NCBI RefSeq assembly: GCF_000341285.1
Contig: NW_005178475.1
Location: forward strand, 62,001 to 126,000
From: Galdieria sulphuraria
Lineage: Eukaryota; Rhodophyta; Bangiophyceae; Galdieriales; Galdieriaceae
Reading direction: 5' to 3'
Length of the DNA stretch: 64,000 nucleotides
In this document: piece after piece, positions 1 to 64,000 of the stretch
Layout of the letters: each line of letters begins with the position of its first letter
Numbering within the stretch: the first letter of the stretch is position 1
The notes under the pieces: model-generated
Seen by the model: the letters and a program-made list of their open reading frames with translations, nothing else
Databases searched by the model: none
What the model was told of the DNA's origin: nothing
Made by a program: the position numbers and the translations under genes

Positions 1-1328
1 TCTACTTCATCGGTAACATTATTTTACTGCTTCGTCTTCATTTTGTGAATCTTGCAAGTCTTCAATGAAATGCTGCTTACTCTTGTATTGTTAAGATCCT
101 CTCCCCTAAGACCAGCGTGAGAAGATCCAACTTTCATTATCAACATCAAAATGTCCTTTCGTATCTCATTTTGTCTCTTTCGGGGTCATGGCCTCTTTCA
201 ATTCACTATCATGTCGAAAATTTCAAACCTCTTGCCATGACATAATTTTACATTTTTCGAAATCCTTCAAGGAGATAGGAGATTTACTTCTCACTCCAAT
301 GCTATTAAATAGTATCTTTTCTAGTGTTTGATGGTCTTCATTTCAATTTTTCAATTTAACGTTAACTTTCAAGGAAAAGATGGCTTGAGGCTTTTCTTCT
401 CTTTCCATGTTGGAAGGAATTTTTTTCACGAAGTTTATGTATCCGCGCAATCGAAAACTCACCAACCAGCTTCATTGGTGTTGGAAAGCAAGCAAGTATC
501 TGCCTTCGAGTAACATTCGTACTAAGGGAACTTTTTCATTTGACGGATTCAAAATAAACATCTACTGAATTAGCCATACCGTTGATAGTCTCATAAACAA
601 GTTGATAAGAAAAGTGGCATGCTCTTCGGTTGAAGTATTCGTTTATAACCATTATCCTGTTCCATTTGACGTTAGATAGTACCCTCAGAAAAAGTGATCA
701 AATGTTGGCATGTAAGAACAGCAAGTTGCCACTGAACACTTCTTATCTTTGATTGATTGAATAGGCTTTGAATCAACAAGACACTTCGCATAAGAATTCA
801 ATGAATTACGACATCTAGTGCTTTTCTACAAGAAAAATGTGCACACTTGAAAAATTATGGCAATTGACAATAGAGTGGATCTTTACTGATGTACAATTAT
901 TCCCAAATATTTTCAACGGAGCAGAAAAGCAACCACCGCTAATAACAACGAAGCCGGCAGTCACGCTTTCGACATTTCAAGCTTGTCCGCTATCTTGATT
1001 CCAAATGCCACGTTCTTCTACAAAGATTTCGACTTGGAAAACCATAAATAAGTACGTTCAGTGATTCTCTATGTCATCCACTAGATACAGCATACATGTC
1101 TTTTTTCGAACATACAAAAATAAACAACGCCAGTTCTCTATCTTTCACGAATTTCTTTATTTTCTTTAGTATGAGAGGTCTTTGCAAAGCTTGTACATTC
1201 TTCATTAGCTCAGTACGCAATTACAGAACAAAGTATTTTCATTCAAGAGAATTGGTCATGTTACAAAACAAAATGGAATACAAAAACTATTCAAAAACTC
1301 GTCCAGGCTGAGTGTCTTGAAAGTGGTT
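1..1328. other. Left-edge region without a clear gene
   Basis: No intact gene is recognised here. Two short plus-strand ORFs (328-513 and 1096-1311) have no family resemblance and look like chance. On the minus strand, roughly 30-240, short stretches read in an acidic, coding-like way (for example a segment ending in QNEDEAVK followed by a stop near 30-35), but they are separated by stops. They could be small exons of a gene running off the left edge, or decay. Base composition is AT-rich like the other intergenic DNA of the window. Confidence 0.4.
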
Positions 1329-2545
1329 TTAAAATTCTAAACTTTCTTCCCATTTTCGAAGATATACACAATTGACAGGAGATATAACACCATCAATGGA
1401 ACAACTCTAAAATATTTATGACATTCAAGTTTTCCTTCGAGAAGCTCTCGAACTTACCTTATATACAGGACAGATACCACAAGGGACCTCTCCAAGTGTT
1501 GCAAAGGGTGAGGTATGACTAAATTCCTTTATCAAACTTGTCTGTTTCGAGGCTTTATCACTTACTGACAGTAACGATATACTGTAGTTGATTTTTCAAG
1601 GTCGGTACCTTTACATATCCTTTCTATAACTCCATCATAAATCATGGTTTGTAAGAGACTTTCAAAGTCTTTGATCTAAAAGTGATCGTGATATTTATAT
1701 GTAGCTTAGCGGAACAAATAATACAACAAACCTCTAGTTTTTCTTTGGATATACCCAAAGATGTGATATAATTCGCTACTTCCTCAACTGCAACACCTGT
1801 GGAACTTCCACGAATAAACCGCAAAGACTGTTGATACAACACATCGAAAAATTCTGCATCGAATTCCTGATTGTAATACCAAGGACCACCCGTAACATCA
1901 ATCGAAGGTTCTAAGTCAAAGAGCATATAAAGCTAAAAAGGCTTGAAATGTTACTCTCGGTATTTGAAGATAATAATACCCTACCTTCTTGTTCTTCGAC
2001 TTGACAGATTTGAATGGCTTTACAAGTTTCTTCAACTCCAAGTTTTTTAAGATTTTCGTCAACTGAGTCTGCTGCAGTCGACTAATGTTTCTCAAGTCTC
2101 TAATTTACCAATTAGCAACATCAAAGTACCGATTGATATCTTTATACCTTGTCCATATTCCTTTATTTCCAGCTTCTTCGACGTGGCTATACACCAAACG
2201 TTCTTCTGTTGACAATCCTTGCAGTTTATTGGCAACCTGTTCCTCGACCTTGGAACATGAAGTGATGATTTATATAAAAGTTTGACGAAACATACTGCTT
2301 GATAGAAAAGTTTGCCGTGAAGTTTCTTTAATTGGAGTCTTCCACGTTGCAACAGATTGTTATATGTTTGCAACCTTTCGTTTGGAGAGATATTTTCAGG
2401 TAGGCTCTTTCTAACCTCTTCGTCGGTGACACCTAGCCACTAGAGTTTCTTAAAAGTAGGTACATAACTCTCGGAACTAACCATGTGGTCCTACTGAAGC
2501 TACTCGTAAAACTATTTCTTCCAGCTTCGTCGTATCTGTTGCCAT
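1329..2545 (-). CDS. RPC34: RNA polymerase III subunit RPC34 (RPC6/POLR3F family)
   Basis: This eight-exon gene encodes about 288 aa. Exons read on the minus strand: 2545-2482, 2432-2296, 2248-2148, 2099-1985, 1932-1732, 1675-1566, 1518-1458 and 1406-1329, with introns of 44-59 nt. The product is the RPC34 subunit of the RPC82-RPC34-RPC31 heterotrimer, which helps Pol III open promoters in the nucleus. The order matches the family: tandem winged helices (N-terminal VTDEEV region, then EEAGNKGIWTRD), the hallmark VTGGPWYYNQEFD, and a C-terminal PCGICPVY...SC...NC cysteine set that holds an Fe-S cluster in homologues. The protein ends WEESLEF, close to the WLEF end of animal RPC34. The start (ATGGCAACA) gives a short acidic N-terminus and is the only ATG that reads into the first winged helix through a plausible intron. 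Identification is secure; the border of exon 7 is the least certain. Confidence 0.9.
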
Positions 2546-3007
2546 GAAAGGGAATGTAAATACCAAAAACTGTATTAGATGCAAAAAGGACTGCCCATAT
2601 ATATCCGAAATTAAAAATCATTTCACCCAAGTATCTGACTACAAAGGAAACTGAAACAGCCTTTTATGAATTATGCACCTGCAAGGAAGTGCATAAAAAG
2701 AATATTCATAAATATTACGAACGTGGGTTTTTTCGAATAGTTGATTCCAGTTATTCTACGAAGACGAGATTCATTCACGGAGAAATAGCATTTCGACTTT
2801 GTTTCGCGAAAGTCGCTCCATGAACTGGATAATTCAGTCTATACAAGGTAAAACAGTATACTCTTAGTAATAAGAATTACTTTACACCAGTTTCCAAGAC
2901 CAAATAAATCTTCCTTTTGCATGGATGGAACTTTACTTTTCAACTCAAGCTTTGAAAAGGATCATCTCCATTTTGGAATGAATGTGGCCACGCTTTCCCA
3001 AAATTGA

Positions 3008-3856
3008 ATGCAAAGAGTGCTTGGTTTTTCTACTTGCAGCTATAGTTGGATAGCTCAAAGTTTCAACCGCTTCCACCCTCGTTGTATTCAACCTACTTGT
3101 TTTCGGTCCAAAGTTACCAAACTTTGCCCTAAGCGTCCTCGGTCTTCTCTTCTTTCTGACAACAATGCTACCAAATATCCCCAAAAAGCCATTTATTTAA
3201 CAGCTCAGGTCAAGCTTCCTCAGATTAGCGAAGTGCAAAACGCTACTTTCGATCAATGTTTACCACTGGCTAGAAACATATGTTTCCGCCTACAAGAGGA
3301 GCCCCAGGACGAAAACGCCTATCAAGTGTTAAAGGAATTGTTGTCAAGGGAAGAAGGTGCCAGGGCTTTTTTTGTTGAATATCTTTCTGACTATGAGCTA
3401 AGTCTCCCTGATAAAAAGCCTCCTTTCAAGTAAGTACTTCTTTGCAACAAAGTCATGACAACCTATATTTTTGTTAGGTTAGAGAAGTTACTGAAAGATT
3501 GTGACGAATATGTTCCCAACCTCCTGGCCAGAAATCTTGCAATGTCAGTCGCTAAAGAAGTGGACTTGGCGAACGATTCTAAAAACGCAGAAAACGAGGA
3601 AGTGGACGATACGGGCAGCGGAAGTTGGTCAGATAGTGTTGAAGAAAGTTCTGGAGGTCCTACTATGGTAAAAGAGCGAACAGCATTGCTGATCGATAGT
3701 ATTGCCTCAAGTGAAATTGCTCGGGAACTCGTCGCTCTTTGGTTTTCTATAAGAAGTAGGAAGGGGAAATATGTCCATTTTTTAGAACGCCAAAAATTTA
3801 GAAAGGATCAGCTGGACGTTATCCAAAGAACGCTCGAAGTATTCATTGGTGCTTGA
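3008..3856 (+). CDS. Unknown protein, probably organelle-targeted
   Basis: Two exons (3008-3429 and 3478-3856) joined by a 48-nt GTAAGT...TTAG intron give 266 aa. The first ~60 residues are rich in Ser, Arg, Cys and Lys with almost no acids, as in a plastid or mitochondrial transit peptide. The rest is helical: a segment around residues 80-150 (YQVLKELLSREEGARAFF, then LSDYELSLPDKKPPFKLEKLL), a low-complexity acidic linker around 185-215 (EENEEVDDTGSGSWSD-like), and a basic C-terminal helix. The start is the first ATG of the frame, just after a TGA. I do not recognise the family. The intron restores one continuous frame, so the gene is very probably real. Confidence 0.6.
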
Positions 3857-4207
3857 AGAAGATGTATACTTAAAACTTTTTGTATTAAAAAGTCTGAAGA
3901 TTTCCCATAGCTATAATAGAAAAATTTTTTTTTAAACTTTTCTCCAATTGTAAGGTTTTCCAATGTGACTCAATCAGTTCTATTGTGAACAGAAAATGAC
4001 ACACCAAACTCACCTTCTCATGAAAAAGTGACATAGTTTATGGGAACAACTGGTAAATAAAATTTTCTTTCCAGACTTGTAGTGACTGCAAGATAATATA
4101 CCACAGAACAAACAACTCACGACACTGCATATGATAGCTCAACTGTTCAAAAAGGTGCCTGGAAGGAGGTCTAAAAGGTCAGACAAGAAAAACGAAAAGA
4201 TAGAAAG

Positions 4208-4543
4208 TAGCTAAGCACATTAGGAGTACGAAATCTCCTTTTACACTGAATAAAGATACAGCGAAGCAGTTTCCCAAAAGGACAGCAGACGACTTCATCT
4301 CTGTCGTATTCTGGGCAACTCATAACTACGACTTACGTTTGAAAGTAAAGGACCACACAACAAGAAATAAAACAGCAAGTATTAGTACTCTTTTATTCAT
4401 AAGTAACACAAGAGTTGCAGAAGAAAAAGCCAAGAGAAACCAGACCTTGTACAGAGCCTCTAACGGGATTAGTCTATAAGAGGCTTGGCAAATATACAAA
4501 GACTTGTCAAACAAAAAGGTGGTTTACCAATCAAGTTGTCCAT
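4208..4543 (-). CDS. Putative small membrane protein (tentative)
   Basis: A possible three-exon gene: 4543-4528, 4483-4337 and about 4310-4208. The middle exon carries two hydrophobic stretches (VWFLLAFSSATLVLL and VLILAVLFLVVWSF) separated by NKR. The first intron (44 nt) has good borders; the second would be only 26 nt, much shorter than elsewhere in the window, so the 3' end is doubtful and the protein may instead end at the stop at 4326-4328. No family is recognised. It may be a chance hydrophobic ORF. Confidence 0.25.
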
Positions 4544-4678
4544 ACGTTTGGTTTTAATATGATTTTTCAACGAAGCTTCTTAGATACCCGATAAGAATAT
4601 CTCTCATTCCAAGGCTGTCCAGCATAATAGAGTCAAACCCATTTCCTTTGAAGAACATTAATGTTTATGTGATAAGCA

Positions 4679-5191
4679 ATGTTTGTTTTTGTATATGGTA
4701 CTCTTAGAAACGCCTACAAGGAATACAGACATTTATTGGATTTTCAAGTTCCCGACGTTCTTGACAAATATGCCGTTTATAGAGGTCTTGCGAAACTATC
4801 AGGCTACCAAATGTGGAGTTTGGGTAGTTATCCAGGCATATTTCCAGTAGCCCCAAAGGAAGAAGGAGAAAGATTCACGGTACGAAATTTCAAGATAAGA
4901 TTTACTACCTAAAATCTGACAAGGAATACTTTCAAGGTAACAGGAGAGTTATTTTCTTTTGAAGCGAACGTTGCTGACTTTCTGTTGGCCACCTTGGATG
5001 ACTACGAAGGTTGTCATCCTTTAAATGCTTTACCACATGAGTATGAACGTGCTACAGAAATTGTTTTCGCAGTTGAGGAACAAGATTATGTCACGTCTTG
5101 GATCTACAGACTCACAACCCGACCTTCTTCCACTTATCCTGTCATCTCGAGCGGAGACTATTCGACTTTTTTGGTAACTAAATATCAGTGA
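4679..5191 (+). CDS. Gamma-glutamylcyclotransferase-fold (AIG2-like) protein
   Basis: Two exons (4679-4879 and 4937-5191; 57-nt intron) encode 151 aa, the usual size for this fold. The N-terminus FVYGTLR is the family glycine-rich loop (YGTLR). LATLDDYEGCHP in the second exon carries the conserved catalytic-type Glu of the LDxYEG motif, and the C-terminal YVTSWIYRL is the family's final strand. Members cleave gamma-glutamyl groups (gamma-glutamyl amino acids, gamma-glutamylamines) to release 5-oxoproline; the substrate cannot be read from sequence. The ATG lies immediately before the YGTL strand as in relatives, so the start is secure. No targeting leader is seen, so it is probably cytosolic. 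Confidence 0.8.
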
Positions 5192-6720
5192 AGTGAGCTC
5201 AAGGCTCAAGTGTAGCAGCTGTTCATTTTCCTAATGCTTTGTACATTTTGAAGCATTTGAACGATAGATACACATCAGTCCTAGTCAGGGAAGAAATGGA
5301 CCAAGAGGCCTAATGAATATCTGAATCTTGCGAACTCGAAGAAGACGATTTATTCACTTTTTGATGAAGTACGTATTCGAAAATCTTCGACTAGGAAATA
5401 CAGAAATAATAAAGATTATTGGGGTGTCAAAGGGTTTCATTTGGAAAACTAAATTTTTAGTATAATTTGATAGACGGTGCAAATGTTGAATTTTGGAATC
5501 TTTATGACTCGGCAATCGTAAAATTTAGGATAGACTTTGGACGACACGATTATGAACAGAACTGTTTGATTTTGGAGAAGTTAGTTATGGGTAGCGTAGT
5601 AATAGTTGCAGAATAAGTAAAGTACTGAAAAATATTGTGTATTTTTAGAGCTATTATTGCTCATCGTATATCTTGGCAATAGCTTATGCAATATTACTGA
5701 AAGATAGTTTGCAGATAAGATAGACTGGATTTGAAAGGCAGTTGACTCTTTAGGCTTTGGAAGGACAACGTGTGAAAGAAAGGAAAATGGCACTATCGGA
5801 AAATAAAACTCGTGAGAATACATTTCTTTACGTGAATTCTGGTAGAATAGTTTGGAAAAGATCTATAATTCCATAATATCGAGTTGTTGATGGGTTGATT
5901 AGTCATGTTGAAAATGAGCCATCAGATAGAAATATCAGAAAAATCTCTTAGCTATTTCCAAATCAACTTTCACTTTCTACAAGGTCTAATGAATAACATC
6001 CGTGGAAAATTTTTTAAAAATAAACAGTAAGTGAACTTAATATGTCAAAATTTTCGAAATGACATGTGCCAAAGTAGTATACTGATATGACGCTTTATGC
6101 AAACCATGGTTGCTTGTTGCTATTACCTGACTCGAATTCAAATACAACTGCAAAGAATACATCCAAGGTCAAGGAAACATTACCACTACACCAAAACAGT
6201 GTTCTTGAACTTCAAACGTAAGTGCTTTCATTCGTATGACTCAAATTGTTTCAGATTGCTGCACTTCACTCCTAACTTATGACGCTGTTTTTGAACATAG
6301 AACAGAATTCTCAAGTATTTTGAGTATCTTAATAATATCCATGATAAGTATGATCACTTAGTCGATAAGATAAAGTTAATGAACAGTTTATGCTTGTATG
6401 TTTTCAGCATTTTTGTGTTAAGTTGTCCAAGATATTTCAAGGTCTTGACGAATGTCTTTTGTTATAGTAGGTTACAATCTAAGCAAGAATCACTACATTT
6501 GGATGTTTTTTTGTAAAAGCTGTTCCTCCTCCTTCTGTTGAAGAAATCAATCTTCTCAAGAAATAGGAACCGAAATTCATTTAAAGTCTACCCCACCCAT
6601 TAGCAATTTCTTTTTCAAATTGGTTTTTTGAGCCTCATGTTGTTGTTGTAGTGGTATGAAGCAAACGTAGTATTAGTGATATTCGTGGAGTCCTCGTTCT
6701 CTTTATCGTAGAAAAACCCA
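5192..6720. other. Intergenic, no gene seen
   Basis: About 1.5 kb of AT-rich DNA. Short ORFs at 5581-5823 (-), 6097-6282 (+) and 6615-6833 (-) show no motif and no flanking splice sites that would extend them. No repeat, tRNA-like or mobile-element signature was noticed. Confidence 0.4.
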
Positions 6721-7780
6721 ATGACAGTTATAGAAACGACTTCCTCCTTAGAAGATTCCCGCTTCGATCCTTTTAAAAGAAACGATAAAAGTTTCGACTG
6801 GATCGAACTTGTCAAGGTATGCTTTCCGTTCAAGAAAAAAAGAGTTATTTTATGACCGAGGAAAAAAAGTTTCCCTTAGTTTTTGTCATTTTTCCGTTCC
6901 GGTTTTTTGGTGCTCTTCTTTCTGTACTCGGTTGTTATTTTTTCTTCCTCATTTTCGGACCTTCTGTCAGACAGAACATTGCTGCAGAAGTTTCCACTTC
7001 CAGAAGACAGTTGCTTCTTAGAGGCGGCAAATGTTTTTCAAGAGCCTGTCTTTTTTTCTTGGGTTTCTATAGAGTCTGCGGTCGTCAACATTCCAGCTAT
7101 GACTCTGCCGAAGCAAAAAAATATGTGCTTGTTTGTAATCACACAAGTATGCTGGATATTCTTATACTTATGTCAGTTTGTATGCCTTCCTTTGTTTCCA
7201 AAGAAACTGTTAGTAAAGTCCCTTTGATTGGGAGGATTGCAACAGGTATGCAGTGCATCTATGTGAATCGTGCTAGTCGTGGTGGAGTTTCAGCAAAAGT
7301 AATAGAAAGGCAACAAGCCTGTATGGAACAACGCCCTGTAGCTCCATTGGTAATATTTCCAGAAGCAACGACTACTAATGGTCACTTTCTTATTAAGTTT
7401 CATACTGGCGTATTTCGTGGAGGCTTTCCAGTAGTGCCTGTTGTCATTAAATATCGATATAGAAGGTTCTCACCCACTTATGAAACAATACGTTCAGCAT
7501 ATTACATCTACAAATTGTTCACTCAGTTATATAATGAAGCAGAGTATACCCTACTTCCTATTTATTATCCTAATGAAGTGGAGAAGAATGATCCCTTAGT
7601 ATATGCCAATAATGTTAGGTAAGCTCATAGACTAGCTTGACTTCAAATAGGTTGATTGAAGTTGTCAATAGGGCAGTAATGCAGAAGGAATTGAAATGTT
7701 CTTTATCAGAAAGTTCATATCAAGATAAGCTAGTTTATCATGGGTTACTGCGTAAGCAAGACCGACCTAAACAGCTTTAG
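6721..7780 (+). CDS. Lysophospholipid acyltransferase (LPEAT/LPCAT-like, PlsC family)
   Basis: Three exons (6721-6816, 6861-7618, 7651-7780; introns 44 and 32 nt) give 327 aa. The enzyme should transfer an acyl group from acyl-CoA to a lysophospholipid at an internal membrane. After a short acidic N-terminus and a hydrophobic segment at about 37-65 comes the PlsC domain: NHTSMLD near residue 125 (NHx4D motif, catalytic His/Asp), YVNR, and FPEATTTNG near 198 (family form FPEGTTTNG, so the motif-III Gly is Ala here). The later LPIYYPNEVEKNDPLVYANNVR is typical of the LPEAT/LPCAT branch. The start at 6721 was preferred to the ATG at 6819, which lies inside the inferred first intron; splicing gives a continuous frame. 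No C-terminal EF-hands are present, unlike plant LPEAT2 or animal LPCAT2. Confidence 0.75.
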
Positions 7781-8453
7781 TCATGTGTTGTAAATGTCGT
7801 GGGGTAGTGTGATTCCTTACCAAGACAGAAGAATTAAGGAAGCTTGCTGTTATTCCTATGATATTACTTATGGTTTGCCTGTTGCTCTATGAGAAAATAA
7901 CGTCCTCTTTTTATGAACAGACAGCTTGTGCTGTACCGAGGAATCATTGAAGTATTTGAAGAGTATGCACTTATTCACATGTGGGATATGATAGGAGCAC
8001 ACCAGAATACCTCGGCATTAAGTTTGGTAGTTCACAAGTATGGTTCATAAATTTTTTTGTCTTGTTCTACTGTAAACAAGAAATCAGTTGAATAAATTAT
8101 CGCGTTGAAAACTCTTGTATAATTGTACCATGTTTTTCCTGAAACCTTTCTTTGCCTATCAAAGACAAGATCAATTTTAGCTTCAAAGAGGAACAATATC
8201 AATATCGCCCCTACAAGACATGTTTAGAAGGAAAAGTGTTTCTGCATTCTAAGAATTGTCTACATAATCTGCACGTCTAATTGTTTGTGCTATTCTACAA
8301 CGAAATAATGAGTGGATTATCATAAATTATGAACCAGAAGAATGGCATGCCACAGAATTATGAAGTATAATGCTTCTGAATATGGACAAGACATTGTAAT
8401 GAGATTTTTACAAGTTTAGTAAATTGTGAAGTTGAAACAGTGTATTTATTCCC
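7781..8453. other. Intergenic, no gene seen
   Basis: About 670 nt between the acyltransferase and the S1 protein gene, both on the plus strand. It holds the 3' flank of one and the promoter of the other. No further ORF, repeat or RNA gene was recognised. Confidence 0.4.
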
Positions 8454-9680
8454 ATGGAGAATGGTTGCTTTTTTCAGTGGTTTCCTGTTGGCAGCCAAAC
8501 GAAGCCAGTGTTTCGTCCTTTCAAGTATGGCTATGGAAGGCTATCTAGGGTTTCTCACTTCTTTCACGGGGTGCCCTATTCTTTGGAACAACGAAACAGA
8601 AGGAAAAAGAGTAGCTATCAAACGAAGCTACTAACGTGTTCGAGGTTTGACAAAATAAATGGAAGGCGTTTATCTGACGTTGTCGAATTGCCTAAAAATA
8701 TGTCGCCAAGGTACGTCGTTTCACAGAATTTTAGGCATATTGTTCTCAGCTGGTTTGATAGTGTTTGCCGTGATACTTTTCTGGAAGCGATGAAAGAAGT
8801 TGGAGGAACAAAGGTTGGTGAAATTAGAAGAGGTCGGATTGTGCAATTTGCGAAGGAAGGTCTATTTATAGATTTGGGTATTGAAAGGATAGCCATTTTA
8901 CCAAGAGAAGAGTTGTGGCTTGAGCGCAACAAAAGTCCTCGTGAACTCTTCAAGGAAGGAGACGAACTCGAAGTAGAAGTTCTGCACCCAAGAGACAATT
9001 TTGACCTTGTCGTTTCAGAGGTTTCCGTTAGAAGACGCAAGTGTTGGAATCGAGTGAGCGAGTTTTATTTCACGTCAAAGAGTTTTCCTGTGTTAGTACT
9101 CGGTTGTAAAAATAATGGCTTGATAGTTCGATATGACTGTATAGAAGGATATCTTCCCATAGAACATCTTATTCCTAGTAAGACTGTAAGTCAAGTTATG
9201 AACACAGAGTTAGAAGTGAAGGTGCTCAGTCTGGAACCAGAAGCGAATAATTTGGTAGTTTCTCAGCGTCTGACTATTACTGAAAAACGCGAGAAAGAGT
9301 TGAACGTTGGAAGCATTGTCAAAGGTGTTGTACGAGCGGTTCGAGATTATGGCGTGGTAGTCGACTTGTATGGTGTTCTCGGTCTTCTTTTCGTCAAGGA
9401 TATTTCTTGCGATCCTGTTGAAGACCCATCAACAGTATTTAGCGTTGGAGAAACAATTCAGTGCATGATTATCCACACTGATAGAAAACGTCATCGTGTT
9501 ATTCTTAGTACCAGAGCTTTAGAGTTACGAAGCGGGGAAATGTTGAAGGACAAAACTAAGGTTTTCGAGAAAAAAAAAGAAGCACTAAAGCGAGTTGGGA
9601 AAATTCTGGAAGAGCGTTCTTCACGTCGCAAATGTTTCTTTGGTAAAACCTTTCCTGTACAGAACATTCAACCAAAATAA
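8454..9680 (+). CDS. S1-domain RNA-binding protein, plastid ribosomal protein S1-like
   Basis: This uninterrupted ORF encodes 408 aa. The first ~80 residues are basic and nearly free of acids (FRPFKYGYGRLSRVS, EQRNRRKKSS), as in a plastid transit peptide. Three S1 OB-fold repeats follow: about 125-195 (VGEIRRGRIVQFAKEGLFID), 205-275 (weaker, NNGLIVRYDCIEGYLP), and 280-355 (VGSIVKGVVRAVRDYGVVVD). The tail is Lys/Arg-rich. Three S1 domains in a targeted protein fit plastid ribosomal protein S1, which helps load mRNA on the 30S subunit; a different S1-type organelle RNA-binding protein remains possible because the middle repeat is diverged. The start is the first ATG of the frame. Confidence 0.7.
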   Translation: MENGCFFQWFPVGSQTKPVFRPFKYGYGRLSRVSHFFHGVPYSLEQRNRRKKSSYQTKLLTCSRFDKINGRRLSDVVELPKNMSPRYVVSQNFRHIVLSWFDSVCRDTFLEAMKEVGGTKVGEIRRGRIVQFAKEGLFIDLGIERIAILPREELWLERNKSPRELFKEGDELEVEVLHPRDNFDLVVSEVSVRRRKCWNRVSEFYFTSKSFPVLVLGCKNNGLIVRYDCIEGYLPIEHLIPSKTVSQVMNTELEVKVLSLEPEANNLVVSQRLTITEKREKELNVGSIVKGVVRAVRDYGVVVDLYGVLGLLFVKDISCDPVEDPSTVFSVGETIQCMIIHTDRKRHRVILSTRALELRSGEMLKDKTKVFEKKKEALKRVGKILEERSSRRKCFFGKTFPVQNIQPK

Positions 9681-9730
9681 AATAACAATTGTATTTCATT
9701 TTGTCACGAGTCTCTAGCCAGTTGGGTAAA

Positions 9731-11260
9731 ATGTCTTATGACGACATAAGAAAGCAGCTGGACTTACTTCTTGGTCCAAATAGAGACGGAGTCCAAAGAG
9801 AGGCACCACCTACGTCGTTTAAAGACCCCCGTGTTTGCAAATACTACCTTTGCGGTGTATGTCCGCACTTACTTTTCTCGAATACCAAAGCAGTAAGTCT
9901 TTCGCAGAAGCTACTAAATCTTTCTTCACCCTTTGTTTAGGACGTAGGACCCTGTGACAAGGTTCACGATGATAATCTTAGGAAACAGTATGAAGATGCA
10001 AGAAGACAAGGAGAGCACTTTGGTTACGAAGAGGAGCTGGAGCGTTTTTGTAAAAAGCTTATATCAGACGTAGATCGACGAATTGAACGCGCCATGAGAC
10101 GACTGCAGGTACAGTATGGTATTGAAAACGAAAAAGCCACGGATTTGTTGGCATACTATCCTGGACCTGGTAGAACTCTGTTGGGAGTTATAGATGAGGA
10201 AGGAAAGGAAGATTTGGAAAAGGGTGTAGGAGGTATGATTGGACAGACCGAGCATTACTATTCTGATCGAGATGACGAGGCTGAAGACGAAGAACTAGAA
10301 TCTCGTTCTGGAGAACAAACAAGAAGCCGCACAAGTTTATCGACAAAGGGAATAAAAATTTTGGCAGTTGACGGAAGCTCCATAGAAAATTCCTCTCAGA
10401 CAGTTCCATCGAATGAACAACATGACAGTAACCAGTCTGTGGAAAAGTTGGAATCAACAGAAGTATCGAATAGAGACGTTCAACCAGGCAGTAAAGACAT
10501 AGACCCTGGCAAGAAACATCATTCTGAGTATACAAACGAAGACGAAAGTTTAGAGCACGAAACGAAAGAAGTTGCAGAATTGAAACAAGATTCAACAACA
10601 AATGTTTTGGGAAAGGAACATTCTACTGCATCGTCAAGTAGCCCTATCTCAGAAGCGGCAGAAGTTTGGAAAGAAGCCAAATCGCCCGATGGTCGCTCAT
10701 ATTGGTATAATGTTGTTACAAGAGAGTCAAGATGGCAGCCTCCTGTTGGCGTTAAGTTAGTGCCAATAGCGTCTGTTCGCTCAACAACATCTGAAGGCAG
10801 CCATAATACAGCCACCAATGATTCACTACTTTCAGGTGATGTTTCTGCGAATCAACAAAAACTAAGAGTTTGTGCAGAATGTGGGGCATTTCTGAGTATT
10901 TTTGATTCCTCACGCAGACTAGTTGATCACTTCAACGGGAAAATGCACATGGGATTTGTTACTTTGAGAAAGAAAGTGAAGGAACTTGAAGAAGACTGTC
11001 ACCGTATGAGAGTGAGTAATAATTCCAGAAATTTTCGGACAAGTAGAAGAAGAGACGACTTTTCTTTGGAGCGTTCTGATTTCCGTCATAGCGAGAGTAG
11101 GCGAAAACGAAGTCACCATTCTCGTTCGCCACAGCACCATCATAGCAAGCGCTATAGAAGTCCAAGTTGTGGAAGCAGTGACGAAGAGAGAATCCGAAGG
11201 AGCTCACATTCTTATCATCATTCACGCAGCTCAGGTTCGCACAGACATCGTTATCGTTGA
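9731..11260 (+). CDS. LUC7-like U1 snRNP splicing factor with an inserted WW domain
   Basis: Two exons (9731-9892 and 9941-11260; 48-nt intron) give 493 aa. The N-terminal MSYDDIRKQLDLLLG and the first, CCCH-type zinc finger (CKYYLCGVCPHLLF...CDKVH, residues ~35-62) are LUC7 hallmarks. The second, C2H2 finger (CAECGAFLSIFD...HFNGKMHMGF, residues ~375-410) is followed by an Arg/Ser/His-rich tail. LUC7 proteins sit in U1 snRNP and stabilise 5' splice-site pairing. Unusually, the region between the fingers is long and acidic and contains a WW domain at about 312-342 (W...DGRSYWYN...SRWQPP). WW domains are known in the U1 protein Prp40, but I know of no standard LUC7 with one. The start is the ATG before the conserved helix. 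Confidence 0.85.
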
Positions 11261-11815
11261 GATTAAAAGTTGGATTGATTTTCCTTTTCTTATACTGAGT
11301 GAAGTGAATCTTATGATGAGTATTCTATAGCTTATTATTTCAATTGTATGGAACACTTTCATGAGTAGTATTGCTAAAAATATAGATTGGCACAATATTT
11401 GACAGATATATCATTCTAGAACTTGATTTTCCTCTAATAAACAGTCAACAATATTCCTTGTTCTCTTGTTTGCAAAGAAATTTTGATGGATTTCCGTCAG
11501 TATTGAAAGATGCAAAAGGTAGGTCATGAAATCCGTGTGATTAGTGGTATGGATATTAGATGTAAGATATTTCAGATGTTATTCTATGATTGTACCTAGA
11601 GTAACTTTGCTGTTCTACAGTTAAAATTTCGACGAGTAATTGTACCTGTTTGGCTAAAACCAGAACAGTCTTCGATTTCTCATTTGGTTTCTTTGATGTT
11701 TTCTATTTGATTTCGTTATTGTTTGGTTCTCAGAAATTTGTCCCATGCTTTATATTCTAAAATTTTCTGTACTGAGACAGTGAGGTTTCAAATTAATTGG
11801 CTATGAAAAGAAGAC
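11261..11815. other. Intergenic, no gene seen
   Basis: AT-rich spacer between the LUC7 and CIA30 genes, both on the plus strand. No motif or RNA gene was recognised. Confidence 0.4.
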
Positions 11816-12676
11816 ATGATTGACAAATTGACTCATTTAGGAAAGGGATTATTTCATATGAAGAAGAACTTGGAGTGGAAAATTTTTGTTCAAAATATTA
11901 TACGTTCAGTAAAAGCCAGTGAGTGCATTTGTTCAATCTTTGAATCGGTAAGATTCTCAATAATAGTCTAGATCTTCCCATCGACCATGAAAAACCTCCA
12001 CGGCAGTTGATCCACGCCTTTGGTAAAGTTGTAGACGAAAGAATTGCTGCTTTTCCTTCCCATCAACACGAGAAAGCGTTTAAACAAGGAAGTGACTGGG
12101 AAGTTCATGGGGACTTTGAAATTGGTGGTAAGTCAGAGGCTTTCGTCGAAACTCTTCGTGATGGAACTGGTGTTCGATTCTGTGGCGATTTACGCGAACA
12201 CGTAAGCATAGTGCTGGTAACCTGAGTTTCCGTACTCTAAGTTCTTTGAAGTCTGCGTTTCCTCAAGGTGGATATTTATCTTTTTATTGGAGAGGTCTTG
12301 ACGATTTCGAAGACTATGAAAGAATAGTTTTGAGGGTCAGGGGCGATGGACAACCCTTTTTATTTCACGTAAAGACGAAATCTTTCATGCTTGATAGTGA
12401 TATGTTTCAGATAGCCTTCAAAACAAAACCGGATGGAACTTGGTGTAATGTGAAGGTTCGTCTAGGAATTTGCTCTTTTTGATTGATTTTCAGCAATACC
12501 TTTTTCTATAGGCCCCTTTCTCTCGGTTCAAACTCATATATAAAGGCCATGTTACTGATGATCAACCTGAAGTGTACTTGAAAAATGTTTTGGGTATGGG
12601 AATTACAGTTGCAGGTCGTAAGCCGGGTCCGTTTCAGTTAGATATCGCTTCAATACATGTGGAAAAAGATTCTTAG
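11816..12676 (+). CDS. Complex I intermediate-associated protein 30 (CIA30/NDUFAF1 family)
   Basis: Four exons (11816-11918, 11972-12201, 12252-12455, 12512-12676; introns 50-56 nt) give 233 aa. The product matches the CIA30 galactose-binding-like beta domain: a DWEVHGDFEIGGKSEA entry strand, GYLSFYWRGLDDFEDYERIVLRV in the middle, TKPDGTWCNVKAPF, and LGMGITVAGRKPGPFQLDIASI at the end. In animals CIA30 assembles the membrane arm of mitochondrial complex I; plants and algae also have plastid CIA30-domain proteins (HCF173 type). The N-terminus (LTHLGKGLFHMKKNLEWK) is basic and could target mitochondria but is not a clear presequence. The complex I role is inferred from family; NDUFA8 elsewhere in the window is another complex I gene. 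Confidence 0.8.
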
Positions 12677-12799
12677 AAGTTTTTTTATTGCACTTGTAAG
12701 CGTACTGAACCAATCATGTATTTGTTTCCAGTGTCGTTATTTCACAAATAAATACTAACATTTCCCATACTCTTCACAAAATTTTTGAAATAGATTTTA

Positions 12800-14316
12800 T
12801 TGAAGATTATGTTTGTAGTCTCCTGCTGTTATGCCACTTGTTGTGTTGCATCACGGTTATGTTTATCTTATAACAGTTTGACTAGTGCTCCCAATTTATT
12901 TTCGACAAAAAAACGCTGTCGTTTCCCAAAAAGTCACAACCTTTGTAGGCTTCAACTGTTCCGTATTTGCAAAGCGTGCAAGGATCCCGAGAAGGAGCCC
13001 AGTGATTCGGAGAATTGGCCTAAACCATTTGCAGTATTGCGTTTATTTTATGAAGAAACTAAGAGAGAAGTACGACGGTTTTTCTTGGGAGATATATTTC
13101 CAGTTTTTGCTTCGGACGTTCCAAAGTTGAAAGAAGCGTGCAGTATGGATACTTTCTTTCCAATAGAAAGCGCTGTTCAACTTGATCAGATAGAATTCTT
13201 TGGTAATTTGCGATGCAATCCTTCAGTCGCTTTGGAGAAAATACAAAAGAGACTCGAGGCAACTTTTGGAGACAAGTATGTGGCCAGTCTTCACTCTGAT
13301 GGTTCTGCAAATACCAAACCTTCTCTTGTTATTACTGTTTCTTTGGCTGAGAAGCAACCTCAAAATCGTTTTAGGATTGTTCTCTCAGTCTTATGTACTA
13401 TATCTTGTATTTTGAATTGCATTGATAGAAGCGTCTTGTACTGTTATCATTATCAGTGGGAGAGTAAGAATATATTTATGAGATATTGTATTCACTGGCA
13501 GGTTTTCGGTTTACTGTTATTGCACCTTACTTGGGTTGGAGTTCAAAGTAGGGTGGCAAAACATTATAATACAAGGATGGAGTTTCCTTTTCCTATTCCT
13601 TCGCATAGATTTGGTTTGTGGGGAACGATTTCTCATATGTTATCTTCTGCTCCCAATAGAACGGCACTATTCGATATAGCATCTATAGGAATTGGTATTG
13701 TCTTATTGCTGTCTCTTATTGTTTTCCTTGTTGGTTTGCACTTAACACGTGTGTGTCCTCAGTATTCAACCTACTTTCCAACGAATATTTTGTTTTCATC
13801 ACTTTTCACTGGAGTATTATCACGCTTGTTTAAACAGCAAGACTTGATTGCGAGTGGATCAGGCTATAGACTTGTTAAAATACATCCTTTGGCAGTTCTT
13901 GGGACAAATGCTTTACTTATTATTGGATGTCACCTTTTACCTCTTAGAAATCTGGATGGGTATCGCATCGTTGCTTCGCTTTATGGAAGATATGTTGCAG
14001 ATATTGCATCAAGAATTACTATTCTTACTGTTCTCTTAAGGCTGTTTGGTAGTCCTCCTCTCATTGTCTTCGTTCTAATGATATGGCTGGGACCTTGGAA
14101 GACAGACAAGTATGCCCGCAATGAAGTAGATGAACCGGATATGAAACGAACTATTATTGGCTTTGTAAGCGTATTTCTTGCCATATAAGTATACTAATTT
14201 GATATGTAACTTAGTCAATGATGTTGCTGATGTTGGCGCTTATTCTTCCGTATCCACAAAATATTTGGCCGTTGGACCAACTTGGAGTTTATTTGCAGTC
14301 CATGCGATCCAAATGA
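12800..14316 (+). CDS. EGY-family plastid membrane protein lacking the zinc-protease motif
   Basis: Two exons (12800-14164 and 14215-14316; 50-nt intron) give 488 aa. A plastid-type leader rich in Cys, Ser and basic residues (about 1-60) is followed by a soluble segment and at least six membrane helices. Similarity to EGY (site-2-protease-like, M50) proteins is clear in FPFPIPSHRFGLWGTISHML...PNRTALFDIAS and HLLPLRNLDGYR, the equivalent of the NxxPxxxLDGGR motif. Where active EGY proteins have HExxH, this one reads LLLLHLTWVGVQSR, so the Glu and second His are missing while the LDG Asp remains. It is thus probably a non-proteolytic EGY3-like protein of plastid membranes. The second exon supplies a last hydrophobic helix (MMLLMLALILPYP), which supports the splice. 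Its stop TGA overlaps the next gene's putative ATG. Confidence 0.75.
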
Positions 14317-15265
14317 AAATTTGTTGTAGACTTTTATGCTGGATAGAGTTGTCATCTAGTTGGCAAGGAAGAAGGCTTGAGTCACGTAAAGATTGCTACT
14401 TGGCTTTACAAAAGAATACTCCTGGTTCTCGAAGACTTTCTCACTTTCGACTGAGGAAACAGAGGCTTCCGGTTACTTGTCTAAACTTGCATAACAGCAG
14501 TTGCTCTGAAAAGCTTTCAAATATGCCTCCCACAGTAGCCAGTTTGAGAGAAGAATATTCATCTACTGGACTTGACGAATCGACGCTAACAGAAGACCCA
14601 TTCACTTTATTTAGGCAATGGTTGGAAGAGGCAGTGGCTGCACAAGTAAGAGAACCTAATGCCATGTGTTTGGCAACAGTGGATCAATCTGGTAGGCCTA
14701 GTAATAGATATGTACTATTGAAGGGTTTCGACAATAGAGGTTTCGTATGGTATACAAACTACACCAGTCGAAAAGCGCAACATCTCGAAAGTAATCCTTT
14801 TGCAGCGTTAACCTTTTGGTGGGGAGACTTGGAGAGATCTGTTCGAGTGGAAGGAAAAGTATTCAAGGTACGCACAATTTCGTAACTATATTGTGCAATA
14901 AGAGAAACTATTGACAGGTTTCTTCTTCTGAGTCAGACAGCTACTTTGTAAGTCGGCCTGTAAAGAGTAGACTCGCTGCCATAGTTTCCGAACAAAGTAA
15001 ACCAGTATCAAGTAGATCCGAGTTGGAAAAGAAATTTCAAGATTTGGCTTTATACTATGGTTTGCAAACAGATGGAACTTGTTCGGAATCGATACCGAGG
15101 CCTGAGACTTGGGGTGGTTACAGACTTGTTCCTGACTCCATCGAATTTTGGAAAGGTATGAGAGATAGGCTACACGATCGTATCAAGTATGTTCGAGAAG
15201 TAGATTGGTCCTCAGATAATGAACTGAAGAACAGTTTATGGCAACGCTACCGACTGCAGCCTTGA
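14313..15265 (+). CDS. Pyridoxamine/pyridoxine 5'-phosphate oxidase
   Basis: Two exons (14313-14867 and 14918-15265; 50-nt intron) give 300 aa. The enzyme oxidises PNP and PMP to pyridoxal 5'-phosphate with FMN and O2. The family runs from LREEYSSTGLDEST (residue ~78) through DPFTLFRQWLEEA, NAMCLATVDQSGRPSNRYVLLKGFD (FMN/substrate strand), FVWYTNYTSRKAQHLESNP and ALTFWWGDLERSVRVEGKV to the C-terminal WGGYRLVPDSIEFWKG and RLHDR...WQRYRLQP, all standard PdxH motifs. The first ~70 residues are basic and Ser-rich and could be a plastid or mitochondrial leader. Translation from 14313 makes the ATG overlap the EGY stop by 4 nt (ATGA); the ATG at 14523 would give a 230-aa protein without leader. Unlike the plant enzyme, no NAD(P)HX-epimerase domain is fused. 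Confidence 0.88.
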
Positions 15266-15946
15266 GAACTTGTGGTGATGTTTTGTGTTTTCTTAGGGGA
15301 ATATGTTGTTGTAGTGAATAGTTTTGGTCCTCAGTAATGAATGTTCATACAGGAAGCTCTAGTTTTTGAGAAGTCATTAAATAGCAAATATTTGTGAAAT
15401 GTTTTGTTAAAATCTTTTCAATGAATGATAGCAACGATTTCTTTCATTGCAACGCACAATACGACTTTGTCTATTAGTTTAGAATACTCATGGACAGTCG
15501 TCATTTTGAGACATAAAACGTACGTCTCTTTTCTACCAATGCGCTCCAGTGGGAACCGATTGGTTTTGGTTTTCGAAAACAGTCTCTGCATATTTTAATA
15601 CAACAGCCCTGAAGACGTGTCTCTTGTCTTGGAACAAGTGTTTCATTCGCGAAATGCCAGGATTTCCGAGCCCAGGATCCAACATACGTCAGGAAGATGC
15701 CTTTCGGTAGAACACTGTCAATACTTTCTGAAGACTTTGGTGAAACTGGCGTTGCACTCAGTCAAAATGAAACCATACCTTAAGTGATCGACTCCAAATG
15801 AATCCTAGAATATCACTTTTTCATTTACCAAACCATAAAGCCCTGTTAATTGGGATGATTAGAAACATCGAATATTCTCATTCGAATTTTGCATTTGTTT
15901 TGCACGCCAGTCAGATCGAGTGAAGTAGCCAAAGGATACTTATGCA
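15266..15946. other. Intergenic, no gene seen
   Basis: About 680 nt between the PNP oxidase and the GPR1/FUN34 gene. It has somewhat higher GC around 15,530-15,720 but no ORF or RNA-gene motif that I can support. Confidence 0.4.
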
Positions 15947-16851
15947 ATGCGTGTAAGGATGGATTTTGGAAGCAATCTCAATGATAACACTAACAACGGT
16001 ATGATATAGAGTTGCTTTCGTTCGAAATAGACAACTTATCTTGTTGCTCTAGATACTTCTCTCAGGTCAACTGATAACAATGCCCGAGCTTCTCTTGAAG
16101 AACTGGTGGAGAAGGACATTGAGAGGAAGTTTTTCAGATGGGCAAATATGAATGCAACTGAAAGTACTCCAAAGAACTTTCCTTTTCCTGATCCAACTTC
16201 TCTTGGCCTTGCTGGATTCAGTGCTACAACCTTTATTTTGAGTATTTTCAATGCAAAGTTGTTGCCTGACTCTGTAACGAGTGGTGTCATAGGTCCAGGG
16301 TTTTTTTATGGGGGAGCTGCCCAGTTTATTGCTGGTCTTATGTGTTTTGTTACCAGAAATTCGTTTGGTTTTGTTGCCTTAACTTCATATGGAGCTTTTT
16401 GGTTAGCCGTATCTACTCTCATTACTTTACAAAAGGAGAACGTCTTGGTATTTACCGAAGAGGAATCTAACCGTGTGTTGGGAATACTTCTAGTTAGTTA
16501 CGCTATTTTCTCTTTGTATCTTTGGATTGGCTCGTTTGCACACAGTTTGGCTCTAATTATAATCACCAGTTTGCTTGAAACTACGCTCATTTTGCTTTCG
16601 CTTGCAAATTTGGGAGTTATATCCAGTATTCCAGGAGGAGTAACTGGGATTATGCTGGCTTCTGCTGGTTGGTAAGTACACATTGATTTTGTGAATAGTA
16701 TTTGAGTGAAAGGGAGCATTGAATAAGGTACATGTCAGCTGCGATATTTATCAACGAGAATTTCCGAAGAACTGTAATTCCCCTCGGTGAAGTGCAAAAT
16801 ATCCCACTTCTGCGTCAATTTGCACCATATCCAAAAAAGGAAACAAACTAG
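15947..16851 (+). CDS. GPR1/FUN34/YaaH (SatP) family acetate/succinate transporter
   Basis: Three exons (15947-15998, 16053-16671, 16728-16851; introns 54 and 56 nt) give 264 aa. Six hydrophobic helices follow a hydrophilic N-terminus of about 55 residues. FPFPDPTSLGLAGFSATTFILS matches the family signature NPAPLGLxxFxxTT. The second helix (GVIGPGFFYGGAAQFIAGL) and the YGAFWL segment are also typical. Members carry acetate, succinate or ammonium across the plasma or internal membrane and are common in bacteria, archaea and fungi. A second in-frame ATG at 15959 is equally possible. The last exon encodes a short polar tail ending PYPKKETN. Patchy distribution in plants makes ancient transfer a fair guess, but the gene has introns like its neighbours. 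Confidence 0.85.
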
Positions 16852-17074
16852 CTATCAATGAAGTTGTTGTATTGTATAATGTTATAAAACGCAGTACTTT
16901 CTTGTTGTCAATTTCTCGTTGTCGTCCGGACTTCTGTTTAGAAACCTGAGAGATATAAGCATTTAAATACTTTGCTCAACAGGTTATATGAAAATATAAA
17001 AGTCTTAGCTAAATTGTTTTAGTATGACTTTGACATTCATCTAATCAATGTTCTTCGATCTGTTGTGGATTTTG

Positions 17075-17634
17075 ATGGCCACTGTCATGTCGATTGAAGA
17101 AGGTTCTACTACCATGACTACTACTACTCAGCTTGGGTTTCGCAACTATGTTCCGAAAGACGAAGAACTTAAAAAGGGTACGTCTTCTGATTTTCCTGGG
17201 TTATTGATTAACTTTCGACTTAGTGTTACGAAAATTCGTTGACCCTGACGAAATAGTTGTAAAAGTAACCAAGGAACAAGGTTACATTGCCCAACAAGAA
17301 ATCAACGAATTTGAAAAAAAAAGAAAGGATAATGTCGTGAGTTCAACCATTCACTCTTTGTCAGTGACTCACTCGTTCGTAGAGCCTTCTCATACCACAA
17401 GTGAGTAATTTGGACTTGAAAAAGAAAGTGGAGAGAAAACTAGAAACCCTGGAGAAAAGGACCCAAAGTTCTGTTTTATCTATGGTTCGTGAGAAGTTAA
17501 AGCAAGAAGAAGAGGATTCCAAGTCTGAGAATGAACAAGGGCATTCGAAACACGCACAAAGTGGGGTTGCCTTGTGGAGGGCTATAGATTCAGTTGAAAG
17601 TTCACACTTCGATGATGACGAACGTTGGGATTAA
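17075..17634 (+). CDS. CCDC12/Cwf18 spliceosome-associated protein
   Basis: Three exons (17075-17177, 17224-17336, 17383-17634; 46-nt introns) give 155 aa. The conserved core is LGFRNYVPKDEELKK (family RNYVPxDExLKK) followed in exon 3 by NLDLKKKVERKLETLEKRTQ and SMVREKLK, matching DLKRDVAKKLEKLKKRTQ...LIRERLK of CCDC12. The protein belongs to the spliceosome (Bact/C complex) in the nucleus and is mostly coiled coil. The tail is acidic (DDDERWD). An upstream in-frame ATG at 17048 would add the hydrophobic MFFDLLWIL, odd for a nuclear protein, so 17075 is preferred. The N-terminal coiled coil of animal CCDC12 before the RNYVP motif is missing or very short. Confidence 0.82.
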
Positions 17635-17933
17635 TGTGTATTATATAGAGGTGAAGGAGTTTATGGTAAACAACTAATTATTATCGTGTGCGTCAGGAAC
17701 TTTGATTGTCGCCTTCTGCCGACCAATTGTAGTTACTATATCCTTTTGCTATAAAATTGTGATTAAAGTCAACCATTTTGAATAAATTGCTTATTTCAGT
17801 TATCACACAGTCACTAGTTTCAGATAGGTAGGTCCCTAGAAAGAATGGACTATTTTTAAATCCTCTAATCCCACCCATTTGCACTCGCAGTGCGGTGCTT
17901 TGTGACAGCAAGTCACAGCGGAATAGAACTTGA

Positions 17934-18586
17934 ATGAATTCAGCTGAAGTTGAGGCAAGTTGGCCTCAAGACGCAAAAACAGAGATAAACAGAATAAATA
18001 CGGCCCCTAACTGTAAGTGTCCTTGGCAACTTTGTATTGGGTTTACCTTACTTTTGTAGATTATGTTGTCCTACATGTCACACCAAACTCTTCGGAGGCA
18101 GATATAAAGAGAAACTATTATAAACTTGCCAGAATTCTTCACCCCGATAAGTGTAAGGAACCTGGAGCTGAGGATGCTATGAAAACGGTGGCCTTGGCAT
18201 ATGACACCCTGACGTCGCCAATCAAGAAGAGACTGTATGATTCTTATATGACTGACACTAATAACCAAAGCGGAGAACACGTAGAAAGCTATGCTGAGTG
18301 GGAGGCAAGACAAGGACAGGTTCAGTTACCGGCGTGGCTAGAACGGCTCTTAAGAATAAGAGGTGTGAGCTGGATAGTTCTAATTGGTTTGCTCATCTTG
18401 CTCATTCCCTTGTTAATAATCGTCTTTTTGCTGAGCATAATAGCTTGGGTCCTTTGTATGCCCGTAAATTTCTTCATACGTATCTTCTTTCCTGAGAAAT
18501 ACAGGAGAATGCAAGAAGAGGCAAGAGAACAAGAAGAGCAGTTAGAAGCGGAACGTGCTGCTATGAGAGCAGCCGCGAACGCTTGA
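17934..18586 (+). CDS. J-domain protein with C-terminal membrane segment
   Basis: Two exons (17934-18012 and 18060-18586; 47-nt intron) give 201 aa. The intron interrupts the start of the J domain; splicing yields NYYVVLHVTPNSSEADIKRNYYKLA, and the essential HPD lies in ILHPDKC at about residue 52. The J domain ends near YDSYM (~85). A strong hydrophobic stretch of about 35 residues (WIVLIGLLILLIPLLIIVFLL onward, ~130-165) follows, then a charged Glu/Arg-rich tail. The protein should recruit Hsp70 to a membrane, most likely the ER, with the J domain on the cytosolic side, though orientation is not shown by sequence. There is no DnaJ zinc finger. The leader before the J domain is short and acidic. 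Confidence 0.8.
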
Positions 18587-18870
18587 ATATTTTGTAGAAA
18601 GAATATGGTTCATTTGCAATATGAAGTTTTTTTGACTGTTTGAAGGGGAAAAATACTTTGCATTGTCCAGAGAACAATGGAAAACGATGAAACCGCAAAC
18701 ATAAAATCTTTTTAAGTATATGTAATTATACTTTCCTATATTTGGTATTTGATGATTCTTTTCACTGACATAATACTTTTACAATATCCTTGACAAATAC
18801 AGGAGTCGATAAATTTCTTCAGCGCTGCTAGTTTCGTAGGAAATAAATAAAAATTCACATATAGAGCAAA

Positions 18871-19688
18871 CTACAGTGGGCGAAAAACTATTAGCCCTGC
18901 AGTTACTATGATTATAAAAAACAAACAAGTTGATAGAGTATAACGCGCTAGCTAAGAACAAAATATGCACTTAGTTGTCACTTCCGACTCAATTCACAAC
19001 TTACCTGAGACCATTTCATTCTTAGAGTAAAGAAGCTAATATTGTTCCTGTTGAGTTCTAACAAGAATTCTTCGACAGTTGCCAAGTTTGACTCATTATT
19101 TTGTGAAAAATGGAGAAGAATCTTTCTTCGATTCTCTGAAGCAGTTTCGACGGGGGGCGGAAAACTGCCGATACACTCCTCGAAAGATATCGCACTAGGA
19201 CTTTGGTTATCGAGCAACTTGTCATTGTCTTCTTCTATGCAAATAGTCCTTTTGTCTTTATCTCTTGTACAACCAAGTTCTCCACTGATTTCGCCTTGCA
19301 ACTGTGTAGCCAGTTCTAACAAAAGACTTCGAAAATCTTGAACCGCACGGTTCAAATCTTTCTTAGCAGCCGTTAAACCTCTATAACCATGTCCATATGT
19401 TATTCTAGAAGCTAATGAAAAGTAAACTGACAAGATATAACGAGTTAAATCGACATTTTGACGTTGAATAGATTCAAGACGTTGCAAGCTCCAGAGAGAG
19501 TCCTGATTTCTCAAGGTTTTTCTCAAGAGGTCATTGTTTGCAGTAAATGCTGCAAGGTTGCTTCTCAGTTCTTGAAAAGAGTTTTCTACGACAAGCCTTT
19601 CTTGTGCGTGTCGGGTGGCTTCACGAAAAGTTGACTTCCTATCTAGAGGTTGTCGTTCTTCCGCAAAACTACCAGAAAAAGCTTCCAT
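18871..19688 (-). CDS. Tail-anchored coiled-coil protein, unknown
   Basis: Two exons (19688-19005 and 18951-18871; 53-nt intron) give 254 aa. The protein is helical and charged throughout (for example LVVENSFQELRSNLAAFTAN, LRRVQDFRSLLLELATQL-like stretches) with an acidic middle. The second exon adds one hydrophobic helix (LSTCLFFIIIVTAGLIVF) and a four-residue end, so the protein is tail-anchored. That layout fits a SNARE or SNARE-associated factor (Sec20/Use1/Bos1 type) or an organelle-membrane adaptor, but I cannot align a SNARE motif with confidence. Without the intron the ORF would end at 18978 lacking the anchor; the GTAAGT...CTTAG borders support splicing. It lies 177 bp downstream of Sec24 on the same strand. 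Confidence 0.55.
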
Positions 19689-19865
19689 AAATCTTAACAG
19701 AACCGCGAGAAAATAATATTGTACTTTACTAACAGCGACAGAATTCTATCCTGAGCACTTCTGATTCTTTCGCCAGACAACCATACACAGCCTCCAAGTT
19801 GCATATGGGCAACAATCGAAATTTCTATTGAATTCAAGATTTATATATAATAGGCTTTTCGTATT

Positions 19866-22800
19866 CTAAGAATTTGTTAGACGTGCTTGTACTTGACGTT
19901 GTACTGATGAAAGGAACTCTATATAGCTGGGTTGACTGACCGTTCGGTCCTCAACCATAAGGGACAAAATTCTTGCCTCCAACGGGTCACCTTGAAAGAC
20001 AACACGTAAAGGAGTCCATGGAAGTCTACAAGCTAAAATACTTTGAACTATAGCTCTCGCTCGTGAAGCAGATGATGTATATCCGGGTTTTGGTATACAA
20101 AGGAATGCTCTTGCAAGGTATTGTGGCGATATCGAACCAGTATTTCCAAATATGGGTGCAATTTCTTCACTAGTTTCTGCAACGAGTTCTTGCACGAAAG
20201 AAGGTTTCACACTAGAACCAAACCAAATCCACAATAATATCCCTTCATCTATAAGAACCACTCTGTGTGAATGAAGAACATGTGCTGCAGATGCACGCAA
20301 GCCTTCTGGTAGTTGTACTGACAATGGCCCACCTGATACAAAGAAACCGATCTGACTGGCATTTGATTCTTCATCTAATGGAAATAACGGAACAATGTTT
20401 GGATATACATAGGCAGAACTTAACGTCACAGAGAAAATATCAATCAAGGAATGCAGAAAGGACTTATCATCCAGTAACATAGAAGCAGCTACACCGGCTT
20501 CTCGGGAAAGAAGTGGTGACTTTAGGACACCCTGAATATATAGAGGAAACAAACGAAGTGGCTCTGGTAATACTAGTTGACTATTCAGGTTTGATACTGT
20601 ACTATACTGCGATTGCATTTGGGAACCTCCCTGTTGATACTTTACAAGGGCCTGAACAAGGGAATCAGTAACATCTTTACGAACAGTTTCAAAATTCTTA
20701 TTCAACACAGCATCTGCACATATTCTCAAAGTAAGGTTCGTCATAGATCCAATATCTGCATAACAAAAAAGGTCAGCCATGTTTTTGGTTACAGGAATCG
20801 CAATAGTGTGAATTCGTACACGTCTCTCTCCTCCTGAGGCAGTATACAATACAGCACATTGTGCTGCAAAGGCTTCGGTTCTGATATCATTGTCTTCAAG
20901 AACAAATTCTACTCCATAGGTCTTATCTGCGTCTGTATTTGGAAGCGTCAATAAGTCAGTAGATCTCATGAAGAAACGGCCAAGGAATCCGTGACACTTG
21001 ACACTTCGAGTACAACGGATACGCATGACTCCTTCCCAGGCAGTCTCGCGACTAACCATTCTTCGCAATGAACGTATCAATACGATGTAGTCCTTTGATG
21101 GCTCGAATCTCGTCAAGTACAGTATTTCGCCTCCAGTATACTTTGCAAGTGGTGTTATCGTTGCCAGGTCCGAATATGCATTAGTGCCAGAACATAAAAG
21201 AATGTCGCATGAAATCTGAGCCCTTGACATGTTCACTGCCGTCTTTTTATAAAAGGTGTTATCTGGCTCTAAATACTGTCGTTCTTTATCAGTTCCTACA
21301 ATATTAGGGCTACAGCGTTCTCCTCCTTCCAGAGCGCTTTTTGAAAGTGCTCCTACACCAAGTGTAGGTCTACTAGAAGTCATGAGAACTAGTCTTCCTC
21401 CACAAGTCTGCAACAATAAGAAGCCGGCCGATACAGCGGCACCAACTGCGCCTCCACTGTCCTTCGACATTGAGAACATATTTTCTAGTCTATCCAAAAG
21501 AATTTCAAGTGACTCCCTGCAATCCTGAAGTTTCACCAAACATCCATGCGGAATTGGCAAGAAAACGTCATCCACATCGGATACTACAGCCATGAAAGGA
21601 TCCAACTTCCCATTTGGATTCTCTGAGGAGGACTTCAAACCATAAAAATGTACCGTTGAGTCAAAAGTTATGACTCCGATTCTCGTACGGTCGTCTCCTA
21701 GTAAGAAATCCAAAGATTGTCGAATACTTGAAATAAAACAACTTAATGCCCCACAGGAAATAGATGAAGAAGACACATCTATAACAAATAAATAAGTGGG
21801 AGGCATGGGAGGACGGACCATGTATTCTGAAGGAGCAACAAAATCGACACTTCCGCAAGTAAGTTCAGGTCTTTCGTTCGCGTCTAATCTTCTACCTGCA
21901 TTATCCAAAGGACAATAATAATCCGATGGAACGTCCGATAGAAAGCCACAAAAGTTGCAACGAAACTTCCTGCCACTATCCACGAACATGGAAAGATAAT
22001 TGATGTATGCTCGACATCTTCTGCAACGAATTATTCCTGCTTTACCGAAGTTTACTACAGGAACACTTTGTTCCCCAGCGGGTGGTTCTGCAAGTGGCTG
22101 TACAACTGCTCCTACAGGTAAAGGAAACTTACTTCGAAGAGTTGGGGCATTTGGAAACATGCCGACAGACATCCTCATGAAACATGGATGAACTGGTTTA
22201 AAGACTTCTTCTGAGCAAGCTGCAGGAAGAAAATTATTCACCGCTGCATTGACTGTACTCTCTGCTGAAGCTGTAACGTTCTGAGACCCAGTTTGGTTCC
22301 TTATATTCGTTGCATACTTTAGAGAGGCCAAATAGTTTTCACTAATATCTCCTTCTCTAATCCTGAGGGCTATACCAAATGACGACATATCAGGCCTAGG
22401 CAGCTGCTGAGTATCTGTTGCTAAGGCAACTCCTGGCTGCGATGCTGCGGGATAATTCGTCTGTGGCATAGCGGGTCGTGGAATAAGACCAGGTCTGGGA
22501 AGAGTAGATCCCTTTGCTTGAGATGTATAGTGACTTTGAGATTCGGAAACTAAGCTTTCCGTTTTAGCTGTAGGAACTGTATCCCGTGGTGGCAATTGTG
22601 CTCCTGAAGGTTGGGCAGTACTCAATCTTAGTCGGGAAAGATCTGGCGGATCCACTTGAGAGGAGGGAATACTGTAAGTTGAAATAGGCTCTGAAGATAA
22701 ATTTGGCGAAGTAAACCTGGCGTTAGTATCCGCACGGTAACCTGACAGCGACTGATTCGAACCTGACGCAACCTTTCCCCCCAGAGAAGGATCTCCCACG

Positions 22801-23084
22801 CCAGGAAAGTGGGTTTCAGAGTCAAAAGCGCGAGCTGTGGTAGAATTATGGAACCCTGGGGGTCCTTGTACAATATTTCGCCTACTTCTCTCTGTGGAAC
22901 CACTGAAACCAGGAGGAAACAAGTTCACTGGAGACCAACGTGGATCTGGTCTTTGTTGGTTTTCCGTTGAGACTTGAACATTACGAGAATTGGGAGGGTC
23001 TTGAGACGCGTATCTTCCAAAAGTTGGAACATTCGTGCTTGGAACTTGGTTTGAACTACTAGATTGACTCTGTCTGTTACTCAT
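19866..23084 (-). CDS. SEC24: COPII coat protein Sec24
   Basis: A single exon encodes 1072 aa, the normal size for Sec24. Order of domains: a long Pro/Ser/Gln-rich N-terminus (~1-300), zinc finger CRRCRAYIN...FRCNFCG (~350-390), the vWA-like trunk starting PPTYLFVIDVSSSSI (~425-690), beta-sandwich with ERRVRIHT (~760-800), helical domain with VTDSLVQAL, and the C-terminal gelsolin-like repeat (VVLIDEGILLWIWFGSSV). Sec24 pairs with Sec23 and selects cargo on ER-exit vesicles. The ATG at 23084 (MSNRQSQSS) is used; the frame is open a little further upstream but without ATG. It is one of the longest intronless genes here, with strong codon-level conservation. Confidence 0.95.
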   Translation of the reverse strand: MSNRQSQSSSSNQVPSTNVPTFGRYASQDPPNSRNVQVSTENQQRPDPRWSPVNLFPPGFSGSTERSRRNIVQGPPGFHNSTTARAFDSETHFPGVGDPSLGGKVASGSNQSLSGYRADTNARFTSPNLSSEPISTYSIPSSQVDPPDLSRLRLSTAQPSGAQLPPRDTVPTAKTESLVSESQSHYTSQAKGSTLPRPGLIPRPAMPQTNYPAASQPGVALATDTQQLPRPDMSSFGIALRIREGDISENYLASLKYATNIRNQTGSQNVTASAESTVNAAVNNFLPAACSEEVFKPVHPCFMRMSVGMFPNAPTLRSKFPLPVGAVVQPLAEPPAGEQSVPVVNFGKAGIIRCRRCRAYINYLSMFVDSGRKFRCNFCGFLSDVPSDYYCPLDNAGRRLDANERPELTCGSVDFVAPSEYMVRPPMPPTYLFVIDVSSSSISCGALSCFISSIRQSLDFLLGDDRTRIGVITFDSTVHFYGLKSSSENPNGKLDPFMAVVSDVDDVFLPIPHGCLVKLQDCRESLEILLDRLENMFSMSKDSGGAVGAAVSAGFLLLQTCGGRLVLMTSSRPTLGVGALSKSALEGGERCSPNIVGTDKERQYLEPDNTFYKKTAVNMSRAQISCDILLCSGTNAYSDLATITPLAKYTGGEILYLTRFEPSKDYIVLIRSLRRMVSRETAWEGVMRIRCTRSVKCHGFLGRFFMRSTDLLTLPNTDADKTYGVEFVLEDNDIRTEAFAAQCAVLYTASGGERRVRIHTIAIPVTKNMADLFCYADIGSMTNLTLRICADAVLNKNFETVRKDVTDSLVQALVKYQQGGSQMQSQYSTVSNLNSQLVLPEPLRLFPLYIQGVLKSPLLSREAGVAASMLLDDKSFLHSLIDIFSVTLSSAYVYPNIVPLFPLDEESNASQIGFFVSGGPLSVQLPEGLRASAAHVLHSHRVVLIDEGILLWIWFGSSVKPSFVQELVAETSEEIAPIFGNTGSISPQYLARAFLCIPKPGYTSSASRARAIVQSILACRLPWTPLRVVFQGDPLEARILSLMVEDRTVSQPSYIEFLSSVQRQVQARLTNS

Positions 23085-23195
23085 AAGTTCGTGCCAATGA
23101 CGCAACTAAATGCCCAAACAGGAATTACAGTCAAATTCATTGGATACTTGACACTTTTTTTTATTGTTCAGAAAACTTCAAAAGTAGAAAATTCC

Positions 23196-24408
23196 TCAAC
23201 CCTCCGATGGTTCGTATTTTTCTCCTGAAAGAAAAATTACAGCTGCAAAGTTCTCGACACAGTCAAGTTCACTAATAGCGTGGATATATGAGTTGGAAGT
23301 GGAATCTAAGAAAACTTGTGACACAACAGATTGAATCTTGGGCAACAACTGAGCCGAAGTGATCTTTGTGCTTGCCTCAGTAAAAGACGAAACCTGTTTC
23401 CTTAATATTTCAAAAACTATCTCAACAACTTCCGTGAGCACCTCACGAAAATCAGCTTCTTCAATAATGTCTGCGGTTTCATTCAACAGAGCAATCAGAG
23501 AGTCTCTATTGACCCCCTTGGTTTCCAAGGTACCAGTCTCCACAGTACGCAACTCCTGTTCTGCCATTAGTGGAGGAAAAGCAGCAAAACTATACGAATT
23601 CTCTACATCCGGTACTACTGTTTCTATATCTTCACGAATTGCAACAACTGCTGAATTCCAAAAATCCGTGTCAACAGTTTGTGTTACACGCGTATGTACA
23701 AGTACTTTCTCCACAGACGTCTTTACTCTACCGACTAGAATATCCAAAAAACTATCCAAGCAAGTGCAAGTTATATCCAAGTATGCCTGCTGCGTTCCTT
23801 TATGTATAGATAGATTTGACTGTAAATTTCGCAACTCCTGAAAGAGTTTGCCCAACTCATCCTCCGCCAACTCTGAAGAAGGAACCTCAGTGAACGGAAC
23901 TCTCAATTCTTCTGTCAAATATCTTCCCAGTAAAGAAACTTTAAGTGTCACAACCACAAATAAGAGAGACAGGGCGTAAGCACCACAAATTACTCTAGTA
24001 AAAGTTTCTATCTTCAGTTTTTCCCATAAGTCTTGTTTCCTGTGCTCTGTTTGAGCCTCACTTGCTTTTAACTGACGAACTGTGTTCTCCACTTGTGTCA
24101 GTTCCCATAGACGGGATTTCAGTAAAGGCAGGAAAGAATAAGTTGTCAATACGATGGTTCTTTGACACGTTTCAAACTTCTTGTGAAGGGTTGAAAGTCC
24201 TGATAAGTAAGGCAAGTTGATAAAACCACTAAAGAAAGTATACATTCAACTCACTTTCACTACTTGTCGCATCCAACTGCAGTCTTAGGTTATTGTAGGC
24301 TTTACGTAAACGATAAGCGCTATACAATGCTGTTCCTAGTAAAGCAAATATCGCTATCTTTCTCCGATGACTCCGAAAGAAACTTACAGCTGTCTTCAAA
24401 GAAATCAT
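23196..24408 (-). CDS. PEX3: Peroxin-3 (PEX3)
   Basis: Two exons (24408-24255 and 24199-23196; 55-nt intron) give 385 aa. PEX3 is the peroxisomal membrane docking protein for PEX19 and its cargo. The N-terminus is typical: basic FFRSHRRK followed by a single hydrophobic anchor (IAIFALLGTALYSAYRL) and a coiled segment. HKKFETCQRTIVLTTYSFLPLLKSRL after the intron is the best-conserved PEX3 stretch, and helical LPKIQSVVSQVFL and FAAVIFLSGEKYEP close the protein. The start is the ATG just before the basic segment (MISLKTAVSFFRSHRRK). It lies between Sec24 and TMEM161 in a tandem minus-strand row with gaps of about 110-130 bp. Confidence 0.85.
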
Positions 24409-24535
24409 TGTTGATTGGGAGAACCTTTCTAAGAGGCTCGGCAATCGACAATTTTAATAAAGACTTTGTTTGGTCATTCAGTGAACTACATGAACCATAA
24501 ACGAAGACTAAAAAAGAAAGGCAAAAGTCTAAAAA

Positions 24536-25968
24536 TCATTTATAAACAATAACCTTCAGTTTGTTCCACATCAAGGAGCCATAAACAAGAACAAATTTCG
24601 TTAGTAACAACCATAATAGTAACAATTCAACTACGCTATAAAAACAAGCAAGAGGAATTGTATAAAATAAAACACTGGTTTCTTCAACTTTGGGAAAGCT
24701 ACCTACAAGTGATAATATTCGAATCCTAATAAGACAAACACAAGCCAATAATGAGAGAGTGATAAAATATTTGTACAGCACAAAAGATAAGTTTTCAATC
24801 AGGTAACGCAAAACAAGAGGCAATGCTCGTGTCTTTTGAATATCCTTTTCTGCTAATGCAACTTGTACTGCTTCCATGCCTGAATTGAGGAAATCTTGAC
24901 AATATTGACGAATACTCCAAAGATGAAGAGACAAATACAGGAATACCAAAATCGAATGTACGATGAAACCTTTTGAATTGGACCAAAAACTTGCAAAATC
25001 TTCTTGTAGCAGGCGAAAGAAGAAGACAGCCAAAAGTAACGGAAATATCAAGTCAAGACGTAAAAGAAATCTGCGAAATGAATTTGAAACATTTTCTGAA
25101 GGCGCTTCTTCGAATTCTCTGTCTACATGACTGAAACTGATAGCTTGCTCTTGACAGGATCCCACAAGGCAGCAAGTGCTCAGTGCACATATTACCGCCA
25201 CAGTAAATATATATAGAAAATTGACAAATTCTCCTGATATCCTTAAACCCTGTGACTGTGACCGTATATGAAGCTGTCTAAGGGTATGTTCACTATCGAT
25301 CAAAGTCCACTTCTCTAGACCAACTGTTTGGCCAATAAAGCTAACAACAAAGGAACATATCCCCACCACGAAAATCGAACGAATACAAGACGAAGGTTCT
25401 CGGTGATACAGAAATATCAAGTAAAGTAAAATATGAAGAAGAAACAGAAATAAACCTAGAAAGAGAGAGCCAACCTCCAACTAGAAAAAAAAGTTATTCT
25501 TTGCAATGGCTCCTCTTTGAGTCGTTACTTCACCTTCCCAAACAAGTTAAACAGAGTCTCTATCAATACACAAACCAGCAACGAAAGGAAACTAGCAACA
25601 TAAATATTTACTAAAAAAGAATAGGCATCGGTGTATAGTTTATCCTACTTGGGTAAACACGCTAGTTATATGCCATAAAGCGTTCTTACCTTGCTCAAAG
25701 GGATAGAAGCGAGAGGTATTGATATTCCTTTGGATGAACTTTTTTGTTTTGAATTTTCCTTCAACTCTGAAATCGCTTTTTCAATAGTAGTCTTGTTAGG
25801 TGGAACGTAGCAATGCAAGTTGGTAACCCTTTTACACGCGTTAACAAGACGAAGTATAAGTATAAAAGTAAGATACAATATACCGGTCAAATTTATATTG
25901 TTAAATAAAGCAAAAAGTAACGAGAAACACAATACCGCGGCTAGGATTGATACCGATAAGAAAACCAT
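24536..25968 (-). CDS. TMEM161-family multipass membrane protein
   Basis: Three exons (25968-25690, 25644-25534, 25480-24536; introns 45 and 53 nt) give 444 aa with about eight hydrophobic helices. Exon 2 supplies one helix (IYVASFLSLLVCVLIETLF). Similarity to TMEM161A/B is seen in RFLLRLDLIFPLLL followed by QDFLNSGMEAVQVALAEKDIQ, which corresponds to the family's charged loop after 'AYLCLAKARVEQL', and in the N-terminal RVTNLHCYVPPN segment. TMEM161 proteins are conserved in animals and plants; the molecular activity is poorly known, so no function is claimed. The family call rests on layout and a few alignable stretches and is moderately sure. Confidence 0.6.
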
Positions 25969-26392
25969 CAGAACTTTCTATAACAGTATCACCAATTCAC
26001 ACCAACAAAATGACTTGGCAAAACAAAATAGATTTTCATGATAAGATATTTATTGCTTAGAATTATCCTAGCTACTATAACATCAAATATCGCTAACAAG
26101 CTTTGAGAAAATTACATATATTCTAGCAGAAACTCTCATCCTCGATATATAGAATAATGAGGATCTAAGACTACGAACTATTAACGTTTTATATGGAAAA
26201 TATAGCAGTGACAATACTTTCAGTATAGAGGTTCCCATATAACTGCAATTCGATTCGTCCGCTTTAACTACACACTTGTGCTCCAGGTGTAAATGAGAGC
26301 CATGACATTTCTAGTGACTGATATGAATACTTGAAAGTGCAACATCTTAACAATTATCTTAATTGATCAACGTCGACTTTTGGCCAGTTGAG
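25969..26392. promoter_or_regulatory. Divergent promoter region between TMEM161 and UTP15 genes
   Basis: The 424 nt separate two start codons on opposite strands, so the stretch should hold both promoters. It is very AT-rich, with runs such as tatatagaataat near 26,140. No recognisable element beyond that was identified. Confidence 0.35.
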
Positions 26393-28047
26393 ATGGCACA
26401 ACCCTTTGCACCAGTTAACAGAAAGTCTTTCCCAGCAGTTCCGCTCCGAACGACAAAAGACGCCAGATATTGGAAGTCTTTCAAGGTACTTGCAAAGATT
26501 ATGGAAAATTCTTCTTATTACTGGTAGGTCTCGAGTGAAATACTTCAACCTGCCACGGTTACCGACGTTGAGTTTTGTCCAGCAACTTCGAATACGCTTA
26601 TTTCCACCTCAGGAACTCAAATATCTGTTATTTCTGTTGAAAGGGGTCAAATTATGAATCGAATTACTTCTTTCAAAGAGCATGTTTATGGCGGAAGTTT
26701 TAGGAAGGATAGTGCACTTATAGCTGCAGGTGGAGAGGAAGCCATCGTTCGTGTTTTTGACGCAAAGAAAAGAAACCTTTTACGAAGTTTTTCTGGTCAC
26801 AATGGGTAAGTTGAATCGTAGTTGTCTATACTAGTCTTACTTTTCAATTGTTTTTTAGTGCTGTTCACTCCACAAAATTCTCCCACGATGGTATTCGTGT
26901 GATGTCGGGTGGCGACGATCATGTTGTTCGCTGTTGGGATCTCCCGACAGAAAGTTGTTTATTTGAACTTGTCCATCATAGAGACTTTGTACGTTCTCAG
27001 GCTTGTTGTCCTTCGCCTCACCTATGGGCCACCGGCTCTTATGATAAAAAGATGCGATTGTTTGATCTTCGATCGAAAGAAGTTATATTCGAATTGAATC
27101 ATGATAGTCTTATTGAAGATATTTTAGTTTTTCCTAGTGGTACTTTGGCTGTATCAGTCGGAGGAAACAGTGTACGAGTGTGGGATCTATTCACCGGTGG
27201 GAGAATGCTTGCGAATCTTCAAAATCATTCTAGAGCAGCTATGTGTGCATCACTTGATGGCTCGGGTTCTAGGCTCATTACAGGTGGCTTGGATCAACAA
27301 GTAAAGGTTTATAATACTTCATCCTTTGAAATGGTTGCTTCTGTATGGATTGAAGGAGAAGTTGTATCTATTTCGTTGAGTCAAGACGAGCATTTTTTGG
27401 CTTGTGGTTTATCCAATGGGAAATTGATTTTGAAGCGACATTCACCTGTTAGTAGTTTAAGAGATGGAGAAGTGGAAGAACATGGAAGAGATACATATCA
27501 AGTTGTAAGTGCGTCAACTATTGGGACAAAGAGGACAGATGCAGTTCCTGGAACACTTCGTTATTTTTTTAGGGGACAAAATCAAAAAGCTCGCCCTGAA
27601 GACGCTGCTGTTCCAAAACCTCCAAAGATAAAGTTGAGAAAACATGATAAAATGCTTCAGTCGTTTCGATATAGCGATGCTCTTGATGCAGCTATGGAAA
27701 CAGGCCAAACTGCATTTTCTTGTGCTGTTATTGAAGAACTTGTTTCAAGAAATGGATTGAAGACAGCGTTGTCTGGAAGAGACGAAGAAAGTTTGCTTCC
27801 AGTATTACAGCTTCTTACGAAGAATATGCAAAATCCTTATTATTCGCACACTTTGATAGGTCTTACAAAGGTTGTATTAAGTATTTATGAGCAAGTTTTG
27901 ATAAGTTCGAATCGTTTGAGGCCTTTTTTAGAGAAGCTTTTGAGCCAAGTGAAAGAAGAAATTCAGATACAAAGGGAAATGAAGCGCACAATTGGACAAA
28001 CAAAAGCCATCCTTTCTACTTGTGAAAAGGTTGGTCATAAGCAGTGA
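26393..28047 (+). CDS. UTP15: UTP15, U3 small nucleolar RNA-associated WD40 protein
   Basis: Three exons (26393-26485, 26528-26805, 26859-28047; introns 42 and 53 nt) give 519 aa, against 518 in human. N-terminal ARYWKSFK matches the family's YWxxYK. WD40 repeats run from about 40 to 340, with VRVFDAKKRNLLRSFSGHNGAVH, VVRCWDLPTES, KKMRLFDLRSKEV and VRVWDLFTGGRMLA; the UTP15 C-terminal domain (LKTALSGRDEESLLPVLQLLTKN, then LEKLLSQVKEEIQIQREM) follows. UTP15 is part of the t-UTP/UtpA module of the SSU processome in the nucleolus and links rDNA transcription to 18S pre-rRNA cleavage. The first intron is 42 nt and in phase, its only in-frame stop being the TAG at its 3' end. Confidence 0.93.
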
Positions 28048-28669
28048 TAGATGAAAGTAGATAAGTTGACATTCTGTGGAAACAACTTGGCTATCAACAG
28101 TCTTAGTAATATTGGAAAGGATGTCTTTTGGTTATACAAGATTCTTTCTCGATTGCTTTATCGGAAAGTTATATTTGTTTCAGATATCAAAATGTCGTAG
28201 CAACTCTTCTCTATAACAACCAAAGCGAATGAAGCTGGCCTCTCGAAACTTTTAGGGTTTTGGACATTTTGACAGAAGAAATTACTTGCACAATTCTTGA
28301 TGTTCATTAGTCATAGTGAGAAATCTAGGAAGCTTTGCTGTTTTCGTTGTATCATGATAACGAAAGGAATGTAGCTGAGGATTGTTGAATCAAAACTTTC
28401 AGATAGGTATCCTTGAAGAATGTGATGGAATCTTCAGTCGTAAAGATGTATTTTCTCATGACAAAGAAAGATGAGTTGGCAACTTTAGAAGGAGAATTTA
28501 TGGGAAGCAACATTTTGTAAAATAGATATAAAAAGACGCCAATTCGATGAGGAAGTATATTTTGGTCATTCAAAGAGAAATATAGTTTTACTAATCCCAC
28601 TTGTTTCGTCAATCGTTTCGCATTTTTGGGCACAGTACATTTATTCCTTTGACGGCCTAACCGAGTTTG
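28048..28669. other. Intergenic with an unassigned minus-strand open frame
   Basis: A 94-codon frame is open on the minus strand at 28352-28633 and reads in a protein-like way (KRLTKQVGLVKLYFSLNDQ, SSFFVMRKYIFTTEDSITFF), but it begins with GTG rather than ATG and no upstream exon was found. It may be an exon of an unrecognised small gene, a decayed gene, or chance. The rest is the UTP15 3' flank. Confidence 0.25.
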
Positions 28670-29892
28670 ATGACGGCTCCATTAAAGTTTGCAGTATTGG
28701 GAACAGCCAATATTGCAAATGATGTTAGTAACGCCATAAGAAGTGCGGGTCATGTTGTTGAAGCAGTGGCGAGTAGAGACTTGAATAGGTAAGACCTTTC
28801 ACTTGGAACGCTTGACAACTCATATCCCGTCCAGAGCTCGAGAGTGGGCAGAGAAACGAGACATAAATAAATATTACGGTTCCTACCAAGACGCTTTAAA
28901 CGATCCATCAATTGATGCTGTTTATGTCCCTTTACCAACTACAATTGCGGAAGAGTGGGCTTTAAGTAAGTAGACAACTTTGCAAAGTTATTCAGTTTTG
29001 ACAGTTGTCCTTAGAGGCAGCAGCACAGAAGAAACATGTTTTGGTTGATAAGCCATTTTCTTCAAGCACAAGTGTGAAACGCATTGCTGAAGCTTGTGAA
29101 GGTCATGGAGTTGTTTTCCTTGATGGCACTCATTTTGTACATTCTCCAAGATTGCAGGAAATGCAGCGGCAGATAAAGCAAGGCACGATCGGAAAACTTT
29201 TGAAAATTACTGTTGCGTGTACCACTTTCCTTCCATCCAAAGATGACATTAGGTACAACCCAAGTTTAGAGCCCACTGGTTGTTTAGGTGATATTGGTAT
29301 GTTACAGTAGCCTATTCAGTTTACCAATTTGTTGACTATTTCAGGATGGTATGCTGTTCGTTTTGCTCTAAGTTTTATAGGATATGAGACCAAAGTGTCT
29401 TCGGTTTATGCAAGTGCTTCAAAGACGTCCACAGGTGCCATTGAAGATTGTTGCGGTATTATCCATTTTGCAACTGGACAAACGGTGCATTTTGATTGCG
29501 GCTTTACTTGTGGGTTTCGTCAATGGGGTGAATGTGTAGGCGAGAGAGGAACTGTTACTGTTGATGACTTCATAGTCCCTTTCTCTTGTGGTGGTTCCTT
29601 CTTTCCAAGAAATCGTAGTAAATACAACCCAGACCTGAAGTTTAGAATAAACAAATTAGCTGTCGAGAAGGATAAAAAGTTGGAGATGATAGATCCCGTT
29701 ATACAGGAGATAGAGGTTTCGGGGAATAACAAGTCACAAAGTGCTGCTATGATTGATACATTCGCTTCATTAGTGAGGAACGAGACTGGAACGAACCGTT
29801 CTAAATGGACTCGAGAAACTATCCGTACACAAGAGTTGATTGATGCGCTATTCAAGTCGTGTGAAAAGAATAATGTCGTCTATTTGGAGTGA
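28670..29892 (+). CDS. Gfo/Idh/MocA-family NAD(P)-dependent oxidoreductase
   Basis: Four exons (28670-28788, 28835-28965, 29015-29296, 29345-29892; introns 46-49 nt) give 359 aa. A Rossmann fold opens with FAVLGTANIANDV (family G-x-G/A-x-I-A) and AVASRDL; DAVYVPLPTTIAEEWAL and VLVDKPFSSS (family EKP motif as DKP, catalytic Lys) follow at about 75-100. The C-terminal alpha/beta domain includes GCLGDIGWYAVRFAL, where a conserved Asp and Gly-Trp-Tyr lie in the substrate pocket. These enzymes oxidise sugars, polyols or dihydrodiols; the layout is closest to the D-xylose dehydrogenase / dihydrodiol dehydrogenase group, but the substrate is not determined. It is convergent with the DJ-1 gene, 140 bp apart. 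Confidence 0.85.
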
Positions 29893-30032
29893 AACTGCAA
29901 TAAATAGTTCGAGTTTTTCCTTCAGAAATCTCAAATTGGTGCGTCTATGTTTGGATAAACGTTTCTTGTTAGTTGAATGTCAATTCTACAAGAAACCAAA
30001 AACCCCAAACCAGCTAGCCCAGATACACCAGT

Positions 30033-31013
30033 CTACAAAGCAGCTTCTTCTTGAACATCAACAGCCTGCAAGTTGCCGTCACTACCAACACCAGTAAATA
30101 AACCATCTTCAGGTGTTAGCAACATAAGAGCTGCTAGTTCTTCCGCTTTTTGTCTTCCATACAGTTTCTCTACTAAAGTCAAACTAAAGTGGAGCGCTGT
30201 TCCCGGTCCCCTAATTGTAGTCAAGAAAAAATTCTCAAACGCAAATAAAAACATACTGTGAAGTTATGAACTGGCCGTCTACCACTACTGGGCAATCTTC
30301 ATCGTCCACAGGATTCTTCAACTTGCTCAAAAATTGGTCAGCTGGATAACAAGTAGCTCTTATGCTATCTTCAAGAAACCCATTTTCCGCAAGAACGAGA
30401 GCGGGAGCCGCACAAATAGCACCAATAAATTTTCCGCTCTGCTGCTGTTGCCTTAATAAAGTTATCAACTCTTCACAACTGCCAAGTTTCTCTGCCCCTT
30501 TCGCTCCTCCCTGTCACAACAAAAATGTTAGTTGAGCTAGTTTTCTATCTACTTTGGTACTCACAGGAATTGCAATCAAGTCATATTGTTCATTTGTACA
30601 GTCTGAAATTAACTTATCTGCCACGATTCTAACACCTCTACTGGCAGTTATTTGTAACTGATTCTCCACAGAAGCTATGGTGACTTGAGCTCCAGCACGT
30701 ACCAGGGTATCTGCAATAGTAACTGCTTCAATTTCCTCAGTTCCGTTGGCAATAGGAACCAAAACCTTCCTAAGGGTCTATATGAAGGTCAGCTGAGTTC
30801 AACATGCTAAACAAAACTTACGCAAACAAGCGTCTTCTTACAATGTGTGGTGTTTGACCTAGGAGCACCGACTGAAAGTCTCCCAGAGAAACTGCGAGGC
30901 AAGAAACTTTTGCAGAAACCAAAAGGAACGCACAATTTTGATATATTTCTGTAGTGAAGACTACATTTTCCGGTCTTGTAAAGTGCAGAACAAGCGACAA
31001 AACTTTGCATCAT
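30033..31013 (-). CDS. DJ-1/PfpI family protein, organelle-targeted
   Basis: Four exons (31013-30822, 30777-30565, 30510-30257, 30210-30033; introns 44-54 nt) give 278 aa. The first ~65 residues (rich in Ser, Arg, Lys, Cys; no acids) look like a plastid transit peptide. The DJ-1 domain starts LRKVLVPIANGTEEIEAV, with the conserved Glu, and has the nucleophile elbow FIGAICAAPALVL (reactive Cys) at about residue 167, followed by FITSQGPGTALHF and the C-terminal LLTPEDG end. Plant DJ-1 homologues in plastids protect against oxidative or glycation damage; the exact activity cannot be read. The third intron was placed so that ITSQ joins GPGTAL as in the family; straight reading would run into a stop. 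Confidence 0.85.
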
Positions 31014-31063
31014 GCCGAATCAATTCCAAAATATCACAACAAATGATCTCAATTTTACTTTAA

Positions 31064-32376
31064 TTATGAAAGAAGAGCCAGTGCTTCTGCCTGGATATAC
31101 CGATATTTAGAACAAAAGTAACAAAACAAGCTGAGTAACTCACTTTTTCAGCATAGAGTTCGTCAGCTGTAATTTTAATGTAACGCTGACTAAAATCATC
31201 GAGTTGAAGTCCTTTGACGATTTCATAAGTACCTCCTCGCGAGCAACGCAATGGAAAAGAAAATATAGTTCCCTTTTCAATACCTTTGAAAACGTGAGAA
31301 ACTTTAAACTGAAACATATGATACGAACCATAAGAACCGTCACTAGCCACAGACATCGAGACAATACGATCGCTTCCTAAGAGCCAATCGTGAAGATGGT
31401 CACCAACTGCATTGGCTGCAGACATAGCGCTAGACATTTTGCGAGCAGCAATTACTGCAGCTCCACGCTTTTGAATAGTCGGAATAAAGGTCTCTTCAAG
31501 ATAACTCTTATCAAGTAGATCACTTAATTTCCCTAATGAAACAATTATCCACAATATGCTAAATACAACATCTTCAAAAATACCTTTTCCTTCCACAGAG
31601 CCATGAAGCACATCTGGATACTGCGTGCTAGAATGATTTCCCCATACATAGACATCTGAAACTTTCGATAAGGGAACCTGAAGATAACATAAAAAAGGTT
31701 AGACCCGATAAAAATGGAACAAAGGTGACACGGACACCAAGTTTCCGGGCTACCAAACTAACAGCGCGATTCTGATCCAAACGCGTGAGAGCAGTAATGT
31801 TTTTATCGGGAATGTTTGGAGCAAAGTGTTTCAGAATATATGCGTTCGTATTTGCAGGATTTCCCACCACAATAACACGAACGTTAGCACCAGCTTCAGT
31901 ATTCAACGCTTCTCCTTGTTCCTTGAATATTCCTAAAGCAGGTTTCACTCAAAAAAATTTCGCCAAAAAAACTTTGTCTAACCAGCATTCTTTTCAAGCA
32001 AATCTTTTCTTTCCATTCCTTGCTTTCTTGGAAAAGCGCCCAGTAATACAGCAACATCACAGGAACGGAACGCTTCTCTAGCGTCCGAAGTTGTAAAAAC
32101 GGAGTGCAACAGAGGAAAAGCGCAATCTTCAAGCTAAAACAATCAGGACATAAATTAACACGAACTTCACTAATCTGTATCACATACCTCCATAACGACC
32201 CCTTGAAGAGAAGGAAGAGCCGCCTCAATTTCAAGCAGTCGTAACGACACCTGTTGTTGAGGTCCGAATACTTTTCCACCAGCAATTAAGGGCAAAAGTG
32301 AATAAGCTATTTGGCCAGCAGCACCAGTAACACAAACATTGATAGGTCTATCAGAAAAGAGAGGAGTCTCTGCCAT
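31064..32376 (-). CDS. MDH: Malate dehydrogenase, cytosolic type
   Basis: Seven exons (32376-32188, 32133-31983, 31932-31736, 31677-31584, 31532-31329, 31283-31144, 31090-31064) give 333 aa. The enzyme interconverts malate and oxaloacetate with NAD(H). Motifs: nucleotide loop [13 protein letters not shown] (~15-27), catalytic-loop arginines in [17 protein letters not shown] (~90-106), [21 protein letters not shown], and [12 protein letters not shown] with the catalytic His. No leader is present, so it is cytosolic. The exon 3 donor appears to be a weak GTCCGT, chosen because it gives the family spacing before WGNHSS. Intron 5 is 45 nt, stop-free and in phase, so the frame also reads through it (adding 15 residues after SDGSYG). 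The last coding exon has only nine codons. Confidence 0.92.
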
Positions 32377-33093
32377 GTTTGACTAAATGATCTTAGCCGC
32401 CGCAAATGCTCCAAATTTCTTCAACCCTCGTTCTCGATGTTGACTTTTATACGTGTCTCGTAGAATGCCCATGAAGCAACAAATGTCACTCGCTTTTGAA
32501 AAAATTTATTCTAAAAAGAACCAATTGGATCCGAATTTTTGCAAACTATAAAAAGCATTTCATAACCTGTGCTATATCAGTGGCTGTCCGGTTTACTATC
32601 ATAAGAGTTGTTTTCAGAATTCATACAGGTAAATATTGCCTATGAAACTTTCTATATGGAAACAAGATCTTCTATAGAACAAATACCAATTGATAATTGC
32701 TGTAGATTTTATATAATAAAAACTGCTTTAACGTATTCACATGACCTCTTTCCTTAGGGTTTCAAACAATGTTACCATGTGCTGAGCAAATTTACAATTT
32801 TAAAAGTGCTGATCAGTGTTTCTCAGATACATTTCATTCAACCAAATTCCTTCTTCGTATCTTCAATTCTATAACCTAAAAAAACTAATGCTTTCTACGA
32901 TGAATGTAGCCTAAAGCAAATTGGAAGTTTCACTGCACAACTTGATAAATCAGTTTCATATATGATATGTCTGTCCAGGTGAATGATTACGTTTTTACAT
33001 TTCCTGTCCAGGAAATTTTATGTTAACTTTAGAAACACTGATGAGTCTACCTTTAACGCTTCTGAGTCGAAAGTGTCTTATCAAAGCAAATTC
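32377..33093. other. Intergenic, no gene seen
   Basis: About 715 nt between the 5' end of the malate dehydrogenase gene and the 3' end of the Kdo transferase gene, both on the minus strand. It holds the MDH promoter. No ORF, repeat or RNA gene was recognised. Confidence 0.4.
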
Positions 33094-34714
33094 CTAAGAA
33101 ATGGCCGTCGAAGGTTCAAAAACCAACTCATGAAGCACTGAGGAAACCACAAATTCTTCAGCCTCTTTCACTGAAGTGTAGCCCATTTCTCCTAATATTC
33201 CAAATAAACCACATTACTTCTTTTTAAAGTTCATACGCACCCCACTCATGAGCTTTCTCTAGATGAAGTAGAAAGTATTGAATCCTGTTGAACAAATTAT
33301 CCTCGTTCTGTATCATGCAAGTAACAGGACTCGAAGAGTTGAAAATATTCAAGTAGCGCCAAGTCTCAACAAAATTCTTTATATAAGATCCTATTTCCAT
33401 GAAAAAGTTAACATTGCCTAAAGGTGAACCAAGTACTCACCGTGTAAAACAACACATTTGTAATGCAATGGCTCCGCAATATTATGTCCACCTCCGGGAG
33501 GAACCAGCGAGTTGCCTACGAATACGACTTTACACTGTTGAAAAAACGACGATAGAACGCCTATTGACACAATTAGAATGAACTAAAAACAAACCAAAAC
33601 CGTTGCAACCATATGAATCTATTATTAGTAGACTAACATTATCCGAAAGAGAATGTCGCGAATGTACAGCGATTTCGCTCGGCTTAAAACCGATAAATTG
33701 AGCTGCACGAAAAATTTTTGATGTGCGTTCGACATGTCGAGGAGCCAGAATAAGCAAAGGTTTTCTTTCCAACTTCCAAGTTGTACACAGACGTTTATGT
33801 ACTCTCAATAAAGAAATCTCTTCGGGATCGTGCGTGCTTATTCCCTTAGGCAAGCTCTTTAAGGAGGCTATTTTATGAACTGTTCTACATACCATCCAAC
33901 TCGGTCCAAACCGTGTAGGCAAACTTACCGAGTCTCCCTCTGATCCCGAAGGCAGCAAGACTTTCAAGGGAGGAATGACTTTGACGTTGGAACATCCAAA
34001 CTGTTTGAAAAAGAAAGCTTCTTCCTCATTTCTGGCTCCAATGAAGTGAAACGAGGTCAACATCTGCTTCAACATACTTGTTCCGAAAGCCGAGCTTGTC
34101 CAACGTTCTTTCGAAGCTGGAGAAAGTCGGCCGTCCAGCAAAAACAGTTTGACTCCCTTCTTCTTACTTTCCTGTAAAAGGGTCGGCCAAAGTTCTGACT
34201 CTATAAATATCGCGTTTCGTGGCAAGAACCTCGAAAGGAAACGGTTCACACAGCTGGGACAGTCATATGGTACTAGTCTTCTTTGAAACTCTGCTGATGT
34301 TCCTGTCTTTAACGAAGTCTTGTTAAGGAAGTCAAGGCCTCTTAACAATGGCTCTTGTGCGGCAACGTTCGCAGAAGTAAATAAAAGGGATCTTATTTGG
34401 AAATTATTTTCATAAGGAAATAAGACAGCGTTCTTTCTGTCTAGCGCCCGTAAAACAGCAGCACAAAAAGCAAGAGCAGTTCGTGTCTCGCCAAGCGACG
34501 CTCCATGAAACCACAACGACACTGGAGACCTACAGGTCTCTTTCAACTCTACTTCACTCGTCAGCGACAAACGTTGGGTCAAAACCTCTACGCTGTCTCT
34601 CCAACTAAGTCTTCGAAAAAATTTATAGTATGCGCTTTCAACAAGAGCGAACAAAGGCGCCACAAAGTTTGCGGCGTTGCCAAACAAGGTTGAAGGACCA
34701 CCCTTGTAAGACAT
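33094..34714 (-). CDS. 3-deoxy-D-manno-octulosonic acid (Kdo) transferase, WaaA/KdtA family
   Basis: Four exons (34714-33610, 33560-33441, 33390-33241, 33191-33094; introns about 49 nt) give 490 aa, longer than bacterial KdtA (~425). The N-terminal half has a short hydrophobic start (FVAPLFALVESAYYKFFRRLSW), then LWFHGASLGETRTAL (bacterial GASVGE), and NAIFIESELWPTLLQE (ETELWP). The C-terminal GT-B half has HFIGARNEEEAFFFKQFG, LLILAPRHVERTSKIF and VVFVGNSLVPPGGGHN followed by the EP that ends the nucleotide-sugar site. KdtA moves Kdo from CMP-Kdo to lipid A precursor in Gram-negatives; plant homologues are mitochondrial with an uncertain acceptor. The acceptor in a red alga is unknown. The second exon start was set by continuity into QQCKVVFVGNSL. 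Confidence 0.85.
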
Positions 34715-35083
34715 AAGAATGAACTAATTGAAGCAATAGCTCTATTTACCCTTGAAAGAGTTGTTACAAACTAGTTGCATTTATTTTCACTTACAAATAT
34801 TGAGACACTTTATTTGCTATACCTTACTGCTCCAAGGATCTTCAATACGGACAACAGTTCCTACGCACTCATTTTGTCATTGGCTGTCTAAGCGACGAAA
34901 CTATATTATCACATCAGGATGCATTTACTCCAAGAGCATCTATTGGAGTGATGGGCAATTTAGCATTCTAGTCTCCTTCCACTGGGCAATGTACATGGAA
35001 ATTGGACTGCCATGCGACATTTTGGTCTTTAAAAGTTGATTTTGTCACAATAGATAACAATTGTTTTTCTTTTGTCGGGAAAG
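34715..35083. promoter_or_regulatory. Divergent promoter region between Kdo transferase and MFS genes
   Basis: These 369 nt lie between two start codons on opposite strands and must hold both promoters. An unbroken plus-strand frame (34752-35039) without ATG start or family match is regarded as chance. No specific element was recognised. Confidence 0.35.
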
Positions 35084-37107
35084 ATGAGTCGACCCACTTT
35101 TGATACCAATGCTGCGGAGATATACAGGACTTCAGTAGAGCTAGAAGCAATAGATAGGAGGTCGGCAGATATAGTTGCCTGTAAGGAGCAAGGTGACGGA
35201 AGAGATAGCAGAGATGAAGAACAGCTGAAGGAGTCTGTAGAGAAGGCTCGAAAGAAGGAAATAGCGAGCTACATCAAGTACAATGCTTTTGGAACCGCTA
35301 TGGGTTTCTTTGTGAACGGATATATGTATGACATTTCGTCCTACATTGTTGCAGTTTACACAGATGTTTTTCCATCCTTCAGGTCAAATACATTTCTTCA
35401 AACTGCTATTGGTGTTTCTATGCTTTATGGCGTCATGTTTGGCCTGTTAATGTTTGGCTTTATTGCTGACTATTTCGGAAGAAAGAAGGGTCTTATCATG
35501 TGTTCTTGTTTGGTTCTTCTTGGAAATATTATTGGAGTTGCATCCCATGGCACTACGGTGAACGGTGGTATCTGGATGATGAATATTGGTCTTGGTGTTG
35601 CCGGCCTCGGAATGGGCGGTGAATATACTTGCAATGTTCCCAACGTTATGGAAGATAGCGAAGGTGTTGATGTGAAAACCAGGGGAAGGCGAACTTCTAT
35701 GCTAGTTATGTGTATGGAAGTCATGGGCAACTACATGCCATTTGTGGTTCAAATTATTATTGTGGCTGCAGCTTGTAGAAACGCTCATTTAGGTGCAGCC
35801 TCAGGTTGTCATTATAATATTCTCAAACGAGTGTCGTTTGCAGTAGCCACCATTCCTGTCATTGCCGTACTTATTTATCGTACAAGAATGCGAGACTCTG
35901 CAATGTTCGCTGCCGATAAAGCAAAGGGTAAATCTCGTTATGACGCCATTGACTTTTATGTAGTCATTCGCCATTTTGCATTCCGTTCAGTAGGAGCAGT
36001 GATGAACTGGTTCCTTGTAGACTATATCAATTACAGTCAAGGAACTTTTGGAGTTATTATTCTTCAGTCTGTAATTGGAGTATCGCTATTGAAATCTCTT
36101 TGGATAACTCTTGCAGAAGGAGGAGCGTATTTAATATGGTTACCGTTTTTAGCAGCACTAGTAGTCGATAAATTAGGAAGAAGAAAGACTGAGGTCTTTG
36201 GTTGGATGTTCCTTGCGTCGACACAGCTTATCAATTCCGGTTTCTTTTGGCAGTTGAAGGCGAAACCTGTAGCTTGGATCATCTGGGGCACATTCGTTGG
36301 GTAAGTCTCCAAGATATTGTCGTTACATTTCCTAACTTTACTTTCAGTGGCTTTCAATACTTTGTATTTGTGCCTGTATATCTTATTCCTGCTGAAGCTT
36401 TTCCTACGAAAATCCGCGCAACAATGTATGGCGTTTCATCTTCATTTGGCAAAGCTGGTGGTATTATTGGGACTACTATATTTCCTACTTTGTGGGTGAA
36501 TTTTTCAGGCTCTGCCCATTCTGAGACTTTACCGGCACTTCGATTAACTATGTGGTTCTATGCTGGATTGGAGTATTTGGCTCTCCTTCTGGCCTTTTTC
36601 TTTGTTCCAGAGTATTCCCAACAATCTCTTATTAGAGAAGATCACCGTTTCGATGAGTTAAGAAGGCGATATGCCGCAAAGTTCGCAGTACGAGTGGGTG
36701 TGACTGACCACGAATTGCAAGAAGAATCGCTCCAAATAGGTTTCTTCCAATTAATTAAGTACAAATTGAAGCTGTCACGAGAAGAATTCCAAAGTTATCT
36801 GAAGAATTATTCAGCCACACTATGTCGTGAAGTTGGACTGAAGACTAGGGCAAGAATTGAGTTGGTTTCAAAATTGTCGACCGATTACAATGATCTCACT
36901 CTTTTCTCCCGCTTTTTGAGAATAATCAGATACGGAAAGGCTTACAATGTACAGTATGAGAAGAATTCGGAGGACATGGGATATTATGATCCAGTTGTGG
37001 AAGAGAGTGACACTGAACAATTGAAGACCACCGAATTTGATGAAATATCGCAAAGTGGAGTGACCGGAACTTTGATGGATGATGTCACGGCAAAGGGCCA
37101 TTCCTGA
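35084..37107 (+). CDS. Major facilitator superfamily transporter
   Basis: Two exons (35084-36300 and 36348-37107; 47-nt intron) give 658 aa, long for an MFS protein because of hydrophilic ends of about 70 and 170 residues. Twelve helices are apparent. Motif A of the first half is FIADYFGRKKGLIM and its second-half copy is LVVDKLGRRKTEVF. GMGGEYTCNVPNVMED after helix 4 and IPAEAFPTKIRATMYGVSSSFGKAGG after helix 10 resemble the phosphate:H+ symporter (PHO84) / sugar-porter group, where the latter is P-E-x-x-P-x-x-x-R-x-x-x-x-G. The substrate is uncertain: phosphate, sugars or organic anions are possible. The start at 35084 is the first ATG. The acidic C-terminal tail could be regulatory. Confidence 0.8.
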
Positions 37108-40100
37108 ACTCTCGTTTGTTTTGAATGACCTCTATAATGTTTTTTGTTGCAAGAATAAAATTCTGCTCTATTTCAATCATGGGAAGTCTGCATCATTTTA
37201 TGAAAAGTAATGGTTAAGCCTATTTGAATGGCATCATTCTAATACATAAAAATGAAGCTGCATTTCTAGTTGAAGCCTCTAAAGATAATTTCAGTGGTAT
37301 TTCTGCATATTATAGAAATACAGGAATCATATCAAGTGAGGTGTTGAAGTTCTTTTACTTAAACCCAGAGAGGTCCCTAGTTTATCATTTTCATTTCTAT
37401 TTGAGAATTTAAGAGTAAATACTCACTATTGGGAAACTTTCCTACCAGCTAAAAAATTAAAATCTTATTATATTCATTATCCTGTTTCAGGCAAATGTCT
37501 GTCTATTAATAGGATGGATGACTTGTAAGATTCTTGCTGTTTTCCAATCAACAGCATTCCATATCGATTTGGTAGACAGCAACGTAGACATTATAATTTT
37601 GAATGGATATCCTGCATTCAGAGGTCTTCAAGAGTCAGAAGGTTAGTCAGTCTTTAAACAATTTCGTAAGAGTAGACATGATTTAGTTTGGCATTTAAAG
37701 ATTGACCCTGCAATTTTGAGAAATGGGAACGAAAACTTTCAACGGCTATAATATTGATAATTTTTTCCACGATGTTATCAAATTTTTCTTCTCAAGTAAC
37801 TACAGGAAAGAGAATTCGAATATTTATCTTTGATGGAACTCTCTTTTTAATCTCTTTCCATGAGCCCAATAATAAATCAATTCTAATAGTATGTGAAGAG
37901 TTTTTCTTTGCATTTATCATTTTTGCCAGTTAGATCACTCAAGCCTGTTGAATTTCACAAGATATTCCAGGAGAAAGGTAAATAACTCAGCCTAGTATTT
38001 CATAGAGAAAGAGACATGGTGTTTTAGATGCACAGCCTATGCAAACATTATAAGCACTGATTACACTCTTTGACTTCACGGAATGAATGGCTGATAGACT
38101 CATAGCACACAAATTTCCTTAACAAGTTTGACCTTTCCTTCTAGAGCTTTGGAATTATTTCACAATTTAAGCAAATATTGTTGATTCTTTTGAAAATTGG
38201 TTAAGGCTACCTCTAGAGAAACAACCTCAGGAACTTTTTATTATTGGAAAGGCTGCTGCAGTAGTTTGATCATGTTTCGAACAGTAGCTGTTTAAAAATG
38301 GATGACAAGCTCCTGGCATTTCTTTGCAAATTTCTGTCACAACTAATTCGATTTCGCTGTATTGATCTAAATAAAAAGCGTCATATTCTTGAAAGCATTT
38401 GTTTCGTGTTCTTTGAGTGCCTTCTGTGCAACATTTTGAAAAACTTCAACGTTCAATTGTACTTGTCATTGCTGTTGAAAGAATACATTGGTCCAATCAG
38501 AATTTGTTGATATGAACCATTTACATAATTTTTCCAAGTCTCCGACACGATCATTACTGATAAAATCATTGCAATTGTTGTCCATTTTGATTTGCCGGAC
38601 GCCATTAGACGCAGTAAACAAACTATATATATTTTGATATCCTTCCTCGAAAATTGATTTCTAGTAGCCTCTCCTTTATTTATTTCAAGTACTTCATAAA
38701 TTGGAACATGGGCTGAGATGAATGCACCTGTTTTATGATCTTTTAGGGTCACTCCAAATCCATAATTTTCATATACAAACTCTTTACTTTTATAGAAATA
38801 AATCATAGTCGAAGTGCACTTGGGTTAATCATAAGTTTCTCTTCTCATGTACCGTCTTTAAGGTTCAGGATATCTTACGTCAGATTTAGACATAGAGCAG
38901 TTGTAATGAAGGATGATTTCAGCTGACATAAATGCATCCATTGGACCGAAATTGCCGTAACTTCCAGTTCCACTTGTATGAATGAAAAGTTGAAACATTC
39001 TTTGAGATAAACCATCTTACGAATTTCAAATACTCAATATAAGAAATAAAGTCTTCTGAATGATTTCTCATTTTTCCTGACAGCCGAAAATCAAGAACTG
39101 CTCCTGTCATTCTGTAAGATGAGGTGTTCATAGAATTCAAAGCATTATGTATACCTTACAAAACGCTTCTTAACTTTGTCTTTTTGTATTGTCTCTTTTC
39201 ATTTCTCTGAGAAAAGAATGTTGCCATAGTAGAAAATAATCTTGAAGTCTTTAAAGTACTTCGCTTTGGCTTTTGAATGCAAATATCTTTACGATAATGT
39301 TGTCCATGACATTCGGGTAAAAGTCTTCTATTAGTACTTTATGATTTATATGTTAACACATAAGTTCAATGCTCTTTTCAAGCTTTGCTAGCCTTTTGTT
39401 CTGACCCATGTAATCCTGAAATTGTTGATCAGAAATTGTCGTTTTTTCAACCAAGTTCTCTCCATTTGCAGATCTTCGAGCTACATTTAAATGGCACTTG
39501 AAAAATTTGCCATTTAGTAAAAAGAAGCAAACTTGAGGTCTGACAGCTATAACTTTTACATATCAAGCTTTCTTGGTGGAAGAAACGTGTCTTTCAAGGA
39601 AATGTCACTATAGGGAATGATTATTGTACAGCTCCTAGTTACTTTTCTCTTTATCAAGGATCTTTAAGTTTACAACCATATCTGGATTTCAGTATGGAGC
39701 ACGGTCTTGTAAGCAAAATGCACTTAACACTTTTTTGGAAGATCCCACGCTCTTTGCTGTTCATTTTGTTTACAGCTACCCTAATGTATATTCTTACAAC
39801 TTAACTGGTAGTGCCACTTTTTCAACGAACAAAGAAAGAGTTGGAGAACAAAGTATCTCACGTCTTATCCTACCCTACTCCTACAGAAGTTGAAACTTAC
39901 GAGTGGTATCCTGTAAGCATAATAAAGTCTCCCATTTACTGCAGCTACATAATATGGGTTGTTTCAGGTGGTATTATTTCTGCTTCTATTGCTTCAGCTA
40001 TAAATCATTTTGTCGAATCACAATAACAAAAAACGAAGAGTTAAAGGCAATAGAAAAGGAAAACAGCCTCCAGCTCATCCACACTGAACATTTTTTGAAA

Positions 40101-41376
40101 ATCATAAATATGGTTCAGCTGTTCATCTAGAAAAACATTTGGCATAGCTGTAGAGGAGCAACCTATCGAAGTGCAATTTTCCATGAGAACTTTACGTTGA
40201 GTAGTTTGACTTTCGCATATAGCTGCTTGTTCTTGAACTGCAGATTCACAATAGTCAGAATAGGCAAAATTACATTCTAGACATGGTGGAGAATACTAGT
40301 TTCCTGATATGTATACGTTACCAAAACAGAGATTTCCTTTAAGAGCATGGTGAGAAATCTATTTTTGAAATTTTAGTAGAGGACTATTCTTCATAATTAT
40401 ATATCTTATTGACGAAGGACAATGAAAAGAATATTACCGTACCCATAATAAGAGCACATCGAGCGAAAGAGTCAATTATCTTTGTTCTTCATTCCATTCT
40501 TTGATAATAACCAATAAATTAAAATAAGGAGTAATGTGGATTACTAGTAATGCTATTACTCTTGGAGAAATATGTCTTTTGCAAGAGATTCTATGCTAAC
40601 TACTCCTTCGCTGATAGGATCAAATTCTTTCAAAAACTTTTCTTCTGAAATAGTATCCATTACAAAATCTCTATGATCCAATTCTTTTCCTTTTTATACT
40701 ATACTTGTTATGTACTTCAAGTTGTAATAGAAAATTTCATACTTTGCGACACCATGATTTGTTTTTATAAATAATCTCTTTATAAAATTTAATGATTCCT
40801 CCGTGTACAACACACTTTGAAATAACTTCTTCATTACCAATGATAAAGAGACAACCAACCTTATTTGGCTATTTTCTATAAACTAGTCTGGAACATCCGA
40901 CAAATTCAAATATTTGAGAAGGATTCTTCTCAAAACACAACTCGGTAGTTGAATTGAATTTCATTGTTCAGGTTATCTTTTTGTGCTTCGGGACATCAGT
41001 GAGTATGAATGCAGAGAGTTTCATGAATCCTTGATAGACACAAATGTTGAAAGAAGTACAGCGTTAGGAGAGAGAATCAACAAGAATCCAACGGACTTTG
41101 GGAGAAGAGAATAACTCATTCAATAATGGAAAGATAGGAGCTTTGTAGTATTCTCAAAACACGAAACGAATGCAGACAAGCTTTATCCATTCGTCTAATG
41201 CTCAAATACGATTCTGTTCATGTTCTCTTCTTATATTAGTAAATAGTGATGCTATTAAAACATTACAAGTTTCATATTGGTATTCTAACTGAACTATCAC
41301 GGCATTCGCCTCTGGAAATGAAGCCTAAATAAATTACTAGTCTTATGTTGTAGACATTTCCTTATCTTCATTTGCT
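37108..41376. other. Gene-poor region with scattered coding-like fragments
   Basis: About 4.3 kb, the longest stretch without an intact recognised gene. Several segments are open and protein-like yet do not join into one gene: 37224-37412 (+), 37491-37641 (+), 38227-39226 (-), about 39570-39900 (+), 40041-40300 (-), 40556-40860 (-) and 40972-41114 (+). Some have intron-like borders (for example ttcattgttcag before 40972). Cysteine-rich pieces stand out, such as CLECNFAYSDYC around 40270 and CKEMPGACHPFLNSYC around 38300. No reverse transcriptase, transposase, integrase or terminal repeat was recognised. The picture fits lineage-specific genes with small exons, or host genes in decay. The fragment at 38227-39226 is listed separately. 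Confidence 0.5.
38227..39226 (-). pseudogene. Decayed or unusually split unknown gene
   Basis: On the minus strand from an ATG at 39226 (MATFFSQRNEKRQYKK) to a stop at 38227-38229, most of the sequence is protein-like: TGAVLDFRLSGKMRNHSEDF, SYGNFGPMDAFMSAEII, GVTLKDHKTGAFISAHVPIYE, DLEKLCKWFISTNSDW and EICKEMPGACHPFLNSYC. Two introns have good borders (near 39155-39110 and 38884-38826), but at least two other changes of frame have no plausible intron. It is therefore either a host pseudogene or a gene whose model I cannot complete. Repeated TGA(V/F) plus beta-type stretches suggest related units. No family was recognised. Confidence 0.35.
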
Positions 41377-42341
41377 TTATTCAAAAAGTTTCAAGTGCCC
41401 CATTCTATTGATATCTTTGAGAAGTTCCTCGACTTGCCATTTTTGCAACGAATCCACAATCCAATCAGCATCACGATAATGTTCTGAAGTCAACAAGCTA
41501 TTTCGTATTCCAACACATCTCATTCCTGCTCGCTTAGCTGCAACAACACCGTTCTATATAGAAACAGTTATTTGTCATGGCTTGAAATCTATTAAACTCT
41601 GTACCGGAGCATCTTCAAGAACAACACAATTTTTTGGCGTCATTCCCATCTTCTTTGCTGCTAATAAGAAAATATCTGGGAAAGGTTTTCCATACGTAAC
41701 GTCTTCGCGACATATCACGTGGTCAATATACGCATCTACAATTGACTTGTGGGCACTCAGTTTCAGTTGAGTCAAAAAACTACCACTTGATGTAGCAATA
41801 CTCTATATCACAGAGCGAAGAAAAAGAGTTGACAAACAACTCTGTCAAACTTCAATAACGTGACAACTTTTAAACTGCCTTACTTGACGTACTCCGTAAG
41901 AAGCAAAAAGCTTAACTAGTTCTAGGGCTCCTGAAAAAAACTGAATACAAACTAAGAATTCTATCCAAACTAACCTTCACAAAATTGTGTGGATGTAAAC
42001 TTGTCAACTAACACTTCGTCGCGGGTCGATAGATACTGTTCAGGTGAAGTATTCAAGCAAAAATGGTCTGAAATATTTGAGAGCAATTATGAAAGTTTTG
42101 AAAGCATACCAACTATAACTCTAGCACAGTCGAGACCCGGAGTTCCAAGAAGTTTGTGAGCAACAGTACTGACATCACCTTTGCCTCCGTATTTCTCTAT
42201 TGTCTGATTTTCGACTTGTAAATAAATGGATTCTGTGTTTCTACTTGATAGTTCACAAAATAAGTGATTAACAGAAAAATCAGAAACTCACAGAAGTGTT
42301 CCATCCAAGTCCCAAATCGCAGCAAGAATAGGCTCCGACAT
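41377..42341 (-). CDS. HAD-superfamily phosphatase
   Basis: Six exons (42341-42292, 42240-42110, 42067-41975, 41930-41884, 41802-41605, 41553-41377; introns 42-81 nt) give 231 aa. Motif I is AAIWDLDGTLLNTES (nucleophile Asp and acid/base Asp), with the helical cap between ~15 and 85. Motif II is SIATSSGS, motif III the Lys in REDVTYGKPFPDIFL, and motif IV VVLEDAPNGVVAAKRAGM. The arrangement (subfamily IA, beta-phosphoglucomutase-like) is close to GPP glycerol-phosphatases and pseudouridine-5'-phosphatase (HDHD1/GS1). The physiological substrate is not clear. No leader is seen, so it is probably cytosolic. All splices preserve a family-consistent frame. Confidence 0.85.
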
Positions 42342-42630
42342 CAACAAACTACTAACCCTAGTGGACTAATGGAGGTTCCCTCTAAATGAATTAAATTGAG
42401 CTTTCTCTTGTAGAACAGTGTAGTGTGCTTTGGCTAAGTAGGTTATTCCATTTTCACAACAGTAGTGTCTTGACTCCATTCTTCTTGAAAAAGATACAAT
42501 TATACATATATATATGTAACCTTGTATATGCTGAAATCATATGCCTTTTCACAATTGTATTGAGCTATTCTGTAATAGGCATTATTGTTAGATTGAATTG
42601 GAAAATTGATTCAAATCTAGTCGGGAACGG

Positions 42631-44061
42631 ATGATTATTAGTAGTTTCATAGCGGCACCTTTTTGTAAAACACACTTACCTCCGTTTTATGGAACAAAGT
42701 GCCGAATTTGTGCAAAAAAGGGTCTCAGTGGGGATAAGCAACAATTATGTCTAAACGAGAGACGAAGAACGTTAGAGACCTCTCCAGCTGTGAAGTTTCG
42801 TTCTCGATTGCGTTGGTCTCCTAGGTTACGTCACTATGTTCCGTTTTGTTTTGTTGCTATGCAGTTTCCAAGTTCCCCTAATGATAACGCTTCTGGTAGG
42901 TGTTTTAAAGTCCCTTGCATTTTGCTGAACTTTTTTTAGAAGCTATTGGAGACGCAAGTAACACTTCCCTTTATGGAGAGGAGTTGAGTCTAGAGGATGA
43001 AGAACAAAAGAGAACTTTTGTTCCTGAAAAGTTGCCTTCTTGGTTGCGCTTGAAGAATCCCTGGATACAATTGGTGGTTATGTTAGGATTGTACGTTGTC
43101 CATCTACTTTTCTTATCCAAGAAAGGTTGGGATATATCAAAGAAGCTTGCGCCTCCAGATCGAGGCAGATTTGATGCCGTTGGTCTTGATACCATATCAG
43201 GTTTATTGGTTATGATTGTGGCATTCGTCCTTAGAAGGATGGCTGGTGTTAACCTTATTCCCAACTTGATTGAAGTCCCAAAGCCACCTTGGAAGGTACC
43301 AACGGCAACCTACGACAAACTTGGAGCCACGACGCTGCTTTTGTTTCTAGCTTACCTTGCGTCTGGTTATGCTGCGGTGTTTTGTGAGCAGCTATTGTTA
43401 TTGTTATCTTTCTATGGTGTGCCTTTAACTGTAGCTTCGTTACGTGCTTGGAAGGTGCTGCTTGGACACCTCATTTGGGTTTATATGGCTGTAAAAATCT
43501 TAGGAAATCGTCTAGAACCTTTTTTTCCGCCAAAAGGAAGCTGGATAAAGTGGCGTTGGAGATCCAACTGGCTTTGGTGGGTTATTGGAGGATATTACGG
43601 ATCTGGTTTGTTATTCAACATAGCGGACTCCTTCAACCAGTGGATACTACCAAGCAGTCTCTTTAATGATGAAAGCGTCGTATCCAAGCTAGTGAAACCT
43701 GAAAACAATGATCTTTTTGCTATGGCAATAGGCGCAATAGGTCCTTGTATTACTGCCCCTGTTTTTGAAGAAGTGCTATATCGAGGCTATCTTTTACCTG
43801 CACTAGCGACTATTATGCCCATTCGGTTTGCTATCCCGCTAAGTTCTGTTTTATTTGCAGTTCATCATTTGAATATAGGCAGCGTTATTCCTTTGACTGT
43901 TTTAGGATGGGTATGTTGTTAAGTTTTCATGAGGATATTGACTAAGTTTGTTGAAGGCTTGGGCATTACTTTACGCTCATTCAAGAAATCTTTTGGTAAC
44001 CATTTTGATTCATGCCCTGTGGAATAGTCGGGTTTTCTTGGGTTCTCTCTTAGGACTTTAA
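42631..44061 (+). CDS. CAAX-type (CPBP/ABI) intramembrane protease, organelle-targeted
   Basis: Three exons (42631-42895, 42940-43910, 43957-44061; introns 44 and 46 nt) give 446 aa. A basic Arg/Lys/Ser-rich leader of about 75 residues suggests plastid import. About eight hydrophobic helices follow. The CPBP motifs are complete: FEEVLYRGYLLP (EExxxR) near residue 380, FAVHHLN, and ILIHALWN in the last exon, supplying the conserved Glu, Arg and His residues of the active site. The family includes Rce1 and the plant plastid SCO4/BCM-type proteins. Substrate unknown. The last intron lies between motifs 2 and 3, and splicing restores the final helix. Confidence 0.88.
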
Positions 44062-44257
44062 ATAATGAAAATGATACAAGCAGTAAAATCAAGTTGCTTT
44101 TACATACATAGTCATCATCGCTCTTATTTAGATAAAACGTCCATTGAATCCATTCATCGAAATAATGTCATTCTATTTGCTTCATGAGAAGAAGAATCCA
44201 AACTTGTTTATGGATATCTTATCACAAAAAAAGAGAACTTGACAAAAATTCCACTTT

Positions 44258-45142
44258 TCACTTTTTAGGTAGTGACCTTTTCATTCTTTCTAATACATAA
44301 GTTATGTCTTCATGAAAACTATCCTTGTAAGAAAATTGAGACACATATGTTTTCTGCTCACGTAGTTGCTTCAACAAGGATTCCCATTTCCTCCAAGACT
44401 TTTCAAGTCTCTCGACTTCAAAGACAGTCAGAATCTCACCAGCACGGTCCCACAAGCTACTCATTTCACTGTTTATGCAAGTTTTGTGAGTACTGCACTT
44501 GGACTTGTCGCCTTCCTGGGAACCGCTCTCTTCCACTTCGAGTTCATATTCAAAAATAACTGATGGTTGGAGAGGCTCCAGCAGATTTTGTGGTAGCTGA
44601 AGTGGCAACTTAAAGTAACATATCCGAACGGCTTTCTCCTTTAGTAAATAAATAACTAACTTGAGAGTGTCCCTTGATCCATCTTCTTTGTTTTCCAGTT
44701 TCCGAAAAGTCAACCAATGCAACAAAGTCTTAAAGCAAGCCAAATCTATTCTTATTTTTTCACGAGAACTTTCCACCTTTTGCGTAACGTACAATAAATA
44801 TAAAATGTAGATACAAGCTATTTGAACAACAAGGTACAGTTCTTCCTTCAAAATATCTAAATATTCGTCTATTCTAGGAAGCTTAACAAGCGAAGGGCGT
44901 TCGAAAAATAACAAAGTAGTTTGGAAGAGTTGTTGTAGGAACCTCTCTGGTTCTAACCTTCTAGGACGACAAAGGTGAATGACTTCAAAGTTACTTTCCT
45001 TCCAGAGCTTACAGAAAGTGACGAAACTCAAGGGTTCTGACACTCCAGAGAGCAGCTGAAACAGCCAGTTGTCTATAAAGTCATGGATAAGGTTTCTCAG
45101 GTCCGAGGCAAAAGGAGACTGAACCAATGCTTCTGAATCCAT
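44258..45142 (-). CDS. SNAPC1: SNAPc subunit SNAPC1 (SNAP43) homologue
   Basis: One exon encodes 294 aa. The N-terminal half aligns with SNAP43: SFVTFCKLWKESNFEVIHLCR corresponds to the family's FxDFTxLWRxMxFxxI, VQIACIYILYLLYVTQ to the VGALYLLYGLYNTQ helix, and SREKIRIDLACFKTLLHW to QKIRVALKDWDEVLKF. RICYFKLPLQLPQNLL resembles the next conserved segment. The C-terminus is a charged helix ending in basic RMKRSLPKK. SNAPc binds the proximal sequence element of snRNA genes for Pol II and Pol III; in this window it sits with a Pol III subunit gene (RPC34), though far apart. The start ATG is only 7 bp from that of the divergent GT2 gene. Confidence 0.78.
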   Translation of the reverse strand: MDSEALVQSPFASDLRNLIHDFIDNWLFQLLSGVSEPLSFVTFCKLWKESNFEVIHLCRPRRLEPERFLQQLFQTTLLFFERPSLVKLPRIDEYLDILKEELYLVVQIACIYILYLLYVTQKVESSREKIRIDLACFKTLLHWLTFRKLENKEDGSRDTLKLVIYLLKEKAVRICYFKLPLQLPQNLLEPLQPSVIFEYELEVEESGSQEGDKSKCSTHKTCINSEMSSLWDRAGEILTVFEVERLEKSWRKWESLLKQLREQKTYVSQFSYKDSFHEDITYVLERMKRSLPKK

Positions 45143-45149
45143 TTACCAA

Positions 45150-46569
45150 ATGGCAACAATACGGAAGTATGAAGAATTTGGTTCTAGTCGCCATACTAGT
45201 CTTTCGTTTATTGGTCATCCTTCACTTTCATACTATTCTCGAAGAACTTGCTTATCAGCACTTCATCGCTATAAAGTGTCTAAACTCCCTAAAAGTTTTG
45301 CATCTTCTCGTAAATTGAAACAGGTTAGATTTGAAAGGTAAAAAACTAGTCTTGAATTGCTTTGAGCTCTGCTGAATATCTTTTGCGACAGAGGCACTGT
45401 TCGGTACTGTTCTTGTTCTGTTTTAGAAGCAAATTTGTTAGATTCTAATCGTGTTCGTTTGTCCGTTGTGGTACCTTTCTATAACGAAGCAGATTCCATA
45501 GAAAAATTGGTAGAAGCTGTGATAGCTGCTTGCGAGGAGTCTCCTTATGCAAGTCAATGGGAGTTGATCTGTGTAGATGATGGCTCAACGGATGGAACAA
45601 CGGATAAGTTGAAAAGGTAAACTTGAGACCTTGCCTTAGTTCCAACTTATGACTTGGTAGTTTTATAGACTTTGCGATAAATATCCAACTATAAAAGGCA
45701 TATCATTTCGAAAAAATTTTGGCCAGACTGCAGCACTTGCAGCAGGCTTCGATATAGCATCTGGAGACCTCGTTGCAACGTTGGACGGAGACCTTCAAAA
45801 TGATCCAAAAGATATCTTCCGTCTTATTGAAACTATGGACGCCGGTGATTATGATCTCGTGAGCGGTTGGCGCCATTGTCGAGAGGATGCCTTTGTACGT
45901 AGTAAATTGTCCAAAGCTGCCAATTGGCTTATAAGATGGGTAACAGGAGTACCAGTTCACGATTTGGGTTGCGCAACAAAGGTATATAAACGAGAAGTTA
46001 TAAGAGACATTCAACTTTATGGTGAGATGCATCGTTTCATAGTAGTGCTCGCAATGTATGAAGGAGCTAAAATTGGAGAAAGAGAAGTTTCGCACTATCC
46101 AAGAAAGTTTGGAAAAAGTAAATATGGTCTGGATAGAATCATTCGCGTCATATGTGACTTGACTTTCTTATATTACCTCAAGGTAACTTTCGCCTGAAAA
46201 TATTGTTACCAACTCAACGCTGCATTTAGAAATATCGTACCCGCCCAAGTCATTTAGTTGGTTCTTTGGCAATCCTATTCTCCGCGTTTTCACTTGGCCT
46301 TATGGTTTGTGCTTCCATCAGCAAGTTCTTAGGCAAAAGAATGTTCAGGACGAAGCTTTCAGTTTGGTTACTATTTCTGATGACTTTGCAAGTAAGAATA
46401 TCATTGTTGCTTCATACAACGAAGTAATCTTTCTTAGTTAATATGGATTGTGCTTGTACTGGGCATCTTGGCAGAAGTTGTCACTAGAACGTATTATGAG
46501 TCACAAAACAAGCCAATCTATCGAGTCCGCAAATATTTCCCCGAGAAAGCCAAAATTGGATTTCAATAA
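45150..46569 (+). CDS. Family 2 glycosyltransferase, DPM1/GtrB-like, organelle leader
   Basis: Five exons (45150-45337, 45392-45616, 45669-46182, 46230-46391, 46438-46569; introns 46-54 nt) give 406 aa. A leader rich in Ser, Arg and Lys (~1-65) points to plastid or mitochondrion. The GT-A domain starts LSVVVPFYNEADSIEKL (residue ~85) and carries ICVDDGSTDGT, FRKNFGQTAALAAGFD, TLDGDLQNDP (DxD metal site), SGWRHCREDAF and the YPRKFGKSKYGLDR acceptor loop. Two C-terminal helices (GSLAILFSAFSLGLMVCA and LIWIVLVLGILAEVV) lie in exons 4 and 5, as in bacterial GtrB/DPMS-type enzymes that charge polyprenyl phosphate with a sugar. It is the bacterial rather than the ER DPM1 form. The first in-frame ATG is used. 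Confidence 0.85.
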
Positions 46570-46618
46570 AGTGACGTCGTTTGTGACAACTTCAGTAAAG
46601 TTGGAAACAGGAAAGTTC

Positions 46619-48224
46619 ATGCTTCTTTTCCGAAACTCAAAAGTACTCTATATTTCGCGTTCCTACAGGATATCTAGAGTTTTTCGGTCATTGAACAGAA
46701 TGAGTTCCCAAACAGCAGCATCGTCTGAAACAGAAAGAACCGAACGAGACACTTTTGGTACCATTCAAGTTCCAAGTACCAAATATTGGGGTGCTCAGAC
46801 TCAAAGGTTCATCTTTTTGTAATTCTTTCTACTTTAAGGTTCTTATTCTTTCTAGGTCATTGTTGAATTTTGATATTTGTCGTGACACAGATCGTATGCC
46901 TAAGGAAGTCATTCACGCCTTTGGTATACTCAAGAAAGCAGCAGCCGTTGTGAATCGAACATATGGCTTGGATGCGAAAGTGGCAGATGCCATATGTTTG
47001 GCAGCTGATGAAGTTGCAAGCGGTAAATTAGACGACCACTTTCCATTGGTAGTTTGGCAAACTGGTTCCGGCACTCAATCAAACATGAACTGCAACGAAG
47101 TTATCTCTAACAGAGCCATCGAAATTTTAGGTGGAGAGTTAGGATCGAAAAAGCCAGTACATCCTAACGATCACGTCAACATGAGTCAATCTTCGAACGA
47201 TACATTTCCCACAGCGATGCATATTGCTACTTGTCTAGCCATTCATCAGAAGTTGATACCTGCTTTGAAACAATTGGAAACCTCGTTGAACAACAAGGCC
47301 AAGGAATTTGCGGATATTGTGAAAATTGGACGAACTCATTTGCAGGATGCTGTTCCTCTTTCCTTCGGTCAAGAATTCTCCGGATTTGTTACTCAACTTT
47401 CGTATGCTCAAGAAAGACTTCATTCGTGCCTACCGCGGCTATATTATTTGGCTATTGGTGGAACAGCTGTAGGTACCGGTTTGAATACTCGAAAGGGCTT
47501 TGATGAGAAAGTTTGTGCTGAAATTTCCAAATATACAAAGATACCTTTTCAACCTGCTCCAAATAAGTTTGAGGCCCTCGCAGCTCATGACGCAATGGTC
47601 GAATGTAATGGAGTCTTGAACACGATAGCCTGCTCGTTGATGAAAATAGCAAATGATATTCGTTGGATGGGAAGTGGTCCAAGATGTGGTTTAGGCGAAT
47701 TGATTCTCCCTGAAAACGAACCTGGCTCTTCTATTATGCCTGGAAAAGTCAATCCAACTCAATGCGAAGCTATGACTATGGTTTGTGCGCAGGTTATGGG
47801 AAACAGTGTTGCTGCTTCAGTTGGTGGTAGCAATGGTCAATTTGAACTGAACGTTTTCAAACCCATGATTGTGCGCAATACATTGCATAGTATTCGTTTA
47901 TTAGCTGATGCTTGCGTATCTTTTGATTTGCATTGTATTAAGGATTTGAAGGTTAACAAAAGGTATACTTGTTATTGTTCGTTTAGTATTTCATACTGAG
48001 TATTATTCGTTATGTATAGTCGCGTTGAAGAACTAGTCAAAAACTCCTTGATGCTAGTAACCGCCCTGAATCCAGTCATTGGATATGACAATGCTGCTTT
48101 CATAGCAAAGAAAGCTCACCGAGAAGGGACGACTCTTAGAGAAGCAGCTATCCAGTCTGGTAAAATTTCACCAGAGAAATTTGATGAAGTAGTCGACCCT
48201 AAGAAAATGTTGGGTCCAAATTAA
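46619..48224 (+). CDS. FUM: Fumarate hydratase, class II, mitochondrial
   Basis: Three exons (46619-46806, 46856-47962, 48020-48224; introns 49 and 57 nt) give 499 aa. The enzyme converts fumarate to malate in the TCA cycle. A presequence of about 28 residues ([22 protein letters not shown]), rich in Arg and Ser without acids, is mitochondrial. Family motifs: [73 protein letters not shown], and the signature loop [13 protein letters not shown] (~346). The C-terminal domain continues through [17 protein letters not shown] after the last intron. The start lies 49 bp after the stop of the GT2 gene on the same strand; an upstream ATG at 46496 overlaps that gene and was not used. Confidence 0.95.
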
Positions 48225-48277
48225 ATTGTTTTGAAATAAAAGGCCGAGTTGTAGACCTTGGGAAGTTCGATGACATA

Positions 48278-48589
48278 ATGGAACGAAACAATTCAAACAA
48301 CTTATATTACGTTCAACAAGCAACAATTTTAGAGCAGAAAAGTTCAAATTCACCCGTGCAAGAAGCCTGTATGAGAGAGTTGAGGCAACTTATTTCGGTG
48401 ACTCTTGAAAGTAACAAGTTAAATCTACGAAAACTGCAACAAGCAGCAAACGATTTTCGTTTATGTGCGAAGACATTCGTAAGTATAAGTCTTCTACTTT
48501 GGCAGAATCTAACAGCCATTGAGAAAATTTGTGACGTGGAGTTGCAACAGAGTTTTCTGATACAAGCTGACAACAATAGAACCCCCTAG
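48278..48589 (+). CDS. Small unknown protein (tentative)
   Basis: An ATG-started ORF of 103 codons, 53 bp downstream of fumarase. It is helical and charged (ACMRELRQLISVTLESNKL, LRKLQQAANDF), of coiled-coil type. A 27-nt segment (48479-48505) has perfect intron-like ends (gtaagt...ttggcag) and is in phase, so it might be a mini-intron; both forms stay in frame. No family is recognised. Its size, ATG and intergenic position make it a fair candidate. Confidence 0.35.
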   Translation: MERNNSNNLYYVQQATILEQKSSNSPVQEACMRELRQLISVTLESNKLNLRKLQQAANDFRLCAKTFVSISLLLWQNLTAIEKICDVELQQSFLIQADNNRTP

Positions 48590-48892
48590 TTTAATTCGAT
48601 CCCCTATGTTCGTTTTATTTTACTTTGAAGAATGCATTCCCTTAGTATTCTTCTTACTTCAGGAACAGGGCTGTTGCTAGATTGAGAGCTACTGTAACTT
48701 GATTGGTACCAGTAATCCATAAATTTGGTTTCGAAAGAAAGATGATGTACCAAGCTTCAATGCGCATGCCAGACATGGTTTTTCACAGCACAGATACTTG
48801 TCAGATCCTTTTTGAAAAATTAAGTATCAGCGCTAGGTGTCATTGAAACGAGAACTTTTTTTAGGGTGAGGAAGAAACAGTTATAAATAAGT
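48590..48892. other. Intergenic, no gene seen
   Basis: About 300 nt between the small ORF and the 3' end of the antiporter gene on the opposite strand (convergent). Nothing notable was seen. Confidence 0.35.
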
Positions 48893-51800
48893 TTATACAA
48901 TTGCAAGTATCGCAAAATCGCTTTTGACAGTCAAAACACCCGACTTGTCTCGTATCAACGCCGGTGCGGTTATTTCGTCTTTTCCTGCTAAGGTTTCCTT
49001 GTCTGATGTAACTTTAACCAAAATTCCAGTTAAAAGAATACCACAGATCATGGTCACTGCTGATCTTTCTGTTTGTCTTATATGAGAGACTACTAGTTGT
49101 CCCCATGAATATCGAACAATCTGTGAACCCGATAAATGACGCAAAAGGAAGGCTGCATAACGAATGCTATACAACTTTTTATCAGATATCAAGTCCAGTC
49201 CTACGACTTTCATTGTATCTGTTTCGGAATATGGTTTGACTTTCTTCTCATCTACAAAACCTTGAGGAAAATCACAGTTTTGAGTTTCTATCGACTCTGC
49301 GATATCTCTTTCTGAAACTGGGTCGTTATTACTCGCCATATTATCTCGTTGTTGACTGAAATCTGCGTGCTCTACATATGACATCACATTCGAACCAAAT
49401 TCTTCGTCAAACTCACGAAACTTCCATTCCCTGCTGTCAATATCATCATCTTCGTCAAGTACTTGTGCTGCCTCGGGACACAATAGATTGACTAGTTCAA
49501 GTGCTGCCATTCGATACAAGTCAATTTTACAGTTTGGATACACTAAAATCAGTCTTTCTAAATCTGTCGTTGAAAGGAACAAAAAATGCGCAAATGGAGA
49601 TACGACTATGACAGATTTTGGTAAAGGCATCGAAAACAAACAACTTGCTAAACCAAAAATACTGCCAACGTGACCAAAAGGTGAGGTAGTTTCGTTACGC
49701 TCAAAAGTTTCCACACTTGCTCTGCTATATGCAATCGTGTCGTCATCAACAGTCCTCAGGTGTACCAAACCCCTAAGTAAAACGAACACACCAGGAGAAA
49801 CAATTCCGAGGGATAAGATTTTGATACCGATTCCAAACACTCGAAGTTTTCCCAACGAAATAACGTCATCTTGAAAATGACTGTCTGGTGCATTTCGAAC
49901 AAATAGCAAGTCCCCAACAACCTTTGAAACAACGCGTGAAATACAAAGTCTTACAAAACCAATGACACAAACCTCTCGGGCTTTCGTTTGCGCAAACCGT
50001 ATCGGTATTTTGGTTAATCGTCTTTGTCTCATATTCGTCTCATTAACCAAGAACGAAAATTCCGCTTCGTCCAACTCGCCTGATTCATACAGCTTCTCTA
50101 TAATATGTATCCTGTGTGCCAATATTGCTGAAACAGCAGTTCGAGTTTGGATAACACGGAGAATTTCTGGTGACGAAATTTCAATACCTCTCAAATATGA
50201 TATACAAAGACGAACTTCACGTTCTACTTCCGCAACTACTGAGCCTCCGATATCAACGTGTCGTTTTACAAAGATCAATGATGACCATAAGGAAGCTATA
50301 ATACTGCATCCAATACTATATCTCCTATAAACCAAAAGTGTTAAGTTCCATATTACAATCCTGTTCTACAACTACCTATAAAGAAATCTTCGTGAAACAA
50401 ATCTGGTAAACGAACTTCTGCCAAAGAGCTCAATAAAAAAACGTTCCAGTTTAGAAAGACCCCATCCATATTTCTCTAAATCAACGAAAACGTGCAAAGG
50501 TAGGGAAAGTGTATCCAGGCCTTTATCAATGGCAGCACGTAAAGTACGATATGCATTTGCACTTATAAAACCACGTAAGCGTTGTTGTGAAACTTGGCTT
50601 CGAAGGGCTCTCAAGACTCGTTTTCTTATTTCAAAGGAGAAACCCTCTCCTTCATAAACAGCAGACTTATTCAATCCTGGTTCCAATCTCTGCACACTGG
50701 AAAGAGCAATACTTTCCGTTTCTTCCGACTCTAAATGATGCAATTCAATAAGCCGATTTACTGCAGGAGTCTTTCTTCCAAGGCGTTTAGTTTCTTCCAG
50801 AAGAGAAAGCCTCGGAGATAAATTATTATTCGTGATATACTGTCTCTCGGACGAAGGAATTACATACGAATGCTCCTTCTTTGTTACATCCGCATATGAG
50901 TCCTTTCCAATATTTACAGACTTATCAGTATCAACTTCAGGAGTATTTGAGATCGACTCTAATTCCTCGATACTAGGGTTTTCTTCCGAAGGCAAATGAC
51001 GTGTAACAGTGTTACTTTCCATACGACTATTATATTCATTCAAATGCTTCAAAGTGTGCTTCAACTTTTTCTCGTCATTTGCAACCTCAGGATCCACAAA
51101 AACTCTCACAAAGGTCCAATCAGCTCCAGAATAACGGCTAGAGTTGCTTAGGCTATGAAACATATTCCAATCACTATCAATGACTTTCCTCTTTGCCTGT
51201 TCAAAAAGGGCCAAACGTGCATCCGAGAGCTTTAAAAGGCCAAGTTTCTCACAAACAAGGCGATATGTTGAACCATTTACAACAAGAGACAGTAATACAA
51301 TGCCGGAAGTCCAAACTGACACGCGGGGAACGATGTTTCCTGGAAGTTTGAAGAGATATGACTGATGAGTCACAATTTGGGCTAAAATCAACGCAACCGC
51401 GCCACGCAAACCACTGAATGATACTAATGAGAGTTCTCTCCATCCTGGTTTGTATCCCGTATGCATCAAAATAGGACTCAATGAAGCAATTCCCAAAGCA
51501 CGAAGAACGTTCAGCAATAAATAAGACACAACAATATAAGCAATATCTCGTCCAGACAGTCCATCACTCCAATAGGCTATCATGTTGACTACGGACAGAA
51601 AACCACTATAGAAGAATACAATCGTATTTGCCACAAAGGCCAAAACCTCCCAAAAGTAGGAAAGACCTTTTAAAGCTTCAGCACTAAAACGCGACAATCG
51701 ATCGGCAGCAAATAAAAGTCCTGAAGTGACGACAGCAATAGCCCCTGAAACGCCAGCTGGACCTTGTGCAATATAGAATGAAAGAAATGAAACAACGATA

Positions 51801-52614
51801 GTCCTAAAGATAACATTCGAAAATTTCAAAAGCAAGCGAGAACTAATACTTACGTAGAAATTTCGACTTCAGGATCTTTGAAAACAAATCGAATGATGAA
51901 AATTGCAGTTGCTGCAGTGGCTAATCCGACGCCAAAACCACCAAGAGACTCCTTAATAATATCAACAACGATTACACCAATACCACTGCTTGTTCCAGGT
52001 TGCATCTTCTTCATGAATAAATAAAACAATGTGTATGCTGAACCGTCGTTGAAGAGAGATTCTCCTTCGATCAAGGTTCGAAGAGAAGGTGATGCACCGC
52101 TTTCCTTGAGCAAAGAAACACAAGCTACTGGGTCCGTCGCTGCAAGAAGCGCGCCAAACATTATTCCAGCGTCTATGGTCCAGTTGATATCCAAAACATA
52201 CACAGTCAACACAGCTAGTAGAATGGTATCCAAAACCACTAAAACAAACGCAAGCAGTAGAACATCCCATACTTGTCTTTGAAATACAAACCAGTCAATC
52301 TTGAGAGCTCCCTCAAATATTAAGGGCGGAAGAAACACAAACAGCAAAACTTCAGGTGGATTTATAGAAAGCCAATATGCTGCACTTGCACTCAATTCAG
52401 CCAAGTCCAAATAACAACCAGCAACCCCTAATACTCCGCCTGCAACCAGAATGACAACTGTGTAGGGTAAAGGAAAGTGCGTGAGTTCTAAAAGGGTTTT
52501 CGCAACTAGACCAACTGCAACCGCGAGTGCAGGAAACAATATGACCATGAAAGGAGAACCCGTTTCGGACGATAAAGCTGAACAGACAGCAAATATTTCG
52601 GAAACTCCTGACAT
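48893..52614 (-). CDS. SOS1-like Na+/H+ antiporter (NHE/CPA1) with long cytosolic tail
   Basis: Three exons (52614-51854, 51803-50376, 50324-48893; introns 50-51 nt) give 1206 aa, like plant SOS1 (~1150). The membrane domain (~1-450, about 12 helices) has LLFVFLPPLIFEGALKID, GALLAATDPVACVSLL and the hallmark IEGESLFNDGSAY, plus SFSGLRGAVALILA. The tail has a coupling region (AYRTLRAAIDKGLD, SLPLHVFVDLEKYG), two more hydrophobic stretches around 700-740 and a diverged cyclic-nucleotide-binding-like segment (SLGIVSPGVFVLLRGLVHLR, ~870). SOS1 proteins export Na+ at the plasma membrane in exchange for H+, of clear use in an acidic, saline habitat. The family call is strong; the CNB-like domain is an inference from SOS1 layout. 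Confidence 0.88.
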
Positions 52615-53615
52615 GGCATCTACAATGCTGCGACTGGTAGATTGAATGAATATTTGGAAAATTGAAGTTCTTAGTTACTGGGGATTACCTTTTTTAGTAA
52701 AATTGGCAATAAAGAGAGAAGTGACTGTTCTCCGGCTATGCCAATAAAGAAGAAAAAATGAAACGGATATAACTCCTTTTTCTTGTTAACTAAAGAACTA
52801 ATAAGTACCTTGTGGGCTTGAGCACAGTAAAGTTGATATATAAGAAATTTACTGCACTTTTTGTCGGTATACTGTTGTTTTGGCCATTATCCGCTGAGTG
52901 AAACACACACTTTTTCCCAAGGCTGCTCAGTCGGGAGGGTGACTAAACTTTAGAATCGTTGTTTCCTGTTCTGTCTCTATATGAGCCAAAACAGCTTGAA
53001 GTGATACTGCTTTGGAATTGTGCACAACTATTCGAGATGTTTACAAAGTTCGAAAACCCTATTATTTTAGGTCTAAGATAACATCGAATAACTGGGTCCC
53101 AGTTGAATACTCTGTTTTGAATCGTGAGAAATATAAGCTGAGATCGATGTTATTTGGCAATAATAACCTCTTAGAGAAATGTAAACCACGGCTAAGCGCT
53201 GCAGAAGAAATTGAGGTATTGATTTCCTTGATGAGAATTTTAGTTTCTTCTAGTGACAGGCACATTCTGCCAGGGTATGCCCTTTTGAAGATATTCAAGT
53301 TGTTCAAGTTTTACAATAGAAAGGTATAAAATTTGAAAGACTATTTTGGCAAGAAGCACGAAGATATTACTGGTACTCACCAGACCAAATTAAACCCCAC
53401 TGTTCTGTCTCTATTGAAATATTCCTAAAAGTAATGTTGGCGCTATACCGAGAGCAAATTTTCAAGTGACTGGGATAACTAGCCAATCCAAACTAGGGAA
53501 AGCCAACAGTCCATATTGCTCATTCATAACAACAAAGTCTTGGCATTGTCAATCAGGACTGCAATAGATAGCATTTGAGTAATTAGAACCGAGTATTGTG
53601 GAATTATAGGGTTTA
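52615..53615. other. Intergenic with one doubtful open frame
   Basis: About 1 kb between the antiporter 5' end and the GT32 3' end. A plus-strand frame (53012-53329) is open for about 105 codons and reads protein-like in its second half (LSAAEEIEVLISLMRILVSSS), but it lacks an ATG in front; the first in-frame ATG gives about 61 aa. It is left unassigned. Two telo-box-like copies of TAGGGTTTA lie at about 53,607-53,626, at the end of the GT32 gene. Confidence 0.35.
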
Positions 53616-54818
53616 TTAGGGTTTACACAGCGAAGGTCGTTTTTCGCATAGTGAGCCTTTGGCACTCCATGAGTGAGTCCAAAAAGTTATTGAATAGGCA
53701 TCTGGATATTTCTTGAGAATCTTTGCTAGACATAACTCTTCGTCCGGATTCGAGCTTTCTTTGGAGAAGTCACAAACTTTCTTAATCTCCTGTGGTTCCC
53801 AAACCCAGCTGTAAGGGTACAAAACTCCTTTTGGTTCTAGGCGAACTTCTTGACAAGGAAACAACTCGTCGAGATGTGAAGACTCTCCGCCAGTATCCAA
53901 ACTTTTACTTCGATTGCTCGCGTCTTTGAACTCTGTGTTGTTGTGAATCCTGCACCAATCTTGATATGCCTCCTTTAAAACAAATGAACCACTGAAGTTA
54001 GTCTCAGTTCCCCGAAATCCGAGGAAGTGTCGATCTATAACTTTTCTTACACATAAAAGCCAAAAGGGGTGTCCAGGAACACTTGCCATAATAGCGTTTG
54101 GGATAGCGTCGTCAAGACGAAAGTTATTCTCCATCATTCCGAGAACAACGCATTTGTTTTCAAGAAGAGTGTCAAAGCGTCTAAGAGCACGAAAGTCTAA
54201 GTCAACATAGACACCACCATATGAATACATATAAAGGAATCTAGATATATCTGCACGTGCAATATTTACTGGCAGACTGTCGTATATATCAATTAACCAA
54301 GGAAACTGTCGCAGAACAAGTTTTCTGTTAGTGTGGTCTGTCCATAAAATATATCTCCAGTTTGGATGCAGCTCTTTCCAACTTTGTATCCATCTTTTAT
54401 ATCTTGCTGGTACCTCGTTATTTTTCCAACTTTGATGGATTATATTTGGTATCCGAATAGGACTGCTCTTCGTTTCAGAGAAGGAGAGTAGGTCAGTGCC
54501 TCCTCTGTAAGAAAACGTTGGCTCTAAGGAAAATGAAGAGAAGACCCATAGAACAAGAAAAAACGCAATGCAAGTATGCAGAAACTTTGAGAACTTGGAG
54601 TTGGCCTTCCAAGGCTCTTTTCCTTGGAAACCACTCTTTGACATATCAGCTGGGTAGAACAGACTTTCAAAGCGAAACAGGGCGCCAAAAATCAAAATTT
54701 CTTGGGACCGAAACAGGGACACGAAAATTCTATATTGCCCATCAACAGTCGTTGAAAACATCAAATATTTTTGAATATTGTTGAATTTCTTCCTTAATAA
54801 ATTTGCAACCAAGTCCAT
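53616..54818 (-). CDS. GT32-family glycosyltransferase (OCH1/MIPC-synthase type), type II membrane protein
   Basis: One exon encodes 400 aa from 54818, or 342 aa from the ATG at 54644. The shorter form has classic type II layout: a 22-residue basic N-terminus, one hydrophobic anchor (FLHTCIAFFLVLWVFSSF), then a lumenal domain. The catalytic part starts IPNIIHQSWKNNEVP (family IPKIIHQ-WK), with SWKELHPNWRYILWTD, LPVNIARADISRFLYMYSYGGVYVDLDFRAL holding the DxD metal site, and SVPGHPFWLLCV. It should add mannose or another hexose to glycans or sphingolipids in the Golgi. The 58 extra residues of the long form include hydrophobic stretches and are less credible. No introns. Confidence 0.82.
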   Translation of the reverse strand: MDLVANLLRKKFNNIQKYLMFSTTVDGQYRIFVSLFRSQEILIFGALFRFESLFYPADMSKSGFQGKEPWKANSKFSKFLHTCIAFFLVLWVFSSFSLEPTFSYRGGTDLLSFSETKSSPIRIPNIIHQSWKNNEVPARYKRWIQSWKELHPNWRYILWTDHTNRKLVLRQFPWLIDIYDSLPVNIARADISRFLYMYSYGGVYVDLDFRALRRFDTLLENKCVVLGMMENNFRLDDAIPNAIMASVPGHPFWLLCVRKVIDRHFLGFRGTETNFSGSFVLKEAYQDWCRIHNNTEFKDASNRSKSLDTGGESSHLDELFPCQEVRLEPKGVLYPYSWVWEPQEIKKVCDFSKESSNPDEELCLAKILKKYPDAYSITFWTHSWSAKGSLCEKRPSLCKP

Positions 54819-55229
54819 GAAAAGACTCTGTTTGTTGTGATACTACATCTTTATAGACCATGAGTGCCACATATCGTTTATCGAAACTGTGACACTCGCA
54901 AATTCTTTCCAAGAATACTGTTCTCAGATGTCATTTTTACAACAAACATAAATAGAAGATGACCTGGTGACATTGTTCGAAAATGTAGTACAATGCTAGT
55001 CACATACGAAATACGAAAGATTGAACGACTTTGTCTTTGAGTCAGAAACTTGAGATAACTTGCTGCATTTTGTATCTTGGAGATTTCTTATCTGGCTTAG
55101 AGATAAACTTATTTGAATCATAATTTAATCTCGATGGCATCCTGGAACTGACAAACGGGATCCAGTCGACTTGTCAAAGTTAAATGGTTTGAGCAAAAAC
55201 GTTTATTCTCCAATAACGCATATGTATTG
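54819..55229. other. Intergenic, no gene seen
   Basis: AT-rich spacer between the RUVBL2 3' end and the GT32 5' end, both on the minus strand. The open minus-strand frame overlapping it (55118-55477) is an off-frame shadow of RUVBL2. Confidence 0.4.
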
Positions 55230-57145
<1,916 letters not shown>

Positions 57146-57681
57146 TTACATATTAGGCGATGGAGCAGTTTCGCTAGTGCCAAGGGATGACCCTGACTGG
57201 TTGTCACTTTGAAAACTTGCACGACAGGACACTACTATAAGATTAGTTATGAAAAGCAAGTTTGTTCAGTACAAACCTAAGCTTCTCTCAAACTTTCGGC
57301 ACCGATCAAATAGATAAAGCTGGCTTGATTGTCGGTCAAGACAGGCACTGTAGTCTTCAAACTCCTTTGGACACGTTGCGTTTAACTCCTTCAGTAATTG
57401 TAAAACACAATTCGTCACTTTTTCTCCCTTTCATGTTTTAGCTTAAACTTTGCGAATAAATGGAAATATAAGACCACAACCTCACGTAAACACTCTTCAG
57501 GATTATCCTCCTTACTTTTACATTCCAAAAAAGCTCGATTCTCTTTAGCGCAACGTCTTCCTAGAGTTCCATGAACTCTTAAAAAATAGACAAGCGAAAA
57601 AAAAGTAAACGAACCAATTTCTCTTGCTGCAGCGTACAGAACCGACGAGGTAGTCAACGGTCTTTCATCCGTACTCGACAT
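57146..57681 (-). CDS. NDUFA8: Mitochondrial complex I subunit NDUFA8 (CHCH family)
   Basis: Four exons (57681-57615, 57560-57481, 57427-57277, 57234-57146; introns 42-54 nt) give 128 aa, similar to the plant subunit. The paired CHCH cysteines are all present: RRCAKENRAFLECKS and PEECLREGEKVTNCVLQ, then CPKEFEDYSACLDR and FDRCRKFERSLVVSC, matching plant NDUFA8 in spacing. AAREI before the first Cys also matches. The protein is folded by the intermembrane-space disulfide relay and sits on the membrane arm. Intron 1 (54 nt) contains no stop and is a multiple of three. The start is set by MSSTDERPLTTSSVLYAAA. Its ATG lies 27 bp from that of THOC2 on the other strand. Confidence 0.85.
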
Positions 57682-57708
57682 AACCAAGTAATTATTCGGC
57701 ACAATTTC

Positions 57709-60700
57709 ATGGCAAACTTTGAAACCACTTGCCAATATTTGATAGCCTCCGGAACTTCCATAGAGCAGTTGTTAAATAGTTGGAAAGAATATGGGGTGAA
57801 ACAGTGGGAGATTGCAAGTGTGCTATGGGTTTTTTCAGTTTTGAATTCAGAATGTAAAAGAAGCAACGTTCAAGTTTCTTCAGATTGCGACTGTGACAGG
57901 TTGGAAAGGCAAATTGAAAAAGTAATAGCACAAGGACAAAAAGATAACTATTTCAGTGAAGAGTGTCTAAAAGAATGCCTCGAAATGGAAAGTCTAGAGA
58001 GCAATGGACTTCTCTCCTCTTCCACTCAATGGACTAGAAGAGCAATACGCACGAATACAAGATTGTTTTATACACAGGAGAAATTTAACCTTTTACGAGA
58101 AGAAACGGAAGGATTTGCCAAACTTATTACAGACCTTTTAGGGTCACATAGATCTCGGGATTCGACAACAAAACAACATACACGCCTTGTTTCTTTGGTG
58201 GGTTGTTTTGATCTTGATCCCAATAGAGTCGTAGACCTTATCTGGAACGCTAGCGCATACTGTAACGAAAAATGTGGAGAATTGTTATCATTAATGTCCA
58301 CATTTCGCTCAGACTATATTTCGCAGATTCTTGGATTCAAATTTCAAAACTGCCAGTGGAACAGGAAAAGTCTGTGTACAGAGACAGAAGAGTCTGTTAA
58401 CTTTGATTCAACGTTTTCTCCTATATTGGCAGAAAACTCTACTGTACCTTATTCGGAGCTTGGTCCTCTCATCGAAGTCGCAGCGGAAGCTTTGAGCCGT
58501 CAGTTGATTCGTCTCTGTGATATCTGGCCACACTTATCACCTGAAGACTCTGTAATTTTCACTAGATTGATAGAATTTGCTAACGAGGTTGACAAAACCA
58601 CTGCAGAGTTTGGTGTTGTAAGTTTATCTGGAGGAGAAAGCAGCTTAGGTTCCCGAGTCAGTCGAACGGAACAGCCTTTTAAGACATATGAAGACTTTGA
58701 GCAAGGCCCATTTTCCGAAGGACTTTTCTCGAAGATTGAACTCATTTGTGCTCTATTAGAACGAGGCTCTTGGAACATTGTTGTTGATTGCATGAAGATA
58801 CTGTCAGATTCTGGTCAAAAAAATTTATCGGACTTTGGACAACAATTGTGTTCCCATCCTCGTTATCGAACTGTCCTCGTAGCGATTGCTGAGCAAGTCT
58901 TAGAAAAATTCCTAGGCAAAACGCTAAACCTAAGCTTGAGTTGTCCATCTTCAGCTAATAACTATTTTCTAAAAATGAAAGAAGAGAAGTTGTTGATGTT
59001 ATTCGGATTTCAAGGTTTCGAGGACTTGCTTCACAAGGAAGTGAAAGGCGCAGAACAGAAACATCATGCACTAGTTTATATATTGCTTTCACTTGGTCCG
59101 TATATCAAACAGAGTTGTCGGTGTCTGTTCCTTTTGTGTCGTTTTGTACAAAAGCAACTTAACGAAAGTGATGGAGTTAGAAATCTTGGGTTAAGACTCC
59201 TGGTAGAAGTTATATTTCCCGCAATGAGCTGTATAAAGGGGAATCCTGCGCTTTCTATTGAATTGTGGAGAACGATGTGTCTTCTTCGCTTTGATGAACG
59301 TTACCAAATTTATTATTTGGTAAAGCATTCTATAAGACAGGAGTACAGTCTTGTAAGAAGATCGAATTCCTGGACAAGTTTTGAGACGAGAAGGGTTTTG
59401 CGACGTCTTGCGAAAGAAAATGTCAAACAATTTGGGCGTTGGTTAGGGAAGATTTGCAATGGTATGATATATTCGTTGCGACAGTATACTTTTTACTAAA
59501 GTACACAAAAGGAAATCCACTTATCGCTGCGGAATGTATACTGGAACAAGTTCAAAGCTATGAAAACTTGATTCCCGTCTTAATTGATGCATTGAAGTAT
59601 ATGACACCGTTGACTTTTGATATTATCATGTATAGCTGTCTTGAGCAGTTAGATACTTGTAACAAGGACAAAATCAAGTCTGACGGAATGAATCTCTCTC
59701 AGTGGTATGTAAGGATGAATATGATTTGATTTGACTAATATTTTTACAAGGTATTATGGTCTTTGTATTTTTATTTCTGGTCTTATAAGAAAGTACTTTG
59801 CATTCGTTGATTGCCGAGGTCTATTTCATTTTATCTTTAATAAATTGGAGGAAGGAGATTCTGTGTATGTGTTTCTCCTTTTGGAAATCCTGAGTAGAGT
59901 GAGCGGAGGTGGAAATACGGAGCATTTGAGTGATTCCCAAATGTCTTCGTTAGGCGGAGGTCCTTTATTACGTGAAATTGTAGCGTCTGCTTTGTCTTCC
60001 TCTTTGCCAGAGACGAAGAAAGTATCACGCAAAGCTGCAGAGATGATAAAAAATTTAGTCAATTCAGAAGGACTTGTTGCCGATTTGGCTATTTTGGTAG
60101 CTCAACAGAAAGAATCTATATTATTCGATTCAGTCCATCGAGAAATTCCTCTGAGAATGATTTGCAATATCTTTGATAAGTGTCAAGAAACTCTAATCCT
60201 TTATACGGACCTGATTTTGGGAGAAGACAAGTGTTCTCACATAGGTGGTGATAGTGACGATGTCGAAAGTCGCTCTGAATCCCACACAAACGGAAAGCCA
60301 GATACGTTGAATTTTCCATCCTTTCAGTCTCTTGTAGTGGATTACCATATACCTTATGTTTCTGCGTTTCTTTTTATGCGTCCGTATCTTGTATTTGAAA
60401 ACATCTTTAATATGTCACCAGATACTTCTAATTTATCAAGGGAACCGTTCCATATCAGCTGCCTAACAAAAGTATTTCCAGACAGTATGTGGGAGGTAAG
60501 TCGAAAATATATAAGGGGCCGTAGAAATCTTGAAATTCTTTTTAGTCGATAAGTCCCGAACTCTTTGTTGCATTTTGGACACTTAAACTTTATGACATTC
60601 ATGTTCCAAAAGATTCCTATTTGATGGAGTTACAAAGACTACGTTCTATGGTGTATGATGATCAAGTTACTGAGAATGACATACACTCCTTGGTTCGTAA

Positions 60701-62542
60701 TGTCAAGGAAAGTCGAAGACATCGACAAGCTGGCAGAAAGTTAGAAGAGACTCTTTCCCTTTTGGAGGAAGAAATGCGGGTTCATGAGAGCCACTATCAG
60801 CGGATACAAAGTTTGTTATGTGAAAGGAAATCCTTTTTTTTCACACAAATCTCAAATGCAAAAAACTGGTCTATCGTCTTTTTACAAATTTGTTTGATAC
60901 CTCGCTGCATCTCAAGCTTCAGTGATGCAGCTTTTTGCTCAAAGTTTCTTGAGGTTCTTTTGGATTTAGATCCTCCTGGTCTACGGATTCTTCCACTTTT
61001 TCATTATCTGCTATTAAATATTGGTGAGATATCACAATGTTTAACCGAGGTAAGGGAGCCTGTTTTATTCAATTTGAGTATGGAGTTGATCATATGAAGG
61101 CTGAAGCCACGAGGTTTGGCAATTTTGTCGCGGAAGTTTTGAAAATACTGAATGAATGGTGGATGAATGAAAACAAGTATAATGCAGAGTGCCATAAACG
61201 GTTAGCATTTTCCTTAGAGGTAAATGAAGAACAGGGTAGTGGTATTAAGTATTCGGAGTTTGCAACTTGGAATCGGGAGGTCCATTCAGTTATGACCAAG
61301 GTGAGTCGAAAGACTTGTTCCGTAGCTGCTTAACATACTTTATATTAGAGCATGTTGTCCAATTTAGACAGCGACAACTATTTGGACATTCGCAATTCTA
61401 TTGAAATCCTATCTCGTGTGATAAAATACTTTCCCCGGATAGAAAGTCATGGACTTCTGATTCAGAGAAAGCTTCAAGAAGTTATTGAGAATAAGAATGA
61501 AACTTTTAGGGTTGTAGCCTCCCGATATTTGTCCTTGCTACAGAATGAACGAGGGAATTGGATATCACATGCCGAAGTAGATCCTATCGACTCCGTGAAA
61601 TTGAAGGGCGACTTGTTAGATACCAATTTCCTACATAGTTTTCGACATTTGTACAATTCTGAAGTCTCAACAATGTTTTCGCAAAAGTCAGAGCCAACTC
61701 AAATGACTCCAGAAGAGATGGAAGAAATGCACATAGATGAACAAATTGAGAAACAGAACACTCAGATTACTGTTGAGCAAGACTCCTCTTCCGCTATGCC
61801 TGAGCAATCTGTGTATGATGAAGAATTGCAGGTTGCTTCTACGCATCTTGAAGATCCGAAGACAATGAGTATTCTTGAAGTGAACGAAAAAATGGATTCA
61901 TCTCATATAACGGATCCAACCCATGCTGAATTAGCACGTATCCAGGCAGCAGTTGCAGAGAAACGACAGCTTTTGCAAAGAGAACGAGAAAAGAGAAACC
62001 GTTTACCAGAACAAAATGCGAAGGAAGAACTGTCTTTGAAGAACGCTACAAAAGAAACTCCTGAACCTGGTGAAATAACAAAGGGCAGTAGTCGTTCAGT
62101 TTACAAGAAAGAACCATCTTCAAGTAGAGACAGTAGTGACGACCTGGAAGCTCGCAAAAGAAGACGTGGCCTTGTCGAGGAGGAAGGAGCTAATGCCTCA
62201 GATACAAATAGACGTAACAAAAGAGAACGAACAGATGCAGTTACGTCTTCTAGAAACGATATTATGAATGCCTCTCGTGCAAAAGATACCTTGAGCTCCA
62301 GCCGTTCTTATTCTCCAGGTTCCCGTACCTATTCCGGTGCTATTGGAGATTCCAACCGGAACAGAAATTCAAGATCTTCATACGTTAGCCAAGAACGCGT
62401 GTTTCGAGAGGGTGAGAGTTCAAACAGAGTTCGTCGTCCATCTGTTTCGGAACAACGAGAAAAGAAAGCTGAGGATCCTGACAATAGAGAAGCATACAGT
62501 TCCACCCGTATGAGTAGTCGCTCACGCAAGAGTAGAAAATAA
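57709..62542 (+). CDS. THOC2: THO complex subunit 2 (THOC2/Tho2)
   Basis: Six exons (57709-59461, 59512-59704, 59751-60495, 60546-61049, 61100-61300, 61349-62542; introns 46-50 nt) give 1529 aa, against ~1600 in animals. THOC2 is the scaffold of the THO part of TREX, joining transcription to mRNA export. Recognised stretches: KFNLLREETEGFAKLI (~125), LVSLVGCFDLDPNRVVDL (~160), GRWLGKICNGNPLIAAECILEQV across intron 1, SISPELFVAFWTLKLYDI (exon 4), EAEATRFGNFVAEVLKILNEW (exon 5), and the NSIEILSRVIKYFPRIE helix. The last ~330 residues are low-complexity, charged and Arg/Ser-rich, with a Gln/Arg coiled piece (LQREREKRNR), as in the family. All five splices preserve frame. Confidence 0.95.
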
Positions 62543-63054
62543 GTATTTCTAGTAATTTGACATTGCATTTTTTTCTGGAATGCTGATAGTGATTATTGCA
62601 GTTACGTTGAAACTCACTGGATGGACGATGGATGGATGCTACTTCTGAGATCTCGTAGCATCACAGTTTCAAAAAGATCTTTGAGTTTCCTGTCTTTAAA
62701 GAGAGAAAACTATGGGCAAGAACGATTGCAATAAATGTTGCGCATATTTCCAAGGCAATGAACTTCTTTACACATAGGTTAGGCAGATTGCTCAACCTCG
62801 ACGAATGAATATTTTACTCTATGCTGAAAAAATCTTCAAGTATACAACCGTCCACATAGTATTGAAATTAACACAAAGGTATCCCACGATAATTATTTGA
62901 TGGATATGCATTTCAAGAGTGCTAAAGAGCGTCTCTTAGAACATTCTCGTGCGTAAGTATAAAGTTGACTCCACAACAGTTATCTCACTTTCCACATCGT
63001 CAATTGGATGTATATTCAAAAATCCAAAGAAATATCTTTATTAAAAATAAACAA
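62543..63054. other. Intergenic, no gene seen
   Basis: Convergent 3' flanks of THOC2 (+) and the bHLH gene (-), about 510 nt. Nothing beyond short chance frames was noticed. Confidence 0.4.
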
Positions 63055-64000
63055 TTAGATATCTTTGTGCTCAGTCTCCTTTCTCAAGAACACTGCGCCT
63101 CCGGTCACATCCGTTGTTTGTGGAACGACCCCAGCACTGTCCTGTTCGAACTCTTGAAATGCAACTGAGTCAAGATTTCGTACCGTTGGAACTGCTACAT
63201 TTGATAAAAGAGGAACGCATGTTGAACCTGGCGTATATGAACCATCACCCAAAAAATTGTCCATACCAGGAAACCAACTAGGTTTCGCATCATCTTGATG
63301 ACTTCCATTAAGCTCTGGCAAACTCTTAGGCGGACCACTCTCTATCTGTGAAACTCCAATTCGTCCCACATTTACATTTGGAATAATCGGTGGAAGTTTT
63401 GGAGTTTTCGATGCAGGTGGAACCGCAAAAAGTCGGTCTTGACTTTCCTGGAATGCGACGGAGTTGAGTGGCAGAAAAGGTAGTGAAACAGGTGGCACAT
63501 GCAACATTGTACAGTTGCCAAACTGCTGATGTTGTTGTTGAACGTTGATATCCCCATTTAAAGGTATAAAATTTGTCCTTCCATCTGCAAATTCACCAGA
63601 AAATTTTTGTAAAGGCAAATGGTCGAGAACAGGAAAGCTCACGTTAGCTGTTTGACTAGAAAACTGTCCCTGTTGGATTCGACTCATCTCCTGTATAGTA
63701 TTCTTCAATGACATATTTTCGACCTGCAACTCTTTTACAATTTCTAGGGCTCTCGTCAATATTTCTGCTTTCTTTCTTGGATGACTTCCATCAGCTCTCG
63801 GAGGAAGTGCTTCGTTCAGTCTCTGAAACATCTGGTTGATTTTCTCTCTGCAACGTTGTGTGTGTGCGTTATGATTCTCACGTTGTAGGGATCTTCTTCT
63901 TTGCACAACAGACGTCTTATCGGGCAAGTCCAACGACTGACCATCCTGAGAATCCGAAATAATACCTTCACCTCGCCCAGGAGAGCTTAAAGAATGGAAG
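63055..64000 (-). CDS. bHLH transcription factor, 5'-truncated by the window edge
   Basis: The frame is open from the right edge to a stop at 63055-63057, at least 314 codons; no ATG precedes the domain, so the start lies beyond the window. The bHLH is near the visible N-terminus: basic region ENHNAHTQRCREKIN, helix 1 QMFQRLNEALPP, a short loop, and helix 2 KKAEILTRALEIVKEL running into a Leu-containing coil (ENMSLKNTIQEM). Plant-type bHLH basic regions read HxxxEQRRRxKIN; here the E-box-contacting Glu is Thr. The rest is Pro/Gln/Ser-rich with acidic and hydrophobic patches, a possible activation region. Function is not known. Confidence 0.8.
   Translation of the reverse strand, partial: FHSLSSPGRGEGIISDSQDGQSLDLPDKTSVVQRRRSLQRENHNAHTQRCREKINQMFQRLNEALPPRADGSHPRKKAEILTRALEIVKELQVENMSLKNTIQEMSRIQQGQFSSQTANVSFPVLDHLPLQKFSGEFADGRTNFIPLNGDINVQQQHQQFGNCTMLHVPPVSLPFLPLNSVAFQESQDRLFAVPPASKTPKLPPIIPNVNVGRIGVSQIESGPPKSLPELNGSHQDDAKPSWFPGMDNFLGDGSYTPGSTCVPLLSNVAVPTVRNLDSVAFQEFEQDSAGVVPQTTDVTGGAVFLRKETEHKDI

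Follow-up and report, generated by a model that had tools for sequence, protein, structure and literature searches.

Results

The analysed stretch of DNA (the window, 64,000 nucleotides of Galdieria sulphuraria contig NW_005178475.1) carries on its forward strand a two-exon gene of the LUC7 family at positions 9731-11260, with an ATG at 9731, a TGA stop ending at 11260 and a product of 493 aa. Exon 1 (9731-9892, 162 nt), recognized by its reading frame and Pfam match, encodes the N-terminus together with C36 and C44, which make up the first half of zinc finger 1, and exon 2 including the stop (9941-11260, 1320 nt) is a single open frame of 439 codons that runs uninterrupted from the second half of this finger to the stop, a WW domain included. 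The intron (9893-9940, 48 nt, GT-AG, phase 0) interrupts zinc finger 1 between C44 and C59; it begins with GTAAGT, ends in TTTAG, holds an in-frame TAG and contains a TACTAAA that is a putative branch point, and upon its removal the junction aligns to yeast Luc7 with no gap. By a crude pattern, 13 intron candidates are found on the forward strand of the window and 12 on the reverse. The open reading frame directly upstream of the gene (8454-9680 of the window, forward strand) displays three S1 RNA-binding domain stretches.

The spliced protein matches the Pfam LUC7 profile (PF03194) at 4.2e-57, with 194.2 bits against a cut-off of 33, in two stretches, one for each finger; the additional zinc finger match reported by Pfam is sub-threshold. 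The first stretch, residues 4-119 (profile positions 1-117), contains CCCH zinc finger 1 (9836-9967, split by the intron), whose C36, C44, C59 and H63 align with yeast C45, C53, C68 and H72, the residues named for finger 1 of yeast Luc7 (PMC5648754), and closes with residues 64-119 (9968-10135), predicted to be helical in a low-confidence single-sequence model. The second stretch, residues 348-416 (10820-11026), gives 8.4e-19 over profile positions 173-241 when the C-terminal part is scanned alone and holds C2H2 zinc finger 2 (C365, C368, H384 and H390), placed by the profile match, by alignment with residues 193-243 of yeast Luc7 and by the invariant columns. A search of PDB chains aligned the two finger regions with yeast Luc7 (5e-23). 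All eight Cys/His positions of the two putative zinc-binding fingers are shared with the yeast protein, although the yeast finger 1 region has been described as a pseudo zinc finger because C45 lies too far away (PMC5648754). The translation ends in a tail rich in Arg, Ser and His (residues 417-493, 11027-11257), with 22 K/R and 21 S among the 79 residues from 415 to 493. Human LUC7L, LUC7L2 and LUC7L3, members of the same family, have RS-type tails, and we know of no WW domain in any of them. A profile search of the genome (12.0 Mb in 102 contigs) found one LUC7 gene, and in human three are described (PMC11732430). On contig C36 of the assembly, the Rubisco large subunit aligns with PDB chain 1bwv along all 493 positions at 5 differences and with 4f0h at more; these chains come from Galdieria partita and G. 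sulphuraria, respectively. Searches with the protein in viral contigs, and with a two-sequence alignment of finger 2 in viral and prokaryotic contigs, confirmed no relative.

Between the fingers the protein departs from its family. The aligned stretches lie 72 residues apart in yeast Luc7 but 246 apart in the Galdieria protein, and the yeast match excludes the WW domain. Profile positions 118-172 (of 246) are unmatched, their place being taken by about 230 acidic, low-complexity residues that hold the WW domain, and when residues 120-359 are scanned alone no LUC7 match is obtained and the WW domain is the sole match above cut-off. Since the family assignment rests on the two finger stretches, the absent middle of the profile is taken as a variant. 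The Ser-rich linker proper (residues 120-290, 10136-10648) has 38 D/E and 17 K/R among its 171 residues, with no LUC7 profile match, and in a structure model of exon 2 (366 aa, single sequence) displays no secondary structure and mostly low pLDDT. It is probably disordered, although this model, with a mean pLDDT of 46.5, lends weak support for disorder only; a long helix that it draws over finger 2 was taken as wrong.

One explanation to weigh is an artefact of the gene model or assembly, in which the WW domain would come from another transcript or from an unspliced segment. We consider this highly improbable. A codon model trained on the other long ORFs of the window (22 before the LUC7 gene was removed) gave the linker (10136-10855) 0.197 bits per codon in the frame of the gene, the best of six. 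The runner-up among the frames reached -0.058, and base shuffles gave -0.396 (s.d. 0.079), so that the linker stands 7.5 s.d. above the shuffles. The last piece (10769-10855) is weak when taken alone (z 1.9, one minus frame being higher), which favors an artefact, but codon usage of the whole linker fits coding sequence and the 439-codon frame is continuous from finger 1 to the stop. Moreover, of the ten frame-keeping GT..AG pairs that would remove the WW domain none is shorter than 200 nt, a count made for donors of the pattern GT[AG][ATG]G only. A LUC7 protein with an internal WW domain thus looks real.

The WW domain itself (residues 297-322, 10667-10744) matches Pfam PF00397 at 9.8e-9, with 35.5 bits against a cut-off of 26.9, over positions 5-31 of the 31 of the profile, and has both tryptophans and the terminal proline. 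Its PDB matches are headed by PRPF40A (2l5f, 1.9e-11, and 8pxw), with yeast Prp40 (1o6w, 6n7p) and TCERG1 among the further ones. An AlphaFold2 model of the 46-aa WW segment alone has three strands and a mean pLDDT of 77, and a Foldseek search with it placed the WW domains of TCERG1 and FBP11/PRPF40A first, with probabilities of 0.97-1.00 for the top five, although none of the 537 matches reached E <= 0.001 (best E 0.012). Judged by these matches and this model, the domain is of the Prp40/TCERG1 type, the closest WW type among PDB chains, and presumably recognizes the same kind of proline ligand. Whereas Prp40, PRPF40A and TCERG1 carry FF domains, the Galdieria protein is a zinc-finger protein in which Pfam finds no FF match at E <= 1. 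The sequence-only reading of this DNA had given the range of the gene and the length of the product exactly as above, and had called a LUC7 protein with both zinc fingers, an acidic stretch in place of the usual linker and, between the fingers, a WW domain; the profile searches support the LUC7 identity, the place of the WW domain and the missing linker part of the profile, and the PDB match to PRPF40A supports a Prp40-like type of the domain.

At least seven WW matches at no fewer than four places were found in the genome: four on C68, the one in LUC7, and others on C17 and C59. In the C68 protein (C68:42500-48500, 1168-2559, forward strand) four WW domains precede two FF matches within a single open frame, and no other FF place turned up in the genome search; the next frame in the 3' direction, probably a further exon, has no Pfam match. 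As its PDB matches mix TCERG1 and Prp40, we name it the WW-FF (Prp40/TCERG1-like) protein. Two WW domains are described for yeast Prp40 and for PRPF40A, against the four seen here. On the minus strand of C17 (locus L019, C17:128000-131500) there is a WW domain downstream of a frame with weak BAR-like matches, and the two may form one gene; none of the four Pfam matches in the BAR-like frame reaches its cut-off. At C59:18000-22000 (locus L020, minus strand, frames 1965-3780) what seems to be a SAC3/GANP-family gene, resembling THP3/LENG8, may include two WW stretches that lie in an upstream frame. Human LENG8, a U1-associated factor, is described with a largely disordered N-terminus, and the main text of the preprint describing it does not contain the term 'WW domain'.

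The LUC7 WW is closest to the first WW of the WW-FF protein: 19 of 27 residues are identical, as are 57 of 81 bases, and this pair has the top off-diagonal score among the ten domains compared (122; next 110). Identities with WW3, WW2 and WW4 are 15, 13 and 11 of 27, and with WW1 of human PRPF40A 15 of 27. The same codon is used at 13 of the 19 residues identical with WW1 (9.1 expected from codon usage) and at 11 of the 15 identical with WW3 (7.4 expected), and since the excess is similar for both the copying of the domain stays undated. Descent from WW1 is the best match for these 27 residues, and is not proven by a domain of that length.

Components of the U1 snRNP, and candidates for them, are present in the genome. 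U1-70K matches its profile on C63 (1.6e-10), and a U1C candidate on C21 (1.5e-7) covers 20 of 38 profile positions; the zf-U1 search also exceeded its cut-off in one control genome, that of E. coli. The Rfam U1 model gave nothing at E <= 0.001 in a whole-genome search in which 41 of 113 candidates were scored. A search with the 11 bases of the U1 5' end returned 18 matches, and an Rfam scan of these 18 preselected loci yielded a U1 snRNA candidate on C37 (locus L036, 1329-1511, minus strand) that covers the model in full length (1-166) with 51.4 bits and E 5.4e-10, below the gathering score of 69.5. Its 5' end reads ATACTTACCTG, and a possible Sm site, AATTTATG, was located by eye.

The branch point protein SF1/BBP is encoded on C20, with matches to SF1-HH and to a BBP-type KH domain, and its C-terminus consists of nine prolines, EDDEL, seven prolines, L and S. 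This double proline tail is a plausible candidate ligand for the WW domain. Runs of at least seven consecutive prolines in some frame are, nevertheless, encoded in at least 18 genomic clusters, a lower bound because simple repeats were skipped in the pattern search; the pattern is symmetrical, so that the reversed version repeats the same matches and is no control. SF1 is one of these clusters and is therefore not singled out. Among the eight inspected, SF1 included, seven lie in an open frame of more than 80 aa.

Discussion

LUC7 proteins aid U1 in the choice of the 5' splice site, and in yeast and mammals Prp40, a separate WW protein, links U1 to the branch point. By homology with its family, the Galdieria LUC7 most likely sits on the U1 snRNP at the 5' splice site. 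Yeast Luc7 forms a trimer with Prp40 and Snu71 (PMC5648754), and the first FF domain of Prp40 binds Luc7 through the motif hydrophobic-[FHL]-x-[KR]-x-[GHL] (PMC2613882). This motif is partly kept in the Galdieria protein, which has FNGKMH where yeast has FLGKIH, N standing where [FHL] is expected.

The sequence-only reading had proposed that a WW domain within LUC7 could join 5' splice site recognition to branch point binding in one subunit. That part is not supported in this form, as the genome encodes a separate WW-FF protein with four WW domains of its own, to which the LUC7 domain adds and which it does not replace. The proposed link to SF1 fared better in part: SF1/BBP of this organism does end in two proline runs, but long runs are common to the 18 clusters and do not point to SF1 alone.

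SF1 is a described partner of Prp40-type WW domains in yeast and mammals (PMC8624252), and the tandem WW domains of PRPF40A bind SF1 proline motifs (PMC11079029). Since WW domains of this type bind SF1 proline tracts, the domain in LUC7 would put one more site for proline binding next to the 5' splice site. We hypothesize, at a probability of about 0.45, that the WW domain held in the acidic linker lets U1 make one more contact in the early spliceosome, to a proline-rich protein, with the two-run tail of SF1/BBP as first candidate ligand, and would thereby reinforce a cross-intron contact that is also open to the four WW domains of the WW-FF protein. The architecture, the WW type, the genes or candidates of the partners and the proline tail of SF1 are observed here, and binding by the domain, the choice of SF1 and any effect on splicing are inferred. 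Against this hypothesis stand the 18 proline clusters, the four WW domains on the WW-FF protein, the partly kept FF1-binding motif and the limited matches of the U1C and U1 snRNA candidates. In yeast, moreover, the Prp40 WW is reported to be dispensable when U1 is recruited co-transcriptionally and during early assembly (work cited in PMC13250567).

The domain may instead be functional with another ligand, such as SF3A1, a further U1 or Sm protein, or a factor of transcription or export, in which case U1 would be tethered elsewhere than at the branch point. The abundance of proline runs in open frames speaks for such a ligand, as does the binding of SF3A1 by the PRPF40A WW domains (PMC11079029), but no specific partner is identified among them and SF1 is a described partner of this WW class; we regard it as rather unlikely, while giving it serious weight.

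Because four WW domains stay on the WW-FF protein, the fifth, that of LUC7, may be redundant, and the domain could be an insertion that the disordered linker tolerates and that does little or nothing. Its position in low-complexity sequence, unstructured in the low-confidence model, is consistent with this, and so are the 8 of 27 residues that differ from the closest genomic WW. Against it, the domain scores over its curated cut-off and has kept the two tryptophans as well as the terminal prolines, and we consider this explanation improbable. It is still less probable that the domain acts within or between U1 proteins, by autoinhibition or by competition with the WW-FF protein for a ligand. 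A precedent exists in PRPF40A, in which a WW domain is inhibited intramolecularly by the proline-rich N-terminal region (PMC11079029), but the LUC7 sequence has no long proline run and few prolines around its WW domain (six in residues 120-290 and one in 328-355).

Returning to the extra contact between U1 and SF1/BBP, a bolder version of it may be conceived, doubtful as we find it, in which a WW domain copied from the WW-FF protein became the core of a rebuilt LUC7 linker. U1 would then carry five WW domains on two neighboring subunits that together grip the double proline tail of SF1, and bridging across the intron would have been rewired in this lineage specifically.

Among the open-access papers listed for LUC7 together with WW domains or domain architecture, none is presented as describing a WW-bearing LUC7, a result that concerns the literature and not the frequency of the architecture among eukaryotes, and no paper there treats Galdieria together with LUC7. 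Likewise, the main text of the paper on the Galdieria spliceosome (PMC5880011) contains neither 'WW domain' nor 'Prp40'. We thus place the protein in the LUC7 family, as a variant whose linker has an architecture that we have not seen described. G. sulphuraria is reported to have 13,245 introns along with the full set of five snRNAs; its relative Cyanidioschyzon has 27 introns and apparently lacks the U1 snRNA (PMC5880011; PMC8831791). Galdieria, intron-rich against an intron-poor relative, is accordingly a good setting for a test, and a working WW domain in LUC7 would, if true, mean that a second U1 subunit can come to carry a duplicate of the link between U1 and the branch point.
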